Positions 1-64,000 of a stretch of 64,000 nt of DNA are shown piece by piece (position 1 is the stretch's first letter; every line of letters starts with the position of its first letter). The notes under the pieces are model-generated. The model saw only the letters and a program-made list of their open reading frames with translations, was not told the origin of the DNA and ran no database searches. The DNA comes from Streptomyces sp. NBC_01276 (GTDB taxonomy: Bacteria; Actinomycetota; Actinomycetes; Streptomycetales; Streptomycetaceae): positions 8,120,501 to 8,184,500 of the forward strand of contig NZ_CP108442.1 of the NCBI RefSeq assembly GCF_041435355.1. Direction: 5' to 3'. A program made the translations under genes and the position numbers.

Positions 1-2107
1 CCAGCGTGCTCAGCGGGTGGCGTTGGTGGGTCGCGGTGATGCGGGCGGCGACGGCCGCGATGCCGTCTTCCAGGTCCTCGCCGGGAACCTCTACCAGCCC
101 GTCGGTGTACAGGGCGAGCAGGGTGCCCGGCTCGAACGGGATCTCGACGGCCGTGTAAGAAGCGTCCGGATCGATGCCGAGGAGCAGTCCGGGCGGCAGG
201 TGCAGCATCTTCGCCGGGGCGCCGGCGTGGCGCAGCAGCGGGGGCGGGTGGCCGGCGGTGGCGAGGTGGGCGGTGCGGGCCGCGAGGTCGATGTGGGCGT
301 ACACGCAGCTGGTGAACAGCCCGGGTTCGAGGTCGGTCAGGAGGCGGTTGGTGCGGGCGAGGACCTCCGCCGGATGTGCTCCGGCGGTGGCGTGGACGGC
401 TGTGCGGACCTGGCCCATGAGGGCGGCGGCGTTCACGTTGTGGCCCTGGACGTCGCCGACGGCGGCGGCGACGGTGGTGTCGTCGATCCGGATGAGGTCG
501 TAGAAGTCGCCGCCGATGTCGAGCCCGTGCGCCGCAGGCAGGTAGCTGGCGGCCACTTCGAGGTGCGGGACGCCGGGCAGGGCGTGCGGCAGCAGGCCGG
601 TCTGCAGGCTGTGGGCGAGCTGGTGGGTGGAGTCGTAGAGCCGGGCGCGGTCCAGGGCCTGGGCGATGAGTCCGGCGAGGGAGGTCAGGATCGCCCGTTC
701 ACCGGGGACGAACGGATGGGGACGGGCGTAGGCCAGGATCAGGGTGCCGATGGGCCGGCCGGACGCGGTGAGGGGCAGGAAGGCCCACGCCGCCATGTCG
801 TCCCCGATCAGGACGTTCGGGAAGGCGGCTGCCAGCTCGTCGGCGGTCGCGAAGAACAGGGGCTCGCCCGTGCGCAGGCCATGGGTGCTGGCCGTGTGGA
901 TGCTGAGCGGGATGCCGTCGTAGCGGGCCATGAGCTCGGCCGTGTAGCCGCGGAAGCCGACGATGCGCAGGCGCTGCTCCTCGGCCACCAAAAGGGCCAG
1001 GGCCTGGGCGCCGAGCGCGGGGACGAGCATATCGGCGGCCTGGTCGACGACGTCGCGGGCGTGGACGGCCTCCGTGAGGGCGGCCGCCAGGTGCATGAGC
1101 TGGTAGAGGGCGGTGGCCCGGCTCGGTGAGGGCTCCGCGGGGACGGCACTCGGCGCGGTGGGCGGCGGGAGGGGCTCATCGGCGGTGACCGGGGTGATGC
1201 GCACGCTGATCCCGGTGTCGTCCGGGTAGAGGTCGAAGCGCAGGTAGCGGCCGATCGGGGGCGCGGCGGTGAAGCTGCGTGGCAGCCGGCTGATCGCTGC
1301 GGCCCGGTAGTGGTCCTCGATGACGGGGGTGTCCATCCAGGGCAGTGCTTCCCAGGGGAGGGCTCCGCGGAGCCGGGAGACGGGTGCGCCCAGCATCTCT
1401 GCCGCCTCGGCGGTGATGAAGGTGATGGTGCCGTTCAGATCGAGTGCGCAGTTGCCTCCGGGCAGCCGGCGGATGAAGGCCATGGCGGCGGCGGCCTCGG
1501 CCGGTCCGGGCGTGGGAGGGGGAAGCGGTCGCAGCATGACCGGGTGCGCCGGCGGACGGACGGGGTGTCCGGCGTCGGCGGCCCGGCGCAGGTGGTTCGC
1601 GAGACGGCCGCAGGCCGAGTCCACGGCGTCGCGTTCCCGGGCGGTCAGGTAGGGCGCGTGGGAGCCGGGCCACATGAGGACGAGACCGGCCCCCGTGGGC
1701 TCCGCGGCCTCGGGCACCGGGTCGGGGACGAGCGGGGCGGCGGCGAGGGCGAAGTCGTACGGCAGGACCAGGCCGAGGCGCGGGTAGCGCCGGGCGGTCT
1801 CCTCCTGGCCGCCCAGCCAGACGAACCGTCCTTCGCGGACCGCGTCGGCCACCGGGATGGCATCGTCCACGACCACCCGGGACCAGGGCAGCGCGAACTC
1901 ACGGGCCAGGCCCAGGGTCATCGCCAGATGCAGGACGCGCCGGGCGGGGTCGGGCAGGTAGAGCATGCCGATGGACGCCCCCGCAGTCGCGCAGACCCGG
2001 ATCAGGGCCTCGCCGAGTGCCCGCTGACCGGCCCCCGCGATGCCCTCGGCGGGTCCGGAGGGCTCGGGCGGTTCGTCCCCCTGGTCACGCCCTGGAAGGT
2101 TTCGCAC
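1..2107 (-). CDS. GAF/PAS/GAF sensor with SpoIIE-type PP2C phosphatase domain (3' end cut by window edge)
   Basis: Likely a PPM-type serine phosphatase that dephosphorylates regulatory proteins such as anti-sigma factor antagonists. About 700 codons are visible: a GAF-like N-terminus (about 10-140), a PAS segment (about 205-300, around NCALDLNGTITFIT), a second GAF (about 330-480) and a PP2C/SpoIIE domain from about residue 510. That domain has the metal-binding LDIGGDFYDL, VGDVQGHN and LYTDGLVEVPGEDLED motifs, with the reading frame checked at position 520. The stop lies beyond base 1, so any C-terminal kinase-like ATPase domain cannot be seen. The GTG at 2107 is my start choice because a G-rich stretch lies about 9 bases upstream; it is uncertain. 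The family assignment is firm, the signal sensed is unknown. Confidence 0.9.
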   Translation of the reverse strand, partial: MRNLPGRDQGDEPPEPSGPAEGIAGAGQRALGEALIRVCATAGASIGMLYLPDPARRVLHLAMTLGLAREFALPWSRVVVDDAIPVADAVREGRFVWLGGQEETARRYPRLGLVLPYDFALAAAPLVPDPVPEAAEPTGAGLVLMWPGSHAPYLTARERDAVDSACGRLANHLRRAADAGHPVRPPAHPVMLRPLPPPTPGPAEAAAAMAFIRRLPGGNCALDLNGTITFITAEAAEMLGAPVSRLRGALPWEALPWMDTPVIEDHYRAAAISRLPRSFTAAPPIGRYLRFDLYPDDTGISVRITPVTADEPLPPPTAPSAVPAEPSPSRATALYQLMHLAAALTEAVHARDVVDQAADMLVPALGAQALALLVAEEQRLRIVGFRGYTAELMARYDGIPLSIHTASTHGLRTGEPLFFATADELAAAFPNVLIGDDMAAWAFLPLTASGRPIGTLILAYARPHPFVPGERAILTSLAGLIAQALDRARLYDSTHQLAHSLQTGLLPHALPGVPHLEVAASYLPAAHGLDIGGDFYDLIRIDDTTVAAAVGDVQGHNVNAAALMGQVRTAVHATAGAHPAEVLARTNRLLTDLEPGLFTSCVYAHIDLAARTAHLATAGHPPPLLRHAGAPAKMLHLPPGLLLGIDPDASYTAVEIPFEPGTLLALYTDGLVEVPGEDLEDGIAAVAARITATHQRHPLSTL

Positions 2108-2785
2108 CCATCCATGATCCCCCCACACCCCGCCCGCGCTTCGTCACCGGCCCGCCCCGGCGAGCCCGTGCCCGCCCGCCTCCGGCTCCGGCGGTGGCGT
2201 AGGAACTGTTCCTCCCGCGACGGGCGCGGCTCACCACGGGGCGGCTGGGAAGCCGGAACGACTTGCCGAAACCGGTGAACGGTACACCGGCCTCGCCATC
2301 GCCCACGTCCTCTCCTCCGGCGACGCGCTGATGGCCTACACGGCCTCCGGCTGAGGTCGACCACAACGGATTCGAAGGCGTGGGGCCCGGTCCGGGCGCC
2401 ATCGTCCCGTCCGCGGCCCCTCGTACCCCACCGGCGCCCGTCGGGCCCGCCGCCCGACCCGCCGCGGGACACGGCGGGCGAGCGGCGAGCGCGGCGAGCA
2501 CGAGCGGCGCCTGGAAGCCGCCCGGCAGGCCGGAGCCGGAGCCGACGCCGAACGGATCGGGCCCGGGCAGAACCGGCTGGGCGCCATCGGGACCCCGGCC
2601 ACGGTCTCCGCGCCCCGCGCCGGGACATCCTGGGCCGGAAGGAACGGCCGGGCCGTCCAGGGCCCCCGCCACCGTCTTCCGTGCGCTGACCAGCTGCATG
2701 CCGGGCGCCGCCGCCCCGCCCGGTGACGTCGAGGCGCCCGGGCGTCTCGGCGTCCACCCGGTCGGGAAGGGGCGGTGCTTGCTCG
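2108..2785. other. Intergenic region with possible coding debris
   Basis: No convincing gene is seen. Very GC-rich frames are open on both strands but encode low-complexity Arg/Pro/Gly sequence. One short stretch, about 2245-2355 on the plus strand, reads like a real C-terminus (GERYTGLAIAHVLSSGD, then a stop) and may be a gene remnant. Another, near 2500-2600, reads EHERRLEAARQAGAGADAE. Neither has a start or a recognisable family. Confidence 0.4.
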
Positions 2786-4258
2786 TCAGGTGCGGTTCAG
2801 GGACAGGTCGAGGCGGGCGATGGTCATCGTCTGGTCGGTGACGGTGACGTCGGTGTCAGTGAACCGGGCGGACTTGAGCCGGTCGCGGACGAGGTCACGC
2901 AGGGCGGGGCGGTAGGAGTCGAGGTTGTCGAGGACGGCCTGCGGAACCTCGACGGAGCCGTTGAAGCTTCTCGGCTGGGAGGTGAGCCCCGGAGCCTGGG
3001 GGGTCTGGCGCAGACCGTCGACCGTGTGGAGCGTGAGCTGGAGCTCCTGGCCGTCCGCCTCCAGGATCAGGGGCGTGCCCTCGACCGCGACGTCGAACTC
3101 GCGGACGCGGGCGTTTGCCTGCCCCAGCGCGCCGGCGAAGTGGTAGGGGGAGGGCGCCGCGAGGGTGTCCGTGGAGCGGTCGGAGGGGGTGTTCTGAAGG
3201 ACATGGCCTTCGAGGGGCTCGTCGGTGGGGGTGAAGGTCCACTGGGATGCGGTGAGGGTCTTGCTCCAGTAGCCGGCGTGACCCTGGTCGCTGCCCTCTA
3301 CCCGGAGTTCCCGGGCGTCCGATCCGACGCCGGTCTTGTGGATCGAGATCCGGTCCGTGACCTGTCCGGGGATCTTGGGCTGGCGCATCCAGTCCGGAGC
3401 GGGCAGTTGGATCTTCGGGAAGGTCGCGCCGCGCTGGTCCTCGTAGGAGTAGCTGAAGAAGACCTTGTCGGATCCGGCGATGTCGAAGTCGTACAGGCGC
3501 GTGTACATGTCGCCGTAGCGGTTGATGACGAACGAGGTGGAGGCGGCGGTGGACAGCGCCTGGGCCTGGAAGCGTCCGCGCAGCGGGGTGGACATCTCGT
3601 AGCTGTGGTCGGCGGGGAGCCAGGGGTCGACATAGGTGATGCGGCTGCCGTCATCGCTGAGCGCGAAGACGTGGGAGACCTTGGCGCCGCCCGCCGGGTG
3701 ATCGTTGCCCGCGGTGTCGCGCCACACCTTGTCCTCGCCGGGCGACAGGACGGACCAGGTCCAGCGGGCCGACCGGTACGGGACGGTGTTGCCGCCGCCC
3801 AACCACAGCGGGGCCCCGTAGCGGTGTGTCCAGTTCCACGTCCAAGGCGCGTTGAGGGCATGGTCCATCGTGTAGATGTTGCCGCCCTCGTCGAGCGCCA
3901 CCAGCTCGTCGTCGTCCACGGAGATCCCGGTGACGTGGCCGGCCAGGCAGGCGGGCAGCGCCATCGTGCGCCAACCACCGGTCGTGGAGGCTTCCTTGAC
4001 GTACATCCGGCCCTCACGCAGGGCGAAGGACCACCGTCGGTTGAAGGTGCCCGTGGTCCCCCGCAGGTTGATCTGCGACGGCAGTTCGACGGCCGCCGGC
4101 TGCAGCGCGGAGAGCCCCAGGGTGCTGTTGCCCGGTATGAGGTCGGCCAGGCCCGCGGTTCCGGCCAGTTGGCACGGACCAGTGGTGGCTGCGGCTGGGG
4201 TGGCCGGGGCGAGGGTCACCGCCGTGAGGAGGGAGGCGGCCAGTAAGGAGCGAAGCAT
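2786..4258 (-). CDS. Secreted protein of unknown function
   Basis: A 490-residue protein with a clear Sec signal peptide (LLAASLLTAVTLAPATPAAA at the N-terminus). The remainder has many Trp/Gly-rich repeats and aromatic segments, suggesting a beta-rich, possibly propeller-like extracellular fold; this is inference only. The ATG at 4258 sits one base after the stop of the upstream membrane protein gene, so the two are almost certainly translated from one mRNA. I do not recognise a named family. Confidence 0.8.
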   Translation of the reverse strand: MLRSLLAASLLTAVTLAPATPAAATTGPCQLAGTAGLADLIPGNSTLGLSALQPAAVELPSQINLRGTTGTFNRRWSFALREGRMYVKEASTTGGWRTMALPACLAGHVTGISVDDDELVALDEGGNIYTMDHALNAPWTWNWTHRYGAPLWLGGGNTVPYRSARWTWSVLSPGEDKVWRDTAGNDHPAGGAKVSHVFALSDDGSRITYVDPWLPADHSYEMSTPLRGRFQAQALSTAASTSFVINRYGDMYTRLYDFDIAGSDKVFFSYSYEDQRGATFPKIQLPAPDWMRQPKIPGQVTDRISIHKTGVGSDARELRVEGSDQGHAGYWSKTLTASQWTFTPTDEPLEGHVLQNTPSDRSTDTLAAPSPYHFAGALGQANARVREFDVAVEGTPLILEADGQELQLTLHTVDGLRQTPQAPGLTSQPRSFNGSVEVPQAVLDNLDSYRPALRDLVRDRLKSARFTDTDVTVTDQTMTIARLDLSLNRT

Positions 4259-4259
4259 G

Positions 4260-4892
4260 TCAGATCCATTCGAGAGAGATGAAGACGACCAGTGCGACGG
4301 CGTCCAGAGTGAGCAGTGAACCCACCGCGATGGCCTTGGACTTGACCTTGGGCAGGTCGTGGACCCAGTAGCTGACGAGGAAGAAAGGCATGTAGCCGAT
4401 CAGCCAGATCAGCAGGGGCATGCCGGCTCGCCACCATGACCACTCCCAGGTGAGCGCGCCCACCTGGTTGAGGGCGACCTCCACACCGACCGCCGCGGCG
4501 GCTCCGGCGCCCGCCAGTACCCACCGGTTGGGCAGGCCGAGCACGCGCAATGACTTGTCGGCCGGCAGCAACTTGGCCGCGACCACGCCGAACACCGCGA
4601 ACATGAAGCAGATCTCGATGTTCAGGCCGATCAGGATCAGGTAGGCCGAATCACCGCCCGGCGCGCCCCATACCGGGGCCCGTCCGGTGAAGTGGAAGAC
4701 CAGGGCGTTCCAGATCTCGTTGAACCAGTCCATGCCCCAGAAGGCCAGGCCGGCGAAGAAGACGTTCCAGTTACGCCGCTCCACCTCGGTGGCGTAGACG
4801 TACAGAACGATCAGAAGTAGCGGTATGACGTACCACTGGAAGGCATGTACGTCACGCAGATGCTGCAGGGCGGTGCTGGCGGCGTCGGTCAC
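4260..4892 (-). CDS. Polytopic membrane protein of unknown function
   Basis: A 210-residue protein with about six hydrophobic segments: WYVIPLLLIVLYVYA near 20-35, then roughly 45-60, 85-105, 120-140, 155-175 and 185-205. It is probably an integral cytoplasmic-membrane protein. It is the first gene of a two-gene operon with the secreted protein that follows one base after its stop. An inverted repeat about 75 bases upstream of the ATG may be an operator. No catalytic motif is evident. Confidence 0.75.
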   Translation of the reverse strand: MTDAASTALQHLRDVHAFQWYVIPLLLIVLYVYATEVERRNWNVFFAGLAFWGMDWFNEIWNALVFHFTGRAPVWGAPGGDSAYLILIGLNIEICFMFAVFGVVAAKLLPADKSLRVLGLPNRWVLAGAGAAAAVGVEVALNQVGALTWEWSWWRAGMPLLIWLIGYMPFFLVSYWVHDLPKVKSKAIAVGSLLTLDAVALVVFISLEWI

Positions 4893-4964
4893 TGAAGTGG
4901 GCTCCTTGCGTGCTGAGAGCAGGAGTCTGGCAGCGAAGCGACAGGCAGTTGAATAGCCGTCATA

Positions 4965-4978
4965 TTACTTTTAAGTAA
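4965..4978. promoter_or_regulatory. Candidate operator: 6-bp inverted repeat in an AT-rich island
   Basis: TTACTT-TT-AAGTAA is a perfect 6-bp inverted repeat with a 2-base spacer. It lies in one of the few AT-rich patches of the region, between the divergent membrane-protein operon and the flavin-binding protein gene. The layout resembles sites bound by small winged-helix (MarR/HxlR/PadR-type) repressors, but no such regulator gene is adjacent. Confidence 0.4.
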
Positions 4979-5234
4979 CTGAAGGTGGGTGGTGTGCCGG
5001 GTGCGAGGGGGGCGTTCGTCGCTGCGGGAGGCCTGAGGTGGAGGCTGGGCGAGGGTTTCCGTTGTGTTGCAGCCTTCGATGAACTGATTTCGTTGAATGC
5101 TGGCAAAGCAATGGCGATATCGGTAGCGTCGGGTCCATCGCACCGACGGGTCCGCGGGTTCCTGCCGCATGCCCCGGCCCGTCCGCCATGCGTGAAGTCC
5201 CCTGATGCATAACGCACTTGTGAAAGAGGCGTAC

Positions 5235-5933
5235 GTGAACTACAGCCAACTTCCCTCCACGCTGCCGGAGGTGGACCGAACCCGTCACCGTCGCCTGAGG
5301 GCTCAGGGAAGTCTCGACCGTGCCGTGCTCAACGCGATCCTGGACGCGGGCTTCATGTGCCACCTGGGGGTGGTCGTCGACGGGTACCCCATGGTCGTCC
5401 CCACCGTCTACGGCAGCGACGGCCGCAACCTCTACTTCCACGGGTCCGTGGCCAGCCGAAGCCTGGTCGCCTCACCCGGGGCGACGGTGTGCGTGACCGT
5501 GACGCACGTGGACGGCCTCGTGCTCGCACGGTCGGTGTTCGAGCACGGCGTCAATTACCGCAGCGCGATGATCTACGGCGTCCCGCGTCTGGTCACGGAC
5601 ACGGAGGAGAAGCTGGAGGGTCTGCGCTGCCTGACCGAGCAGGCCACACCCGGGCAGTGGGACTACGCGCGGCAGCCCAGCGCCAAGGAGATGGCGGCGA
5701 CCGCGCTGCTCTGCATCTCGCTCGAGGAGGCGTCGGTCAAGACGAGCACCGGCGGCCCGGAGGACGGCGACGGCCCCGACGCCGCCCTCGGAATCTGGGC
5801 GGGAGTCCTCCCACTGGTCGCGACCTGGGGCGAACCGGAGGCCGACACCCTGCTCGCGGACGGCATCGAGCCGCCCCCGCACGTCACCGCCCGGAGCAAC
5901 ACCCGCGCATTCGTGGCGCAGGCGACCGGGTGA
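5235..5933 (+). CDS. Pyridoxamine 5'-phosphate oxidase-like flavin-binding protein
   Basis: A 232-residue split-barrel flavoprotein of the PPOX/NimA-like group, probably binding FMN or F420 and acting in the cytoplasm on an unknown small molecule. Family features are the N-terminal RHRRLRAQGSLDRAVLNAILD helix, then LGVVVDGYPMVVPTVYG and LYFHGSVASRSL, the flavin phosphate-contact region, and VARS-like strands followed by NYRSAMIYGVPRLV. GTG 5235 is preferred because AAAGAGG ends 5 bases upstream. An in-frame start at 5205 exists without a comparable ribosome site. The gene is monocistronic and divergent from the membrane-protein operon. Confidence 0.85.
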   Translation: MNYSQLPSTLPEVDRTRHRRLRAQGSLDRAVLNAILDAGFMCHLGVVVDGYPMVVPTVYGSDGRNLYFHGSVASRSLVASPGATVCVTVTHVDGLVLARSVFEHGVNYRSAMIYGVPRLVTDTEEKLEGLRCLTEQATPGQWDYARQPSAKEMAATALLCISLEEASVKTSTGGPEDGDGPDAALGIWAGVLPLVATWGEPEADTLLADGIEPPPHVTARSNTRAFVAQATG

Positions 5934-6196
5934 CGTTGGCTGAAGACCGTCAGCGCAGCGGAGGTGCGACGGTCGGGCCGGCCGTGGCGGTGTTCCGGCA
6001 AGTGGGGCTTTTTCGGGGCTGTGGGCCTGTTCCGGTCCGCGGGTCTTTGAGCGTTGGCGCTGTTGACCGTTCCGCCCCTGCTCTGTTTGTGGCTGAATAG
6101 GGGTGAAGGGTTTCGCGCAGCTCGGAGCTGCCGGTGCCTGTCAGGATGATGGATCGGACGTTGCCCACGCTGTGTGGTCCTTCAAGGGAGATTCCG

Positions 6197-6439
6197 ATGC
6201 GGGACGAGCGGTCGATGGAAGGTAATGGGACCGACCGGGGGCATTATGTGCGCTCGGAGGGCGAGGTTCCTGCCTCGCCGGTCCCGGCCGTCTACACGCG
6301 ATGGGAACGCTTCCTCAGGTTCCTTGGGCGCTTGGTGGCCGACCGGACCCCTGCTGACGGGAACCCGTTGGTTCCCCGCGGCTATGACGGGAAGCGGACC
6401 CGCCCGTTCTTCTTCAACGGTAACGGCCAGGGTCGTTGA
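6197..6439 (+). CDS. Small hypothetical protein
   Basis: An 80-residue open frame starting at ATG 6197 with AGGGAG seven bases upstream, which is good support for translation. The protein is polar and basic at the C-terminus (GYDGKRTRPFFFNGNGQ), with a short amphipathic WERFLRFLGRLV helix. No family is recognised. It stands alone between the flavoprotein gene and IS debris. Confidence 0.5.
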   Translation: MRDERSMEGNGTDRGHYVRSEGEVPASPVPAVYTRWERFLRFLGRLVADRTPADGNPLVPRGYDGKRTRPFFFNGNGQGR

Positions 6440-6548
6440 GTGAGCTCTGGTCCACTTCTTGTGGCGTCCCACGAAGACTGATGTCAGTGGCGTGTCGTGG
6501 GATGACCTGCCTCTGCCGTTGATCTTCTGAGAGGCCGGTTCGTGAGGC

Positions 6549-6782
6549 TTGGGGTGGTTCTGGCATCGACTGATGGTGTGGGTGTGGCTCCCGCACGACC
6601 TGCCGCCGAAGAGCGCGACGTGTTACTACTTCGCCGCCTGGCGGGATGACGGCACCGACCAGGCTATCCACGAACTCCTGCGCTGCCAGGTCCGTGAGAG
6701 GGCCCGCCGATTGGAGGACCCGACCCTGGTGGGCCCGGACACCCAGAGTGTCCACGCCGCCGCCGGGGTCCCCGCCTCCACG
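6549..6782 (+). pseudogene. IS5-family transposase fragment
   Basis: The translated segment HDLPPKSATCYYFAAW, followed by a CQVRERARRLEDPTLV-like helix and DTQSVHAAAGVP, matches the N-terminal and first-catalytic-Asp region of IS5-type transposases common in Streptomyces. It breaks off after AGVPAST, where the frame continues into unrelated sequence. The C-terminal catalytic half is absent. Confidence 0.75.
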
Positions 6783-6932
6783 AGCTGCACCGGGCGTCTG
6801 CTCCGCGCCTACGAGCACCGCCCGGCCCCGTCCGTCTTCCGCATCTACTGGGCCATGACCCAGGTCATGGCCCGCCGCCTCACCGGCGAGAGCACCCCCA
6901 CCTGGCGCGATCCGCAGATGGTGAGCGTGTGA
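6783..6932 (+). pseudogene. C-terminal tail of another transposon-type gene
   Basis: After the IS5 fragment the frame reads LLRAYEHRPAPSVFRIYWAM, then ARRLTGESTPTWRDP, and stops. It overlaps the next start by four bases (GTGA), so it was probably translationally coupled to that gene. The tail looks like the end of a transposase-type protein whose 5' part was replaced by the IS5 fragment. The family is inferred from memory of similar gene pairs. Confidence 0.4.
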
Positions 6933-7328
6933 ACCTCCAACCCCTGCTCGACGCGCGCGGCATCCAGAAAGACGCCGCGCGGGCCTCGGCCGACGACCTC
7001 CGCACCCGGATCGGCGACCTGCTGGCCCGGCTGCGGGAGGCCGAGACCCACCTCGAACACCTCGCGATCCCACGGAAGGCTGTCACCGCTCTCGCCGACC
7101 GGCTCCCGGCCACCCCGCCGGACCTGCCCGAACACCCGGACTACCCCCCGCATCCTCGCCGTCTTCAACGACGTGATCAGCCTCCTGCGAGCCCGGGACG
7201 TCTGCGAAGCCCTCAACCACCAACTGGTGCCGAAGAACATCGAGGGCACCCGCGCCAAACTGGAACGCCTGGTCAAGTTGGGCATCCTCACCGAAGCCGA
7301 CACCGGCAGCTTCACCAGGAAGCAGTAG
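6929..7328 (+). pseudogene. Transposase-associated coiled-coil/winged-helix protein, frameshifted
   Basis: GTG 6929 opens a coiled-coil protein (DLRTRIGDLLARLREAETHL) that goes out of frame at a C-run near 7145-7150. Dropping one C lets the frame continue as RILAVFNDVISLLRARDVCE, then KNIEGTRAKLERLVKLGILT, and end at TAG 7328. That C-terminus looks like a winged helix. Proteins of this type commonly accompany Streptomyces transposases. The single-base shift in a homopolymer could be a real mutation or a sequencing error. The last 70 bases around its stop are repeated at 8511. Confidence 0.6.
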
Positions 7329-7340
7329 CAGGCCGAGCAC
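7271..7340 (+). repeat. Direct repeat copy 1 (70 bp)
   Basis: This 70-base segment, the 3' end of the winged-helix gene plus 12 bases past its stop, recurs at 8511-8580 with two mismatches (7278-7279). The offset is exactly 1,240 bases, and the two copies bracket the beta-propeller gene. Confidence 0.9.
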
Positions 7341-7415
7341 CTGATCCTCCGCCCTGGTCTTCCCTCGGGGCGAGCCTCACCTCTGACCAGTACCGCGAGC
7401 CGTAGCTTGTGGTCC

Positions 7416-8447
7416 ATGACACGGACTCAGGGGACCGGGCGTCGAGTGGGCGTGGCCCTGGCGGTGGCACTCGCGGCGCTGGCGAGCGCACCGGGGACGC
7501 TCGCGGCGCCGGCACCGAACGCCTTCGCACGGCCGGGCGCCTTCGCCTTCGTCGCGAACCTCCGCTCCGACACGGTCTCGGTGATCGACACACGCACCGA
7601 CGCGGTGGTGGACGGTGTTCGCGTGGGTGACGGGCCCGACAGCGTGGCCGTGACTCCCGACGGCTCGCACGTCTACGTCACGAACTCCGCGGCGGACACA
7701 GTGTCGGTGATCGAGGCCCGCACCAGGACGGTCATCGACACCATTGCCGTGGGGAACGAGCCCAGCAGGGTCGCGATCTCACCGGACGGAAGGCACGCGT
7801 ACGTGGCCAACGTGAGGTCGGACGACGTCTCGGTGATCAGCACCCGCACGCGGAAGGTCACGGACACCGTCAAGGTGGGGGACTCGCCCCTGGGCCTGGC
7901 CGTACTGCCGGACGGCTCCCGCCTCTACGTCGCCAACGCGGCTTCGGACGACGTCTCAGTGGTCCGGACCGACACCGACACGGTCGTGGACACGGTCCCC
8001 GTGGGCAACGGTCCCACCGCATTGGCCCTCACCCCGAACGGCCGTCAGCTCTACGTCTCGGACCTGATCTCGGACGACCTGACGGTGATCGAGACCCGCG
8101 GCAACACGGTCACGGCCCGCATCCCGGTCGGAGTGCAGCCCGCCGGCATCGGCGCCGGCTCTGACGGACGCCACGTCTACGTGGCCAATATCGGGTCGAA
8201 CAGCGTGTCGGTGATCAGCACCCGTACCCTCGGCGTCACGGACACCATCGAGGTGGGTGCCGGCCCCAACGGACTTGCCGTCGGCCCCGACGGCTCCCAC
8301 GTCTATGTCAGTGAATTCGAAGCGGACACGGTGTCGGTCATCGACACGGCAGCCGCGCGGGTTACCGGCACGGTGCCCGTCGGCGACGGGCCGACCGGTG
8401 TCGCGGTCACGCCGCGCAAGCGCGGTCCGGGAACTACGGGATGGTGA
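7416..8447 (+). CDS. Secreted YVTN-type beta-propeller protein
   Basis: About 343 residues with a signal peptide (VGVALAVALAALASAPGTLA) and about seven repeats of roughly 42 residues. Each repeat carries HVYVTN/AYVANV..SDTVSVID..TRTVIDTIAVG..P..VAISPDG. This is the YVTN/YncE-like propeller family. Such proteins are extracellular scaffolds or binding modules and no enzyme site is visible. ATG 7416 places the charged n-region directly before the hydrophobic core; TTG 7407 is an alternative. The gene is bracketed by a 70-bp direct repeat of transposon-type sequence, which suggests it arrived as an inserted unit. Confidence 0.85.
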   Translation: MTRTQGTGRRVGVALAVALAALASAPGTLAAPAPNAFARPGAFAFVANLRSDTVSVIDTRTDAVVDGVRVGDGPDSVAVTPDGSHVYVTNSAADTVSVIEARTRTVIDTIAVGNEPSRVAISPDGRHAYVANVRSDDVSVISTRTRKVTDTVKVGDSPLGLAVLPDGSRLYVANAASDDVSVVRTDTDTVVDTVPVGNGPTALALTPNGRQLYVSDLISDDLTVIETRGNTVTARIPVGVQPAGIGAGSDGRHVYVANIGSNSVSVISTRTLGVTDTIEVGAGPNGLAVGPDGSHVYVSEFEADTVSVIDTAAARVTGTVPVGDGPTGVAVTPRKRGPGTTGW

Positions 8448-8510
8448 TCCTCCAGCCTTGCCGGCCCTCGGTGTTGCCGTGAGCAGCGGGCCCTTGACAG
8501 GTGTCAGGGT

Positions 8511-8580
8511 GGTCAAGCCGGGCATCCTCACCGAAGCCGACACCGGCAGCTTCACCAGGAAGCAGTAGCAGGCCGAGCAC
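8511..8580 (+). repeat. Direct repeat copy 2 (70 bp)
   Basis: Second copy of the segment at 7271-7340, 68 of 70 bases identical. Here it lies outside any gene and holds only the last codons and stop of the winged-helix protein (GILTEADTGSFTRKQ). The 8581-8855 stretch that follows shows no recognisable gene. Confidence 0.9.
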
Positions 8581-8855
8581 TCTGGATAGCAGCCCTGTCC
8601 CAGCCTCACCCGGAAACAGACATCAGCTCACGCACCGCCCCCTGAGCGCCCCTCGTGCAGCCGGGGCTTTGGTCGATGTGCTGTGGTTCGTCGAGGGTCG
8701 CGAAGACGGGCAGATGGATGCGGACGACGCGGTCGAGGACCTGGACGACAACGGGGGCTCCTGTTGAAAGGGGCCTGGCCAATGCCGAGGTCCACGTGAT
8801 GGTGTGCGCCCTCGGCGGGCTGCGGCACCGAGTCTGACGGTCTCGTCGGCACGTA

Positions 8856-9680
8856 TCAGGTCGTCGAGGCGATTGCGCGGGTGACGGCCGTGATCGCTGG
8901 GGCGGGGCGGCCGGGGAGTCGCGCCACGAGAACCCGGCGGATCTCGGGAGGTGCGCCTTCGACGTGCAGCAGGCTCACCCCGGGCGGCAGCACCGGCGAG
9001 AGTCGCGAGGGCACGGTCGTCACCCCGAATCCACCGGCGACCAGCTGAAGCTTCGTCAGCCAGTCGCGCGCGCAATGGACGATGTGCGGCCGTCCGGGCA
9101 GGCCGGGCCAGACGCCGAGCAGCGGCTCGGCGTTTGACACCGGGGTGGTGATCCACGGGGTGTTGACCAGTTCGTCGACGTGCACCGCGGTGCGGCCGGC
9201 GAACCCTCCGGTCGAAGGCACCGCCACGACCAGTTCGGTGTCGGCGACGGTTTCGACGTGCAGGCGCGGCGACTCGCCGTCCAAGGGGCGGTGGGGAGGG
9301 CGGGACGTGAGCACGGCGAGGTCGATCGAGCCCGCGCGCAGTGCCCGGATCAGGGAGGGCGTGGTGCCCTCGGTAGTCGTGACCGTGATCTGCGGGTCGG
9401 TCGCCGCGAGGCGGGTGAGTGAGGGGGACAGGATGGCCGCGCCCGCGCTCAGGAACAGCCCGATCCGCACCAGTTCGGTACGCGAGACGGTGCCGGTGAG
9501 GTCGCGCTCCTCCGCCGTCAGACAGTCCAGGATCGTGCGAGCGTGGCGCAGCAGAGTCAAACCCGCGGGGGTGAGCCGCACCCCGTCGGGGCGGCGTTCG
9601 AACAGGGCGGTGCCCGCGCTTCGTTCGAGGGAGGCGGCCTGGCGCCATACGCGGCCGAGGTCTTCAGCGGCGAGCGGCAC
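8856..9680 (-). pseudogene. LysR-family regulator lacking most of its DNA-binding N-terminus
   Basis: The reading frame gives a LysR-type protein from the end of the helix-turn-helix onward (RQAASLERSAGTALFERRPD, GVRLTPAGLTLL). The whole effector-binding domain follows (LVRIGLFLSAGAAILS, LHVETVADTELVVAVP, VAGGFGVTTVPSRLSPVLPPG). The first 30-40 residues, with most of the recognition helix, are missing. Upstream the frame runs on into sequence antisense to a dehydrogenase. The truncation point, about 9660-9690, coincides with the 5' truncation of that divergently oriented gene. Confidence 0.8.
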
Positions 9681-9684
9681 TACC

Positions 9685-10425
9685 CCCTGCCCTCCCGTCG
9701 TGCCCGGGATCGGCGGAGTGGGACGGGTCGTCCACGTGGGCCCGGACGCCACCCGGCTGCGCCCCGGCGACCTGGTGTGGTGCGACTCGACCGTGCGCTC
9801 GCGGGACGACGCCCTGACGCCCGACATCACCCTCCAGGGCTGGAGCTCCCGCGGCGAGGGCGGCGCGCGCCTCGCCCGGTCCCTGCACGACGGATCGTTC
9901 GCCGAGCTCATGCGGATCCCGACGAAGAACGTTTTCCCGCTCCCCGCAGCGGCGGGGGACGACCCGGCCCGCTGGGCCGCGCGCGGCGTGCACGTCATCC
10001 CTTACGGCGGGCTGCCGGCCGGCGGACTTGCAGCCGGTGAGACGCTGCTCGTCAACGGGGCCACCGGCAACCTCGGCAGCAGTGCGGTCGCGGTCGCGCT
10101 CGCCATGGGGGCGGGCCGCGTGATCGCCCCAGGCCGCAACCAGGCCGCGCTCGACCTGCTCGCCGAGAGGTTCGGTGCACGCGTGCGCCCGGTCCCGCTC
10201 ACCGGGGACGAGGCCGGCGACCGCGCCGCGATGTCCGCGGCGGCCGACGGCCCGATCGACATGGTGATCGACCTGCTACCGCCGAGCGCCCCCAGCTCGG
10301 CAGCGCGCACGGCAGCCATGACCGTGCGCGAATACGGCGTGAACAACCATGAGCCTCAAGCTCACCAACTGCTGCCCTGGCGGACGAACAATCGCTGCCA
10401 TGTGAAGGTTCTGGTCCAGGCTTGA
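9685..10425 (+). pseudogene. Medium-chain (zinc-type) dehydrogenase, truncated at both ends
   Basis: The frame opens at VVPGIGGVGRVVHVGPDAT, a mid-GroES-fold motif of alcohol dehydrogenase-like proteins. It continues through RLRPGDLVW and the Rossmann segment ETLLVNGATGNLGSSAVAVA and AMGAGRVIAPGRNQAAL. It loses homology after AAMTVREYG near 10340, where a normal protein would have about 80 more residues. The first 60-70 residues are missing too. It was probably controlled by the adjacent divergent LysR regulator, and one deletion removed both facing 5' ends. Confidence 0.75.
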
Positions 10426-10502
10426 CGTAGACAAGCTCTGTCGCGGTCTCGTGAACTTTCACCTCGTCGTGAAGATCTGATCTTGACAGCCGCCTCGCCA
10501 AG

Positions 10503-11612
10503 TCAGTGAGCGGAGAGAGCGACCACGAGAACCGCTATGACGGTGACGAGCGTGAGCAGGCCTGCCGCCCCGAGGACGATCAGCACGGTGAGGTTGGTGA
10601 TCAAGCTGCCTGCGGCTCGCCAGCCAAGTGGCGTCAGGCCTGCGATGCGCTGTGTTTGCTTGGTGCCGGGAGCAGGCCGACCGGCGGCGTACTCGTCCCT
10701 GAGGTCCAGTCCGTCGTCCTGGTAGTCGGCTATCAGCGCGGCCCAACTGTCGGGCGGCGCTGCTGCAGCCGAATGGAGCCACCGGCGCGGGGTTTCATAC
10801 CGCTCGGCCAGCGCGCGCAATGCTGCCGCGGTGGGCCGGTCGGCCGGGTTTGCGGCCAGGCACGCTTCTGCAAGGTGACGTACGGGGGCGGGGACGTGGG
10901 TGAGATCGACTGATGCCCGGGACACGAGTGCCAGAAGGCGCACCGGGTCACCGGTATCGGGGTACGGGGGTTTGCCGGAGGCCAGGGTGCAGAGCGTGGC
11001 GCCCAGTGCCCAGATGTCGCACGCGGCTGTGGCCGGTTCACCGCGTGCCTGTTCGGGAGCGATGTAGGCGGTGGTGCCGAGCGTGACATGGGTGCGGGTC
11101 ACGTCGGTGGCATGGGAGATGCCGAAGTCGATGAGCCGTATCCCCTGGGAGGTCAGCAGGATGTTGTGCGGCTTCAGGTCGCGGTGGACCACGCCGGCGG
11201 AATGCAGCGATTCCAAAGCGGTGGCGCAGTCGGCGACGATGTCGGCGACGGCGGCGGGATGAGCGATGCCGCAGCGTGTCACGAGCTCGCCCAGGGAAGG
11301 CGCTGCGACGTACTCCGTCGCGAGCCAAGGCAGAGGGGCGTCCGGATCGGCGTCGAACACCCGGGCCGTTCGGAGTCCGGCCGCCCGTCTCGCGATCTTG
11401 ACTTCGCGGGCGAACCGGGCCCGGTCCACGTCGGTCGTCAGGCCTTCGACCAGAAGGGTCTTGACGGCGTACAGCCCCTCGCTCCCGCTGCGGGTCGCGA
11501 GGTAGACGCGCCCCATGCCGCCCGCGCCGATGCGTCCGAGAAGCCGGTACGGGCCCAGTGAGGCGGGGTCTGCCCGGTGGAGCGGCCGCAGGATCACACC
11601 GTCGTCAGGCAC
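10503..11612 (-). CDS. Hanks-type serine/threonine protein kinase, membrane anchored
   Basis: A 369-residue kinase. The glycine loop GRIGAGGMGRVY lies near residues 26-37, the ATP-binding Lys in YAVKTLL near 49, the catalytic loop HRDLKPHN near 145 and DFG in LIDFGIS near 160, with an APE-like IAPEQARGE further on. A single hydrophobic segment near 337-367 (VLIVLGAAGLLTLVTVIAVL) anchors it, leaving almost no extracellular domain. Its ATG overlaps the last 19 bases of the upstream kinase gene, so the two form an operon with coupled translation. Substrates are unknown. Confidence 0.92.
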   Translation of the reverse strand: MPDDGVILRPLHRADPASLGPYRLLGRIGAGGMGRVYLATRSGSEGLYAVKTLLVEGLTTDVDRARFAREVKIARRAAGLRTARVFDADPDAPLPWLATEYVAAPSLGELVTRCGIAHPAAVADIVADCATALESLHSAGVVHRDLKPHNILLTSQGIRLIDFGISHATDVTRTHVTLGTTAYIAPEQARGEPATAACDIWALGATLCTLASGKPPYPDTGDPVRLLALVSRASVDLTHVPAPVRHLAEACLAANPADRPTAAALRALAERYETPRRWLHSAAAAPPDSWAALIADYQDDGLDLRDEYAAGRPAPGTKQTQRIAGLTPLGWRAAGSLITNLTVLIVLGAAGLLTLVTVIAVLVVALSAH

Positions 11613-13342
11613 AGCATCCTCCCCCGGTCAGGAAACCTGTAGCGGACCCGTGTTTGCGGGGGGCAGGCCGCATCGGACAGCCCGTACTTCAGCACGCGCA
11701 GAATGGCGAGGCCGGCCGGGGCGGTATCCGAACACGTGACGGTCGTGGCGAAGACGGGCGCGTTCGTCAGCGGCGTGACCTCGGTGAGGACTGCGGAGTC
11801 GGGCTGAGGACCGATCACGCACTCGTCCGAATAAAACATGCGTTCGAGACAAAGGCTGACGGTGCCTGCCCGACTGGACCGGTTCCAGGACACCGCGGCG
11901 TAGGGAGCCCCGCAGCGATCCGCTGTTCCCTTGTCGCTGGAGGAGATGACGCGCCAGCGCGCACCGGGAGCGCCGCAATCCGTAATCTCGGGTGAGGGGG
12001 CGAGCCACCGGCCCGCAGGATCGAGGCCGGTCAGGGTGCAGTCGCCGGCCTTGATCCCGGCGAACGCCCGGTCGATCGGCCCGGGCTGTTCGGCCTGCCG
12101 GTTCTGGTAATAGCCGTAGGCCAATACGCCGCCGAGCAACAACAGCGCGGTAGCCATCAGCCCTTGTACGGACCGCACGAAGACACTCTCACCCCGGCTC
12201 CGCGCCCCTGCGAGGCGCTTGTCGGGTTGCGGCCTCTCATCCTCGGGGGCGGTGGTCAGGTGTGCCGTCGGGACCGGGGCGGCCTCCGCGGCAGGCGCTG
12301 CCGCGCCGGGCGGGGGTGGCAGGTTTCCTCCCGACCTCGCGAGCCGCTCGGGCGAGGCGTCGGCTGCACGGAGGGCCGCCCGGGGATCGACTGCGAGCTC
12401 GCGGCCCTGGCGCGCGTACGCTTCGATGATCACGTTCCACGAACTGGGCAGCCAGCCTTCACCACTTGCCAGGGTGGGCATTTCGGCCAGCTCGGCCGTG
12501 AGGGTGTTCACCAGCTCCTCGGCCGCCGGCCGGTCGCCGGGTCGCAACGCGAGGCAGTCCCTTACCAGCGGTGCGAGTTCACCGGGCAGCCCCGTCAGGT
12601 CGACATCCGCCTCCGCCACATACCTCAGCAGTGCCGGCATCTCCATACCGGCCGGGTAAGGGGGGCGGCCGACGAGAAGGTGGAAGAGCGTCGCACCCAG
12701 TGAGTAGATGTCCGACGCTGCTGTCGAAGGTTCACCACGTGCCTGCTCCGGAGAGGTGAAGGCCACCGTGCCCAACGTCAGTTGCGTACGTGTCAGATCG
12801 GCTGCGTGGGAGATGCCGAAGTCGATCAGCCGCGGACCGCTCAGGGGCAGCAGCAGATTCTGGGGCTTCACGTCCCGATGCACAATGCCGTGCCGATGGA
12901 GCTCACAGACCGCTTCCACAGCGCCACGCGTCACCCACCGGGCCGCAGGGCCGGCCAGGATCCCGGCCTTCATGACGAGCTCCGCCAACGAGGGCGCCGG
13001 AATGTATTCGAAGGCGAGCCACGGCCACTCGGCTTCGGCATCCGCTCCCAGTACCCGCGCGGTACGCGAGCCTTCCGCCCGCCGGGCCACCTTCACCTCA
13101 CGCGCGAAGCGTCTGCGGTCCACGGTGCTGATTCCGGCCTCCGCCAGCGGAGACTTGATGGCCACCAGCACGCCGTCAGTAAGTGATCTGCCCAGGTAGA
13201 CCCGACCCATGCCCCCGGCTGCGAGCCGACCGATCAACGGGAAGCGGCCGAGCCTGACCGGATCACCCTCTTCCAGGGGCTGAACGTCCGCTGCGCTCGA
13301 TAAGTCCCCCACCCCGGGTTCCCTTCGATAGTCGCGTGTCAT
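11594..13342 (-). CDS. Transmembrane serine/threonine protein kinase with Cys-rich extracellular domain
   Basis: About 582 residues: GRLAAGGMGRVYLG near 40, VAIKSPL near 63, HRDVKPQN near 155, LIDFGISHA near 170, a Pro/Ala linker (about 310-390), a transmembrane helix (LMATALLLLGGVLAYGYY, about 395-415) and a C-terminal domain of about 160 residues with eight cysteines. That domain faces outside and could sense a ligand. The activation segment closely resembles that of the downstream kinase (LTLGT..F/YI.PEQARGEP), so the pair probably arose by duplication. ATG 13342 is chosen over the in-frame 13348; neither has a strong ribosome site. A transposase remnant lies immediately upstream. Confidence 0.9.
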   Translation of the reverse strand: MTRDYRREPGVGDLSSAADVQPLEEGDPVRLGRFPLIGRLAAGGMGRVYLGRSLTDGVLVAIKSPLAEAGISTVDRRRFAREVKVARRAEGSRTARVLGADAEAEWPWLAFEYIPAPSLAELVMKAGILAGPAARWVTRGAVEAVCELHRHGIVHRDVKPQNLLLPLSGPRLIDFGISHAADLTRTQLTLGTVAFTSPEQARGEPSTAASDIYSLGATLFHLLVGRPPYPAGMEMPALLRYVAEADVDLTGLPGELAPLVRDCLALRPGDRPAAEELVNTLTAELAEMPTLASGEGWLPSSWNVIIEAYARQGRELAVDPRAALRAADASPERLARSGGNLPPPPGAAAPAAEAAPVPTAHLTTAPEDERPQPDKRLAGARSRGESVFVRSVQGLMATALLLLGGVLAYGYYQNRQAEQPGPIDRAFAGIKAGDCTLTGLDPAGRWLAPSPEITDCGAPGARWRVISSSDKGTADRCGAPYAAVSWNRSSRAGTVSLCLERMFYSDECVIGPQPDSAVLTEVTPLTNAPVFATTVTCSDTAPAGLAILRVLKYGLSDAACPPQTRVRYRFPDRGRMLCLTTV

Positions 13343-13436
13343 GAGCACGGAGGTGAAATCCTATGCCCTGACAGGCTGGGAGCGCTTGCGTTCAGCGTAC
13401 GAATGGGAATCGCCGCACCAACGCCGAGAAGGACGA

Positions 13437-13775
13437 AGGGGCTCGGGCATGACCTGCTGGCGCCGCCTGGCCGAGTGGACCGAGGCCGGAGTCTGGCCCC
13501 GGCTGCACGAGGTCCTTCTGGCCAAGCTTCGCAGCGTGAACGCCCTGGACTGTCGCCTCGTCCGGGATCTCGGCGTGAAGCCGCTGATCGCCCGCCGGGG
13601 CACCGAGCACGGCTCGGGCCTGGGCACGCAACGCTGGGTCGTGGAGCGAGCACTCGCCCACCCGCACTGGTCCCGCCGCCTGCGGATCCGCTGGGAGATC
13701 CGCGACGACATCCACGAAGCCTTCCTCGCCCTCGGATGCGCACTGATCTGCTGGGGCCGCCTGAACTCCCGGTAG
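13437..13775 (+). pseudogene. IS5-family transposase with internal deletion
   Basis: The frame joins an N-terminal IS5 segment (GMTCWRRLAEWTEAGVWPRL, HEVLLAKLRSVNALD) directly to a C-terminal one (DLGVKPLIARRGTEHGSGLG, TQRWVVERALAH, RIRWEIRDDIHEAFL). Roughly 90 residues carrying the first two catalytic acids are missing, and the N-terminus before GMTCW is also absent. The fusion stays in frame, so it may be an internally deleted derivative. It abuts the kinase gene start and occupies what should be that operon's promoter region. Confidence 0.8.
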
Positions 13776-13824
13776 AAGTTCAAGACAGGCACGGCCGCCG
13801 ACGTCTATGGCCCGGTGGCCGACC

Positions 13825-14565
13825 TCAGGCCGGCTTGCGCCACACGGAGACGTGCTTCGCGGAGTCCTGGGTGAATGGGGACCCGTCCCAGTCCGCAACG
13901 CGACGCTCCAGTTCGAGCCCAGCGATCCGCGCCATCAGGTCGAGCTCGGCCGGCCAGGCGTACCGGTGCCGGGAGTTCTCGCGGCGGTAGTGGCCGTCGT
14001 CGCCGTCGCGGGTGAAGTGGTGCGAGACGAGCATCTGCTCGACCAGGTCGAAGGTGTCGAAGCCGAGATGCTGCTGAGAGACGTCGAACGGCACCGCGAC
14101 CTGGCCGGGCGGCAGGAGCCGCAGCGGCGGCACACCCAGCTCGATGACGAAGCGGCCGCCGGGCTCCAGATGCCGTGCGGCGTTGTGGAAGCACTCGACC
14201 TGCTCGTCCTGCGTGAGCAGGTTCGTGATGGTGTTGTAGACGAGATAGACCAGGGTGAACCCACCGGGAACGACGGTGGTGGCCATATCCCCGATGACTA
14301 CCGGGAGGGTGCCCTCGTCGACCTTGCGCCGCAGCACCGCTGCCATGTGCTCGGACAGTTCGACGCCCACCACCGGCACGCCGCGTTCCCGGAGCGGGAC
14401 TCCCACCCGTCCGGTTCCGATGGCGAACTCCAGCGCCCGGCCGTCTCCGGCGAGCTCGGCCAGGAAGGCGAGGGTCGGTCCGAGAACGGCGGCCGAGGAC
14501 GCTTCGGCCTCCTCGGCGTCGTAGCGGCCGGCGGTCGCACGGGTCCACAGTTCACTGCTCGTCAC
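13825..14565 (-). CDS. Class I SAM-dependent methyltransferase
   Basis: A 246-residue cytoplasmic methyltransferase with the SAM-binding motif ALEFAIGTGRVGVPL (about 45-58), the acidic ribose contact VVGVELS, motif II around VIGDMATTVVPGGFTLVYLV and LEPGGRFVIELG as motif III. The substrate is not evident. GTG 14565 is the likely start because family similarity begins there (SSELWTRATAGRYDAEEAEA); the long open frame upstream runs antisense to a monooxygenase remnant. No operon partner is seen. Confidence 0.82.
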   Translation of the reverse strand: MTSSELWTRATAGRYDAEEAEASSAAVLGPTLAFLAELAGDGRALEFAIGTGRVGVPLRERGVPVVGVELSEHMAAVLRRKVDEGTLPVVIGDMATTVVPGGFTLVYLVYNTITNLLTQDEQVECFHNAARHLEPGGRFVIELGVPPLRLLPPGQVAVPFDVSQQHLGFDTFDLVEQMLVSHHFTRDGDDGHYRRENSRHRYAWPAELDLMARIAGLELERRVADWDGSPFTQDSAKHVSVWRKPA

Positions 14566-14659
14566 GGGTGGCCACTGTGCCGGGTGCCGAGGGGTGCTGT
14601 CGACGCATTTAGGTTCTCCGCGGCCTCGCGGAGTCTTAGCGCCCATTCCACCCCGAGCC

Positions 14660-15212
14660 CGGCGAGCGCTTCGAGCGGAGACCTGCGTCGGATACTGCTC
14701 AACCCGCTGCCCGACGAGATGATCCAGTGGGGGCACAAGGTCACCAGTGTCCGCCCCCGCGGAGACGTAAGGCATGAGGTGACCTTCGCCGACAGGCCAA
14801 CCGTGAGGACCGGCCTCCTCGTCGGCGCGGACGGCGCCTGGTCGAGGATCCGGCCGCTGCTCTCCGACGCGAAGCCCGAATACGTCGGCACGTCGTCCAT
14901 CGAGACCTACCTGTACGACGCCGACCAACGCCACCCCGCAACGGCCGAGGCCGCCGGCGACGGTTCCCTGTTTGCCGTCGCAGTCGGCAAGAGGACTTGG
15001 CCATCGAGAGGCCGACGCCGTTCTCCACACCTACGTCGCGCTCAACGAACCGCAGGAATCGAGCGCCGCCATCCTCGCCAGTCCCGAGACGGCGGCGGCC
15101 CAGGTCGCGGCAGAATTCTCGGACGGGCGTCTGAACTCGCCGCACGCGTCTTCGGCGACAACGCCCCGCCGGCCTGCTCGACCTGCTCATCGGCCAGGAG
15201 TCGACCGAGTGA
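14660..15212 (+). pseudogene. FAD-dependent monooxygenase fragment with frameshifts
   Basis: Three frames in succession give pieces of a TetX/PHBH-type flavin monooxygenase. The first is LRRILLNPLPDEMIQWGHKV, with LLVGADGAWSRIRPLLSDA (the second FAD motif). A second frame from about 14995 gives HREADAVLHTYVALNEPQE. A third, near 15165-15212, gives LLDLLIGQESTE and a stop. The N-terminal GxGxxG region is absent. It is clearly non-functional and probably the product of small indels after a 5' deletion. Confidence 0.75.
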
Positions 15213-15222
15213 GCGAGATCGA

Positions 15223-16128
15223 CTATGACGCTCCGCATGCGGTCAGTGCGGTTCGCGCCAGTGCGCGCAGCCAGGTGTGGGCGTGGTCGGTGTCGTAGCG
15301 CTGGTGCCAGGACAGGTACACCGGTGCCGAGGGGAGTTCGAGCGGCAGGGGGAGTACGGCCAGGCCGAGGTCGGCGGCCGCGGTGCGTGTGGTGATTTCG
15401 GGGACGCTGATCAGGAGGTCGGTGCCGCGCGCGAACTCCAGCGCGGCTGCTTCCGTGGGGGCGGCCGCCACCACGCGGCGGGTGAGGCCGAGCGGCACGA
15501 GGGCCTCGTCCAGGGCGTTGCTGAGGTTTCCGCGCCGCGAGACGGTGACGTGCTCAGCGGCGGCGTACTGCTGTGCGGTGACGGTTTTGACGCGGGTAAG
15601 GGGGTGTCCTTGCCGCACGACGATGACGAGGCGGGTTTCGCCCACGTGCTCGGCGCGGATGTCTGGCGCGCTCGGGCGGTTGGCGTTCGCCTCCAGGTCG
15701 ACCTCCCCGCGCCGCAACTCTGGGGTGTCGGTGCTCGATTCCGCGACGAAGCGCAGTCGCACGCCCGGCGCCTGTCCGCGTACGGCCGCGAGCAGTGCGG
15801 GACCGCTCAGGGCGACCAGGGAATCGTGCCAGCGGAGTGTGAAGGTGCGTTCCAGCGTTGCCGGATCGAGTTCACGGCTCGGTGCCAGCACACCCCGGAC
15901 CTGGTGCAGCAGCTCGTGCACCTGTTCCCGGACCGCGATCGCATAGGGCGTCGGGGTCATGGTGCGGCCGGTGCGCACCAGGATCTGGTCCCCGGTCGTG
16001 CGCCGGATCCGGCCCAGACTCCGGCTCATCGCGGGGGCGGTGACGTGCAGGCGTGCGGCCGCCCCGGCCACGCTGCCCTCCTCCAGCAGCGCGTCGAGCG
16101 CGGTGAGCAGGTTCAAATCCAGTTGCAT
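15223..16128 (-). CDS. LysR-family transcriptional regulator
   Basis: A 301-residue regulator from ATG 16128 (MQLDLNLLTALDALLEEGS). The winged HTH is at about 1-60 (AGAAARLHVTAPAMSRSLGR) and the effector domain follows, with LRRGEVDLEA, RLVIVVRQGHPL and TDLLISVPE. An in-frame ATG at 16155 would add nine residues. It is transcribed away from the inositol-phosphatase-like gene across about 140 bases, the usual layout for a LysR activator and its target, so it probably controls that gene and the reductase after it. Confidence 0.88.
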   Translation of the reverse strand: MQLDLNLLTALDALLEEGSVAGAAARLHVTAPAMSRSLGRIRRTTGDQILVRTGRTMTPTPYAIAVREQVHELLHQVRGVLAPSRELDPATLERTFTLRWHDSLVALSGPALLAAVRGQAPGVRLRFVAESSTDTPELRRGEVDLEANANRPSAPDIRAEHVGETRLVIVVRQGHPLTRVKTVTAQQYAAAEHVTVSRRGNLSNALDEALVPLGLTRRVVAAAPTEAAALEFARGTDLLISVPEITTRTAAADLGLAVLPLPLELPSAPVYLSWHQRYDTDHAHTWLRALARTALTACGAS

Positions 16129-16148
16129 GGGAGTAATCCCAGACGTGC

Positions 16149-16186
16149 TTGACATGCATTTGATGTTAAGGCAGGGGGTGTATAGC
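16149..16186 (+). promoter_or_regulatory. Candidate promoter between divergent LysR and phosphatase-like genes
   Basis: An AT-rich patch in the LysR/target intergenic region contains TTGACA (16149-16154), TTGATG (16160-16165) and TATAGC (16181-16186). TTGATG to TATAGC is spaced 15 bases, shorter than ideal. TTGACA lacks a correctly spaced -10 box on the plus strand, so assignment is tentative. Confidence 0.35.
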
Positions 16187-16268
16187 GTCGTCACCACGGC
16201 GCAGGACGGAACGCACGGCCTGGCCCGGAATCCCCTTCATCACCCCTTGCTCAGACGGGAGTACCACC

Positions 16269-17087
16269 ATGTCCGGAACGCTTCAGACCACTGACCTCAC
16301 CATCTCCGACGCCGACCTGCTCGACCAGACCTCGGTCGCGGTGCAGGCGGCCGGTTCGGCGCTCCGCGAGCGGTTCGGCGAGGTGGTCCGCTACCAGAAC
16401 CGCGAAGAGCTGATGCGCGCGCTCGCCGCCAACGACGACACGGCCCTCGGCATACTGCGCCCCCGCCTCACGCGCCTTCGCCCCGACGCCGGCTGGGTGG
16501 AGGACGAGCTGGACGGAGGGGCGCTGCCGCCCGGCGAGTGGTGGGTCGTGGATCCGGCCGAGGGCAACGTCAACCACCTGCACGCCCTGCCGGAGTGGGC
16601 GGTCACCGCCACCCTCGTGCGCGAGAACCAGCCGGTGCTCACCGTGGTCCACCTGCCGTTGACCGGCGAGACCTACACCGCGCTCACCGGCGCGGGCGCC
16701 CACCTCGACGGTCGGCCGCTGCGCGTCTCCGAGACCGCGGACCTCGGCCTGAGCATCGTGGCCACCAGCCAGGCCCGGCCGGACGAGGACGAGAAGGTCG
16801 TGCGGCGCGTCGGCTCCTCGATCACCGCGATGCTCTTCGACGCGCTCGTCGTCCGCACGTCCGTGCCCGCGACCCTGCACCTGACGAACGTGGCCGCCGG
16901 CCGGATCGACGCCTTCTGGCAGTTCGCCGGTGCCCGCGCGGACCTGCTGCCCGGGGCGCTCCTGGTCACCGAGGCCGGCGGACGGATCTCCGACGCCGAG
17001 GGCCGTCCCTGGACCCCGCAGAGCGAGAGCTTCCTGGCCGCCGCGCCCGGTATCCATGCCGAAGCCGTCACCACGCTCTCCCGTTGA
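16269..17087 (+). CDS. Inositol monophosphatase-family protein with altered metal site
   Basis: A 272-residue protein with the overall IMPase fold order: an acidic WVEDELDG segment (about 77-84), WWVVDPAEGNVNHLHALPEW (about 91-110), and a C-terminal ARADLLPGALLVTEAGG. In classical family members the second motif is DP(I/L)DGT and the third has W-D-x-A-A/P-G. Here the second Asp is Glu and the Thr is Asn (DPAEGN), and the Trp before the third Asp is Ala. Metal-dependent phosphatase activity is therefore uncertain. A GGAG ribosome site precedes ATG 16269. It is followed 48 bases later by a dinucleotide-binding reductase gene. Confidence 0.8.
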   Translation: MSGTLQTTDLTISDADLLDQTSVAVQAAGSALRERFGEVVRYQNREELMRALAANDDTALGILRPRLTRLRPDAGWVEDELDGGALPPGEWWVVDPAEGNVNHLHALPEWAVTATLVRENQPVLTVVHLPLTGETYTALTGAGAHLDGRPLRVSETADLGLSIVATSQARPDEDEKVVRRVGSSITAMLFDALVVRTSVPATLHLTNVAAGRIDAFWQFAGARADLLPGALLVTEAGGRISDAEGRPWTPQSESFLAAAPGIHAEAVTTLSR

Positions 17088-17135
17088 CCATCTGCAAGAA
17101 CCGGAAAAAAGAAAACAGACGAGGACCACATCAGC

Positions 17136-17732
17136 ATGAACAAGATCGCAGTACTCGGAAACGGCCGCGTCGGCGGCAACCTGGCCGCAGCCCTCACCCG
17201 GGCCGGGCACGAGGTGACCGTGGCAGATCGCACGCCGGGCGCCGCCGCCAACGCCGCCCGGACAGCCCGGATCGTCATCAACGCCACCCCGGGCGCCGGC
17301 TCCCTGGACCGGCTCACCGCCCTGCGCGAAGAACTGCGGGACAAGATCCTCGTCGACGTCTCCAACGCCACCACCGACGGACCGGACGGCCTGCCCGCCG
17401 ACCTGCTCTACCCCGGCTCGAGCCTCGCCGAACAACTCCAGGAAGCGCTCCCCGAGACGCACGTCGTCAAGACACTCAACACCATGCTCTTCCCGGTGAT
17501 GACCGCGCCGGCCACGCTCACCCAGCCTCCCACCGTGTTCCTCTCCGGCGAGGACCCGCAGGCCAAGCAGACCGTCCGCGAACTGCTCACCGACCTCGGC
17601 TGGCGCAAGGAGTGGATCAACGATCTCGGCGGGATCCAGACCGCCCGCGCCACGGAGGCCGCGATCCTCTTCGTACCGCACGTCATCCGCTCCAGCGGAT
17701 TCACGCCCTTCGCGATCTCGATCGCCCGCTGA
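17136..17732 (+). CDS. NADPH-dependent F420 reductase-like dinucleotide-binding protein
   Basis: A 198-residue protein with an N-terminal Rossmann motif (IAVLGNGRVGGNLAAALTRA), then GHEVTVADRTPG, IVINATPGA, LVDVSN and VVKTLNTM. This is the F420-dependent NADP reductase/YwnB-like group. It would transfer hydride between NADP(H) and a cofactor or small substrate in the cytosol. It follows the phosphatase-like gene and is probably cotranscribed with it under the divergent LysR regulator. Specificity is not deducible. Confidence 0.85.
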   Translation: MNKIAVLGNGRVGGNLAAALTRAGHEVTVADRTPGAAANAARTARIVINATPGAGSLDRLTALREELRDKILVDVSNATTDGPDGLPADLLYPGSSLAEQLQEALPETHVVKTLNTMLFPVMTAPATLTQPPTVFLSGEDPQAKQTVRELLTDLGWRKEWINDLGGIQTARATEAAILFVPHVIRSSGFTPFAISIAR

Positions 17733-17984
17733 CTGTCGATCCCCGGGTTTCGTAGAGGCCCTCCTGATGCGGCCCGAGCCTCGTGACGGCTCTTGACGCG
17801 CGGTTCGCTGATGGTTCGTTCGAACTCGATGGCTACCAGGCCGGCGGCGGCGCGGGTTGCAGAAGCCGGTGGTCCAGGTAGCGATCTTCAGCCGGGCCTC
17901 GGTTCGGGCGGCCCTCCACCCTCAAGTCGGTCCGCATCACCCAACGCATCCTCAGGCCGTTTCGAAGTACCAGCCTGGCGGAAC

Positions 17985-18301
17985 ACCCACTATCGGGAAC
18001 CTGCCGTACGGAGCGAGCAAGGGCGCCCTGGACCGGATCACGCTGGCCGCTGCCCGGGAACTGGCCCCGCTCGGCGTGACGGCCGGCGCCGTCAACCCCG
18101 GCAGGGTCGACACCGGCTGGATGACCGATCGCGCCCGGGAGACGCTCGCGCAGGCCACCCCCCCTGGGCCGACTGGGCACACCGCGCGAGTGCGCCCACC
18201 GCGTGGCCTTCCTCTGCTCGTCCGAGGGCGGCTGGATCAACGGTCAGCTGCTGTACAGCAACGGCGGCCTGCGGTACGTCCCGGGCACCGGCGACACCTG
18301 A
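17985..18301 (+). pseudogene. Short-chain dehydrogenase, C-terminal fragment with frameshift
   Basis: The frame begins near the catalytic Tyr-x-x-x-Lys motif (LPYGASKGALDRITLAAARE). It continues LGVTAGAVNPGRVDTGWM and loses frame at a C-run near 18158-18165. The next frame completes the enzyme: RECAHRVAFLCSSEGGWING, GQLLYSNGGL, stop at 18301. The N-terminal cofactor-binding half is absent. The 17733-17984 stretch before it holds no recognisable gene. Confidence 0.75.
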
Positions 18302-18711
18302 TGGCCCCGGGGCTCTGGGGCGGCGATGGCGCCGGGCGGTACGGCGGCTGTACGGAAGCGGTACACCCGGGCTTCGTCGTGCTGGACACGCCGGTCCTGC
18401 TGTTCGGGCAGGAGCCGGGCCCAGGCGGCCGGCTGTTTCTGCTGCTGGAGCCATAGTCCGATGTCGTCGCCGTCCACGATTACGCCGGGTGCGACGTCGG
18501 GCAGGACGCCGTCGGCTACGGTGTCGGCCAGGTCGGCCAGAACGCGGTAGTGGCGTTGCCGGTCGAGTGGCCAGGGGCAGTTCCAGTCCCTGTCGATCGC
18601 GGTGAGCCGCGCACGACCGGCAGAAGGGCGGCCAGCGGCAGCGTTCTGTCCGGGCCTTGCGAAAGCTGCTTGACGCGGTTCCGGTCCGGCACCGATGCCC
18701 TGCTGCTCCAT
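18244..18711 (-). pseudogene. Helicase-associated domain remnant
   Basis: Positions 18384-18606 encode DRDWNCPWPLDRQRHYRVLA, then DGVLPDVAPGVIVDGDDIGL and WLQQQKQPAAWARLLPEQQ. This pattern is typical of the repeated Helicase Associated (HA) domain in Streptomyces proteins. Sequence on either side is low-complexity and unrelated, so this is one surviving domain rather than a gene with a defined start. Confidence 0.65.
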
Positions 18712-18779
18712 ACGGGGTGGCGTTTGCCCTCGTCGGGCGTTGCTACGAAACCTGTACTGTGCACCGCACGGACGACGGT

Positions 18780-19652
18780 TCAGGAACCGTAGGTGATGGA
18801 CACGTGCGCCGATCCGGTGGCGGGGCCGGAAGTGCCGCCCGCCGGGACGAGGTTCGACCCGCCACCGCCGCCGCCGGGCCCGGCGGTGCCGTTGCCGTTG
18901 ACCAGGAAGCAGCCGCCGCCTCCGCCGCCGCCGTGCCAGCCGCCGCCACCACCGCCCCCGCCGAATCCGCCACCGCCCGTGCCGCCGGTACCGGGCGTGC
19001 CGTCGGTGCCGGCCCTGAAGCCCTCGGGGCAGGCGGCTCCGCCCTTGCCGCCGAGGGTCTGGGTTCCGCCGCCACCCCCGCCGCCGCTGTCCGGTCGCTC
19101 ACCGCCGGGCTTCCCGATGTCGCCCGCGTCTCCGCCGGTGGCCTCTCGGACGGGGAATCCGATGAAGCTGGGGCCGCGTCCGCCGCCCCCGCCGCCGGCG
19201 GCGACGATGAGGCGGGGGTCGGTGCCGGGAACGCCGGTCAGGGCACAGCTTGCGCGTGCCGAGCTGCAGGTGCGGACGTCACTGGCACCGCCGCCCCCGC
19301 CGCCGGGGCGCTGACCGGTGACGGCTCCGCCGCCCGTGTCGACGTTGACGTAGTAGGTGGTGCCCGGCACCACTGTGAGGGTGCCGGTGACGGCGGCGCC
19401 GGTCCCGCCCGCTCCGCCCTCGATGGCCGACCGTCCCGGCCCGCCGGTGGCGGTGACGGTCAGTCGGGTGACGCCGGCCGGGACGACGAACCGCTGGTTG
19501 GCGCCGGGGGTGAAGGTCTTGGTCACGGGCGCCGCTGCGGCGGGCGCCGCGGGCACCAGCAGGGCCGCCGGCAGCGCCGCGGCGGCGAGCAGGAGCGCGG
19601 CCCGTCGGGCCGTGCGCCGAGGGTGTTCGGATCGCTGTGGGGTCAACGTCAC
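18780..19652 (-). CDS. Glycine-rich secreted protein
   Basis: A 290-residue exported protein. GTG 19652 has AGGAG eight bases upstream. A twin-Arg-containing, Ala-rich signal peptide (RRAALLLAAAALPAALLVPA) is followed by a beta-strand domain (TKTFTPGANQRFVVPAGVTR) and then long Gly runs interrupted by short motifs and four or more Cys (DVRTCSSARASCALTG, CPEGFRAG, GGCFLV). It ends STGSAH-like/VSITYGS. Related glycine-rich proteins form extracellular coats or adhesive material. Whether this one does is unknown. Confidence 0.8.
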   Translation of the reverse strand: MTLTPQRSEHPRRTARRAALLLAAAALPAALLVPAAPAAAAPVTKTFTPGANQRFVVPAGVTRLTVTATGGPGRSAIEGGAGGTGAAVTGTLTVVPGTTYYVNVDTGGGAVTGQRPGGGGGGASDVRTCSSARASCALTGVPGTDPRLIVAAGGGGGGRGPSFIGFPVREATGGDAGDIGKPGGERPDSGGGGGGGTQTLGGKGGAACPEGFRAGTDGTPGTGGTGGGGFGGGGGGGGWHGGGGGGGCFLVNGNGTAGPGGGGGGSNLVPAGGTSGPATGSAHVSITYGS

Positions 19653-20292
19653 GATGGGGACTCCTGGACAGGGCCGTGGCACCCACCCCCCGGGGCGCGC
19701 GCGGACGTAGGTCGATGGTCCGGCCCCTGCGCGGGACCGTCCGCCGCGGACCGTCCGGGCCGCAGCGGTCAGGCGTCACGCTCTCCTCCAGTCTCCCCGT
19801 TTCCCGGCCCGCCCGCCTCCCGGCGTCCCGGATCCCGCAAGGACGGTGTGAGCGGGTGTCCTGGTGGCAGTGGTCGGTCGTCAGCGAGGATCGGGTGGGT
19901 TGTGTCTGGTTTCTCTGGTGTGAGTTGTGATGTTGGCTGTCGGGGGGTGACCAGGTGGCTGCCACAGGCCGGGTAGCAGTTGGGCGGGTGGCTGTGACGG
20001 GGTTGCCCATTCCTGCGTGCGGCCGGCGAGGGCGGGGTTGTGTCGGTGGGTATGGGGGAGGGCGGCCGGTTGGCGCGGGGTGTGGTGGTGCGTCGGTTGT
20101 GGCGGTGGACCAGGGGCCGGGGGCGGTGTCGTCGCTGCACGTGGGGGTGATGGCCGAGGCTGCCGGGGTGACGGTTCGGACGGTGTGGAAGCTCGGTTGT
20201 TGGCACCCCGGGCGCGATGACTGGCCCTGCAAGGCGGCGGGCGGGGCTCCCGCCGGAGGCGGTACCGGAGCCCATCACTAGGCTTCAGCCCT
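19653..20292. other. Gene-free, strongly strand-asymmetric region
   Basis: No gene is recognised. From about 19850 to 20120 the plus strand is overwhelmingly G+T and includes a G-quadruplex-like run of four G-tracts at 20034-20062. A short stretch near 20150 reads MAEAAGVTVRTVWKLG, reminiscent of a MerR helix-turn-helix start, but it soon loses any pattern. Confidence 0.45.
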
Positions 20293-20817
20293 ATGACCAG
20301 TGATCTCGGGTTCACCTGCGCGTGCTGCGGAGCCCACCACCCTGAGCTGCCGATGAACTACACGGCCGAGGCCCCCGCCGTATGGGAACCGGCCTTCGCC
20401 GACGCCGACGATTGCTTGCTCTCGTCCGACCAGTGCGTGGTCCGTGGGCAGCACTACTTCGTCAAGGGCCTGATCGAGATACCGGTCCTCGGCAGCGACG
20501 ACGTGTTCTCCTGGGGCGTCTGGGTCTCGCTCAGCCGCGAGAGCTTCTCCCGGGCCGCGGACCTGTGGGACACTCCCGGCCGCGAAGCCGAGAAGCCGTA
20601 CTTCGGCTGGCTCACCACCGACCTGCCGGTCTACCCGACCACCACCCTCAACCTGAAGACGCACGTCCACACCCGCCCGGTCGGTGAGCGCCCCTTCGTC
20701 GAACTCGAACCCACCGACCATCCCCTCGCCGTCGAGCAGCGCTCGGGGATCAGCCCGCACCGCGTCCGGGAGATCGCGGCGGCCGTGCTCCACGCCGGTG
20801 ACCGCGAGCACCAGTGA
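20293..20817 (+). CDS. DUF2199 family protein
   Basis: A 174-residue protein with the DUF2199 hallmarks: an N-terminal zinc-like pair (FTCACCGAHH), FVKGLIEIPVLG, VWVSLSRESF, YFGWLTTDLPVYP, NLKTHVHTRP and a closing LEPTDHPLAVEQR. The function of the family is unknown; some members sit beside polymorphic toxins as possible immunity proteins. Its stop overlaps the next start (GTGA at 20814-20817), so the two genes are translationally coupled. Confidence 0.85.
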   Translation: MTSDLGFTCACCGAHHPELPMNYTAEAPAVWEPAFADADDCLLSSDQCVVRGQHYFVKGLIEIPVLGSDDVFSWGVWVSLSRESFSRAADLWDTPGREAEKPYFGWLTTDLPVYPTTTLNLKTHVHTRPVGERPFVELEPTDHPLAVEQRSGISPHRVREIAAAVLHAGDREHQ

Positions 20818-21470
20818 CTGCCGACAACCCGGCACCGCTCGCGCCTGCCGGCCTCAGCCGCAGGGCCCAGAGGTTCGTCCAGGTCGAGGGCATCCGCGTA
20901 CACCGGCAGGACACCCGGCGACACCGCGACGCGTGGCTCGGGCACGGGATCCCCGCTGCGGAGATCGACAGGGCCTCCGCCTTCCAGGACCGCTGGGGCG
21001 GCCTCGCCCTGCCGCCCGCTCCGTTCTACGAGGGCGGTCCGCGCATCCTGGCCGCCGGCCGCCCTGAAGGGACGCGCGCAGAAGGCTGGTCGTTCCCGGC
21101 AGGGGACTGCCGGGTGTCCATGGCCTACGGATTCATGATCGGCCCCGACGGTACGTTCGGCATCGATGCCCACCACTGGACGCCGCTGCATGCCAACACG
21201 GACGGATGGGTGGAATCCCTGGCGCTGGCCGCCCATGCCCGTCGCTGGGCCGGGACCGTCACAAGGATCAAGGGCAAGGCCGTCGAGTCACTGGATCTCG
21301 GCGGATTCGCGCCGGTGCCTGAAGTGCAGGGTGTGACCGACACCTGGTGGCGGGGCAAGGACTCGCTCATCGCCGTGTACCGGGGTGAGGCCGTGGGCCT
21401 TGACGCCCCGCAGTGCCTGGAAGCACACATCTACGGCGGCCTCGACGAGTGGGGCCTCCGCGGCGGCTGA
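20814..21470 (+). CDS. Conserved hypothetical protein coupled to DUF2199
   Basis: A 218-residue cytoplasmic protein starting at GTG 20814 inside the stop of the preceding gene. It contains WxF/Y-rich beta segments (GLALPPAPFYEGGPRIL, FMIGPDGTFGIDAHHWTPLH) and a terminal LDAPQCLEAHIYGGLDEWGL. The layout, a domain with a Trp-rich hydrophobic core right after a DUF2199 gene, resembles SMI1/SUKH-like immunity proteins. I cannot assign it to that superfamily with certainty. Confidence 0.7.
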   Translation: MTADNPAPLAPAGLSRRAQRFVQVEGIRVHRQDTRRHRDAWLGHGIPAAEIDRASAFQDRWGGLALPPAPFYEGGPRILAAGRPEGTRAEGWSFPAGDCRVSMAYGFMIGPDGTFGIDAHHWTPLHANTDGWVESLALAAHARRWAGTVTRIKGKAVESLDLGGFAPVPEVQGVTDTWWRGKDSLIAVYRGEAVGLDAPQCLEAHIYGGLDEWGLRGG

Positions 21471-21584
21471 CTCCCGGGACCGGAGCGAGACCGTCTCGCC
21501 GGGACATCAACGCCTTCGGCAGCACAGGACGCCTGGCGGGAGGCGGTTCGGGCCCACCGCCGCCACGACGCCCGCGGCCGCCTC

Positions 21585-22070
21585 GTGCCGCACCGCCCGA
21601 AGGCTGACCCGGTCGGCCTGGACGAAGACTCCCACTGGGACCTCCTCCACCAGTGCCTCACCGACTCCCGCCTTGACCTCGACGTTCGGGCCGCCGGCGC
21701 GATCCTCCTGCTGTTCGGCCAACACCTCACCCGGATCGCTGCCCTACCCACCACCGCCCTGACCACCGGAGACGGGACGACGTTCCTCTTCTGGGCAGGA
21801 CCCCGATCCCGCTGCCCACCACCCTTGCCGACCGCCCCGCTCCCCAGGGCTGGGCCGCGAACACGAGTGCCACCTGCCAGACGTCCAGGTCTCCGCCGCT
21901 GCCCTCAGCCGACGCCTGGCCGCCTGTCACATCCCCAACCGTGCCGCCCGGACCACCGCCTTGGTGCTCGATCACGGCCGTCCAGTGGCGCCGTCGCGCC
22001 GTCACGCCGCCACCGACTGGACCGCCTGGTGCTCCAGTACGGTGCGGATCCCGGCCAGAGCAGGCAGGAG
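21585..22070 (+). pseudogene. Tyrosine-recombinase/integrase-like remnant
   Basis: Three frames yield consecutive pieces: LTDSRLDLDVRAAGAILLLF, GQHLTRIAALPTTALTTGD (first frame), GRTPIPLPTTLADRPAPQGW (second) and VSAAALSRRLAACHIPNRAA, TTALVLD and AATDWTAW (third). These match the C-terminal region of integrase-like proteins often seen in Streptomyces mobile elements. At least two frameshifts and the loss of the N-terminus make it non-functional. No start codon is assignable. Confidence 0.55.
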
Positions 22071-22200
22071 GACCTCCTCCCCGATCCTCACGTACGTCGA
22101 GGAACCGCTCGGGGTCCGGACCTCGTCGAGGGGAGCTGATGGACCGCGCGTGGGCCCACGCCGGCCAGGAGAGCCACACGACATGGAGCAGTGTCGCCAT

Positions 22201-22233
22201 CCTGCTGGCTGGTCGTCGCGACCAGCCAGCAGG
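22201..22233. repeat. Perfect 15-bp hairpin
   Basis: CCTGCTGGCTGGTCG, three bases (TCG), then its exact complement CGACCAGCCAGCAGG. The stem is perfect but no T-run follows, so it could be a Streptomyces-type terminator or a recombination/IS end. It lies between the integrase remnant and a HEAT-protein remnant. Confidence 0.7.
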
Positions 22234-22269
22234 AAAGCTGCCGCAGCGCTGCGCACGAACCAGGACCAT

Positions 22270-22800
22270 TTCGCCGATTGTTCGGTGCCGAGGTGCTCCG
22301 GCTGACCCATCTGTCCGACGACAGCGACGAGGACGCGTTCGCTGGTCCCGCTCTGGACATGTTCACCGACTGGTCGGCCGAGGAGACGGACCTCTCTGTG
22401 CTCACCGAGGTGCTGGTCGCTCTTGGAGAACACATCGACCCCGTGCGGAGGCGACCCTTCTGCGCCACGCTGGTCATCCCGATGCCCGAGTACGGCGTGC
22501 AGTGGCGCAGGGGTTCATCAGCGACTGGCGGTCCTCGCCGCCGACCTTTTCCGGCGACACACGCACGGCGCTGCTGCGACTGATGACCGATCCGGACCAG
22601 TGGTACGGAAGACGGCCTGCCACGGTTGCCGGGGGCAGGGACAACGATCCCGCCTTCGCAGAGGCCATGGCCGCTGCGCTGGACGACACGGATCGCCTGG
22701 TCCAGCTAGCGCCCGGCGCACGGCGTCGACGTCCCCGTCCAGCGCGTCCAGCGCGTTCTGGGCGGACACCACCTGGTGCCCGTAACCTCCCCCCTTGGAG
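22270..22800 (+). pseudogene. HEAT-repeat protein, multiply frameshifted
   Basis: Assembled from three frames, the sequence reads EVLRLTHLSDDSDEDAFAGP, LDMFTDWSAEETDLSVLTEV, VALGEHIDPVREATLLRHA, HPDARVRRAVAQGFISDWRS, RTALLRLMTDPDQW, VRKTACH and DPAFAEAMAAALDDTDRLVQ. This is a series of paired helices with the Asp/Val/Arg pattern of HEAT repeats. Frameshifts fall near 22450, 22605 and 22710. It resembles in kind, not as a close copy, the intact HEAT gene at 27817. Confidence 0.65.
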
Positions 22801-22937
22801 GACTACGACGACGAGCCGCCGAAGCTCCTGATACCCCGCCACCGGCTCGGCCCGGCGCAGCCCTGCGGCATGCCGGGCTTCACTCCCCTCGCTTCCGTTG
22901 GTCCCGGTCGGGAGGAACACCGCTCACCGGCCTGACG

Positions 22938-22961
22938 GAGCAGTCACTGCCCTGACTGCTC
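22938..22961. terminator. Hairpin at the 3' end of the membrane-protein gene
   Basis: GAGCAGTCA, six bases, TGACTGCTC. The stem overlaps the stop codon of the minus-strand gene that ends at 22944. No U-tract is present, as usual in Streptomyces terminators. Confidence 0.5.
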
Positions 22962-24368
22962 CTGGCTCGGGTGCCCCTCGGCGGAGCGGGCCTTTTCCAG
23001 GAGCATCTTGAAGGGTGTCTGGTCCATGGAGCCACGTGCCATCGAGAGGCCGTACCGGTCGATGAGGCGCTGCCTGTAGTGGCGGTCATGAGAGTCGAGG
23101 GTGATTCTGCTGCCCGGCGGCGATATGGCCACGTCTATGCGCGACCAGTTGCCGAAGTACAGCCTCCACGCGCGTATGTACTGCGGGCCTCGGGTGATGT
23201 TGAGGATCTCGCTGCTGTTCGAGATTTTGGACTCATCTCTGTACTTTGCATTCTTGGGTTCCCCGGGGCTCCATTTGCCTTCCCTCTTGAGCACCTCGAC
23301 GGAGCTTCGGGATTGCCCGTACTCGAGAGGCAGTGTCATCCTGTCTCTCCTGATCGCGTACACCTCGGTCTGGGCCCTGAGCGTCTCGTAATCGAGTTTA
23401 TCGGGATTCTTGATGTCGACCACCGAGTCCTGTGATATTTCTTCCCCCGGATCCAGTTCGCGGCCCGCCGGTGTGACGAATTCGCCGTCGTAGATCAATT
23501 TGAATTTATCACTGGGATTTCTGACCTGCGCGATGTCGTTCGCGGGCCCACCATGGACCCAGTAGATACTGCCCAGAATGTAGACAGGAATGCTGCCGTT
23601 ATTCTTCACGTAAGCATGGACCGTCACGCGCAGTACCGACCTGGCGCTGTCCAGGCTTGCCTCCCTGAATTCGGCGCCACTCATGATCAGCGGAGCTGTT
23701 ACGGTGGGTACATAGAGCTGCGTATACGCCAGGTTGATACCGGCGATCAGGGTAGGGACGATCGCGCCGATCGCTATTCGCCGGGGATTGCGGAGTCCCT
23801 TCCATGCCCGGGACTTGATGAGTTCAATCCCGGCCAAGATGGATCCTATGAGGAAGCAGATCCCGACCACGGTGCAGACGGTAAAGCGGTCGCCGATCTG
23901 CAGGAGAAGGAGCGAGGAGCTGCAGAGGAAGACGATCCCGACCCCCACCAGAACGAGGGGCCCTGAATAGGTTAGCTTCCGTTGGTGCCAGTAATCGAGG
24001 GTGGCCAATGCGGCGATCAGCTCCACCAGCCCTGCAGCCAGTACGGAATATCCGGCGAGTCGCTCGCCGAAGGTCAGGGCGCGCTGGCTGTCCATCCAGC
24101 CGACCCTGAGGAGCAGTCCAGCGGTCAACAGGAAGCCGATGGACATGAGGCTGCCCACTATTCGCCGCTGTGCCGTTTTATCCGGCCAGACGAGGCTGTC
24201 TCCGCCGAGCCAGTGGACAGGGTGCCCGGGTGGCAGCCCGGCACGTTGCAGAATTCTTCGGAGTTCCCCGGGAGACCGCGCCTTGCCCGTGCACTTGCCG
24301 TTGAGCGAGACTTTGCGCCAGCCAAGGTCATCAGGCGGCCCTACGGTTACCTCGGGCATGTTCGCCAT
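22944..24368 (-). CDS. Membrane protein of unknown function
   Basis: A 474-residue protein. About 75 cytoplasmic residues (a GYF-like WRKVSLNGKCTGKARSPGEL region ending in HPVHWLGGDS) come first, then about six hydrophobic segments between 70 and 230 (LMSIGFLLTAGLLLRVG, YSVLAAGLVELIAALATL, LVLVGVGIVFLCSSSLLLL and others). A soluble C-terminal domain of about 240 residues, rich in beta strands, follows. Base composition over 23140-23700 is noticeably less GC-rich than the neighbours, suggesting a separate origin. No enzyme motif is recognised. Confidence 0.8.
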   Translation of the reverse strand: MANMPEVTVGPPDDLGWRKVSLNGKCTGKARSPGELRRILQRAGLPPGHPVHWLGGDSLVWPDKTAQRRIVGSLMSIGFLLTAGLLLRVGWMDSQRALTFGERLAGYSVLAAGLVELIAALATLDYWHQRKLTYSGPLVLVGVGIVFLCSSSLLLLQIGDRFTVCTVVGICFLIGSILAGIELIKSRAWKGLRNPRRIAIGAIVPTLIAGINLAYTQLYVPTVTAPLIMSGAEFREASLDSARSVLRVTVHAYVKNNGSIPVYILGSIYWVHGGPANDIAQVRNPSDKFKLIYDGEFVTPAGRELDPGEEISQDSVVDIKNPDKLDYETLRAQTEVYAIRRDRMTLPLEYGQSRSSVEVLKREGKWSPGEPKNAKYRDESKISNSSEILNITRGPQYIRAWRLYFGNWSRIDVAISPPGSRITLDSHDRHYRQRLIDRYGLSMARGSMDQTPFKMLLEKARSAEGHPSQEQSGQ

Positions 24369-24520
24369 AACACCAGCCTGGCGCCTGTTCGCGGACGGCG
24401 CCTCTGGAGCAGGTCTGCGCCCTCACATACAGGGGGGCCACACGCCAGGGTGCGCATGACACTGTCCTGGGTGAAGCTGGTCATGACGTGTTGGTGTCGC
24501 TCGTTTCCAGAGGAACTCCC

Positions 24521-24718
24521 ATGCGTACACGACTTCTCACTTTCATAGCCGCCGCGATCCTGGCCGCTCTCGGTGCCGTGGCGCCCGCCGTGCAGGCTGC
24601 CGCACCCGGTATCGACGAGCCGGGCTGCCGACACGCCCATGGAACGGTGCAGTACGACCCCGGGTCCGGCCGGTGGATCTGCGCGGGCGGCAGTCACGAC
24701 GGCGAATCCATCAACTGA
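24521..24718 (+). CDS. Small secreted protein
   Basis: A 65-residue precursor: ATG 24521 with an AGAGGAA ribosome site, signal peptide RTRLLTFIAAAILAALGAVA ending AVQAAAPG, and a mature part of about 40 residues with two cysteines (PGCRHAHGTVQYDPGSGRWI, CAGGSHDGESIN) that could form one disulfide. It is short, monocistronic and of unknown role. Confidence 0.7.
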   Translation: MRTRLLTFIAAAILAALGAVAPAVQAAAPGIDEPGCRHAHGTVQYDPGSGRWICAGGSHDGESIN

Positions 24719-24789
24719 CCCGACCACGACGCCGCGACGGTGAAGGCTGGCGCGAGGGGCCGGACAGGGCGGGTGTGGCTTCGAGGGAC

Positions 24790-25110
24790 CGTGTCGAAGT
24801 CGCATCCGCGCCGGCGCGAGGCCGTCAGCGCCGTCGATCAGCTGGAGGGCCGTGGACGGGTCGGTCAGGTCGACCACCTGCTTGTTGCTGCGCAGCTGGA
24901 GGCGGTTCAGGCCGTAGAGCTGGAACTCGGGTGCGAAGAGGCCGTAGCGGGCGAAGCGGTCCACCAGGGCGGGGACGGAGTCCTGGTAGTCGTGGGCGCA
25001 GTCCGCCACCGCCCGCCAGAAGACCTCCTCGATCGGCGCCGTCGTCGACAACGACTGGCGCGCCGCCGCCTTGATGCTGTCTTCCGCCTCCGCCCTCTTC
25101 CCGGCCCGCC
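24790..25110 (-). pseudogene. Fragment of an unrecognised protein
   Basis: The minus strand encodes an ordered segment: APIEEVFWRAVADCAHDYQD, SVPALVDRFARYGLFAPEFQ, LYGLNRLQLRSNKQVVDLTD and PSTALQLIDGADGLAPARMR. Its amino-acid pattern is protein-like, but both ends run into unrelated sequence and the downstream frame lies antisense to the small secreted protein gene. I do not recognise the family. Confidence 0.45.
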
Positions 25111-25184
25111 AACGCGCTGTTCGGAGCGGGCCTGGTGGCGGCCTATATGTAGGCCGCAGGTTGAGCGGTCCACGCCATGCCCCC

Positions 25185-25508
25185 GATTAGGCGCTGGTAC
25201 ACCTCACCCGCGACATCGACTCCGGCCGGGCCGACGTCTACGACGTACCCGACCGGATCGGGTCCTTGCACATCTGATTCGCCATCGGGCGGTGGCCATG
25301 ACCTCGGCGACGGCCATCAGCAGGTCGAGCCGCCGGGCTCGGCCCCAGCGCGGCTGCAGCCCGACCCCGGAGCGGCGCGTCAGCCCGGCCTGGGAAGGCC
25401 ACCTCGCCGCCAACCACTTCGGGCACTCACCCTCGCCTGCGAGCTCTACCCGCTGCGGGCCGCGGGCGGCGCGCGGGTCGTCGTCAACAGCTCCGCCGGA
25501 CACGCCCT
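25185..25508 (+). pseudogene. Gene debris including a short-chain dehydrogenase fragment
   Basis: A mosaic. About 25188-25278 reads LVHLTRDIDSGRADVYDVPD and a stop, an orphan C-terminus. About 25390-25508 reads WEGHLAANHFGH, then in another frame TLACELYPLRAAGGARVVVN and SSAGHA, the mid part of a short-chain dehydrogenase. It is cut at 25508-25509, the TA where the IS630 element inserted. A minus-strand stretch near 25300-25370 (RRLDLLMAVAEVMATARW) looks like a TetR N-terminus. Confidence 0.55.
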
Positions 25509-25509
25509 A

Positions 25510-26633
25510 GTGACCTGAGTCAGAGGTTTGTCGTTGGTTTGGGTATGAGTCGTCCTGGTCCGAAGATTCCGCCGTTGTCGGTCACTGATGCCCAGCGTGC
25601 TGTGCTGGAGGGCTGGTTACGTCGTCGTTCGACGGCGCAGGCTTTGGCTCAGCGGTCGCGGATCGTGCTGGAGTGCGCGGAAGGCCATTCGGTGATGGAG
25701 GTGTCGCGGCGGCTTGGGGTCGCTCCGGACACGGTCCGCACCTGGCGGCGGCGCTTCATCGAGCACGGCCTGGACGGGCTGGGCGACGAGCCGCGTCCGG
25801 GCGTCCCGCGGAAGATCACCGACGCCGATGTCGAGCGGGTGATCGTCAAAACGCTGGAGGAGACGCCGAAGAACGCGACGCATTGGTCGACGAGGTCGAT
25901 GGCCGCGGCCACGGGGATGTCGCAGTCGACCGTCTCAAGGATTTGGCGGGCGTTCGCACTGGCCCCGCACCGGTCGCAGACGTTCAAGCTGTCGACGGAT
26001 CCGCTGTTCATCGACAAGGTCCGTGATGTTGTCGGCCTCTATCTGGACCCGCCGGAGAAGGCTTTGGTCCTGTGCGTGGACGAGAAGTCGCAGATCCAGG
26101 CCCTGGACCGGTCTCAGCCAGTTCTGCCGATGATGCCGGGCGTTCCCGAGCGCCGAAGCCACGACTACATCCGCGCCGGCACCACCACCCTCTTCGCGGC
26201 CCTCGAGGTCGCGACCGGCAAGGTCATCGGCTCCCTCCACCGCCGCCACCGGGCCGCCGAGTTCAAGAAGTTCCTGGCCAAGGTCGACAAGGAGGTCCCG
26301 GCAGATCTTCAGGTCCACCTGATCCTCGACAACTACGCGACCCACAAGACACCCGACATCAAGAAGTGGCTGCTGGCGCACCCTCGCTTTCACCTGCACT
26401 TCACACCCACCAGTGCCTCATGGCTGAACCTGGTGGAACGGTGGTTCGCCGAGCTCACACAGAAGAAGCTGAAGCGCGGCGTCCACCGTTCCGTCCAGGC
26501 CCTCGAACGCGACATCCGAGCCTGGCTCGCCGACTGGAACAACCAGCCCCGGCCCTTCGTCTGGACGAAGACCGCCGACGAGATCCTCGACAAAGTCGCC
26601 GCTTACTGCCACCGAATCTCTGACTCAGGTCAC
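25510..26633 (+). mobile_element. IS630-family insertion sequence, intact
   Basis: A 1,124-bp element bounded by perfect 16-bp terminal inverted repeats (GTGACCTGAGTCAGAG at 25510-25525 and its complement at 26618-26633), each flanked by TA (25508-25509 and 26634-26635). This is the TA duplication characteristic of IS630/Tc1-type transposition. It carries one uninterrupted transposase gene and has inserted into dehydrogenase debris. Ends and gene look active. Confidence 0.95.
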
Positions 26634-26636
26634 TAG
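25545..26636 (+). CDS. IS630-family transposase
   Basis: A 363-residue DDE transposase. The N-terminal HTH has EVSRRLGVAPDTVRTWRRRF, a second HTH follows near 105-140, and the catalytic domain has VLCVDEKSQIQALDRSQP (first Asp, about 178), HLILDNYATHKTPDIKKWL (second Asp, about 262) and SASWLNLVERWFAELT (Glu, about 296). ATG 25545 is preferred over TTG 25539. The TAG stop (26634-26636) is made from the target-derived TA plus the next flanking base, so the last codon depends on the insertion site. Confidence 0.95.
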   Translation: MSRPGPKIPPLSVTDAQRAVLEGWLRRRSTAQALAQRSRIVLECAEGHSVMEVSRRLGVAPDTVRTWRRRFIEHGLDGLGDEPRPGVPRKITDADVERVIVKTLEETPKNATHWSTRSMAAATGMSQSTVSRIWRAFALAPHRSQTFKLSTDPLFIDKVRDVVGLYLDPPEKALVLCVDEKSQIQALDRSQPVLPMMPGVPERRSHDYIRAGTTTLFAALEVATGKVIGSLHRRHRAAEFKKFLAKVDKEVPADLQVHLILDNYATHKTPDIKKWLLAHPRFHLHFTPTSASWLNLVERWFAELTQKKLKRGVHRSVQALERDIRAWLADWNNQPRPFVWTKTADEILDKVAAYCHRISDSGH

Positions 26637-26647
26637 TAGTGCTTTGT

Positions 26648-26673
26648 TACTGAGGTTGAACTCGTGGTGTCGT
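26648..26673 (+). repeat. Left terminal inverted repeat (26 bp)
   Basis: Bases 26648-26673 (starting TACTGAGGTTGAACTCG) are the exact reverse complement of 28334-28359. With the TA treated as target, the element proper starts at 26650. Confidence 0.95.
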
Positions 26674-26684
26674 AAGGGCTGACG

Positions 26685-27254
26685 GTGGACCGTCGGCTGC
26701 GGTATCACCGGGGCATGCGGTATCCACAAGGGGGCGGGCTGACCGCCGAACGTCAGCAGTTTCGCGAGGGGTTACGGCTTCAGGCGGCCGAGCGGTTCGC
26801 TCGGGGTTCGGCCATCGCGATGATCGCGAAGGACCTGCGGGTAAGTGTCCGGTCGGTGCAGCGATGGCGGCGGACCTGGAACGAGGGTGGTCCACGGGCC
26901 CTACGGTCGATGGGGCCGGCGTCGCTGCCGCGACTGAGCGAGAAGCAGTTCGCACAGTTGGAGGTGGAGCTGGCGAAGGGGCCGGCCGCGCACGGCTGGG
27001 AGGACCAGCGGTGGACGCTCGACCGGGTCAAGACGGTGATCGGCCGGCGCTTCCACCTGACCTACACGATCCAGGGCGTTCGGAAGCTTCTGGTCCGCAA
27101 CGGCTGGTCCTGCCAGGTCCCGGTCCGACGCGCGATGGAGCGGGATGACGACGCGGTGGCCGGATGGGTGAAGGAGGTGTGGCCCTGCGCGGAAGGCTCG
27201 CGGCGGCCCGTGGAGCCTGGCTCGTCTTTGAGGACGAAGCCGGATTCTCCATGA
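26685..27254 (+). CDS. IS630-like transposase, N-terminal reading frame
   Basis: A 189-residue frame with tandem HTHs (QAAERFARGSAIAMIAKDLR, VSVRSVQRWRRTWNEGGPRA) and a second winged HTH (TLDRVKTVIGRRFHLTYTIQ, GVRKLLVRNGWS). It overlaps the catalytic frame by 91 bases in the -1 frame, so a full enzyme needs a -1 shift between 27164 and 27254, near WVKEVWPCAEGS. I see no classical slippery heptamer there. Either frameshifting uses an unusual site or the gene has a one-base deletion. ATG 26715 is an alternative start. Confidence 0.8.
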   Translation: MDRRLRYHRGMRYPQGGGLTAERQQFREGLRLQAAERFARGSAIAMIAKDLRVSVRSVQRWRRTWNEGGPRALRSMGPASLPRLSEKQFAQLEVELAKGPAAHGWEDQRWTLDRVKTVIGRRFHLTYTIQGVRKLLVRNGWSCQVPVRRAMERDDDAVAGWVKEVWPCAEGSRRPVEPGSSLRTKPDSP

Positions 27255-27778
27255 CGCCGCCGCAGGCAAAGACCTGGTCACAGCGAGGCCGCACACCGGT
27301 GGTGCGCGTCCGAGGCCGCTCCCGCAGACGGATATCCATCGCCGCACTGACCTGCTACAAACCCGGCCACCGGTCCCGGCTGATCTACCGGCCGCGCCGG
27401 GACGACGGCCGACGCGATGGGCGCAAGAGCTTCTCCTGGCGCGACTACCGAGATCTGCTGATCGCAGCGCACCAGCAGCTCGGCGGCCCGATCGTGCTCG
27501 TCTGGGACAACCTCAACGTCCACAAAGCTTCCGACCTGCGGAAGTTCGCCGAAGCCCGGGACTGGCTGACCATCTACTACCTGCCGCCCTACGCACCCGA
27601 CCTCAACCCTGTCGAAGGGATCTGGTCCCTCCTGCGACGCGGCTGGCTCTCCAACGTCGCCTTCAACACCCCCGAACACCTCATCCAGCGCATCCGACGC
27701 GGCCTGCGGCACATTCAGTACCGCAGCGACCTCATAGACGGCTGCCTCGCCGAGACCGGCCTGACCATCAGACCCTGA
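27164..27778 (+). CDS. IS630-like transposase, catalytic reading frame
   Basis: This frame carries the whole DDE core: WLVFEDEAGFSMTPP (first Asp), LVWDNLNVHKASDLRKF (second Asp) and LPPYAPDLNPVEGIWSLLRR (Glu), with the conserved KTWSQRGRTPVVRVRGR segment between. It lacks its own convincing ribosome site, consistent with production as a frameshift fusion with the upstream frame. It ends 39 bases before the convergent passenger gene's stop. Confidence 0.85.
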   Translation: MGEGGVALRGRLAAARGAWLVFEDEAGFSMTPPQAKTWSQRGRTPVVRVRGRSRRRISIAALTCYKPGHRSRLIYRPRRDDGRRDGRKSFSWRDYRDLLIAAHQQLGGPIVLVWDNLNVHKASDLRKFAEARDWLTIYYLPPYAPDLNPVEGIWSLLRRGWLSNVAFNTPEHLIQRIRRGLRHIQYRSDLIDGCLAETGLTIRP

Positions 27779-27816
27779 TGAGCAACGACATGACTGGCCA
27801 CTGCCAACCCGGCTGA

Positions 27817-28221
27817 TCAGCGCATGCGCGAGAGTCGCAACAGAGCCTCGCTGCGGATCTTTGGGTCAGTATCCGACGTCAACGTCCGGAGTTGCGTGAT
27901 CAGCTCGTCGCCACCCTCTCCGGTCGCCCAGCGTGGGTCACAGTCAAGTTCCGCAGCGAGCTGATCGGCCGTCCCCTCGTCAGCCGCCACTGCACGGGCC
28001 GCGAGCACGGCACGAAGGCCGGCCAGATCCTTCCGAGCCAACAGAGCCGCTGCGGTATCAGCAGTCACTCCGGTGTCCTGAGCGTCCAGGAGGAGACGGT
28101 GCAGGACATCGGCGAAGCCCTCGATCCGAGGCGCCGCCGCCAGCCGTCGCCCTGCAGCTGCCCTGACGCGCCAGGCCGGAGAGTCGGCTTCAGCGATCGA
28201 GCGGCGAAGTCCTTGCTCCAT
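27817..28221 (-). CDS. HEAT-repeat protein inside an IS630-like element
   Basis: A 134-residue all-helical protein from ATG 28221, preceded by GGAAG. It contains RRSIAEADSPAWRVRAAAGR, FADVLHRLLLDAQDTGVTAD, TAAALLARKDLAGLRAVLAA and DTDPKIRSEALLRLSRM, the paired-helix HEAT pattern. The family is frequent in Streptomyces next to mobile or toxin-immunity genes; a protein-binding or immunity role is inference. The open frame extends upstream to GTG 28335 inside the right inverted repeat, so the element's own end could supply an alternative start or promoter. Confidence 0.7.
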   Translation of the reverse strand: MEQGLRRSIAEADSPAWRVRAAAGRRLAAAPRIEGFADVLHRLLLDAQDTGVTADTAAALLARKDLAGLRAVLAARAVAADEGTADQLAAELDCDPRWATGEGGDELITQLRTLTSDTDPKIRSEALLRLSRMR

Positions 28222-28333
28222 GAAGTCTTCCACGGCACCAGGCTCCCAGCCGGATATCTCGATCAAGCGTCGTTGAGACAACACCGCAGCTATCAGTCTT
28301 CGGTGGCGGCACACCTTCGCTGAGATCAGGGCC

Positions 28334-28359
28334 ACGACACCACGAGTTCAACCTCAGTA
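28334..28359 (-). repeat. Right terminal inverted repeat (26 bp)
   Basis: Exact reverse complement of 26648-26673. It lies immediately upstream of the HEAT gene on the minus strand. Directly after it, 28361-28390 again resembles the inner part of the left end (GGTGTCGTA..), perhaps a trace of a further copy. Confidence 0.95.
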
Positions 28360-28504
28360 GCTGGTGTCGTAGGTCTGCCGGGGGACGGTTTACGGGCACG
28401 ATTGCGATCTCTCGGGTTTGGGACGGTGGTGTGGCAGACAGGGGGCTGTGGTCTGTTGGTGCTGGTCGGGGCTTGTTCCGGGGTCTGGTGTCACTGTCTT
28501 TGAT

Positions 28505-28580
28505 GTGAGAAGCCGTCTCTCAACCGATCTTGGAACGTGCAGGTCGAACAGGGGTCCTGGTTGAGTGATCTTCCGGCGGT
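28505..28580 (+). repeat. Imperfect direct repeat, copy 1
   Basis: About 75 bases beginning GAGAAGCCGTCTC and containing CCGATC.TGGAACGTG and CTTCCGGC recur at 28969-29042 at roughly 80% identity. The copies bracket the small membrane-protein gene at 28595-28945. They look like ends of an IS, but no transposase lies between them. Confidence 0.7.
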
Positions 28581-28594
28581 GAGCAAGGCCGCCC

Positions 28595-28945
28595 TCACCC
28601 TGGAGCAGCACCGGTGAAGAGAATGCTGAAATCCTCGATGACATCGCAGAGCTGCAGAGCTGCTGCGGCCGCCTCGGGATTCGCCACCAAGCTCAGCGAC
28701 TGGATCGCGGCATTGAACGGCCCCCATGCGACTGCAGGTCTGCGCCGTTCGAGGAACGCCTCACGCAGCTCCATCTCGACCGCGCCGAAAGCCTGCAGGA
28801 ACCTCTCGTAGGCGGAGGTCTGTGTCTCCTGAAGCCACTTTCGATTCTCGCTGTGCCGCCCAGCGACCCCTCCTGCAACGACGCCCACGATGGTGGCGGT
28901 GACAGCACCCGCGGTGGATATCAAAAGCTCCCATGGAACAGCCAT
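28595..28945 (-). CDS. Small membrane-anchored protein, possibly truncated
   Basis: A 116-residue protein with one N-terminal membrane helix (LLISTAGAVTATIVGVVAGG), then a soluble helical part with RKWLQETQTSAYERFLQAFG and AVEMELREAFLERRRP. It ends abruptly in ILFTGAAPG right next to repeat copy 1, so the C-terminus may have been trimmed. The function is unknown; similar single-helix proteins are common Streptomyces hypotheticals. Confidence 0.6.
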   Translation of the reverse strand: MAVPWELLISTAGAVTATIVGVVAGGVAGRHSENRKWLQETQTSAYERFLQAFGAVEMELREAFLERRRPAVAWGPFNAAIQSLSLVANPEAAAAALQLCDVIEDFSILFTGAAPG

Positions 28946-28968
28946 TTCCAACCCCCTGGGTGGTTGTC

Positions 28969-29042
28969 AGAAGCCGTCTCGACCGATCGTGGAACGTGTG
29001 GGGCGAACGGGGTCTTGGTCGAGTGAACTTCCGGCAGTAGGT
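28969..29042 (+). repeat. Imperfect direct repeat, copy 2
   Basis: Second copy of the 28505-28580 sequence, with a two-base gap and scattered substitutions. It lies upstream of the IS5-type transposase remnant and may be that element's left end. Confidence 0.7.
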
Positions 29043-29214
29043 GCATGGAGGCAGGGCCTCCTGCTAGCTCAGGAACGCGACCCCATTCCGAGCGGTTCCC
29101 GGAGGCCCTGTTGTCGTTGTTGTACGCGCCCGCGCCCTTCCGTTTCAACTCGTCTGCCGTCTCGTGCGATTGTCTCGCGCATGGGTACGGCAACGCGGCC
29201 GATCATCCCGATCG

Positions 29215-29595
29215 GGTGCGCCGGGATCCGTCGGACATGACGGACGCGGAGTGGGCGGCCGTGCGGCTGCTTCCGGTGCCGGCCTGGCTGGAGGGCGGGG
29301 CGGAAGGCCGGAGGGCTACTGACACCGGCAGATATTCGACGCGGTGTGTTACGTCGTCGACAACGGCGTCAAGTGGCGGGCGATGCCCGCCGACTTCCCG
29401 CCGTGGGAACGGGTCTACGCATTCTTCCGCCGCTGGCGCCGCCAGGGCCTGGATGTGGCGTTCCACGACCGGCTACGGGGCAGGGTCCGCATCAGCGAGG
29501 GACGGGCGGCCGAGCCGACCGCCGGCATCATCGACTCGCACCGCCACCGGCTGCGACGTTCCTGCGCCGCCGCCGGTGCCACCAACGGCTCTGTG
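29215..29595 (+). pseudogene. IS5-family transposase, N-terminal fragment with frameshift
   Basis: The first frame reads RRDPSDMTDAEWAAVRLLPV; after a shift near 29300 the second reads IFDAVCYVVDNGVKWRAMPA, DFPPWERVYAFFRRWRRQGL, DVAFHDRLRGRVRISEGRAA and EPTAGIIDS. This is the N-terminal half of IS5/IS1182-like transposases up to the first catalytic Asp. It ends near 29590, inside the 3' end of the convergent STAND ATPase gene. Confidence 0.8.
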
Positions 29596-32080
29596 GCCGT
29601 TGGGTGGACATGGCCAGCGCCGTCTCCAGCGCGTTGCGGGTGCTCAAGGTATGCGGGTGCTCGTCGCCCAGGATGCGGACGCGGTCATCGAGGGTTCGGC
29701 GCAGCAGGTCTATCGCCCGGGCCTGCTCACCTGCACTGGCCAAAGCGAGGGCGAGGTTGTGGCGACTGGCAAGGGTATCCGGGTGCTCGGGGCTCAGGAT
29801 GCGGGTGCGGTCCTCCAGGGTCTGCCGGTGCATGCGCACTGCTTGTGCGTGCTCGCCCATCCCGTCCAGCGCGAGACCGAGGCTGTCCCGGCTGGCCAGC
29901 GTGTGCGGATGCTCGTCGCCCAGAATGCGGGCGTGGTCGTTGAGCGCCTGCCGCAGCAGCTGTATCGCTTCCGTCTGCTCACCCGCCCTGGTCAGGGCGC
30001 TGGCGAGGTTGTGGCGGCTGAGCAGGGTGAGGTGGTGCTCGGGGCCCAGGACACGGACGCGGTCGTCCAGGGTGCTCCGGTGCATGCGCACTGCTTGTGC
30101 GTGCTCGCCCATCCCGTCCAGCGCGAGACCGAGGCTGTCCCGGCTGGCCAGGGTATGCGGATGCTCGGGGCCCAGGACACGGGTACGGTCGTTGAGGGTA
30201 TGCCGCAGCAGACCTACCGCCTCGGCGTGCTCACCCGTCCCGTCCAAAGCGCATGCGAGGTCATTGCGGCTGGTCAAGGTATCGGGGTGCTCGGGGCCCA
30301 GGATTCGTGTGCGGTCCTCCAGGGTCTGCCGGAGCAGGCCTATTGCCTCGGCCGGCTCTCCCATTCCGAACAGGGCATTGCCCAGGTCGTTGCGGCTGGT
30401 CAAGGTATCGGGGTGCTCGGGGCCCAGCATGCGGGTCTCGACGTCGAGGACCCGTTCATGCAGCAGGCGCGCCGCACCGAAAGCGCCAGCCTTCTGCAGC
30501 ACCTGCGCCAGGTCGTTGAGAGTGGTGCGGTGGTGTGTGGCAGTGCGCGGGTCCGCATAGTCGAGCAGCAGCGGCAGGTGGGGGGCGAGGAGCACGGCTG
30601 CAGGCCAACCAGCGCGCCCGCGCTGGTTGGCCTCGTGCACGGCCGTGGTGAGCCGCTCGGCAAGGGCCTGGTGCCACACGGCGAGATCGGAGGTCTCGGC
30701 CGCGAGGGCGACAGCGTTGATCTCTCGGATCAGGGGATGCAGCACCGTCTGCGCCCCCTCACTGCTGCCCGACGCCGGGCCGGTGCTGCCGGGAGAGTGG
30801 GGCAGGCCGAGGAGACCGTAGCGGTGCAGGCCGGCGAACGCGGCCTCCAGGGCCACCGCGGTGACGTCGTGTCCGGTGACGACGGATAGCAGGTCCGGGG
30901 TGATCAGGGACAGTGGGACGGGGGCCTGAGCCAGCAGGGCCAGCAGTCGCAACACGGGGCGGGCCAAAGCGTTGCCCTCCCCGGCGAGCTGATCCAAGGA
31001 AACCTCCCAGGTGTGCCGCACCACGGCGCGGGCGACCTGGGGATGGGAGGCATTCGGGTGCGCCGCTCCCAACAAGAACCGCAGTTCCTGTTCCAGGGCC
31101 TGGCGGTAGGCGGCAAAGGTGCGGTAGCGGCTGGTGGGTCCGGCCAGATAGGTGCCGGCCGCGCGCAACGCCAGTGGCAGCCCGCCCAGTCGCGCTGCCA
31201 GCTCTCGGGCCTGCTCGGTGGTGCCGGCTGCGGGAGCAGCGTCCAGCAGGACCTGCCCCGCAGGCCGCATCGGCAGCGGCGCCAGTGGCAGCAGCTGTGC
31301 GCACGGACCCCAGGTCTGCTCGCTGCCATCCCGGCTGGTCACCACCAGCAGGCCCCGGCCGTAAGGACGGATCCAGCCGCGATAGTCGGCCACCGGCTCC
31401 CCTGCCGGGCCGATCTCGTGCGGCTCGTCGGCGTTGTCCACCACCAGCAGCCACTGCCGCACCCGGCCCAACTGTCGCCAGACCACATCCGGCAGGCTCG
31501 CCTGCCCCGCTCGCGCGGCCTCCAGCTCTGCCTCTGGAAGGCCGCAGGCCAGCGCCGCCTGCACCATCTGCTGCGCCAGCTCGGCACCGTCGCGCCAGCG
31601 CACCCAAAACACTCGCCAGCCCGCCGCCTCGGCCTGGGCGGCCAGTTGCGCGGCCACCGTTGTCTTGCCCATCCCGCCGACCGCGCACAGCACCGCGAAC
31701 CGGCCTTGTGGCCGCCGAAGCATGCCTGTCAGCACGGCGAGTTCGTCCTCACGCCCCCGCACGCGCTGAACATGCGGGGGGCGTAACGAAGCCTGCTGGC
31801 CCCGGGCCAGTCGGCTCACCGGTGCCGGCCGCGTCGGGGGCCTTGCTGCGGTATCCAGATGTCGGCCCCACAGCAACAGCCCGATGCTGACCGCCACCAG
31901 CACGGCGAACACCGGCCAGATCACCCACGCCTGCGCCGCCCAGCCAGGCACCGCGTCACTGGCGTAGTTGGTCACCGGCCCCAGCACAGCCGCCACCACT
32001 GCGGCTGCTCCCGCCACCGCCGACCCGGCCCACCCACCCCGTCTACGCCCCATGGTCTGCCACCCCCGTCTACGCCCCAT
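29528..32080 (-). CDS. Membrane-anchored STAND/NB-ARC ATPase with kinesin-light-chain-type TPRs
   Basis: An 850-residue protein. Two N-terminal hydrophobic helices (about 20-45 and 50-72) come first, then the NB-ARC NTPase: VRGREDELAVL near 108, Walker A AVGGMGKTTVAAQL near 135, Walker B WLLVVDNAD near 212, and the LGGLPLALRAAGTYL winged-helix region near 295. About seven TPRs of 42 residues lie between 520 and 830, with HPDTLTSRNDLA..L..MGEHAQAV..LRQTL. Members of this class switch state on ligand or protein binding and some act in antiphage defence; the role here is unknown. The last 20 or so residues are encoded by antisense IS5 sequence, so the natural C-terminus has probably been replaced. 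Confidence 0.85.
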   Translation of the reverse strand: MGRRRGWQTMGRRRGGWAGSAVAGAAAVVAAVLGPVTNYASDAVPGWAAQAWVIWPVFAVLVAVSIGLLLWGRHLDTAARPPTRPAPVSRLARGQQASLRPPHVQRVRGREDELAVLTGMLRRPQGRFAVLCAVGGMGKTTVAAQLAAQAEAAGWRVFWVRWRDGAELAQQMVQAALACGLPEAELEAARAGQASLPDVVWRQLGRVRQWLLVVDNADEPHEIGPAGEPVADYRGWIRPYGRGLLVVTSRDGSEQTWGPCAQLLPLAPLPMRPAGQVLLDAAPAAGTTEQARELAARLGGLPLALRAAGTYLAGPTSRYRTFAAYRQALEQELRFLLGAAHPNASHPQVARAVVRHTWEVSLDQLAGEGNALARPVLRLLALLAQAPVPLSLITPDLLSVVTGHDVTAVALEAAFAGLHRYGLLGLPHSPGSTGPASGSSEGAQTVLHPLIREINAVALAAETSDLAVWHQALAERLTTAVHEANQRGRAGWPAAVLLAPHLPLLLDYADPRTATHHRTTLNDLAQVLQKAGAFGAARLLHERVLDVETRMLGPEHPDTLTSRNDLGNALFGMGEPAEAIGLLRQTLEDRTRILGPEHPDTLTSRNDLACALDGTGEHAEAVGLLRHTLNDRTRVLGPEHPHTLASRDSLGLALDGMGEHAQAVRMHRSTLDDRVRVLGPEHHLTLLSRHNLASALTRAGEQTEAIQLLRQALNDHARILGDEHPHTLASRDSLGLALDGMGEHAQAVRMHRQTLEDRTRILSPEHPDTLASRHNLALALASAGEQARAIDLLRRTLDDRVRILGDEHPHTLSTRNALETALAMSTQRPQSRWWHRRRRRNVAAGGGASR

Positions 32081-32094
32081 GGTCTGCCACCCCC
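32041..32094. repeat. 27-bp tandem duplication spanning the STAND gene start codon
   Basis: Bases 32041-32067 and 32068-32094 are identical. Each contains an ATG in frame, so the ATPase can start at 32080 or 32053, giving MGRRRGWQT once or twice before the common sequence. Confidence 0.95.
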
Positions 32095-32181
32095 GTCCAC
32101 CGACACCAGAATGCTCCCGCCTGGGTCACGTCCATGGAAGGTTGCGGGTGGTCACGACGCGGGCGGCGGTGTTGCTCCGGT

Positions 32182-32375
32182 TCAGCGGCCGGATACCGAG
32201 CCTGCTGCTTGAACGCCATCATCCGCCGCCCGGCGCGGCCCGGGCACCAGGGCAGGCAGCAGGTCGAGCCGCTTGTCCATGTCGAGGCGGAAGGTGCCGT
32301 ACGGGTTGATGTTCGACCAGAACAGCGCGGTCAGTCCTCGCCGGTCCTCGTCGGACAGCTTCTTCGCCTGCCCGC
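32182..32375 (-). pseudogene. Tn3-family transposase C-terminal remnant
   Basis: The minus strand reads KLSDEDRRGLTALFWSNINP, YGTFRLDMDKRLDLLP, and ends at a stop at 32182. The pattern of an L-x-x-L-x-W-x-x-I-x-P-Y-G-x-F-x-L-D-M tail is characteristic of Tn3-type TnpA C-termini. The rest of the transposase is not found in the window. Confidence 0.55.
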
Positions 32376-32542
32376 ATCAGCAACTCCTGCATCGAATCGT
32401 GCAACAACCCGCCGCAGAGCCACACCCCCCGAGAACGAGTCCCAGGAGCTCAACGAATCCACCTCACCCCACGTCACACCACAGCTGATCCACCCCAAGA
32501 GAAAGCGAGTTCGCGCCGAGGCCGTAGCGGCAGCAGGGCTGG

Positions 32543-32558
32543 CCTGTTAACTGCACCA
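32543..32558 (+). repeat. Recombinase-element left-end motif, outer copy
   Basis: CCTGTTAACTGCACCA occurs here and again at 32825-32840. It lies 51 bases upstream of the outer recombinase start and probably marks that element's left end. Confidence 0.75.
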
Positions 32559-32608
32559 GTGACTCCGATCCCGGAGCGAGCCGATCCATGTTCTGAAGGA
32601 AGCTCCTG

Positions 32609-32823
32609 TTGTTAGACCTGCGCCACCAGCTGATCGAAGGCCGGGCTGATCTGCCCCGTGTCGGTTCGGTCATCGAGCTGGACACCATCCCCTGGTACGC
32701 CGTCGTGGATGCTGACGGCACCGTTGTTGCGCACGTTGTTCCGTACCTTCGAGGCTTGATCCTGGACGACAACCGTCCGGCGACCGCGAAGAGCTACGCT
32801 CACGACCTGCTCCGCTGGCACCG
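32609..32823 (+). pseudogene. Outer tyrosine recombinase, 5' part (split gene)
   Basis: A TTG start at 32609 with AAGGA eight bases upstream opens a phage-integrase SAM-like N-terminus: LDLRHQLIEGRADLPRVGSV, YAVVDADGTVVAHVVPYLRG and PATAKSYAHDLLRWHR. At 32823 the frame enters inserted DNA and stops after PVNCTMS. The remainder of the gene is at 34849-35830. Joining 32609-32823 to 34849-35830 gives 1,197 bases, exactly 399 codons, with the expected LRWHR-LLWFL junction. The related inner recombinase has LLRWHRLLWFLQ at the same place. Confidence 0.85.
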
Positions 32824-32824
32824 A

Positions 32825-32840
32825 CCTGTTAACTGCACCA
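32825..32840 (+). repeat. Recombinase-element left-end motif, inner copy
   Basis: Second CCTGTTAACTGCACCA, 282 bases after the first, directly at the junction where the outer recombinase gene is interrupted. Confidence 0.75.
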
Positions 32841-32893
32841 TGTCTTGATCGTGAACCAGGCGGATTGCCTGGTCTTTCCAGGAGCGTGGTGGG

Positions 32894-34145
32894 GTGGAGG
32901 ACGTAAGACGTGCCCTGATGGAAGGGAAGTGCTCGGTTCCCGAAGTCGGCGCCATAGCCGCAGGGACGACGAGAGGCCTTCCGTTCGTCCTGGTGGATGC
33001 TGACGGCTGCGAGGTCGGGCCGGTCAGTGCCTACTTGAGGGATCTGATGCTGGGAGACGTTAGCCCGCTGACCTGCCGGAGCTACGGATTCGGGCTGTTG
33101 CGGTGGCACAGGCTGCTCTGGTTTCTGCAGATCCCCTGGGACAGGGCCACAGAGGCCGAAGTTGCGGCGCTGGTTGGCTGGCTGCGCGAAGCACGCAACC
33201 CGCAGCGGCTCCGCAAGCGGAACGGCGCATCTCCACCACCAGGGTCGGTCAATCTGAAGACCGGCAAGCCGTCGCTCCGGGAGGGGTACGCGCCGAGCAC
33301 GATCAACCACAACCTCAGCGTCGTCAGCGGGTTCTATGCATTTCACGCGAGGTTCGGCGCTGGTCCGGTGGTCAATCCGGTGCCCACCTCGCGGGGGTGT
33401 CGCGAGGCTCTTGCACATCAATCTCCGCTGGAGCCGACGCCGGTGTTCCGGCGGGGCCGGCTGCGGCAGAAGGTGCCAGCGCAGGCTCCGCGGTCCATCC
33501 CCGATCACTTGTGGGATGAGTTGTTCGCCGGAATGGGCTGCGACCGTGACCGCGCGCTCCTGGAGTTCTACGTCTCCTCCGGGGCCAGGGCGAGCGAGCT
33601 GCTGGGAGTCGGTTTGGACGACGTCGACTGGTCGGGCCAGCTGATTTACGTGATCAGCAAGGGCACCCGCATCCGGCAGGCCGTGCCCGCCTCCCCGAAC
33701 GCCTTCCGCTACCTGGGCAGCTATCTGGCCTCCGACGGGTTGCCGGGCCCGGGCCAATCGGTGTGGCGCACCCGCCGCGGGGATTCGCGCCCGTTGACGT
33801 ATTGGGCGACGCGCCGAATTCTCCAGCGGGCCAACGAGAAGCTGGGCACGAACTGGACTTTGCACGATGCCCGTCACACGGCGGCGGTCAGGATGGCGGG
33901 AGACGAGCGGCTCACCCTCGCCGAGGTGCAGACGATCTTGCGGCACGCCCACCTCGACACCACCGGCCGCTACCTGACGGGCCCGTGTGGAGGACATGTA
34001 CGACAAGCTCCAGGAGCACTACACCAAGCCCCGTCCCCAGCGCACCTTCGCCGCCGGATACGACCCGGAGGACATCAACAGGGTCGCACCGGTCGACCTA
34101 GGCATCCCCGGCATCGCACCGCGATCAGCCGCCAGGCGAGAATGA
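32894..34145 (+). pseudogene. Inner tyrosine recombinase (one-base frameshift after the active-site Tyr)
   Basis: A Tn554 TnpA-like site-specific recombinase from GTG 32894. Its catalytic residues are present: Arg in SSGARASELLGVGLDD, His-x-x-Arg in LHDARHTAAVRMA, His in LRHAHLDTTGRYL and Tyr in GRYL. One extra G near 33977-33981 shifts the frame after this Tyr. In the corrected frame the protein continues ARVEDMYDKLQEHYTKPRPQ, FAAGYDPEDINRV and stops at 34145 (416 residues). The catalytic core is encoded either way; uncorrected, a long nonsense tail is added. Confidence 0.85.
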
Positions 34146-34296
34146 GGGGATGCATTGCCTGCAGGCAGTCATCGCCACCGAATCCGTGCTCCGCGAGCTG
34201 GCCGTCACCGCGACAGACGACTGGCTCTCGCCCACGAACGGGTCAAAGCCTGACGATCAGAACCTTGACTCGATGCAGAGAAGCCCTAGCAAGGGC

Positions 34297-34809
34297 TCAC
34301 ACCAGCAGCCGAATCGACGGAACTTCTGCATCGGCTGCAATCACCGTCTCGCACTCGCCGCAGTACACAGAGCTGGGACGCCGCACGTTCGTCTGGATCG
34401 AACCCTTGCTCGACGCTTCCTTGTGCGGGCAGTAGCAGCCGTAGTGCAGGCGAACCCAGGAACTCAACGGCGTCGCCTGCCCACCTCGCTTGGCATCCTG
34501 GAACGGCGCCCACCAGAAGTCCACCACGGACTTCAATACGAGCCGGTCGCCCTGGCTCGTGACATCGAACGCCGCAATCCGTACTGCCGCGAAGTGGTGC
34601 TCGTCTCGGCCGCTCATGCAGACAGCGCGCTCGGCCCCCCACTTCAGCACTGTGGTCCGGCCCACGCGCTCGCAGACAAAGCAATCCAAGCTCAGTTCGA
34701 TCGTGCGCTCCCAGAACAAGCGATCACGATGAACCTCCTCCAGTCCCGACAGAACCGCACTGATCTCAAGGCTGCGCAACATTGCGCGATCGTCGCACAC
34801 CTGCGCCAT
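34297..34809 (-). CDS. Zinc-ribbon-like hypothetical protein carried by the inner element
   Basis: A 170-residue protein from ATG 34809 (AQVCDDRAMLRSLEISAVLS). It has two Cys clusters: CFVCERVGRTTVLKWG near 55, and YGCYCPHKEASSKG with VYCGECETVIAADAE near 125-155. These suggest metal-binding ribbons. Its base composition is less GC-rich than the recombinases beside it. It is convergent with the inner recombinase and ends about 150 bases past it. I do not recognise a family; it is the only apparent cargo gene of the nested element. Confidence 0.6.
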   Translation of the reverse strand: MAQVCDDRAMLRSLEISAVLSGLEEVHRDRLFWERTIELSLDCFVCERVGRTTVLKWGAERAVCMSGRDEHHFAAVRIAAFDVTSQGDRLVLKSVVDFWWAPFQDAKRGGQATPLSSWVRLHYGCYCPHKEASSKGSIQTNVRRPSSVYCGECETVIAADAEVPSIRLLV

Positions 34810-34848
34810 CCGCACACAGAGGAGCTCGACTTGCCAAGTGCAGAGAAG

Positions 34849-35830
34849 GCTGCTGTGGTTCCTGGGTGTCGACTGGGACCGCGCGACTGAGACGGAGACC
34901 TCCGCACTCGTCGGATGGCTCCGCACCGCGCCGAACCCGCAGCGCCGCCGACGGAGCCCCAACTCGCCGCAGGCGGGCGCGGTCAACCCGCGCACCGGCA
35001 AGCCCTACCTCAAGGCCGGTTACGCGCCTGCCACGATCAACCACTGCCTGACCGTGGTCAGCGGCTTCTACGCCTACCACCGGCACTACAACCGCGGTCC
35101 GCTGATCAACCCGGTGCCTGAGTCGCAGGCACAGCGACGGGTCCTGGCTCACCGAGCTCCGGACGGCGAACTCCCGCAATTCCGACGGGCCCGGCTGCGC
35201 CAGCGGGTCCCCAAGACCGATCCGCGCTCGATTCCGGACAGGATGTGGGACGAGTTCTTTGCCGCGCAGACCTGCGACCGGGACCGGGCAGCCGTCCTGC
35301 TCTATGTCTCCAGCGGCTCGCGTGCCGGCGAACTCCTCCAAGTCACGCCAGGAGACATCGACTGGTCCAAGCAGCTGATCTGGGTGGTCACCAAGGGCCG
35401 GGACGACCGTGAGGCGGTCCCGGTCAGTCCGCAGGCCCTAATCGTCCTGGCCGCTTATCTCGACCACATCGGGCTGCCGGCGGCCGATCAGCCGGTCCTT
35501 CGCACACGCCGGGGTCCGGACCGGCCGCTGACCTACTGGGCGATGCGACGCGTGATCCAGCGGGTGAACGACAGGCTCGGCACGAACTGGACGCTGCACG
35601 ACCTGCGGCACACCGCCGCGATGCGGATGGCGAACGATCCGAACCTCACGCTCGCCCAGGTCCGGGTGATCCTGCGGCACAGCGACCTTGCGACCACCGG
35701 TCGCTACCTCAATGCCAGGGTCGAGGACCTCTTCGACGCCCTCCAAGCCCACTACACCCGGCCGCGCGTCGAGCGGACGATCGCACCGGGCTACGACCCC
35801 GACGATTTCAAGGCGGTGTTCGGTGCCTAG
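34849..35830 (+). pseudogene. Outer tyrosine recombinase, 3' part with complete catalytic core
   Basis: Continuation of the gene started at 32609: LLWFLGVDWDRATETETSAL, then VSSGSRAGELLQVTPGDIDW (catalytic Arg), LHDLRHTAAMRMAND (His-x-x-Arg) and ILRHSDLATTGRYLNARVED (His, Tyr). An accidental GTG at 34838 could still start a protein lacking about 70 N-terminal residues, leaving the active site intact. The stop overlaps the start of the next recombinase by eight bases, the coupling typical of recombinase trios and Tn554 tnpA-tnpB. Confidence 0.85.
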
Positions 35831-38135
35831 CCGCGCGACCATCGAGATCTACACCTCCCGGCACCGGCGACGGAACTACAGCGAGCCGCGCGAGGGAACC
35901 CAGTTCCAGCGGGCTCTGCTCCAGGCGGAGCCAGCCGCCCGCCCCGCCGTTCCACCGGCTCCGTTCGGAGACCTCTCCTCGATCGGGATCGAGGAGTTCT
36001 GTGTCTTGGTCACCGATCTTCTTCGAGGTAGAAACCGGTCGGTCGCCGAGAAACGACGGTCCGGTATCCGCGCACTCTTCGGCTACCTGGAGACCCTGCC
36101 CGGAGCCACCTGGCAGGAACGGTGGGACGCCAGCGTCTTCAAGGGCGAGGACGCCCAACCGGTGAACGTTCTGGCCCCGCCCGGCTCGACGGCCCGGCGC
36201 AACAGTCTCGTGGCAGCAGTGAAGCTGGCCTTCTGCATGCGGATCATCCAGCCCTGCCTCAGCGGGTTTCGCGCGAACAGGTTCCCCGGATACGCCGAAC
36301 AGTTCCGTCTCGCGCAGACAGACCCGCGCCTGGATGCTTTCTTCGAAGCAGCCAGCAACCACCCTCGGCTCAGCACGGTTCATCAAGACCGGGCCAAGTT
36401 CGATGTGACCTGCGCGCTCACGACGCAGGGCATCGCTTTTGCGGATCTCACCCCTGCTGCGCTGCTGCACTACTCCGTGGAGAACAAGCGGCTCGGTCTC
36501 ACTCACGGGGCCTGCCACCAGGACAGGACCCGGTATGCGGCCCGCGGGGCCTGGGAGGTGCTGCACGACATGGGGCACTTCCCGAACGGCACCGCACCCA
36601 CGCTGCGAAAGACCCTCGCGCAGGGACAGCACTCTGTCGAAGGGCTCGTCGACCGCTATGGGATCCAAGACGCCGAGGTCCGCCAGCTTCTGATCGATTA
36701 CCTGCTGCGTCGCAAGTCCGACACCGACTACACCACCCTGGACCAGCTCTCCCGCCAACTGGCCAGCACTTTCTGGGCCACCATCGAACAGATCAACCCG
36801 GAGCAGGCGGAACTTGCCCTGAGTTCGGAGGTCTATGACCAGTGGAGGGCGGAGATTCGATATTGGCAGCACGACAAGTCGAAGGTCCGCATGGACGTCG
36901 CGGCCGTGCTGCTGACGGTTCGCGGCCTCTACATGGACCTTCACACCTGGGCCGTTGCCGAACCCGAACGCTGGGCGCGATGGGTGGCTCCCTGCCCGAT
37001 CCTGCCGCGGGATCTCAAGGGCTTCGGCAAGCGCCGACGCGAGATCTACCAACGGATGGCAGACCGCACCCGGGTCCGCCAGCCGCTCCTGCCCGTGCTC
37101 GTCGAGCACGTCGAGTCCCGGCACGAGCACCTGAGCAGTCTCATCGAAGCCGCCCGCCTCGTCCCGCTTGGCACGGCGTTCGTCCACCGCGGCCGTCACT
37201 ACACCCGCAGCGACTCCCCGGAAGACCGCCGTCGGATCAGAACCGAGACGGGGCCGACGATCCGGATCGTCGACCAGGAAACGGGCAAGACGATCCACCT
37301 GGACCAGGTCGAAGAGCTGGCCTTCTGGGAGTGGGCCGCGGTCGAGATCCTCCGGCACAGCGGGATCCGAATCGAGGAGCTGACCGAGCTCACGCACCTC
37401 AGCATCCGCCAGTATCAGCGGCCCAACGGAGAGGTCATCGCCCTGCTGGTGATCGCTCCGTCCAAGGGCGAACGGGAACGTGTCATCCCGATGTCTCCCG
37501 ATCTCTTCCACGCCATCGCTCAGGTCGTCCGCCGCCAGACTCGGAACCGGCGGGCCATCCCGCTCGTCAGCCGCTACGACCCGCAGGAACGACTCTGGTC
37601 GGATCCCATGCCCTTCTTGTTCCAGCGCCAGCGGGGAACAGCCCACGACGTTCTTGCATCACGCACCATCGCGGGCATGCTGAGGCGGAGCTGCTACGAG
37701 ATCGCCCAGACTAATCCCGTGTTTGCCGACACGAAGTTCACCCCGCACGACTTCCGCAGGCTCTTCGCCACCGACATCGTCAACGGCGGCCTGCCCATCC
37801 ACGTCGGCGCCGCCCTGTTGGGACACCTGAACCTGCAGACCACCCAGGGCTACGTCGCGGTCTTCGCCGAGGACATCGTCCAGCACTACCAGGAGTTCCT
37901 GAACCACCGACGAAGCCAGCGCCCAGAGGGCGAATACTTCGATGTCACGCCGCAGGAGTGTGCGGAGTTCGAGGAGCACTTCGACAAGCGCAAGGTCGAA
38001 CTCGGGAACTGCGGCCGGCCCTACGGATCCTCCTGCCAGCACGAACACGCCTGCATCCGATGCCCCATGCTGCAGGTCAACCCGAAGATGCTGCCCAGGC
38101 TCGCGGAGATCGAAAGAGACCTGGTCCTGCGCCGC
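35823..38135 (+). CDS. Second outer recombinase (Tn554 TnpB-like), 3' end lost
   Basis: About 770 residues from GTG 35823, overlapping the preceding stop. A large N-terminal domain (about 1-480) precedes a tyrosine-recombinase core: Arg in LRHSGIRIEELTELTHL, Lys in APSKGERERVIPM, HDFRRLFATDIV, then LLGHLNLQTTQGYVAVF with the Tyr. A Cys/His-rich tail (GSSCQHEHACIRCPMLQVNP) is also typical of TnpB-like proteins. After EIERDLVLRRS the frame enters a signal-peptidase fragment, so the natural C-terminus, the third trio gene and the right end are missing. Confidence 0.85.
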
Positions 38136-38136
38136 A

Positions 38137-38745
38137 GCGTACGAGCCCGGCGCCTCCCGCCTCGCGCTGGGCGGCCGGCCCCTGGACGAGCCGTACGTGA
38201 AGGACGGCGACCCGACGGCCGGTTCTGCCGGGCCGTTCTCGGTCACGGTCCCGCAGGGGCGCGTCTTCCTGCTCGGCGACAACCGCGGCAACTCCGCCGA
38301 CTCCCGCTACCGCATGCGGATGACGCCGGGAGGCACCGTGCCGGTCACCCAGGTGCTCGGGGTGGCCCTCCCCGAGAAGGAGACCCTGCGCACCGGCGTC
38401 CTCTACGGCTCACTGATCATCGCGGGTGTCCTGGCCCTGCTGGCGTCCGCTGTCCTAGGCCTCCTCTGGCTGGCGGCCCGCCGGCGGCGGTCGGCCGTGC
38501 AGGGGGCCGGTCTGGGGAGCCATGGCGGTGGAACCCGCCGGTCCGCCGCGCCCGTGAGCGGTCCAGGGCGCCGTGTAACCGTCATGGGCAGCATGAGGCT
38601 GGCGTGGATCTCCTGGCCGGAGACGGCGGTGTTCGGGACGGGGGACCTGGGAGGGGTAGCGGATTTCGTCGGGCCACCGCAGCGCGTGCAGCGCAATCAC
38701 GTCGCCCTGACGGGGATTGACACACCCATTGTCAGCGGCCGCTGA
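38137..38745 (+). pseudogene. Type I signal peptidase, C-terminal fragment
   Basis: A frame starting at the junction reads SRLALGGRPLDEPYVKDGDP, FSVTVPQGRVFLLGDNRGNS and ADSRY. This is the conserved GDNRxxSxDSR box of S26 signal peptidases, followed by a C-terminal membrane helix (SLIIAGVLALLASAVLGLLW) and a basic tail. The catalytic Ser/Lys half is absent from the window. The fragment is fused to the truncated TnpB-like gene, so an element-borne deletion or insertion cut the host gene. Confidence 0.8.
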
Positions 38746-38758
38746 CAGCATCACCGCT

Positions 38759-39805
38759 ATGAACGCCACATATACCACCCCGCCGCGGCCGTTCGACGTC
38801 ACCCCGCTCTTCCCCCAACTGGCCCCGCTGGCCCGGACGGCGACCCGGCTGCACCCACGGCCGGGATCGCCGACCGTGCACGACAGCTCCGCCGGCGGTC
38901 CGCTCCTGTGGCCCGCCGACGAGCCGTGGCCCCACTGCGACGAGCCGCACGACAGCCGGGCGTCGCAAGTGCCCCGCTCCCCGGACGACGTCCGCATCCT
39001 CCGCCGCGATCTCGCCGCAGCGACCGAGCGGCTGCACCTCGACCCCGGGGCGCCCGAGGCCACCCCCGAGGAGCGGGCGAACTGGGAGCGGCTCAAGGAG
39101 GGCCGCCCGTGGTTCGACGGCCCGACGCCCCTACTGCCCGTCGCCCAGCTCTACGCCCGCGACATCCCCTTCCCCTGCCCGCCCGACGCGGACCTGCTCC
39201 AAGTCATGTGGTGCCCCTTCGACCACGAGATGGCACACCCCAAGACCGCCCTGTTCTGGCGGTCCTCCGCCACCGTCACCGACGTCCTCGACGCACCGCC
39301 CGAGCCGCCGATCGTCCAGGACGGCTGGTACCTCCCGGAGCCGTGCCTGTTCTCACCGGAGCAGGTCACCGACTACCCCCACCCCAGCGAGCTGAGCAAT
39401 GAGCTTCGAGACCAGTTGGACGACGCGAGCCGTTGGGCGACGATCGACCCCGCGCAGTACAACGCGTACGCGGACGATCCGGGCGAGCTCTACCTGAACA
39501 ACCTCTGCACCGCCCCGGGCTGGAAGACCGGCGGCTGGACCCGCTGGAGCCCCACCGACCCCGTCGACCGCGCCTGCCCGGAGTGCGGCACAGAGGAGGT
39601 CCCGCTCCTCACCATTGCCTCCTCGGAATGGGACGGCGGCAGCGCGACCTGGATCGCCGAGGAGGACCGGCCGACCCCGGGCCCGCCGCCCCTGGGCGCC
39701 CGGGACGGCAACTTCACCTTGATCGACATCGCCGGTGGCAACAATCTGCAGCTCCACGTCTGCCCGTCTTCTCCGTACCACCCCCACTGCGAACTGCTCC
39801 AGTGA
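38759..39805 (+). CDS. DUF1963 (YwqG-like) family protein
   Basis: A 348-residue cytoplasmic protein starting at ATG 38759. It has GGPLLWPADEPWPHC near 43-58, LLPVAQLYARDIPFPCPP near 125, LLQVMWCPFDHE, KTGGWTRWSPTDPVDRACPE and a CPEC..EVPLLTIASSEWDGG segment near the end. These match the YwqG/DUF1963 layout with its GG-W and Cys-x-x-Cys features. The family's biochemical role is unclear; some members act as immunity-type proteins in polymorphic toxin loci. The gene stands alone. Confidence 0.8.
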   Translation: MNATYTTPPRPFDVTPLFPQLAPLARTATRLHPRPGSPTVHDSSAGGPLLWPADEPWPHCDEPHDSRASQVPRSPDDVRILRRDLAAATERLHLDPGAPEATPEERANWERLKEGRPWFDGPTPLLPVAQLYARDIPFPCPPDADLLQVMWCPFDHEMAHPKTALFWRSSATVTDVLDAPPEPPIVQDGWYLPEPCLFSPEQVTDYPHPSELSNELRDQLDDASRWATIDPAQYNAYADDPGELYLNNLCTAPGWKTGGWTRWSPTDPVDRACPECGTEEVPLLTIASSEWDGGSATWIAEEDRPTPGPPPLGARDGNFTLIDIAGGNNLQLHVCPSSPYHPHCELLQ

Positions 39806-39885
39806 GCTCGTGCGAAGTCCTCCGCGCCGACGCCCACGCCACAATCGGCACCGCGATCGACTCTCCGGTCAGCAGCCTTGGCCAA

Positions 39886-40090
39886 CTACCAGGTGATCCA
39901 AACGACGGGTCCCAGGGGCGGACGGGGCCCGGCGTATCCGTGGCTCTGGATCTCCTTCCAGAGGGTCCAGGCGTTCGTGCAGCCCTCGGCCCACCGCTCG
40001 TGCAAGTACGGCTTGAAGTCGTCGAGCTTCGTTGCGGTTCTGCCACTGGCCTTGGAAGAGGAATTCCGGAGAAGTTGAGCCAGAACCTGA
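39886..40090 (-). pseudogene. ISL3-family transposase remnant
   Basis: The minus strand encodes TATKLDDFKPYLHERWAEGC, TNAWTLWKEIQSHGYAGP, the linker and second HTH region typical of ISL3 transposases. It is followed by nonsense. The adjacent 40074-40096 sequence is repeated in degraded form at 60974-60998 and 61881-61906. Confidence 0.7.
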
Positions 40091-40161
40091 GTCCGGAGAA
40101 CGCTTCGTCGGTGTGTCGGGGTGTTGAGGGGCTCGATGAACGGGACGGATACCGTCCTGGC

Positions 40162-40890
40162 ATGACACAAAAGTTCGAATTTGCTGCGTCTCTTGCCGAA
40201 GGCATCGAAGGCCGTAGAGGTGCATGGAGCTTCATCCAGGGCTTCGCTGCCCACTGGGCTGATGCCCTGGAGAGCGGTGACGGGTGGGCGGAGGCCGATC
40301 TGGTCGCTGCTGAGGAGAGGCTGGGTGTCTGGCTGCCGGCAGCGTTGCGTGAGGCATATCTGTTGTTCGGGCGCCGCCGGGACCTCATCAGCAACCACGA
40401 TGTGCTGCTCGGCCCGGCCGAGCTGTATGTGGATGACGCCAATGAGGCACTGGTCTTGCGTCATGAGAACCAGGGAGCCGCATCATGGGGCATCCTCCTC
40501 GACAGCCTCCAGGACGAAGATCCTGCGGTGTTCATGCGACCTGACCTCGCCGACAAGAGCACCGAGCGCTGGGAGAAGTGGCTGGAGCGTCTTTCGCTTT
40601 GCTTCGTCGAGATCGTGCTGTCTGAGTCTCTGCAGGCCGATGAAGAGCTTTGCGATTTCCTCGACCCAGACGACACCAGCATCGGGCTGCTGGAGGAGAT
40701 CGCCGTCCGGCTGCCTTTCCCCGTCTATCCCATCGGTGAGGAGGAGTACGCAAGTCGCTGGTTCCTGGGCCAGGACGTCCTTCTCCGTGACGACGACGGC
40801 GCTGCCGTTCTGGCCCGCGGTCGGACGTCAGAAGACCTCGACCGCGTTCGTGACCTGATCCCGGGTGACTGGCTCAACGACTGTCGCTGA
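40162..40890 (+). CDS. SMI1/KNR4 (SUKH) family protein
   Basis: A 242-residue protein from ATG 40162. The SUKH core shows as WAEADLVAAEERLGVWLPAA, LREAYLLFGRRRDLISNHDV, LLGPAELYVDDANEALVLRH and ENQGAASWGILLDSLQDEDP. The pattern of an E-x-x-L-x-x-P-x-x-x-R/Y-x-x-F helix, L-x-P, Q-x-x-W and D-x-P-V is typical of this fold. SUKH proteins often neutralise polymorphic toxins by direct binding, but no toxin gene is visible here. It is slightly less GC-biased than neighbours and is followed by an ankyrin gene fragment. Confidence 0.85.
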   Translation: MTQKFEFAASLAEGIEGRRGAWSFIQGFAAHWADALESGDGWAEADLVAAEERLGVWLPAALREAYLLFGRRRDLISNHDVLLGPAELYVDDANEALVLRHENQGAASWGILLDSLQDEDPAVFMRPDLADKSTERWEKWLERLSLCFVEIVLSESLQADEELCDFLDPDDTSIGLLEEIAVRLPFPVYPIGEEEYASRWFLGQDVLLRDDDGAAVLARGRTSEDLDRVRDLIPGDWLNDCR

Positions 40891-41005
40891 CCACGTCCCG
40901 GGCCTCATCCGGCCGAAGCGTCGGCGCCGGAGTCAGAGGCCATCTCGATTGGCTGCCGACGGCTCGCCGTTGGTGGAGGCATCTCGACCGTTGTTGAATG
41001 CGGTG

Positions 41006-41230
41006 ATGAGTGACTTCTGGACGCCAGCCCATCACGCGGTCGAGCACGAGGATGCGGAAGCCCTGGCCCGCTTGCTCGCCAGCGGTTCCGATCCCGATGA
41101 GGTCTTCAGCGATATGACGCTGCTGACGCACGCGATCGATACGAGCAATGCTCAAGACCTGTGGATCGGTTTCGGGGTGGCACGCGGAGGGCGTACCTTC
41201 CCGAATGGTCCTTTGATGGTCACCGAGTAG
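41006..41230 (+). pseudogene. Ankyrin-repeat protein, truncated by IS256-type sequence
   Basis: From ATG 41006 the frame reads SDFWTPAHHAVEHEDAEALA, RLLASGSDPDEVFSDMTLLT and HAIDTS, a canonical ankyrin start. After about 45 residues it enters unrelated sequence (QDLWIGFGVARGGRTFPNGP) and stops. The rest of the repeats are lost. Ankyrin proteins of this size are common immunity-type neighbours of SUKH genes. Confidence 0.65.
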
Positions 41231-41265
41231 GCCCGCGTTGCAGCGCGGGTCGGGAAGGCACGCCC

Positions 41266-42340
41266 GTGCTCAGCGTAGTGAATGCCGACGGTTCGACGGA
41301 GTCCGGCTCCCTGATCGAAGAGATCGTCCGTGAGGGTGCCCGCCGGATGCTGGCCGCCGCACTGGAGGCGTAAGCCAACCAGTGCATAGCCGAGTTGGCG
41401 GCCGAGACGGACGAGCGGGGGCACCGCCTGGTAGTCCGCAACGGCTACCACCGGTCCCGGACCCCGGCCCGGTCGAGGTCACCGCGCCGCGGGTGAACGA
41501 CCGCCGCGTGGACGAGTCCACCGGCGAGCGCAAGCGGTTCTCCTCGAAGATCCTGGCGCCGTGGTGCCGCAGGTCGCCCAAGGCCAGTGAGGTGCTGCCG
41601 CTGCTCTACCTGCACGGCCTGTCGTCGGGGGACTTCGTACCCGCGCTTGAGCGGTTCCTCGGCTCAGCCGCCGGGCTGTCGCCGGCCACGGTTACCCGAC
41701 TGACCAAGCAGTGGGGCGACGACCACGCCGTCTTCCAGGCCCGGGACCTGTCCGACCGGGACTTCGTCTACGTGTGGGCCGACGGGGGTGCACCCCAAGA
41801 TCCGGTTGGGGCAGGCGCACTCTTGCGTCCTGGTCCTGCTCGGGGTTCGGCTGGACGGCACGAAGGAGCTGATCGCGCTCGCGGAGGGGCTGCGGGATTC
41901 CACGGACTCGTGGGCGGACCTGCTGCGGGACTGCCGCCGCCGGGGCATGCGCGACCCCGAACTGGTTGTCGGCGACGGGGCGATGGGGCTGTGGCGGGCC
42001 TTGGCCGAGGCGTTCCCTGCGGCCCGCCATCAGAGGTGTTGGGTTCACAAATCCCGCAATGTCACAAATGCCCTGCCGAAGTCCGCGCAGCCGGGCGCGT
42101 TGAAGGCGATGCAGGAGATCTACAACGCCGAGGACCGCGCCCACGCCGAGCATGCGGTCGAGGCGTTCGCGAAGACCTACGGCGCGAAGTGGCCCAAGGC
42201 CGTCGCGAAGATCACCGCAGACGCCGATGAGCTGCTGGCGTTCTACGACTTCCCGGCCGAGCACTGGATCCATCTGCGGACCACGACCGCGCGGCGCGTT
42301 TCTCAGGTCGGTTCGTTGAGACAGCGCGCGAACACGCCAG
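41266..42340 (+). pseudogene. IS256-family transposase with stops and frameshifts
   Basis: GTG 41266 begins LSVVNADGSTESGSLIEEIV, REGARRMLAAALEA, then a premature TAA. Other frames continue VNDRRVDESTGERKRFSSKI, SPKASEVLPLLYLHGLSSGD and TVTRLTKQWGDDHAVFQARD. From 41788 come HPKIRLGQAHSCVLVLLGVR, GDGAMGLWRALAEAFP, RCWVHKSRNVTNALPKSA and DFPAEHWIHLRTT. These are the catalytic and C-helical parts of IS256 Mutator-type enzymes. Homology stops near 42290, before the conserved N-P-I-E-S-T-F. The region 42341-42565 holds nothing recognised. Confidence 0.85.
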
Positions 42341-42565
42341 TGAAACAGCGATGAAGCACGTACAAGGCGCTGACCTTGCTGAAGGTTCTTGCTCGGTCCG
42401 ATCCTCCTCGACCCCGGAAGCGGGCTACCACGCTCTCGACACCCGCACCGGTCCGTGACTTCCTGAACAACCTCGGCCCGAATCCCGCCGCGGCCAGGTG
42501 GGTGAGCTCGCGCATCTGGCGAACGCGGCGAACTCGTGGTCGGCGATCGTTCTTCTCACCCTGCC

Positions 42566-43249
42566 CTACCGTCTACCCGGCGTGAGTCCGTTCTCGTAGG
42601 CGATGATCGCCAGGTGGACGCGGTCCCGGGCTTCGAGCTTGGCGAACAGACGTGCGACATGGGTCTTCGCCGTCGCCGCGCTGATCACCAACCGCTCGGC
42701 TATCTCGGCATTCGACAGTCCCTGTCCGACCAGTGCCAGCACCTCGCGCTCCCGGTCGGTGATCTCTGCGATGAGACGTGAGTCCTGGGCGGGCGCGGTG
42801 TCCGGTTCGGGGGCCGCGGAGCCGGACGTTCCGGCGAAGTCGGCGATCAGCCGTCGGGTGACGCTCGGCGCGATCAACGCGTCGCCGGCCGCCACCACGC
42901 GGATCGCTTCCAGGATCGCGTCCAGGGCCATGCTCTTGAGCAGGAATCCGCTGGCCCCGGCGCGCAGTGCGCCGTAGACGTACTCGTCGTCGTCGAAGGT
43001 CGTCAGCACCAAGACCTTGGGCGGGGCCGGCTCGGCGGTCGCCTGCCGGGTCGCCTCGATCCCGTCCATGCCCGGCATCCGGATGTCCATCACCACGACG
43101 TCCGGCCGTAGTTCACGCACGAGGCGCACCGCCTCGCGGCCGTCGCCGGCCTCGCCGACCACCTCCAGGTCGGCGGTGTCGCCGATCAGGATCGCGAGCC
43201 CGAGCAGCATCAGGGGTTGGTCGTCGGCCAGCAGCACCCGCACGCTCAT
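42566..43249 (-). CDS. NarL/LuxR-type response regulator
   Basis: A 227-residue regulator from ATG 43249. The receiver domain has acidic VLLADDQ, phosphoacceptor Asp in VVVMDIRMPGMDG near 53, VLTTFDDD and the conserved Lys in GFLLKSM. The C-terminal LuxR HTH reads ITDREREVLALVGQGLSNAE, IAERLVISAATAKTHVARLF. Its ATG overlaps the stop of the sensor kinase gene (ATGA), so they form a translationally coupled two-component system. Targets are unknown; the divergent hydrolase gene is a candidate. Confidence 0.95.
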   Translation of the reverse strand: MSVRVLLADDQPLMLLGLAILIGDTADLEVVGEAGDGREAVRLVRELRPDVVVMDIRMPGMDGIEATRQATAEPAPPKVLVLTTFDDDEYVYGALRAGASGFLLKSMALDAILEAIRVVAAGDALIAPSVTRRLIADFAGTSGSAAPEPDTAPAQDSRLIAEITDREREVLALVGQGLSNAEIAERLVISAATAKTHVARLFAKLEARDRVHLAIIAYENGLTPGRR

Positions 43250-44460
43250 GCCGGGAGCCTCGCCGTCACCCGGAATCCGCCCTCCGGACGCCGGCCCGCG
43301 CTGAACTGGCCGGACAGCAACGTCACCCGCTCGCGCATGCCGAGCAGGCCGAAGCCGCTCCCGCCGGCCGCCGCCGAGGGCCTCGGACGGCCGGGCGTGC
43401 CGGGACCGTCGTCCCCGTCGTCCACCACCTCGATCCTCACTCCTGTCGGCTCGTAACCGACCGCGACCCGGCACGTCCGCGCCCCGGAATGCCGCACCAC
43501 GTTCGTCACCGACTCCTGGACGATCCGGAACGCCGACAGCTCGATCTCCGGCGGCAGCGGACGCTGCTCGCCCTGCCAGGTCACGTGGACCCGCACCCCG
43601 GCGTCGGCCGTGCGTTCGGCGAGCCGCGGGATATCGGCCAGGCTGCCGGCCGGCGCCAGCGGAGCGGCCCCCGGCATGGCGTCGTCCGGCTCGGCGCGGC
43701 GGAGCGCCCCGAGCATGCGCTGCAGCTCCAGCAGCGTCTCCCGGCCGGTGGTCTCGATGCCGGTCAGCGCCTGCCGCGTCTGCTCGGGCTTGGTGTCCAC
43801 GACCCGCGCCGCCGCTCCCGACAGCACCGTGATGATCCCGATGCTGTGCGCGACGCTGTCGTGCAGTTCGCGGGCGATCCGCAGCCGCTCGGCCATGACG
43901 GCGCGGGCCGCCCTCTGCTCATGCAAGGCTCCGAGGTATTCACGGCGTTTGCGATACACCCCCCCGAAGACCCACGCGACCGCGAACCACAACGCAAACT
44001 GCCCGGCCCACTGGGCCGCGTCGCCGATGTTCTCCCCGGGGTAGACGTTGATGTTCTCGACGAACGCGGCCACGACGGCCGCGACGGAGCCGACGGCGGC
44101 AGCCTTCGGCCGCCGGACGGCGAGGTACCCGCCCAAGACGACGAGCAGGACGAACACGATCCAGGGCCGCACGCCGAAGATGTCGCCGAGGACCGATTCG
44201 CCCAGGATCGCCGCGAAGACCGCCGCCGGCAGACGGCGCATCAGCAGAACCGGAAGGGCGAGCACGACGCACAGACCCATCATCTGGATCTGGAAGGGCC
44301 CGAGGCCGGGAAACCGGAACAGGCCTTCGTGGTGCGGAACCTGAGCGATCGACCAGCAGAGCATCACCGCGTAGAAGCAGGCGGTGGCCAGCACCACGGC
44401 CTGGTCCGTCAGCCAGGTCATGCGCTCCGATGTCGAGAGACGCTGGAGAAGCTCTTCCAT
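43246..44460 (-). CDS. Sensor histidine kinase (HisKA_3 type)
   Basis: A 404-residue membrane kinase from ATG 44460. It has five or six hydrophobic helices (about 15-165) and a dimerisation/phosphotransfer box ERLRIARELHDSVAHSIGI with the His near 199. The C-terminal ATPase has VQESVTNVVRHSGA (N box, near 315), VVDDGDDGPGTP and GFGLLGMRERV. No large extracellular domain exists, so sensing is probably within the membrane, as in DesK-like kinases. It is cotranscribed with the overlapping response regulator. Confidence 0.93.
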   Translation of the reverse strand: MEELLQRLSTSERMTWLTDQAVVLATACFYAVMLCWSIAQVPHHEGLFRFPGLGPFQIQMMGLCVVLALPVLLMRRLPAAVFAAILGESVLGDIFGVRPWIVFVLLVVLGGYLAVRRPKAAAVGSVAAVVAAFVENINVYPGENIGDAAQWAGQFALWFAVAWVFGGVYRKRREYLGALHEQRAARAVMAERLRIARELHDSVAHSIGIITVLSGAAARVVDTKPEQTRQALTGIETTGRETLLELQRMLGALRRAEPDDAMPGAAPLAPAGSLADIPRLAERTADAGVRVHVTWQGEQRPLPPEIELSAFRIVQESVTNVVRHSGARTCRVAVGYEPTGVRIEVVDDGDDGPGTPGRPRPSAAAGGSGFGLLGMRERVTLLSGQFSAGRRPEGGFRVTARLPA

Positions 44461-44602
44461 ACGGAGATCGTATTCAGCGGCGTCGGCTCCGCGCGTCGTC
44501 CCGGGGATGTACGCGGGGTACACCCCCGGGCCGACGGCCTGGGGAACGGTGACATCCACCGGCCGACGCGACGGAGGAGCTGCGGAACCTAGCGTCGATC
44601 CC
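44461..44602. promoter_or_regulatory. Divergent promoter region between two-component operon and hydrolase
   Basis: 142 bases separate the kinase and hydrolase starts. The region contains GTAC-centred repeats (ATGTACGCGGGGTACACCC near 44506-44525) that could be a regulator site. No hexamers are clear enough to assign. The arrangement suggests the response regulator controls the hydrolase. Confidence 0.35.
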
Positions 44603-45805
44603 ATGAAACGCAATCGCCGTATCAGCGCTGTCGCGGTGCTGGCGCTCGCCGCCCTCGTCACCGGAACCGGCGCCGGGTTCGCCGCCACGACCACACCGTC
44701 GGCCACACCGGTGGCCACGCACGCGTTCGACACCGCACCGGCCACGGCCACCGCGCCCACACGGTCCTTCCAAGGCACGCTCCCCGCGCCGACCGGCTCC
44801 TACGCCGCCGGCGAGGACGTCATCCACCTCACCGACGCGAGCCGTCCCGACCCGTGGGTGCCGTCATCCGGCCCCCGCCAACTGACCGTCACGATGGTCT
44901 ACCCGGCCGTCCCCGAGACCGGGACTCCGGCCCCTTACATGACCCTCGCCGAGGCAGCCGGACACATCCAGCACGGGAAGATACCGGCGAGCTCCGGCAT
45001 CACCCCGCAGAACCTTTCCAGCGTCACCACTCACACCTTCGACCGCGCGCGGCCGCAGAGGGGCAAGTATCCGCTGGTGGTCCTCTCACCCGGGTTCGGG
45101 GACCCGCGCATGGTGCTCACCTCGCTCGCGACCGACCTGGCCAGTCACGGCTATGTCGTCGCGCTCGTCGGCCACACCCACGAGGACAGCGGCGAGACGC
45201 TGGCGAACGGCCAGACGCCGCCGTGCGCGATCTGCGATGACCCGAACCTCGACATGGACACGGTCACCGCCAGCCGCGCGCTGGACGTGTCCTTCGTGAT
45301 CGACCAGTTGACGCATGGCAATACCGCGTGGCGCCTGGCACACCTCATCGACAAGCACGAGATCGGCATGGCCGGACACTCCATCGGCGGAGCGGCGGCC
45401 GCCACCACGATGATCGCCGACCCGCGAGTACTGGCCGGAGTGAACATGGACGGCACCTTCCACCCGGCCCCGATGCCCGGCCAGATCAACCGGCCGTTCC
45501 TCATGCTGGGTGCGGCCGCCTACCACTCGGCCGGCGGTGGCGACAACTGGGGGCAGGCCTGGGCCGCCCTCGGCGGCTACAAGAAGTGGCTGGCGGTCAC
45601 CGGCGCCAACCATCCCAGCTTCACCGACGTGGACCTGCTCGAGGAGGAGGCCGGGTTCCCGACGCCGCCCCTCGACCCCGAACGTGGAATCGTGATCACG
45701 CGTGAGTACGTGACGGCGTTCTTCGACCAGACGCTGAAGGGGATCCACAGTTCGCTGCTGGACGGCCCCTCGCCGAACAATCCGGAAGTACGCTTCCAGT
45801 ACTAG
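44603..45805 (+). CDS. Secreted alpha/beta hydrolase (PAF acetylhydrolase-like)
   Basis: About 400 residues from ATG 44603 with a signal peptide (ISAVAVLALAALVTGTGAGF, ending FAA). The fold shows YPLVVLSPGFGDPRMVLTSL, HGYVVALVGHTHEDSG, the nucleophile elbow MAGHSIGGAAAATTM (Ser near 256), the acid in GVNMDGTFHPAP near 281 and His in TGANHPSFTDV near 333. This matches the platelet-activating-factor acetylhydrolase/lipase-like family that hydrolyses short ester bonds outside the cell. The substrate is unknown. It is divergent from the two-component system. Confidence 0.85.
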   Translation: MKRNRRISAVAVLALAALVTGTGAGFAATTTPSATPVATHAFDTAPATATAPTRSFQGTLPAPTGSYAAGEDVIHLTDASRPDPWVPSSGPRQLTVTMVYPAVPETGTPAPYMTLAEAAGHIQHGKIPASSGITPQNLSSVTTHTFDRARPQRGKYPLVVLSPGFGDPRMVLTSLATDLASHGYVVALVGHTHEDSGETLANGQTPPCAICDDPNLDMDTVTASRALDVSFVIDQLTHGNTAWRLAHLIDKHEIGMAGHSIGGAAAATTMIADPRVLAGVNMDGTFHPAPMPGQINRPFLMLGAAAYHSAGGGDNWGQAWAALGGYKKWLAVTGANHPSFTDVDLLEEEAGFPTPPLDPERGIVITREYVTAFFDQTLKGIHSSLLDGPSPNNPEVRFQY

Positions 45806-45833
45806 TGCAGCGCCGCGTTGATCCTTCGGGGGT

Positions 45834-45995
45834 TCAAGCGGCTTTGAGTGGGCTGCCGTCGTAGGTCCAGCGGTAGGGCTTGGCGTCGTGTTCGTCCTAG
45901 GCCAAGACGAAGGTGTCGATGGCCGCGGCCAGTTCGTCGCGGGAGGCGAACTGGCCGCGGCGTAGTAGACGTCGGGTCAGGGTGGAGAAGAACAG
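45834..45995 (-). pseudogene. IS630-family transposase C-terminal remnant
   Basis: The minus strand reads RRLLRRGQFASRDELAAAID, TFVLA, a TAG stop, then DEHDAKPYRWTYDGSPLKAA and the natural stop at 45834. This is the C-terminus of an IS630-type transposase. The in-frame TAG near 45900 replaces the expected Trp, and the catalytic part is missing. Confidence 0.8.
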
Positions 45996-46091
45996 CTCGT
46001 CGGGTAGCCCCAGCGCGCCTCGGACCTGGTGGCGTGAGTCCTCGGGTCGTATGCGATGCTCCGGGCGTCACCACGACAGCGAGGAGTGAAC

Positions 46092-46652
46092 ATGCTGGTC
46101 ACGCTGACTGGAGGTGCCGGGGCGGGAAAGACCACACTGGCTACCGCACTGGCGGCTACGACGCCCCGGGGGCCAGCGCGGGTACTCCACGGTGACGACT
46201 ACTACTTCCTCACTCCTGAGCAGGGGGTTTGGGAGCCGGATGAATCCGGGGTGCCGCGGTTGGACGTCGGCGATCCCCGGTCGCTGGATTTCACGCGTCT
46301 CGCGCACGACACCGACGCCGCGTTGGCCAGCTCGCCCGTTGTCATCGTGGACGGCCTCTTCGCCCGTCATGTCACCCCGCGAACAGCGAACGTGCGGTTC
46401 GACAGCTTCGTCGACCTGCCTGCCGACCGGCGCCTGGCCCGGAAGATCCAGCGCAAGTGCCTGCGGGACGGCTTCCCCCTCGACGTCCTCCCGCGCAACT
46501 ACCTCAACCACCGGCGTGCCGCGCATGAACGGCATGTCGGACCCCTGCGTGGCGGCTGCGACCTGGTCGTCAGCGGCGACCGCCCGGTCGACGACCTTGA
46601 TCAGCAGGTCTGGACGGCGATCGCAGCCAATGAGCCGATCCACAAGTCTTGA
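46092..46652 (+). CDS. Uridine kinase-like P-loop kinase
   Basis: A 186-residue cytoplasmic kinase from ATG 46092 with an excellent GAGGAG ribosome site. It has Walker A LTGGAGAGKTTLATALA (6-22), VLHGDDYYFLTPEQG with the substrate-site Asp-Asp, SSPVVIVDGLFARH (Walker B) and a lid region RLARKIQRKCLRDG. These place it with the phosphoribulokinase/uridine kinase group, phosphorylating a nucleoside or similar small molecule. The exact substrate is not deducible. It lies between IS remnants but looks intact. Confidence 0.85.
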   Translation: MLVTLTGGAGAGKTTLATALAATTPRGPARVLHGDDYYFLTPEQGVWEPDESGVPRLDVGDPRSLDFTRLAHDTDAALASSPVVIVDGLFARHVTPRTANVRFDSFVDLPADRRLARKIQRKCLRDGFPLDVLPRNYLNHRRAAHERHVGPLRGGCDLVVSGDRPVDDLDQQVWTAIAANEPIHKS

Positions 46653-46686
46653 CTATTGCTCGTTTCCCGCCCTGGTTCCCGCCTAG

Positions 46687-47795
46687 CGGCAGGTCACCCC
46701 GCGGACGCCGGTCGAGGTCCTGGACCTGGCGGCCGCGTTGAAGAAGGAGAATCCCGCCCGCACGGCCGCGCAGATCCAGCGGATCCTGCGGACCACACAG
46801 GGCTGGTCGCCGACCGACCGGACCCTGCAGCGGCACTTCGCTGACGCCGGCCTGACCGGCGCTGGCGGCGAGAAGAGCGTGTTCGGCCGGTTCGAGGCAA
46901 CCCGCGGCAACGAGCTGTGGACCGGGGACGCGCTCCACGGGCCGAAGATCGGCGGCCGGAAGACTTACTTGTTCGCGTTCATCGACGATCACAGCCGGGC
47001 GATCGTGGGTCACCGGTTCGGGTTCGCCGGGGACACCGTCCGCCTGGCCGCGGCCCTGCGGCCCGCGCTGTCTTCCCGCGGGGTCCCGGAGTCGATCTAC
47101 GTCGACAACGGGTTGGCGTTCGTGGACTCGTGGCTCTTGCGGGCCTGCGCGTCCCTGGCCATCCGGCTCACCCACTCCAAGCCCGGCCGGCCGCAGGGCC
47201 GGGGCAAGATCGAACGGTTCTTCCGCACCGTCCGTGACCAGTTCCTGGTCGAGCTCGGTGACGAACGTGCCGGCCGGATTGAGCACCTCACCGAGATGAA
47301 CAGGCTTTTCACCGCGTGGGTGGAGACGGTCTATCAGCGCACGGTGCACTCGGAGACGGGGCAGCCTCCGATCGAACGGTGGCTGGGTTCGATTCCCCGG
47401 CCGCCGCCGCTGCCGCTGCCCAGCCCCGCTGATCTTCGGGAGGCGTTTCTGTGGTCAGAGTTCCGGACCGTGACGAAGACCGCGACGGTCAACCTGCACG
47501 GCAACAGCTACGAGGTCGACCCGATGCTGGCCGGAACGAAGGTCGAGCTGGTCTTCGACCCGTTCGACCTGACCGAGATCGAGGTGAGGGCCTCGGGGAA
47601 GACGGCGGGCAAGGCACTCCCGCACCGGGTGGGCCGTCACACCCATCCCAAGGTGAGCCCGGAGACACCGCCGGAGCCGGGGCCCCGCCGACTGGAATCG
47701 ACTACCTGAAGATCCTCGACGACACGCACCCGGCGAACACCGCCAAGGGCATCAACTACTCGTCCTTGATGGACGACGGGCGGGGACCGCGATGA
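46687..47795 (+). pseudogene. DDE integrase-type transposase of a two-gene element, 5' truncated and frameshifted
   Basis: Open from 46687 without a start codon: KENPARTAAQIQRILRTTQG, then the rve catalytic core WTGDALHGPKIGGRKTYLFA (Asp), ESIYVDNGLAFVDSW (Asp), GRPQGRGKIERFFRTVRDQF (Glu) and a Mu-C-like domain with NLHGNSYEVDPMLAGTKVEL. About 100 N-terminal residues are missing. A one-base loss near 47688 moves the natural C-terminus (GIDYLKILDDTHPANTAKGI, SSLMDDGRGPR, stop 47795) out of frame. It is followed by its partner ATPase gene. Confidence 0.8.
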
Positions 47796-48606
47796 CCGAC
47801 CGCGTTCAGGGGTACTTCGGGTTCACCCGTGTCCCTTCGGCCGCAACCTGGCCCCGTCCATGCTCCACCAGCACCACTCCCACCGGGAAGCCGCCGCCCG
47901 CATCGCGTGGTGCATCAACTACTGGGCGATCGGCGTGGTCACCGGCGAAGTCGGATCCGGCAAGACCGTCGCCCTCAAGGGCGCCGTCGCCTCCCTGGAC
48001 CCGGCCCGGTTCACGGTCATCTACCAGCCCAACCCCGAGGTCGGCATGCGCGGCCTCTACGACCGCATCGTCACCAGCCTGGGTGGCACCCCCAAGTTCC
48101 ACCTGTCCGCTCTCGCCACCCAGGCATCCGCCGCCCTGGCCGCCGAGGTCGACGAACGGGGCAGGACGCCGGCCGTCGTGATCGACGAGTCACACCTCCT
48201 CGACCACCAGGAGCTGGACGCGATCCGCATGCTCACCAACTACGACATGGACTCCACCACGCCGTTCGCGGTGTTGCTGATCGGCCAGCCCACCCTGCGC
48301 AAACGTATGAAGCACGGCGTCCTGGCGGCCCGGGACCAGCGGATCTCTACCAGCTATCAGATGCCCACGATGACGAAAGAGGAGACCGCCAGCTACATCA
48401 AGCACCACGTCACGATCGCCGGACGTCAGGACCCCCTGTTCTCCGACGACGCCATCGAACTCATCCACCTCACCAGCCGCGGCCTGCCCCGCTCCGTCAA
48501 CAACATCGCCTGGCAGTCCCTCATCGCCGCCTTCACCGAGGAGAAGGGCATCGTCGACGAGTCCTCCACCCGCACTGCCATCACCGAGACCCACGCGACA
48601 GAGTGA
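47792..48606 (+). pseudogene. AAA ATPase partner of the transposase (ExeA/TnsC/TniB-like), frameshifted near its start
   Basis: ATG 47792 overlaps the natural stop of the transposase and reads TDRVQGYFGFTRVP. A missing C near 47831 then breaks the frame. The rest is open from about 47835 to 48606: AARIAWCINYWAIGVVTGEV, Walker A GEVGSGKTVALKG, Walker B TPAVVIDESHLLDHQELD, ARDQRISTSYQMPTMTKEE and RGLPRSVNNIAWQSLIAAFT. Such ATPases select targets and activate the DDE partner. Both genes having single-base lesions suggests decay, or sequencing errors. Confidence 0.8.
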
Positions 48607-48632
48607 GCACGAAGCCGACACCGTGTTCACGA

Positions 48633-48664
48633 CGACCCCGGCGGCCTGACGGCCGCCGGGGTCG
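48633..48664. terminator. Strong hairpin terminator after the ATPase gene
   Basis: A perfect 14-bp GC stem (CGACCCCGGCGGCC and complement) with a TGAC loop, followed by TTTC. It lies 27 bases downstream of the ATPase stop. It can act on both strands and also sits beyond the Ku remnant on the minus strand. Confidence 0.85.
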
Positions 48665-48717
48665 TTTCATCCCATCCCATCCCATCGACAACCAGCACGT
48701 CGCCTTCATGCTCATCT

Positions 48718-49210
48718 TCAGCGTCGCTCAACACCCAGCCAGCCTTCGCGCTCGGCCTCGACGATGCGGGCGACGAGGTTGTCGCGGATCTCCTCCAACC
48801 AGCCGAGTAGAAGGTGGCGATTCCCGCCTTGCCGGTCTTGGCCAATGCCTGCTCCAGCAGGGCGTAGACCTTCCCGTACTCGGCGCCGCGGGGGGCGAGG
48901 TAGTAGGTCTTGTCGAAGAAGATCGGGTCTACCTCTGCCAGGTCGACGAACCCGGCGATGTCCACCGAGCGGGAGCGGCCGGGAGCGATCTCGTACAGCT
49001 CTTTCGGCTCGACCAGGACGTACTCGTCGCCAGTTGCCGTAGCCCTTGACGGTGTCATCGAGGTCGACCTCCTTGCCGGTGCGCTCGTTGATCCGCTTGT
49101 TGCGGATCCGGTCGGAGGCGCCGCGCTGGAGCTGGTGGAAGTGGGTTGTGCGGCTGTCGGTGGCCGCGTAGAGCCCGACCGGCAGGCTGACCTTCTCTGC
49201 CCTATGGAGT
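48718..49210 (-). pseudogene. Ku-type DNA-end-binding protein, truncated and frameshifted
   Basis: The minus strand carries a bacterial Ku core: KVSLPVGLYAATDSRTTHFH, QLQRGASDRIRNKRINERTG, KEVDLDDTVKGYGN. After a one-base shift near 49035 it continues DEYVLVEPKELYEIAPGRSR, SVDIAGFVDLAEVDPIFFDK, TYYLAPRGAEYGKVYALLEQ and ALAKTGKAGIATF. The first residues (normally W-x-G-x-I/L-x-F-G) are missing, and homology stops after GIATF, where a different fragment (GWLEEIRDNLVARIVEAERE, GWLGVERR) begins. Functional Ku partners with LigD in end joining; this copy cannot be functional. Confidence 0.8.
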
Positions 49211-49317
49211 CGCCCGACCACCTCGTGAATCCCTGGGTGCTCTGGGCACTGCTTGCTCAAGGTCGCCGGTGGTGGCCTCGGACGCACAGGATCGTGCCTT
49301 GTCCTGGGGAATCGGCG

Positions 49318-49996
49318 GTGGCTGCGGCGGGTGGTACGGCCGTGGTCCAGGCTGCGGGTACGGATGTGTGGACCGGATTCCGGCAGCAGGTGGCGGAGTG
49401 GTTCGGCCGTGGGGGGAACGCCCAGCGGGAGAGCGCCGAGCTGGAACGGCTTGGCCAGACCGCGAGCGCGTTGGAGGCCGCGGGGCCGGAGCAGGTAAAG
49501 CCATGCTCCGCAGGCCGGCGGCTCGGCCGGACAGGGCGGGATCGCCGCCGGCCGCGACGTGAATGTGAAGGCGGAGCAGGGTTCGATCGCCGCAGCCGTA
49601 CTTCACGGGGGTGCGAGCATCGGCACCCCTTCCCAGCCGGATCCGGCCCAGGGCTGAACGGACCGGCAACCCAGAGCCCGCCCTCGCCGCCTGCAGGCAG
49701 TGATCGACCGGAGGTCGGCACGGTTCACGCCGCCGGCCACAACATGGCGATCGGCATAACCAGCCAGGCCGCGCCTCGCGAGCCAGCGGCCTGGCCGCAC
49801 CAGGTAGGCGTGATCCCCTCCCGAGCCCTGACATTCCAGAACCTCGCCGAGGCGACCTGGCTGCGGGCTGCTGTCGCCGGCGGCGGCACGGCGGTGCTGG
49901 GCCAGGACCTGACCGGCATGGGCGGGGTCGGCAAGACCCAGCTCGCAGCCGCCTACGCCCGTACCGCCTGGCAGCACGGCAGCCTGGATGTGCATC
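49318..49996 (+). pseudogene. Second STAND/NB-ARC gene, 5' part interrupted by IS481
   Basis: GTG 49318, with GGGGA upstream, begins VQAAGTDVWTGFRQQVAEWF and AQRESAELERLGQTASALEA. A shift near 49500 moves the next segment (DVNVKAEQGSIAAAVLHGGA) to another frame. The original frame then resumes with PSRALTFQNLAEATWLRAAV and Walker A DLTGMGGVGKTQLAAAYART. Sixteen codons later the IS481 left end interrupts it. Everything after Walker A is lost, so the gene is dead. Confidence 0.7.
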
Positions 49997-51048
49997 TGCC
50001 GGAGCTTGGTTACATCCGGGCCTGGGTCTTCTGCTTGAGGCGTTCGTAGGGTGTCTGGCCGTCGAGAGCGCCGTGTGGGCGGTGGTAGTTGTAGTAGTCC
50101 TCCCATTCTCGGAGCTTTTCGTTCAGCACGCCGGTGTCGTCGATGACGACGCCGGCAAGCATGCGGTAGAACTCCTCGGCGTCGATGCGGTGTGAGCGTT
50201 CGACCTTGCCGTTGAGGTGCGGGGACGCCGGCTTGATGTAGGTGTGGGCAATGCCCTTGTCGAGCACGTGCCAGTGGAAGGCGGACTGGAACTCTGCTCC
50301 GTTGTCCGTCTGGATGACTTCGACGTGGAACGGCAGCCGCTCCAGGACGTAATCGAGGAATTGGACTGCGGTCTTCTGGTCGCACCGCGGGTAGATCCGC
50401 AGGACCCGCAACCGGGTGCAGTCGTCGATCGCGGTGAACTGGTAGTACTTGGCCCGGCGGCGGGTCTTGGGGGCTTCGCCTGTGACCGGGGCCGGGGTCT
50501 TGCCCGTCGCGGCCGGGGCACCGACGGGCTCGATGAACTTGACGTCGATCTGGACGCGGTTGCCGGGCAGCTGCTTCTCGTAGCGTGTGTGGCGCCGGTC
50601 GTGGCGCTTGTAGCGCTGAGAGGCGGGCAGTCGGTTCAGGTCCAGTCGTTTCAGGATGCGGTATACGGCTGAACAGGCGATGTCGATGTCGTGGTATCGC
50701 TTGAGGTACATCTTGATCTTCATCGGGCCGAAGTGGTAGTTCTGCCGGAGGTAGACGATCTTGTTCACGATGTCGGCGTCGGTGGCGTTTGGGCTGGTGT
50801 GCGGCGCGCTGGAGCGGTCGCGAAGCCCGTCGAGCCCTTCCTCCTGGTAGCGGCGCTGCCACTTGTAGAAGCAGTTTCGGCTGATTCCGTAGTACCGGCA
50901 GGTCAGCGAGACGTTCCCGGTGACCTCCTCGGCGTGTCGCAGCACCGCCAGACGTCGCTGGGCCTGGCGGTCCCGCTGCTGTTGCGGCGAAGGGGGCATG
51001 GCAAATCTCCGTCACGATCGGAGACCCATGTGTAACCAATGTCCGGCA
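49997..51048 (-). mobile_element. IS481-family insertion sequence
   Basis: A 1,052-bp element with imperfect terminal inverted repeats of about 26 bp. The left end is TGCCGGAGCTTGGTTACATC; the reverse-complemented right end is TGCCGGACATTGGTTACACA. It carries one intact transposase on the minus strand. The immediate flanks (GCATC and GTTTT) are not duplicated, and the gene pieces either side do not join, which points to an adjacent deletion after insertion. Confidence 0.88.
50010..50999 (-). CDS. IS481-family transposase
   Basis: A 329-residue enzyme. Its N-terminal HTHs are RRLAVLRHAEEVTGNVSLTC and YYGISRNCFYKWQRRYQEEG, and the rve core has NRVQIDVKFIEPVG (first Asp), FHVEVIQTDNGAEFQS (second Asp) and KPASPHLNGKVERSHRIDAE (Glu), ending YYNYHRPHGALDGQTPYERL. 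It is full length and uninterrupted, so the element may be active. Confidence 0.95.
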   Translation of the reverse strand: MPPSPQQQRDRQAQRRLAVLRHAEEVTGNVSLTCRYYGISRNCFYKWQRRYQEEGLDGLRDRSSAPHTSPNATDADIVNKIVYLRQNYHFGPMKIKMYLKRYHDIDIACSAVYRILKRLDLNRLPASQRYKRHDRRHTRYEKQLPGNRVQIDVKFIEPVGAPAATGKTPAPVTGEAPKTRRRAKYYQFTAIDDCTRLRVLRIYPRCDQKTAVQFLDYVLERLPFHVEVIQTDNGAEFQSAFHWHVLDKGIAHTYIKPASPHLNGKVERSHRIDAEEFYRMLAGVVIDDTGVLNEKLREWEDYYNYHRPHGALDGQTPYERLKQKTQARM

Positions 51049-51143
51049 GTTTTATAACAACACCGCCGGGCAGCTCCTGGCCACCTGGTACCAGGACGAG
51101 AGGATCCTCAACCGCGAGGGTTTCTTCGTCGCCCTCGGCTCAT
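51049..51143 (+). pseudogene. Orphan C-terminus after the IS481 element
   Basis: Directly past the right end the plus strand reads NNTAGQLLATWYQDERILNR, EGFFVALGS and stops at 51143. It is not a recognisable STAND C-terminus, so I cannot say whether it belongs to the interrupted gene. It is followed by a strong bidirectional hairpin. Confidence 0.4.
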
Positions 51144-51160
51144 AGCAGCAGCCACCCCTC

Positions 51161-51196
51161 GTCAGGGCCCGTGCGCAGTCGCGCACGGGCCCTGAC
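51161..51196. terminator. Bidirectional hairpin terminator
   Basis: A perfect 16-bp stem (GTCAGGGCCCGTGCGC and complement) with an AGTC loop. It lies between the plus-strand orphan C-terminus (stop 51143) and the stop of the convergent minus-strand gene (51200). Confidence 0.9.
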
Positions 51197-51199
51197 TGC

Positions 51200-52114
51200 C
51201 TACTGGCGGCCTGTCGGCCAGATGGCAATGTGGATAATTTCGTGGCCGTCGTCGCCGAAGCCCTGCGGCCGGTACGCCATCGCCGTGTCCCGCTCGATGC
51301 GCACCTGGTAGGTTCCCGGTTCCCCGAGCACCAGAGGATCGCTGAAGCGCCCCTCAGGGCCGACGACCACCACCGTCCCTTCACCGGACGATCCCTCTAC
51401 GACCGTGATCACACACTCGCCGCCCGCCTCCAGAGGCGGCTGCGTGGCAGACGGTTCACCGCTCAGCAGCTGCAGACGGGCCAGAGCCGTGTGCTCGGGC
51501 CGCGATGACCAGACGCTGAAGCCACCGTCCGCGGTGCCGGGCCGGCTGGGCTCTGGCAGCCCCGGACGCGCTAGGCCCGGCCGGGCGCCATTGAGTACCT
51601 CCAGCCGGTGCCCGGCGACCCGTGCGGCGGCGAGCAGGTGGCGCACCGGAAGAGCCATCGCCGCGGTCCGGGACGGCCCTTGAGCAGTGACCCGGGAGCG
51701 CCACAGCTGGATCCGGAAGGACACACCAGTCCGGCGCAGGACACGGGCCTGGTAGTTGCCGGGACCGGCCAGGGGGAAGGCCGCACCGTACGGGCCGCCG
51801 GCCAGTGTCCGGAGGATGACCGCACCCTCCGGGTAGTCCTGCGACGCCCGTACCTGAAGGTTCGCCTCTCCGGCGTTCTCCTCGCCGTCCGCGGGGGCCG
51901 GCGGCTGACCGCCCCAGAGTTCCAGCCGCACCATCGGGGCGAAACCCATCAGGCCATGGTCGGAGAGAACGGCGAAGGAGTGAGCACCCACGGCAAGGGA
52001 GTCCAGCTGCGGATGCCCCAGGTTCTCCTCGCCCTCGCATGCGTGGTCCTGGACACGGATATGGGCGTACTGCGGGTCACCCGACTGAGGAAGGCTGCGG
52101 ATCAGGTGGGTCAT
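51200..52114 (-). CDS. Hypothetical beta-rich protein
   Basis: A 304-residue protein from ATG 52114 (THLIRSLPQSGDPQYAHIRV), with GGGAGA about nine bases upstream; an in-frame ATG at 52132 is also possible. It has no signal peptide or membrane segment. Repeating strands (LRTLAGGPYGAAFPLAGPGN, YQARVLRRTGVSFRIQLWRS; later VLGEPGTYQVRIERDTAMAY) indicate two related beta-sandwich-like halves, so an internal duplication is likely. The function is not recognised. Confidence 0.72.
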   Translation of the reverse strand: MTHLIRSLPQSGDPQYAHIRVQDHACEGEENLGHPQLDSLAVGAHSFAVLSDHGLMGFAPMVRLELWGGQPPAPADGEENAGEANLQVRASQDYPEGAVILRTLAGGPYGAAFPLAGPGNYQARVLRRTGVSFRIQLWRSRVTAQGPSRTAAMALPVRHLLAAARVAGHRLEVLNGARPGLARPGLPEPSRPGTADGGFSVWSSRPEHTALARLQLLSGEPSATQPPLEAGGECVITVVEGSSGEGTVVVVGPEGRFSDPLVLGEPGTYQVRIERDTAMAYRPQGFGDDGHEIIHIAIWPTGRQ

Positions 52115-52330
52115 GGACGGGGAGTCTCCCATGGACTGCCGCGCGGTAGCGCGAATCAGGCCAGCCGCAGTGATCGCCGCGGGAACCGGAGGCACAAGGC
52201 GTCCAACGCGAAGCGGCTACGAAGACGCCAGTGACCGGCAGAGGCCTTGACCCATGGGAGCAGCGCACGCCCGGGCTGCGGCCGCCAACGGCGCAGCACG
52301 ACGTACCTGCCCCTTCAGCCGACCGGGCCT

Positions 52331-52795
52331 TCACCTGGTCTGCGCGACGGCTTCCGTCCAAGTCGCGATGGACGCGGCGTCCGCTGGACGGGGCTCGGCG
52401 TCGTAGAGCTGGGCGGCGCCATCCTCACGCTGGGAGTTGGCGTTGGTGGCCCACATGTACGTCTCGCCCACCGCGTACCGGGCGGCCTCGCCGTCGACGC
52501 TCTGGGTGATGACGAGCTCGCCGACGGCGGTGCCTTTGAGGACCTCGGCGACACGGACGAGATAAGTGTCCGAGGGCAGGCCTTCGACGCTGCGGCGGCC
52601 CGTGTCCTTCAGGACGGTGCCGGTGAAGACCGCTGTGGCGTGTCGGGCGACGACGGACGGGCTGTTCGTGTCGTAGGCGTAGAGGACATCGCTGGTGGTG
52701 TTGGCATCGCGGTACTCGCTCCAGCCGATCCAGCCGCCGGCACCGAGAGCAAGGGCGACGGCCGCCGACACGGCCACCACGGTCTGCTTCTTCAT
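52331..52795 (-). CDS. Secreted or membrane-anchored small protein downstream of a metalloprotease
   Basis: A 154-residue protein from ATG 52795 with an N-terminal hydrophobic segment (TVVAVSAAVALALGAGGWIG), then a soluble domain (ARHATAVFTGTVLKDTG, YLVRVAEVLKGTAVGELVIT, QSVDGEAARYAVGETYMWAT). That domain resembles the small OB/TIMP-like beta-barrel proteins of exported Streptomyces hypotheticals. Its start is one base after the protease stop, so it is cotranslated. A role as inhibitor or partner of the protease is plausible inference. Confidence 0.75.
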   Translation of the reverse strand: MKKQTVVAVSAAVALALGAGGWIGWSEYRDANTTSDVLYAYDTNSPSVVARHATAVFTGTVLKDTGRRSVEGLPSDTYLVRVAEVLKGTAVGELVITQSVDGEAARYAVGETYMWATNANSQREDGAAQLYDAEPRPADAASIATWTEAVAQTR

Positions 52796-52796
52796 G

Positions 52797-53378
52797 TCAT
52801 CCCCACAACTGGTGGTAGGCCTTGCGGTCGAACTCCCGGACGCCGTCGATGCCGAAGCGGGCCGCCGCACTGTTGTCTGTCCACATGACCGAGGCCGCCG
52901 TGTCGGCCTTGTGGCAGAAGCCGAGCGCGTGGCCGAGCTCGTGCGTGGCGACCCGGCGCCGGTGGGCGGTGGTGCCCCGGCTGCCCTTGGCGCCGAGGTA
53001 GAAGGCGTTCAGCGTGATCGTGTCGGTGCCAGGCCGGCCCGACCATTGGCCCAGGACGCTCTCCCAGTCCCCGCTCCCGCTGTTGATGTCGTTCCACTCC
53101 AGGTCGGCGATCTCCGAGACCGTGTCCGGGTGGAACTTCACCCGTGTGAGTGCCCCGGCGCTCCATTGTCCGACCGCGTAGGTGCGTGCGTCGTCGAACT
53201 GGGTCTCGTCCTCCCACGCGATCACACTTGTATCGACCGACGATCTGCCCCTGGAGTCCTGACCGGACGGCACACATGCGGCGGGCGCTGCCGCCAGATC
53301 AGCCGGGAGCGGCTGAGGGAGGGCAAGCAGGACTGCGGCGACCGTGGTCGCTGCCAGCCCGGGTAAGGAGATAAGCAC
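52797..53378 (-). CDS. Secreted zinc metalloprotease (matrixin/snapalysin-like)
   Basis: A 193-residue precursor from GTG 53378 with a signal peptide (GLAATTVAAVLLALPQPLPA, then DLAAAPA). The mature part contains the zinc motif ATHELGHALGFCHK, matching HExxHxxGxxH, and AASVMWTDN, a Met-turn equivalent. This is a small metzincin acting outside the cell. It heads a two-gene operon with the small exported protein one base downstream. The 312 bases upstream (53379-53690) hold no gene I recognise, although a short HTH-like minus-strand stretch (FSAAELGVSERHACQWWKEA) lies near 53600. Confidence 0.85.
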   Translation of the reverse strand: MLISLPGLAATTVAAVLLALPQPLPADLAAAPAACVPSGQDSRGRSSVDTSVIAWEDETQFDDARTYAVGQWSAGALTRVKFHPDTVSEIADLEWNDINSGSGDWESVLGQWSGRPGTDTITLNAFYLGAKGSRGTTAHRRRVATHELGHALGFCHKADTAASVMWTDNSAAARFGIDGVREFDRKAYHQLWG

Positions 53379-53690
53379 CCCGGAAGCATACTGAAGGTGA
53401 CATGCCCTTAACGCTGTGTGGCAATGGTGATGCTGTCCAGCGGTCGCGTTCCCCAACCGGCAGGCGCGGACGGATCAGTGGAACCACCGCGAGCAACTGG
53501 GACAGCAGTCGAAAGCCCGAGCCGAGCGGCTTCCAGAGCGCACCAACGATTGCTGACAGCCTCCTTCCACCACTGGCAGGCATGGCGCTCTGACACCCCC
53601 AACTCGGCGGCGGAGAACGACAACACGGGAGCCCCTGTGGACTCTTACCGGACCCGGTACCGTGGTCAGAAGCCACACTTGGAGGAGCCC

Positions 53691-53996
53691 TTGAGCGCCC
53701 AGCCCGAATACGCGCCCGCACCACCCCCGGCCCCCGAGCCCACCGCGGCTGTGGAGCTCCTTGCCCGGGTCCGCAAGGCCCCCCGGGCCGCGCAATGGGT
53801 GCCGGCGTTCGAGCATGACTGGGCCCAGGCCCTGGAGGCGTCCCGGCACAGCTACAGCCTCACCCCGCTCCACGAGGTCGTCCGCGTTTGGAAGGCCCGT
53901 CTGGCATCCGCCTCGGCCGTCGACGCATTCATCGCCTCCGGGCTGGACGACTCCGACGGCATCGGCCTGGAAGACGTCCTGGGCGCGCGTTCATGA
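53691..53996 (+). CDS. DUF6247-type antitoxin-like protein
   Basis: A 101-residue protein with a TTG start and a strong GGAGGAG ribosome site. After a Pro-rich N-terminus it reads AVELLARVRKAPRAAQWVPA, FEHDWAQALEASRHSYSLTP, LHEVVRVWKARLASASAVDA and GLDDSDGIGLEDVLGARS. This matches DUF6247 proteins found upstream of small RelE-like genes. Its TGA overlaps the next ATG (ATGA), the coupling seen in type II toxin-antitoxin operons, where the first gene is usually the antitoxin. Confidence 0.75.
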   Translation: MSAQPEYAPAPPPAPEPTAAVELLARVRKAPRAAQWVPAFEHDWAQALEASRHSYSLTPLHEVVRVWKARLASASAVDAFIASGLDDSDGIGLEDVLGARS

Positions 53997-54247
53997 GCGG
54001 ATGGCCGGCCCGCCTCTCCCCACAGGCTGCCAAGGTGCTAACGGCGCTCCCCGATCATGCGGTGGAGATGGTCCGCGATGTCGTGGACCTTGCCTCCCGC
54101 GACCCGTGCTCCTTTACGCCTTTCGACAGCCGTGATCCTGAAGGAGAAGACATCCGGTCTGCCACTGTCGGGCAGCTGTCGGTGGTCTACTTCATCAACC
54201 GGCCCAGCGGCCGCCTGTACGTCATCGACATCGTCTGGCTCGGCTGA
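53993..54247 (+). CDS. RelE/ParE-like toxin candidate
   Basis: An 84-residue protein overlapping the antitoxin-like gene by four bases. It reads GWPARLSPQAAKVLTALPDH, AVEMVRDVVDLASRDPCSFT, GQLSVVYFINRPSGRLYVID and IVWLG. Helices followed by a beta sheet ending in R-L-x-V-I-D-I-x-W are the usual RelE/ParE layout. No catalytic residues can be assigned with confidence. Toxicity is inferred from fold and gene pairing. Confidence 0.65.
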   Translation: MSGWPARLSPQAAKVLTALPDHAVEMVRDVVDLASRDPCSFTPFDSRDPEGEDIRSATVGQLSVVYFINRPSGRLYVIDIVWLG

Positions 54248-54409
54248 CGCCTGGCTGTCCAGTGGTGCCCGGATGGTGCGGCCGCGCGATCGGCTGCGAG
54301 GGTGCACAGTGTTTTGCCGCCGCCCGCACCGATACCGCCCTCACACTCCTCCTGGCAGGGCCGCTGAAAACGGATGGCCGGCAGCCTCCCGCCCGGTCAT
54401 CCTGACCCA

Positions 54410-55303
54410 ATGGGAGACAGAGCCAACGTCATCGTCGTCCGCGAGAACGGTACACATGAGCTGTACCGAACCGGCTGGGCGGTCGGAATCGACCTCGACT
54501 TGCTGGAAGGGCCGACGCCGGTTCTCGCCATGCTTCCCGAACTCCGCCAAGACGGCTGGTGGTTGGACGACACCATGGCGCAGGGCGGGATACTGCTCGA
54601 CCTCGGCCGGAAGGTGCTCCTGTTCTTCGCCTGGGAGGGGCCTACCACTGAGCTCCGCCACCGCGCGGCCATGTTCGAGCTGATCCGAGCCGCGTGGCCG
54701 GGCTGGGAGGTCCGCTGGCTATACGACGGCTCGGCCGAACTGCGTGAGTACGTCGGGCTGGACCCGGAGTACGTTCGCTGCCGCGATTCGGACCCCTCCT
54801 TGGCCCCACTGCTGGCCCCCGGCGACGAGGACTTGGCCGGGCCCGACCCAGGCGGTGTGGTGATCACGGTCGGCACCAGCCACTGCCACGTCGCCTCTGA
54901 CGCCTTCGGCCACCCAGTCCGCGAGGGAGCCACCCTGCTCAACCGTCTGGCGGACGCCCCCGCGCACGGAGGCTGCCATCTGCACGTCAACTCCGTCATC
55001 CACCTCGACCCGGAACGCCGCCACCTGGGCTGGTGGTCCCTCTACTCCTCAGCACAGGCTTACCAAGTACCAGAGTTGTGGCCGGGCTGGACGGTGGAGT
55101 TCTGGCATGACAACTGGGAACGGCACGTCAGAGCCAGCGACCGCTTCTCTCCGGCGGCGTTCGACGCCGGAGAGGAAGCCAGAGCCGCAGCGCTCGCCGA
55201 GGCCGGGGAGCGCCGGGCTATCCGGGCCGGCAGCCGCGCCCAGGTCACCCGTCTAGGGACCGCGCCGACTCGACCCCAGAGGGGAGGACCGCAACCGGCC
55301 TGA
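54410..55303 (+). CDS. Conserved hypothetical protein
   Basis: A 297-residue cytoplasmic protein from ATG 54410 (GDRANVIVVRENGTHELYRT). The N-terminal part is of a type widespread in Streptomyces (GWAVGIDLDLLEGPTPVLAM, TMAQGGILLDLGRKVLLFFA). The C-terminal half has LWPGWTVEFWHDNWERHVRA and an Ala-rich helix. No enzymatic motif is recognised. It stands alone downstream of the toxin-antitoxin-like pair. The 55304-55742 stretch after it holds no gene I can support. Confidence 0.75.
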   Translation: MGDRANVIVVRENGTHELYRTGWAVGIDLDLLEGPTPVLAMLPELRQDGWWLDDTMAQGGILLDLGRKVLLFFAWEGPTTELRHRAAMFELIRAAWPGWEVRWLYDGSAELREYVGLDPEYVRCRDSDPSLAPLLAPGDEDLAGPDPGGVVITVGTSHCHVASDAFGHPVREGATLLNRLADAPAHGGCHLHVNSVIHLDPERRHLGWWSLYSSAQAYQVPELWPGWTVEFWHDNWERHVRASDRFSPAAFDAGEEARAAALAEAGERRAIRAGSRAQVTRLGTAPTRPQRGGPQPA

Positions 55304-55742
55304 TCATGGACGACTGGCCGACATCACGCATTCAAGCTCAGGAGTGGTCCATCGCGTCCGAAGACAACGGTCCCCGACCACGAAGGACGGGCGGTGTCCG
55401 GCACCACCGGGCTCCTTCCACCCGAGTTCGTGGGCTGCTGTCGGCCGTCATGGACACCGGTGTCACCGAGGACGACCTGGCTGCTTCGCCACCGAGGGCG
55501 CGCAGCGGGTGCCGGCATGCCGCGCATCGTGATCACAGGGCTGCTGGACGGCTGACAGGTTCTCCACTGCGGTACTGCGTGGGGTGAGCACCGGCACGCG
55601 TTCCGTGCGCCACAGGCCCCGCCGTTTTTCGCCGTGCAGCCTGGGACACCCTCAGGGCCCGGAATCCCCGTGGCACCAGGGCAAAGACTGACGCGGTGTG
55701 TCGGGAAGGCCGGCAGGGCGGCCGAAGTCCTACGGTGCGCTC

Positions 55743-56474
55743 ATGTCAGACAAGCTCCCGGCCCGCGTACGGTCCGCTGTGCTGGCCCGGCTGCGCACGG
55801 GCCAGAGCGTTCAGGCCGTGGCGGAGGAACTGGGGGTGGTCGTCCGTGAGGTGTTGCGCGGCGCCCGGACGGATACGGCGCTGGCCCTCGCGCTGGCCGG
55901 TGTGGACCCGGACAGCGCCGAGGCGGTCGGCATCGCCGGCCGCGCGGACTACCTGCGGCTGCTGGCCCTGGGAACCTCCCCCAGTCTGGCGTCCCAGATC
56001 CTGTTCGACGGAGCCGGTCAGGCCAGCACCTGGCGCAGCGACCAGCCAGCATTCGCTGCCGCATGCGACGCGGTGGCCGCCGCGACCGTGAAGCGGGCGG
56101 AACGCCGCCCGTCCCGCTTCACGCCGGAGCGCCGCGGCCAGTTCCTCGAGTACATGCGTGCCGGGATGGCGACGACGAAGGCCGCGGCGGAGTTCGGCAT
56201 CACGACCGCGGCCGTCTATCAGCGCCGACGCCGCGACGCCGGCTTTGCCGCGGCCACGGACCGGGCTACCGCCAGCCGCATCACCCCGGAACCCGCCAGC
56301 GCCGCTGCCACCGAGGCACAGTGGACGGCGTTCTACGAGCACCTCGCTGTCCACGGTGTGCTCCGGCAGGCGGCTCTCGCCGCGGGGATTCGGCCCGAGG
56401 CCGTCTACGACCGGCGCCGATCAGACACCGGCTTCGCGAAGCAGACCGACCGGCTGCGTACGCGACGCTCGTGA
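55743..56474 (+). CDS. Helix-turn-helix DNA-binding-like protein
   Basis: A 243-residue basic protein from ATG 55743 with three or four related helix-turn-helix units: VRSAVLARLRTGQSVQAVAE (about 7-26), RGQFLEYMRAGMATTKAAAE with FGITTAAVYQRRRRDAGFAA (about 130-170), and HGVLRQAALAAGIRPEAVYD (about 205-225). The R-R-R-x-x-D/S-x-F-A motif repeats after the last two. It looks like a repeated homeodomain-like regulator or a phage/terminase-small-subunit-like protein. It precedes the CRISPR array by 150 bases on the opposite strand. Confidence 0.7.
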   Translation: MSDKLPARVRSAVLARLRTGQSVQAVAEELGVVVREVLRGARTDTALALALAGVDPDSAEAVGIAGRADYLRLLALGTSPSLASQILFDGAGQASTWRSDQPAFAAACDAVAAATVKRAERRPSRFTPERRGQFLEYMRAGMATTKAAAEFGITTAAVYQRRRRDAGFAAATDRATASRITPEPASAAATEAQWTAFYEHLAVHGVLRQAALAAGIRPEAVYDRRRSDTGFAKQTDRLRTRRS

Positions 56475-56623
56475 GGAGACCTTCGAGACAAGACGACGAC
56501 CCCAGTCGCATGCAGCCTGGTGTCAGGTCTGGCGAGGCGTGAGCCGATCCGGCATTTCACCTGCAGCCCGGCGGATGCCGTCGCCATGCCCGGCATCGTC
56601 GAGGAGCCCATGAGCCACTTGGG

Positions 56624-56955
56624 TGGACCGTCCCTGCGCGTATGGGCCGGACTTCGGGTCGTCCAGTCCGACCTGGATGGGGAGGGGGCCGTCCCTGTGG
56701 GTATGGGCCGGCCCCGCTCTACACCCGGATCCGGAGAGCAGGTAGGGACCGTCCCAGCGCGTACGGGCCGAACCCGTGGTGTGGATGGGTTTCGAGTGGT
56801 GGTGCGGGACCGTCCCTGCGCGTACGAGCCGGACTAGCCCCTCGGGTCCCATTGCATACGCCTCGCGGGACCATCCCTGCGCGTACGGGCCGGACCACTA
56901 CTGGACGGCCGACGGCGCTACCTCGCGGGACCATCCCTGCGCGTACGGGCCGGAC
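56624..56955 (-). CRISPR. Orphan type I-E-like CRISPR array, 6 repeats and 5 spacers
   Basis: Repeats of 29 bases start at 56624, 56685, 56745, 56806, 56867 and 56927, so spacers are 31-32 bases. On the plus strand they begin GGGACC(A/G)TCCC and end GGGCCGGAC; 56867 and 56927 are identical, the others carry 1-6 differences. Reversed, they end in GGGATGGTCCC, matching the usual orientation of type I-E repeats, so the array should be transcribed leftward. Repeat decay at the left end fits a leader on the right. The five spacers share no obvious similarity. No cas gene is in the window. Confidence 0.85.
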
Positions 56956-57165
56956 CCTGGCTGACCTGCTGCAGTTTTGCGGCGGTTGTCGTTGCGGCAT
57001 CACTTCCGCTGGTTCCGGCATTCTTCCTATGCCTGCACGCTATGGATATATAGGGACGGCTAGGGCATTACTGCCCTAGATGGCCTGTTCGGGCCTTCCC
57101 GCTTCTTCCCGCTTGCCTTGCCGGCACCTGGGTGCCGACCGGGACTTACTAGTGGTCCACGGGCA
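56956..57165 (-). promoter_or_regulatory. Candidate CRISPR leader merged with the right end of a TnpB element
   Basis: The 210 bases between the array and tnpB are more AT-rich than their surroundings (for example CTATGGATATATAGGGAC near 57041). They hold a CTAGGGCA-TTAC-TGCCCTAG palindrome at 57060-57079 and a GGCACC-TG-GGTGCC-type hairpin near 57123-57138. Part should be the array's leader and part the transposon end; the boundary cannot be fixed from sequence alone. Confidence 0.45.
57060..57079. repeat. 20-base palindromic hairpin
   Basis: CTAGGGCA, TTAC, TGCCCTAG: a perfect 8-bp stem. A related hairpin core, GGGCATTACAGCCC, lies at 57158-57171 across the tnpB stop codon. Sharing GGGCATTAC suggests both belong to the element's 3' end or its guide RNA. 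Confidence 0.6.
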
Positions 57166-57260
57166 TTACAGCCCCTCTCCAGGGGTCTGTTTCGAACCAT
57201 ATCCGGTGGATGTGGCATTTGCTTTGATGTTGCGGGCGGCGTTGCGGTCTCTGTCGAGTA
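57090..57260 (-). ncRNA. Candidate omega RNA overlapping the tnpB 3' end
   Basis: TnpB proteins of IS200/IS605 elements use a guide RNA made from the 3' end of tnpB and the transposon right end. The position is inferred from that rule and from the hairpins near 57123-57138 and 57158-57171. No boundary is directly visible. The guide would be the sequence immediately left of the element end, somewhere in 57060-57120. Confidence 0.35.
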
Positions 57261-58590
57261 CCAGCCCGCAGTCGCGGCAGTGGAACTGCCGGTCCTTCAG
57301 GGTCTGCTCCTGGTTGATCCATCCGCAGCCGGAGCACGTCTTGGAGGACGGGAAGTACGTCGAGACCCGGGCGATTCGGGCGCCGTACGAGAGGGCCTTG
57401 TACTCGATCTGCCGATTCAGCTCGCCGAACGCGGCGTCCAGAATGCCGCGGTTGAGGCCGGCTTTCTGGCGTACATTGCGGCCCGGCCTTTCCGTGGTTC
57501 CTTTGGCCGAGGCCACCATGCCTTTGGTGTTCAGGGTCTCCAGGGCCACTTCGGCGTACTGCTGGACCAGGCGCTTGGAGATGAGGTGCAGAGCATGTGC
57601 CCGGCGGGCGGACAGCTGCGCGTGGAGTTTGGCGACGCGGTCCCGGGCTTCGAGGTATCCCTTCGACTGCTGGGCGGCACCGCGAACGTAACGGCGGGCC
57701 ATGACGCGTTGGGCGCGGGCCAGCTTCCGGCGGGTGTTTTCCAGATGGCGGGGATTGTCGACTGCTTCGACGGCCCGGGCGTGGGAGTGGAGGGTGAGCG
57801 GGTCGGAGAAGGTTGCCAGTGTGCTGACGCCCAGGTCGGCGCCGATACGGCCAGCGGCCACCTGGCGGCGAGTCGGCCGGTCGGGGATGCTCTGCTCAAC
57901 CCGGCACAGCACGGACGCATGCCAGCGGTGGCCCTCGCGGGACACGGTCACCGAGGTGATCACCGCTGTGCCGGCGCTGATGCGGCGGACCAGGTCCCGG
58001 GCGGACTGGTGCAGCCGGACGGTGAACGCGGCCTGCCCGCCACCCCCGGGGATCCGCAGACGGCGGGGGCCGGTGAATCTGATCTCAGGCTTCTTCACGT
58101 TGTGGACCAGGCGGAAGCGCTCGCGTCCGCCGCGCCGCTTGAATCGCGGGTACCCGACGCGGGCCCCGGCGCGCTGGCCGGCCGCCGAGGCCCGCCAGTT
58201 TCTGAACGCGGTCGAGGCATCGTCGAACGCGGTGTAGTACGCCCTGCTGCTCACGCCTTCCCACCACGGGAACGGTTCCTTGCCCTCCTCTCCTTCCGGC
58301 AGCGGGCCGATGAACGGCTGGCCTTTGACTTCGCGGAACCAGGCCTGTGCCTGGAACGCTGAAGGCACCTGGACCCTGGGGGCCTTCTTGTTGGCTTCGG
58401 CACGGCTCATCCCCTCGGCCACCAGCCGGTCGCGGCCACGTTCCCAGACGCGGTGCACGGCCGTCATGTAGCCCAAGGCGAAGTCGAAGCCGCACCTGGC
58501 GGCGGTGGCATACCGCTGAAGAACCTCGACCTGGACAGGAGTGACGTCGAGTGCGAACCGGTGCGCGCGCAGCAGTTCCATGATGGCCAT
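57166..58590 (-). CDS. tnpB: TnpB-family RNA-guided nuclease (IS200/IS605 type)
   Basis: A 474-residue protein from ATG 58590. The N-terminal helical/beta region is LLRAHRFALDVTPVQVEVLQ and onward. The RuvC triad is complete: Asp in GRIGADLGVSTLATFSDP near 250, Glu in VALETLNTKGMVASAKG near 348, Asp in LVLDRDRNAARNIKA near 445. A CSGCG...CRDCG zinc finger sits near 420-440. TnpB cuts DNA next to a short motif using a guide from its own 3' end. No TnpA is adjacent, so mobility would need a helper. An in-frame ATG at 58581 is an alternative start. Confidence 0.93.
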   Translation of the reverse strand: MAIMELLRAHRFALDVTPVQVEVLQRYATAARCGFDFALGYMTAVHRVWERGRDRLVAEGMSRAEANKKAPRVQVPSAFQAQAWFREVKGQPFIGPLPEGEEGKEPFPWWEGVSSRAYYTAFDDASTAFRNWRASAAGQRAGARVGYPRFKRRGGRERFRLVHNVKKPEIRFTGPRRLRIPGGGGQAAFTVRLHQSARDLVRRISAGTAVITSVTVSREGHRWHASVLCRVEQSIPDRPTRRQVAAGRIGADLGVSTLATFSDPLTLHSHARAVEAVDNPRHLENTRRKLARAQRVMARRYVRGAAQQSKGYLEARDRVAKLHAQLSARRAHALHLISKRLVQQYAEVALETLNTKGMVASAKGTTERPGRNVRQKAGLNRGILDAAFGELNRQIEYKALSYGARIARVSTYFPSSKTCSGCGWINQEQTLKDRQFHCRDCGLVLDRDRNAARNIKANATSTGYGSKQTPGEGL

Positions 58591-58743
58591 CGGGAGCCAG
58601 TCCAGCAGGTGGCGGACCGCGATTCCAGGACCGTATGGGTTCGGATTCCCCGTGGCGGGCTTGCGGCAAGTGCAGATGGCTCTCGCGTTGCTGATCCCGG
58701 CGAAAGCGTCCCGGCGGTCTCCTCGGGTGGGCAGGATGTGGGC

Positions 58744-59853
58744 ATGGAGCAGCGTGATATGGGACCGGGCGGCGCCCGGCCGGTGGTGGTACGGGTACCG
58801 GTCGATCCGGTCGAGGCGGTCGTGGAAGCGGATGCCGCCGATGCTGCGAAGCAGCTGGCCGATCTGGCCGTGAGGGGACCGCTGTTCGGAGTGGCCGCGC
58901 AGGACGTCCGCGGCGGACCGGGCTGGTCGGTGGTCCGTCCCGTGACGGCCGGCTGCCCGCAGCAGGCACGGGACAGCCTGAACTCGCTGCTGTGGTTCCG
59001 GGCGAAGGACGAGGCGCGCGACCGGCAGGAGCGGTGCGCGCTGCTGGCGGCGGTGGCCCGCCTGGAGGGTGAGCGCGTCGACGACCTCACCGTGGCCGGC
59101 ACCCGGTACCGCATCGTGCGGGCCGAGGAGTACGCCGGTTCGGGTCCGACGGGCATTGAGGAGCCCCGGCCGACCGACCCGGAGCCAGCCGCCCCCGACT
59201 GGACGCGCGGCGCCCGGCGGGCGGAGATCGACGCCGGTCTGGTGCTGGATCCCGACGCGCCGGTCACCCCGATGCAGGCCGCGGAACGGCTGGCGCTGCG
59301 CGACCTGTCCTACGCCGGTACCCGCTACCCCGCCATGGTCCTCGCCGACTCGCAGCGAGCCCTGGAGACCCACCCGGACGTCCTGCTCCTGCCCGCGACG
59401 TTCACCGTGGTGGAGAAGACCGACAGAGGGTGGAAGCCGGTCAGCGGCCCGCACGCCAGCGCACACGACGCGCGCCGGTCCCTGGACTTCGCCCTGACCT
59501 GGGCGTGGCCCCGGATGCAGGGCCTGATCCCCTTCGATGCCGACGACACCGCAGACGCCCGCACCCTCACCGCCGCCGGCCACACTTCGGGCACCGCAGC
59601 CGGGCAGCTGGCCACCTGCGCCGAGGCAGCCGACCGGCTCCGGGCCGGACTCGTCAACCGCCTCGAAGTCGGGGACAGCGTGTATCTGATCGGCCGTGTC
59701 CGGCGCCTGGTGCGCTGGGGCCCCGACGGCCCCGAGGAGCCACGCCCCACGGACACCAACGGACACGATCCCGGCCAGATTCACCCCGTGCTTGACGAAG
59801 ACGGCAACATCCTGCCCGAGGAGGGCGACGACGAAGACGAAGCGGCCCTCTGA
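58744..59853 (+). CDS. DUF5954 family protein
   Basis: A 369-residue protein from ATG 58744 in the family's usual layout: PVVVRVPVDPVEAVVEADAA, LAVRGPLFGVAAQDVRGGPG, NSLLWFRAKDEARDRQERCA and YRIVRAEEYAGSGPTGIEEP. Later come DPDAPVTPMQAAERLALRDL and HDARRSLDFALTWAWPRMQG, with an acidic tail. The family is widespread in Streptomyces and of unknown function, probably cytoplasmic. It is divergent from tnpB across 153 bases, so the transposon's left end probably lies in this gene's promoter region. Confidence 0.85.
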   Translation: MEQRDMGPGGARPVVVRVPVDPVEAVVEADAADAAKQLADLAVRGPLFGVAAQDVRGGPGWSVVRPVTAGCPQQARDSLNSLLWFRAKDEARDRQERCALLAAVARLEGERVDDLTVAGTRYRIVRAEEYAGSGPTGIEEPRPTDPEPAAPDWTRGARRAEIDAGLVLDPDAPVTPMQAAERLALRDLSYAGTRYPAMVLADSQRALETHPDVLLLPATFTVVEKTDRGWKPVSGPHASAHDARRSLDFALTWAWPRMQGLIPFDADDTADARTLTAAGHTSGTAAGQLATCAEAADRLRAGLVNRLEVGDSVYLIGRVRRLVRWGPDGPEEPRPTDTNGHDPGQIHPVLDEDGNILPEEGDDEDEAAL

Positions 59854-59941
59854 TCGTCTCGGATTCCAGCGCTGGCTAAAGAGTGCTGGGACACGGCGAC
59901 GTGCACGGCCCGGCTGGGCTGTGGGCGGGAGACTGGCGGGC

Positions 59942-60250
59942 ATGGATGTGGAGTCGGTGGAGTCGGAGTTGCGGGCGCTGCGTCCGGCGGAGTTCACCGC
60001 GGCCCGGGATGAGTACGCGGCCCGGGCCCGGAAGACCGGAGACAGACAGCTCGCCGCGGCGATCGCGGCACTGCGCAAGCCGACGCTCGCGGCGTGGACG
60101 GCCGCGCTGCTGGCCCGCAGCCGGCCGAAGGAAGCGCACGGCCTGGCCGAGCTTGGCGAGGCACTCCGTGCGGCGCACCAGAGGCTGGACGCCGGGCAAC
60201 TGCGGAAGCTCTCACATGATCAGCGTGTGGTGATAGCCGGACGGCCGTGA
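59942..60250 (+). pseudogene. Conserved hypothetical protein, C-terminus lost by deletion
   Basis: ATG 59942 opens DVESVESELRALRPAEFTAA, RDEYAARARKTGDRQLAAAI and AALRKPTLAAWTAALLARSR, the N-terminus of a common actinobacterial hypothetical protein. The protein normally extends well past 150 residues. Here it runs out after LSHDQRVVIAGRP at 60250, exactly where the next gene begins without its own start. Confidence 0.65.
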
Positions 60251-60938
60251 GCCGATCGGATTCGCAGCCCTCCTCGCCAACCTCGTCACCGACCGGGCCT
60301 GGGAACTGCCCTCCGCCGGCGGATCGCTGGCCGACGAATGGCCGGCCGTGGTCACCGACCTCACCGGCCACGTCGCCCTCGCCGGCTACGACCCCGAAAC
60401 CGGTGAACTCGCCGTACGCCCCTCCTCCTCCCCCTATGCCACCGCCGTCCGGCTCCGCACCCGCCAGCTCATCGACGCCGCCAACCAGGTCATGGGCTCC
60501 GCCACCGCCGTCCGCAGCATCCGCATCCTGCCGCCCGGCACCGCCCCCGCCGCCCCGCGCCCGGCCGGCACACCCCGCAGTGCGGCCGCGGCCCCGAACC
60601 CGGCCCCGCCGCGGGCAGAGCCCTACGAGCAGCCCGCGGGCTACCTGGAGGCCATCGCCCAACACCGCGCCCACCGTCGCAGCGGCCCCGTGGACGCCCG
60701 GATCGTCCACGCCGCACGCGAGCAGATCCGCACCCGGATCCTCGAGCCCGAGAGCTCCTTCGCCCAGGGGCGGGCCGAGGCCCAGCGCCTTCGCGAGCAG
60801 AAGGAACGGGAACGGGCCAGGGGAACGTCGGAAGCCCGCGCCCTGGCTCGGGCCCGCGCCGAGAAGGCTGGCCTCACCCACCTTCCGCCGCGCCAGACCA
60901 CGGCCGCCGGGCCCGAGCTCCTTGACCGCACTGCTTGA
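60229..60938 (+). pseudogene. DciA-like (DUF721) protein lacking its N-terminus
   Basis: The frame from 60232 has no start codon before EPIGFAALLANLVTDRAWEL, AGGSLADEWPAVVTDLTGHV and GYDPETGELAVRPSSSPYAT, followed by RLRTRQLIDAANQVMG and VRSIRILPPG. This is the core of DciA/DUF721, the helicase-loading factor of many bacteria. A long Pro/Ala/Arg and coiled-coil C-terminal extension follows, as in plasmid and mobile-element versions. An internal GTG at 60345 would omit the start of the domain. Fusion to the truncated gene upstream marks a deletion. Confidence 0.7.
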
Positions 60939-61192
60939 AGAATGCGTCGTGGAAGGTCGCCTGGTTCTGTTCACGAGTTCCGGTTCTGGCTCAAGTTCTG
61001 TGGTGCATCAACGCTCTGTAATTGTTGATCTTCGTATTGTGCTCTGAGTAGGCCTCCTACCTGGAGATGCCGGAAGCAGGCGAAAGCAGAGGCCAACACC
61101 GGGTCACCCGAATGGACGCACCTGAGGCCTGGTGGCCCCCGGAGGGCGACTAGCGTCGGCTTTAGGTATCCCATATGACCGAAGGAGGACCC

Positions 61193-61768
61193 ATGACCCG
61201 CATACCCCGGCGTCCCGCGGCCCGCGTGGCCGCAGCCTTCGGGATCACCGCCGTGCAGTCCCTGGCCATGGGTGCCCTGGCTGCGGGCCCAGCTCACGCT
61301 TCCGTGCAGTACTACGAGATCCGCAGTCCGGACGGCAAATGCCTGGCCGTCCCGGGATCCTCCCAGCACTCCGGCGCGGATGTAGTCCTGTGGGACTGCC
61401 TGGGAATCACGGACCAGCGGTGGCGGGTCACAGACGGCCTCGACACCCCTGTCGGGCAGTTGGAGGACCGGCCGGCCAGCCAGCAGACCAATCACATCCT
61501 CTTCGTCAAGCTCCGGGTGCAGCACAGCGACAAGTGCCTGGTCCTGACCGGGGACCGCTTCGAACTGGGTGGCGACATCATGCAGGCGGACTGCTCGGAC
61601 CAGAACCTGAACACAGAGTGGGGGCTGGAAGGACACGGGGACCGCTTCGAGATCGGCGACGTGCACTGCGTCGGTGTGGCGGGCGGGAAACACCGCAACG
61701 GCACCCCCGTCGTCTACCAGGCCCGCACCGAGAAATGCCCGAAGTGGCTTTTCAAACCCTGGCAATGA
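61193..61768 (+). CDS. Secreted ricin-type beta-trefoil lectin
   Basis: A 191-residue protein from ATG 61193 with an ideal GAAGGAGG ribosome site. The signal peptide (ARVAAAFGITAVQSLAMGAL, ending AHA) is followed by a single beta-trefoil: YEIRSPDGKCLAVPGSSQHS, VVLWDCLGITDQRWRV, LRVQHSDKCLVLTGDR and MQADCSDQNLNTEWGLE, the Q-x-W-type carbohydrate-binding repeats. Six Cys in pairs suggest disulfides. It has no catalytic partner domain, so it is probably an extracellular sugar-binding protein. Confidence 0.85.
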   Translation: MTRIPRRPAARVAAAFGITAVQSLAMGALAAGPAHASVQYYEIRSPDGKCLAVPGSSQHSGADVVLWDCLGITDQRWRVTDGLDTPVGQLEDRPASQQTNHILFVKLRVQHSDKCLVLTGDRFELGGDIMQADCSDQNLNTEWGLEGHGDRFEIGDVHCVGVAGGKHRNGTPVVYQARTEKCPKWLFKPWQ

Positions 61769-62080
61769 CCTGGATTGCTCTAGAACTTCCTCCCGGTGAG
61801 TGCCTGGCCGCACCTCTCACGGGAGCATCGGCCCACAGCCCATCAGGCATCCAATGCGTCACCCAGGGGTGCGGATCACGGAAGTTGGGCCAGAACCCGA
61901 GTTCCGACGGCAGATGTACACGACTGTCCTTTGTCAGCGAAGGTAGCCGACGGCGGTGCGCTGACCAGGGCGGACTATGTTCGTTGGCAAGGGCTTTGGG
62001 GCGGGCAGGCTGACAACCGCAGTTCACCCCAGGGAGTCGAGCACGACTGCATCAGGCGTGCTTGGGGACTCAGAGTCGTG
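61769..62080. other. Gene-free stretch with transposon-end remnant
   Basis: No gene is recognised. Positions 61881-61906 resemble the ISL3-associated sequence at 40071-40096 (26 bases, a few mismatches), and a related copy is at 60974-60998 in reverse, so ISL3-type elements once flanked the lectin gene. Confidence 0.45.
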
Positions 62081-63202
62081 TCACCTCGCGGCGCGTCTGG
62101 CTGCCTGACTTCCTCGGCCGGAAGCCTGCTGGCGGTCACGCTGAGGGGGATCCGTGTGTGGAGCGTCCGGCGGAGGGTGCTCGGCGGCAGCCTCGCGGGC
62201 GCCTCTGGCATGCTGCTCCATTTCAAGGTCGAAGATCCGTTCCTGGACTTCCTGGTTGGCTGCCAGGTTCGGGGGAAGCTCCGTGGTGTCGGACGGGAAT
62301 GCAGCAACGACCTGTTCCGCAGTAAGGCCTTCCACGCCGGCCATGTAGGTACCGCTAAGGGATGCCTGGAAGGTGATTGCCCCCTTCATGTCCGAGTCCC
62401 GGAGGACGGCGCCCCGCAGGTCGGACCGGGCGAGGTTGGCGTTGTGCAGGTTGGCGCTGGTCAGGTTGGCGTTGCGGAGGTCGCTTTCCGAGAGCTGTGC
62501 GTTAGCGAGGTTTCCGGTATTCAGGTCTGCGTGGCGCAGGTCGGTGCCGCGGAGGTCGATATAGAACGGCTCATGGCGCTTCGGGCGGCGCGCCAGGACG
62601 GTCAGTGCTGCCTGGACCGCTTCCGTCGGCCGCGGACGATTGGTCACGGGCATGCCAGGGTCCCTTCCGGCCGGGGCGTGGTAGCGGACGAACGAGGCAA
62701 GGACCTCCACGACAGTGGGGTGGTCCTTCTCGGAGTCCCCCATGATCCGCTCCAACGCGTAAACGCCGCCCAGCGTCTCCACATCTCGTTCCGAGGCCAG
62801 CTGACTGATTGCCCTGGTGAAGCGGTCGGTAACCTGGCCCTCGCGCGTGAGTTCGGCCTGCTCGCTGTCGCGGACCTGCGCGTGCTCCAGAGTGCCGCGG
62901 GTGATTTCGAGAGTGCCGCGTGTGAGCTCGGCCTGGACCCGGTCGTTCGCACGCGCGTGCTGGAACGTGCGGTGGCTGAGGACCAGGCCGATGCCAGCCA
63001 CAATGCCCGCCCCGACCGCCACGACTGCCGTGCGGAAGCCGGTCACGACCGACGCCACCCCGGGTGTGGCCCCGTTGAGGTGCGCTCTGTCGAGAAACCA
63101 GGGGCCCTTCCAGAGAAGCCAGAGGAATCCGGCGATCAGGAGGGCGGCGGCTGCTGCGAACCACCAGGTGCGAGACGAGGTCGCTGGGGCGGAGTCTGCC
63201 AT
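62081..63202 (-). CDS. Membrane-anchored pentapeptide-repeat protein
   Basis: A 373-residue protein. Two N-terminal hydrophobic helices (WWFAAAAALLIAGFLWLLW at about 13-31 and VVAVGAGIVAGIGLVL at about 58-75) are followed by a helical linker with a duplicated AELTRGTLE segment, and then about 12 pentapeptide units (IDLRGTDLRHADLNTGNLAN, AQLSESDLRNANLTSANLHN, ANLARSDLRGAVLRDSDMKG). The charged, Pro-rich C-terminus has low complexity. This architecture, with REDVETLGGVYALERIM-like sequence before the repeats, is common in Streptomyces. Its function is unknown. Confidence 0.87.
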   Translation of the reverse strand: MADSAPATSSRTWWFAAAAALLIAGFLWLLWKGPWFLDRAHLNGATPGVASVVTGFRTAVVAVGAGIVAGIGLVLSHRTFQHARANDRVQAELTRGTLEITRGTLEHAQVRDSEQAELTREGQVTDRFTRAISQLASERDVETLGGVYALERIMGDSEKDHPTVVEVLASFVRYHAPAGRDPGMPVTNRPRPTEAVQAALTVLARRPKRHEPFYIDLRGTDLRHADLNTGNLANAQLSESDLRNANLTSANLHNANLARSDLRGAVLRDSDMKGAITFQASLSGTYMAGVEGLTAEQVVAAFPSDTTELPPNLAANQEVQERIFDLEMEQHARGAREAAAEHPPPDAPHTDPPQRDRQQASGRGSQAARRAAR

Positions 63203-63734
63203 GCCGTCATGTGACCAGGTCCGCTAAGTGAGGCGTCGCTGCGACACTCTAGTGCTGTGACCGCATAGGTTCGCCGGATTGGCGGTCGTGGCGGCTGGAT
63301 GGCTTTCTCGCCGCCAACCGGCCCGAGTCAGACCCGCCCAGACCAGACACCGGCAGTTCCGGCTTGGAGCGGCCCCACCCGCGACGTGCTCACGGTAGCC
63401 CGCTGGGGCCAGCCCCGACCGGAGTCGAACAAGGGCTCAGGTCGGAGGAGGTGGGCCAAGCACACCGAGAAAGCCAGCTGGATGCGGCGACGTCCGATAC
63501 CACCGCTGGAGTGAGGCTTCTTGACGGGCGGCTCCCCCAGCCAGCGTGTCCGGGCAGGCGTACCGGCGGCACAGGCCCGAGTCTGAAGTCATGCATACAC
63601 CCAGAGTGGTCGTGGAACCACCGGACAGTCGTGGCCTGCGGAACTTTACGCACGGGCAATTCCGGTGGGGTGTGGCCAGTAGCTGTCCCGGACCAGGGTC
63701 CCGCGTAGGACAAAGCAGCCCGCCCCGGCGACAT
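63203..63734. other. Intergenic region
   Basis: About 530 bases without a gene I can support. The start (63250-63290) has the look of an IS end (CTAGTGCTGTGACCGCATAG), but no matching partner was found in the window. Confidence 0.4.
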
Positions 63735-63783
63735 GGACACGAGATGGTCCCGGACCCGATGGGTCCTGGACCATCTCGTGTCC
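63735..63783. terminator. Very strong 49-nt hairpin, probable terminator of the right-edge gene
   Basis: GGACACGAGATGGTCC (63735-63750) pairs perfectly with 63768-63783. Inside it, after one mismatch, GGACCC pairs with GGGTCC around a GAT loop. The structure lies 30 bases past the stop of the minus-strand gene at 63814. Confidence 0.75.
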
Positions 63784-63813
63784 GCGTTCTGCCGCGCCGT
63801 ATCCGAGGCGGAG

Positions 63814-64000
63814 TCAGTGGCCGCAGGTCGGCTCCGGTTTGGACGGCATGGGGGCGGGCTTGGCACTGTGCATGCGTTCGTCGGTCCAGTACGAGGCGAC
63901 GGCCGACGGGTCGTCGGTGACGGGCCGGCTCGTTGCCTGGTCGGCCGCCGCGGGGGGTGAGGAGGGAGGGCAGTCGCCCGCCGTGCTGGTAGCCCGCCCG
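63814..64000 (-). CDS. C-terminal end of a probable secreted protein (5' end beyond window)
   Basis: The minus frame entering from the right edge reads PPAAADQATSRPVTDDPSAV, ASYWTDERMHSAKPAPMPSK, PEPTCGH and stops at 63814. The DxxAVASYWTDERMxSAxP motif is typical of the region just after the signal peptide of Streptomyces secreted trypsin-like and related proteins. The early stop suggests either a short protein or a truncated gene. The signal peptide itself would lie beyond base 64000. Confidence 0.5.
   Translation of the reverse strand, partial: GRATSTAGDCPPSSPPAAADQATSRPVTDDPSAVASYWTDERMHSAKPAPMPSKPEPTCGH

Follow-up and report, generated by a model that had tools for sequence, protein, structure and literature searches.

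Why does one recombinase element lie inside the first gene of another, related one, at a point where removal of the insert restores a reading frame? This arrangement is found in a 64,000-nucleotide stretch of Streptomyces DNA (hereafter, the window), which lies at 8.12-8.18 Mb on an 8.23-Mb contig of a 9.37-Mb genome and has a G+C content of 69.0%. The initial annotation had suggested an end-specific or homing-like preference of the inserted element. According to the comparisons described here, the inner unit is very probably a degenerate copy from a Streptomyces lineage of Tn554-related elements that uses the tnpA gene of other elements of the same family as its attachment site.

Architecture of the nested locus

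The outer element spans positions 32543 to ~38136 and carries two overlapping tyrosine recombinase genes, the first short and the second long, which were named tnpA and tnpB by gene order (Table 1). Its tnpA is split by the inner element at codon ~72. When positions 32824-34848 are skipped, the frame is open from the TTG at 32609 to the stop at 35830, that is, over 1,197 bases or 399 codons including the stop, as the initial annotation had it, and the uncut tnpA of L033 (NZ_CP108815.1), annotated as 398 aa, aligns across the junction. The 2,025-base split proposed for this gene was confirmed by the ends deduced from 12 insertions (ACCTGTTAACTGCAC on the left, GTGCAGAGAAG on the right), which reproduce the interval 32824-34848 exactly. 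Likewise, the proposed left-end motif, CCTGTTAACTGCACCA, is present at both 32543 and 32825, and its core, TTAACTGCACCA, is absent from the rest of the window, both strands included; this motif, common to the inner and outer elements, is the terminal repeat of the family.

Table 1. Features of the nested locus, in window positions
Feature	Position	Strand	Evidence
Outer left terminal repeat (..TGTTAACTGCACCA)	32543..32558	+	GTTAACTGC(A/G)CC in the corresponding position of L035-L038, L046 and L047; GTTGACTGCACC in L033
Outer tnpA, 5' piece, residues 1 to ~72	32609..32823	+	87% identity to residues 5-72 of the uncut L033 tnpA
Inner element, 2,025 bp, ACCTGTTAACTGCAC...GTGCAGAGAAG	32824..34848	+	Insertion codon, RWHR^LLW; 12 left ends and 8 right ends compared
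Inner tnpA (short tyrosine recombinase) with a frameshift near 33.98 kb	32894..34085	+	PF00589, 5.8e-17; two pieces, read in different frames, give 91% identity to the intact L039 tnpA
Site of the missing inner tnpB	34086..34157	+	Bases resemble the 3' end of L034 tnpB (by eye)
Inner cargo gene, ~170 aa, hypothetical, with Cys pairs	34297..34809	-	36 homologues, hypothetical or uncharacterised where named
Inner right terminal repeat GTGCAGAGAAG	34838..34848	+	Only copy in the window; right end recognisable in eight elements
Outer tnpA, 3' piece with catalytic domain	34849..35830	+	PF00589, 5e-20; 90% identity to L033 residues 72-398
Outer tnpB, long tyrosine recombinase, truncated	35823..38136	+	91% identity to residues 1-772 of 820 of L033 tnpB; PF00589, 2.2e-18

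The Phage_integrase domain was matched in Pfam searches by the three larger recombinase pieces of the window. The inner element indeed carries a related recombinase, ~58% identical to the outer type, and a cargo gene, to which DNA of the L034 element is similar (82% over 564 aligned bases, with many gaps); no inner tnpB was matched in the window. The DNA match over the outer tnpB stops at 38136. Because the match to L033 ends at residue 772 of 820, the last ~48 codons and the right end have been lost; position 38135, which had been taken as the limit of the outer element, is not its end, given that L033 tnpB continues and that the window contains a single GTGCAGAGAAG, at 34838. Both copies in the window look dead, the inner one with its tnpA frameshifted and its tnpB missing, and the outer one with its tnpB cut near 38136 and its right end gone.

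When the genome was searched at the DNA level, the locus was not met a second time, the sole other match being 42 bases long. The locus matched 125 of 72,556 plasmid records, three of which have a single stretch that covers 80% of it or more. The left flank (32293-32546), compared with the left flanks of seven relatives, yielded nothing above the maximum of 100 shuffles; by eye, a signal-peptidase-like gene can be read in the right flank of the outer element.

Insertions at one codon of tnpA

The inner lineage currently comprises 12 elements from plasmids and genomes of Streptomyces: the one in the window (L001), L034, L039, L040, L041, L042 (G223), L043 (G030), L044 (G054), L062, L072 (G690), L073 (G541) and L074 (G638). 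The inner unit thus has relatives in 11 other places; together with the alignment of the uncut L033 tnpA across the junction, this goes against both outcomes named in the initial annotation as refuting it. Plasmids queried with the left end of L039 and the start of its tnpA gave four records with the left end (L039, L034, L040 and L062); in 392 genomes of the genus Streptomyces, a protein search identified G000, G030, G054 and G223, and an end-pattern search identified the same four together with G186. A contig scan of genomes added L041, from S. violaceoruber NRRL S-981. When 391 genomes of the order, from 10 genera, were searched at the DNA level, G541, G638 and G690 were added, and no match to the inner element was found outside Streptomyces. 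Queries with the outer element had earlier found five of the 12 (G030, G054, L034, L039 and L040); all 12 were recovered with the inner tnpA or the inner left end, queries that impose no selection on the flanks. The relatives of the inner tnpA are ~77-98% identical in protein sequence, by piece. A recognisable right end, GTGCAGAGAAG, is present in eight elements, which range in length from 2,025 to 6,837 bp. Only L039 combines an intact tnpA, an intact tnpB and both ends; the tnpA of L073 contains two stops.

All 12 elements cut a family tnpA at one codon, RW(H/F/W)R^xLW, and in the same codon phase. The DNA just outside the left end, ACCTGTT(A/G)ACTGCACCATG, is family tnpA in every case, and the ACCT that adjoins the left repeat is constant throughout (12/12). 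In this sample, both orientations occur, nine elements lying along the target gene and three reversed (L034, L039 and L062). Seven elements are flanked by both target halves, namely, L001, L041, L043, L044, L072, L073 and, reversed, L039. For the remaining five (L034, L040, L042, L062 and L074), one target half was not found: the right flank of L074 is not tnpA, and the right end is unrecognisable in the other four. Read along the target, the left-end junction follows CG in eight of the nine same-orientation insertions and AG in L073; in the three reversed insertions, it follows AG on the other strand. There is no target duplication, because beyond the right end the target's own sequence continues in the seven elements with both halves. 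The right flank of L044 and the left flank of L073 are 1-2 bases off the expected target, differences such as an exchange of unlike core bases would give.

Taken together, these junctions support site-specific targeting of the coding sequence of tnpA, rather than of the end of the outer element. The preference suggested initially thus stands in its site specificity, with 12 of 12 insertions at one codon; it is not a preference for the outer end, and homing in the strict sense is not supported.

Several cases near the boundary of the lineage were considered. The left end of L045 (G186) is within two mismatches of the inner one, yet it is not in tnpA; by eye, L045 resembles another lineage, and its 16-kb locus has no inner tnpA match. 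In G169 (L075), a tnpA piece loses similarity near the site, but the element end is absent there, so that this locus was rejected as an insertion. Self-immunity through an altered site in the element's own tnpA, as in L034, L039, L041 and L044, does not apply in general, given that RWHRLLW is unaltered in L001, L040, L042, L072, L073 and L074 (in L043 and L062, the script did not locate the site). Among 246 Streptomyces-genus genomes searched with a distant tnpA query, tnpAs ending at the site were listed for G000, G054 and G223, and that of G207 looks like a remnant; a tnpA ending at the site in G030 is known from a separate protein comparison. Among viral contigs, nine contain the pattern GTTAACTGCACCATGTC, but with a threshold of E 1e-4 none of these was matched by the queries for tnpA or tnpB; phages gave no match.

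Several elements of other lineages of the family lie in or next to other genes. In 20 other-lineage elements the left end is recognisable, and in none of them did the 300 bp of left flank match tnpA or tnpB (E 0.01); this contrast sample covers left flanks only and derives from 32 other family loci, 12 of them without a recognisable end. In two-flank tests, where the two flanks proved to be halves of one family, the split genes encode Mrr_cat (L037), DUF4158 (L046), which we take to be a Tn3-transposase domain, and DUF5999 (L038). From the left flank alone, an ATP-dependent DNA ligase (L035), UDG (L053) and cobW (L056) were identified. By eye, L036 and L035 have a ligase-like right flank in common, a 28-aa piece without a Pfam match. 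Because the flanks of the sister lineages are other genes, the lineages of this family differ in target, that of the inner clade being tnpA.

Recurrence, mechanism and alternatives

Over 600 bp of element, the likeness between L041 and L044 is 98%, and their targets are 67% alike; conversely, the targets of L040 and L074 are 90% alike and the elements 75% alike. The targets of L039 and L062 are 80% alike. Thus, insertion has recurred in this sample, since near-identical elements occupy different targets and one target type holds two different elements. In a tree of 45 tnpA pieces, built by a quick method, the 10 inner rows formed a single branch (SH-aLRT 100; the inner copies of L073, with its stops, and of L062, without tnpA, were left out). 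In the same tree, the five target pieces that were long enough to be included scattered over three distant groups, the L041 target being a long branch that drew a long-branch warning from the program.

The scenario that best accommodates these observations involves a lineage composed of tnpA, tnpB, variable cargo and GTGCAG inverted ends, for which the attachment site would be the conserved stretch of tnpA that encodes RW(H/F/W)R^xLW in same-family elements. Most likely, its recombinases recognise this site and insert the element, in circular form, at (C/A)G^G of the target, in either orientation and without target duplication; the lineage as such is presumably mobile. The target tnpA would be split inside the core-binding domain, and the target element would probably be disarmed. 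A weak match to this domain covers residues 46-101 of the inner protein of the window, and because the insertion site corresponds to residue ~73, within this match, the target enzyme is probably inactivated. No host gene would be disrupted, and the inserted element would benefit by riding the plasmids and chromosome arms where its targets live.

Whichever way the element is inserted, its terminal GTGCAG repeat supplies a GTG in the reading frame of the target's C-terminal, catalytic part; the first ~40 codons after such a GTG are stop-free in eight of the nine junctions where the C-terminal part was found, and in the window the 3' piece of the outer tnpA has an open frame that starts at the GTG in the right repeat of the inner element (ORF 34838-35830). 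The inserted element might thus control the production of a truncated target recombinase. In this reading, which we regard as unlikely, the lineage would be a dedicated hyperparasite that hunts family transposons, disarms each by a cut in its tnpA and may take over the remaining half.

Catalysis in trans by the enzyme of the target, with the tnpA site being usable by the target's own recombinase, is conceivable because the terminal repeats are common to the lineages, so that cross-recognition is possible. Nevertheless, we consider it very unlikely: among the left flanks examined, the inner lineage alone occupies the tnpA site, and the targets used belong to three distant groups. Less probable still is an inner recombinase of broad specificity, for which tnpA would be merely an abundant and safe landing pad. 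Family tnpAs are indeed common, with matches to the distant tnpA query in 57 of the 246 Streptomyces-genus genomes, but random insertions in tnpA would scatter, whereas all 12 share the codon and the codon phase. The least credible alternative is a single ancient nested insertion that was inherited and dispersed as a composite, with a common site by descent and no targeting, which would fit the four composites on plasmid records (L034, L039, L040 and L062) and the likeness of some targets noted above, but not the two orientations, the near-identical elements in dissimilar targets along with the reverse case, or the three distant tnpA groups of the targets.

Relation to known elements and significance

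Site-specific use of tnpA by this lineage, the reading that we favour, can be set against several described systems. Tn554-related transposons of actinobacteria were defined in 2012 as carrying one long and one short recombinase, some of them without TnpC (Van Houdt et al., PMC3414803). In the accessible text of that work, the two tyrosine recombinases, of ~350 aa and 611-828 aa, are adjacent and mostly found on actinobacterial plasmids, TnpC is cited as influencing orientation in Tn554, and the pair on pRHL2 is listed without TnpC (PMC3414803). The same adjacent short and long pair, in the same direction, is present here (Pfam matches in the window; annotated pairs in L033 and L035-L039), and L039 tnpB matches pRHL2 (NC_008270.1) at 35.8% identity over 90% of its length (E 3e-125). 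No gene named TnpC appears in the annotations; the gene after tnpB is on the other strand in L035-L039, and L033 has small same-direction hypothetical genes. The nearest Enterococcus plasmid recombinases, which we presume are perhaps of Tn554 type, match L039 tnpB at 22%, within residues 490-765 only. Whereas ends, targets and nesting are not given for the class in the accessible text (PMC3414803), here ends and targets were mapped, with one lineage on tnpA.

As described in the available parts of the sources, Tn554 of Staphylococcus has the same ordinary and large tyrosine recombinases, is site-specific, and has imperfect inverted ends and no target duplication (PMC3414803, PMC10214605); compared by description, it differs in target. 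The strand-biased circularizing elements (SEs) likewise combine an ordinary and a large tyrosine recombinase, imperfect inverted ends and few targets; they have a 6-bp exchange region, and SE-6945 is inserted in insJ of IS3 (PMC10214605). However, SEs are listed for Gammaproteobacteria and carry tfp between the two recombinase genes and srap next to them, and, within the accessible text, no lineage of theirs is fixed on a recombinase gene (PMC10214605). Membership in the SEs was rejected because no tfp lies between the genes here, tnpA and tnpB overlapping by 8 bp in L033 and L035-L039. RIT elements also have several tyrosine recombinases per operon, but three of similar size, so far as the accessible text describes them (PMC10214605, PMC3414803), and were rejected as well, given two unequal recombinases per element in L033 and L035-L039. 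Of the likeness to Tn554 and RIT elements drawn in the initial annotation, the Tn554-related short and long pair is therefore retained, and the RIT part is not.

Strict homing, by an endonuclease and gene conversion, does not fit inner elements that have tyrosine recombinases, defined ends and insertions in both orientations. Elements that target other mobile elements include IS1111-attC and IS4321, the latter at Tn21 ends. These land site-specifically on a mobile element, as the inner lineage does, but on DNA sites or ends, whereas in the present case a same-family recombinase is hit within its coding sequence. In the literature searched, with subscription papers mostly outside its scope, there was no report of a lineage that targets the recombinase gene of its own family.

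What is new, then, is a Tn554-related lineage with the recombinase gene of its own family as the attachment site, within a class that has itself been known since 2012. It would offer a clear example from nature of related elements in site-specific conflict, in a form that can be read from sequence. Because sister lineages occupy different genes (Mrr, Tn3 transposase, DUF5999, ligase and tnpA), the choice of coding-sequence targets by paired tyrosine recombinases becomes testable, and the family offers short natural targets for the engineering of site-specific insertion in actinobacteria.

A probable further insertion into tnpA and a look-alike left end

One further locus (L076) carries an N-terminal piece of tnpA followed by a reversed sequence resembling the right end, CTTCTCTGCGCC, with the break at the same codon as in the insertions of the inner lineage. 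Judging from this arrangement, the locus is probably a 13th insertion of the lineage, in the opposite orientation, from which most of the element has been lost. A left end with no more than 2 mismatches to the inner type was also detected at a site other than tnpA (L045); the inner tnpA was not found in this 16-kb locus, which looks like a member of another lineage.

Features and loci
Feature	Position	Strand	Description
850-aa ORF	29528-32080	minus	ATPase-like with tandem repeats, by eye
Run-on of outer tnpB	38136-38745		out-of-frame run into part of a signal-peptidase-like gene, by eye
L076	G207:C1:4494000-4510000		tnpA piece ending near 4501371
L045	G186:C2:12086803		look-alike left end

Targets of the sister lineages

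Elements outside the inner clade are inserted in or adjoining other conserved coding motifs (L035, L036, L037, L038, L046, L053 and L056), the targets being ligase, Mrr, DUF5999, UDG, cobW and Tn3 DUF4158, which we take to be a domain of the Tn3 transposase. In L037, L038 and L046, visual inspection places the right repeat's GTG in frame with the second half of the target.

Flanks of the outer element and annotation of nesting

The 850-aa ORF lies close to the outer element on its left side. The run of the outer tnpB into the apparent signal-peptidase-like gene is a rearrangement that removed the right end of the outer element. The opposite-orientation nested insertions in two plasmids (L034, NZ_CP108363.1; L039, NZ_CP109260.1) are annotated as ordinary adjacent integrases and, therefore, such nesting is easily missed.
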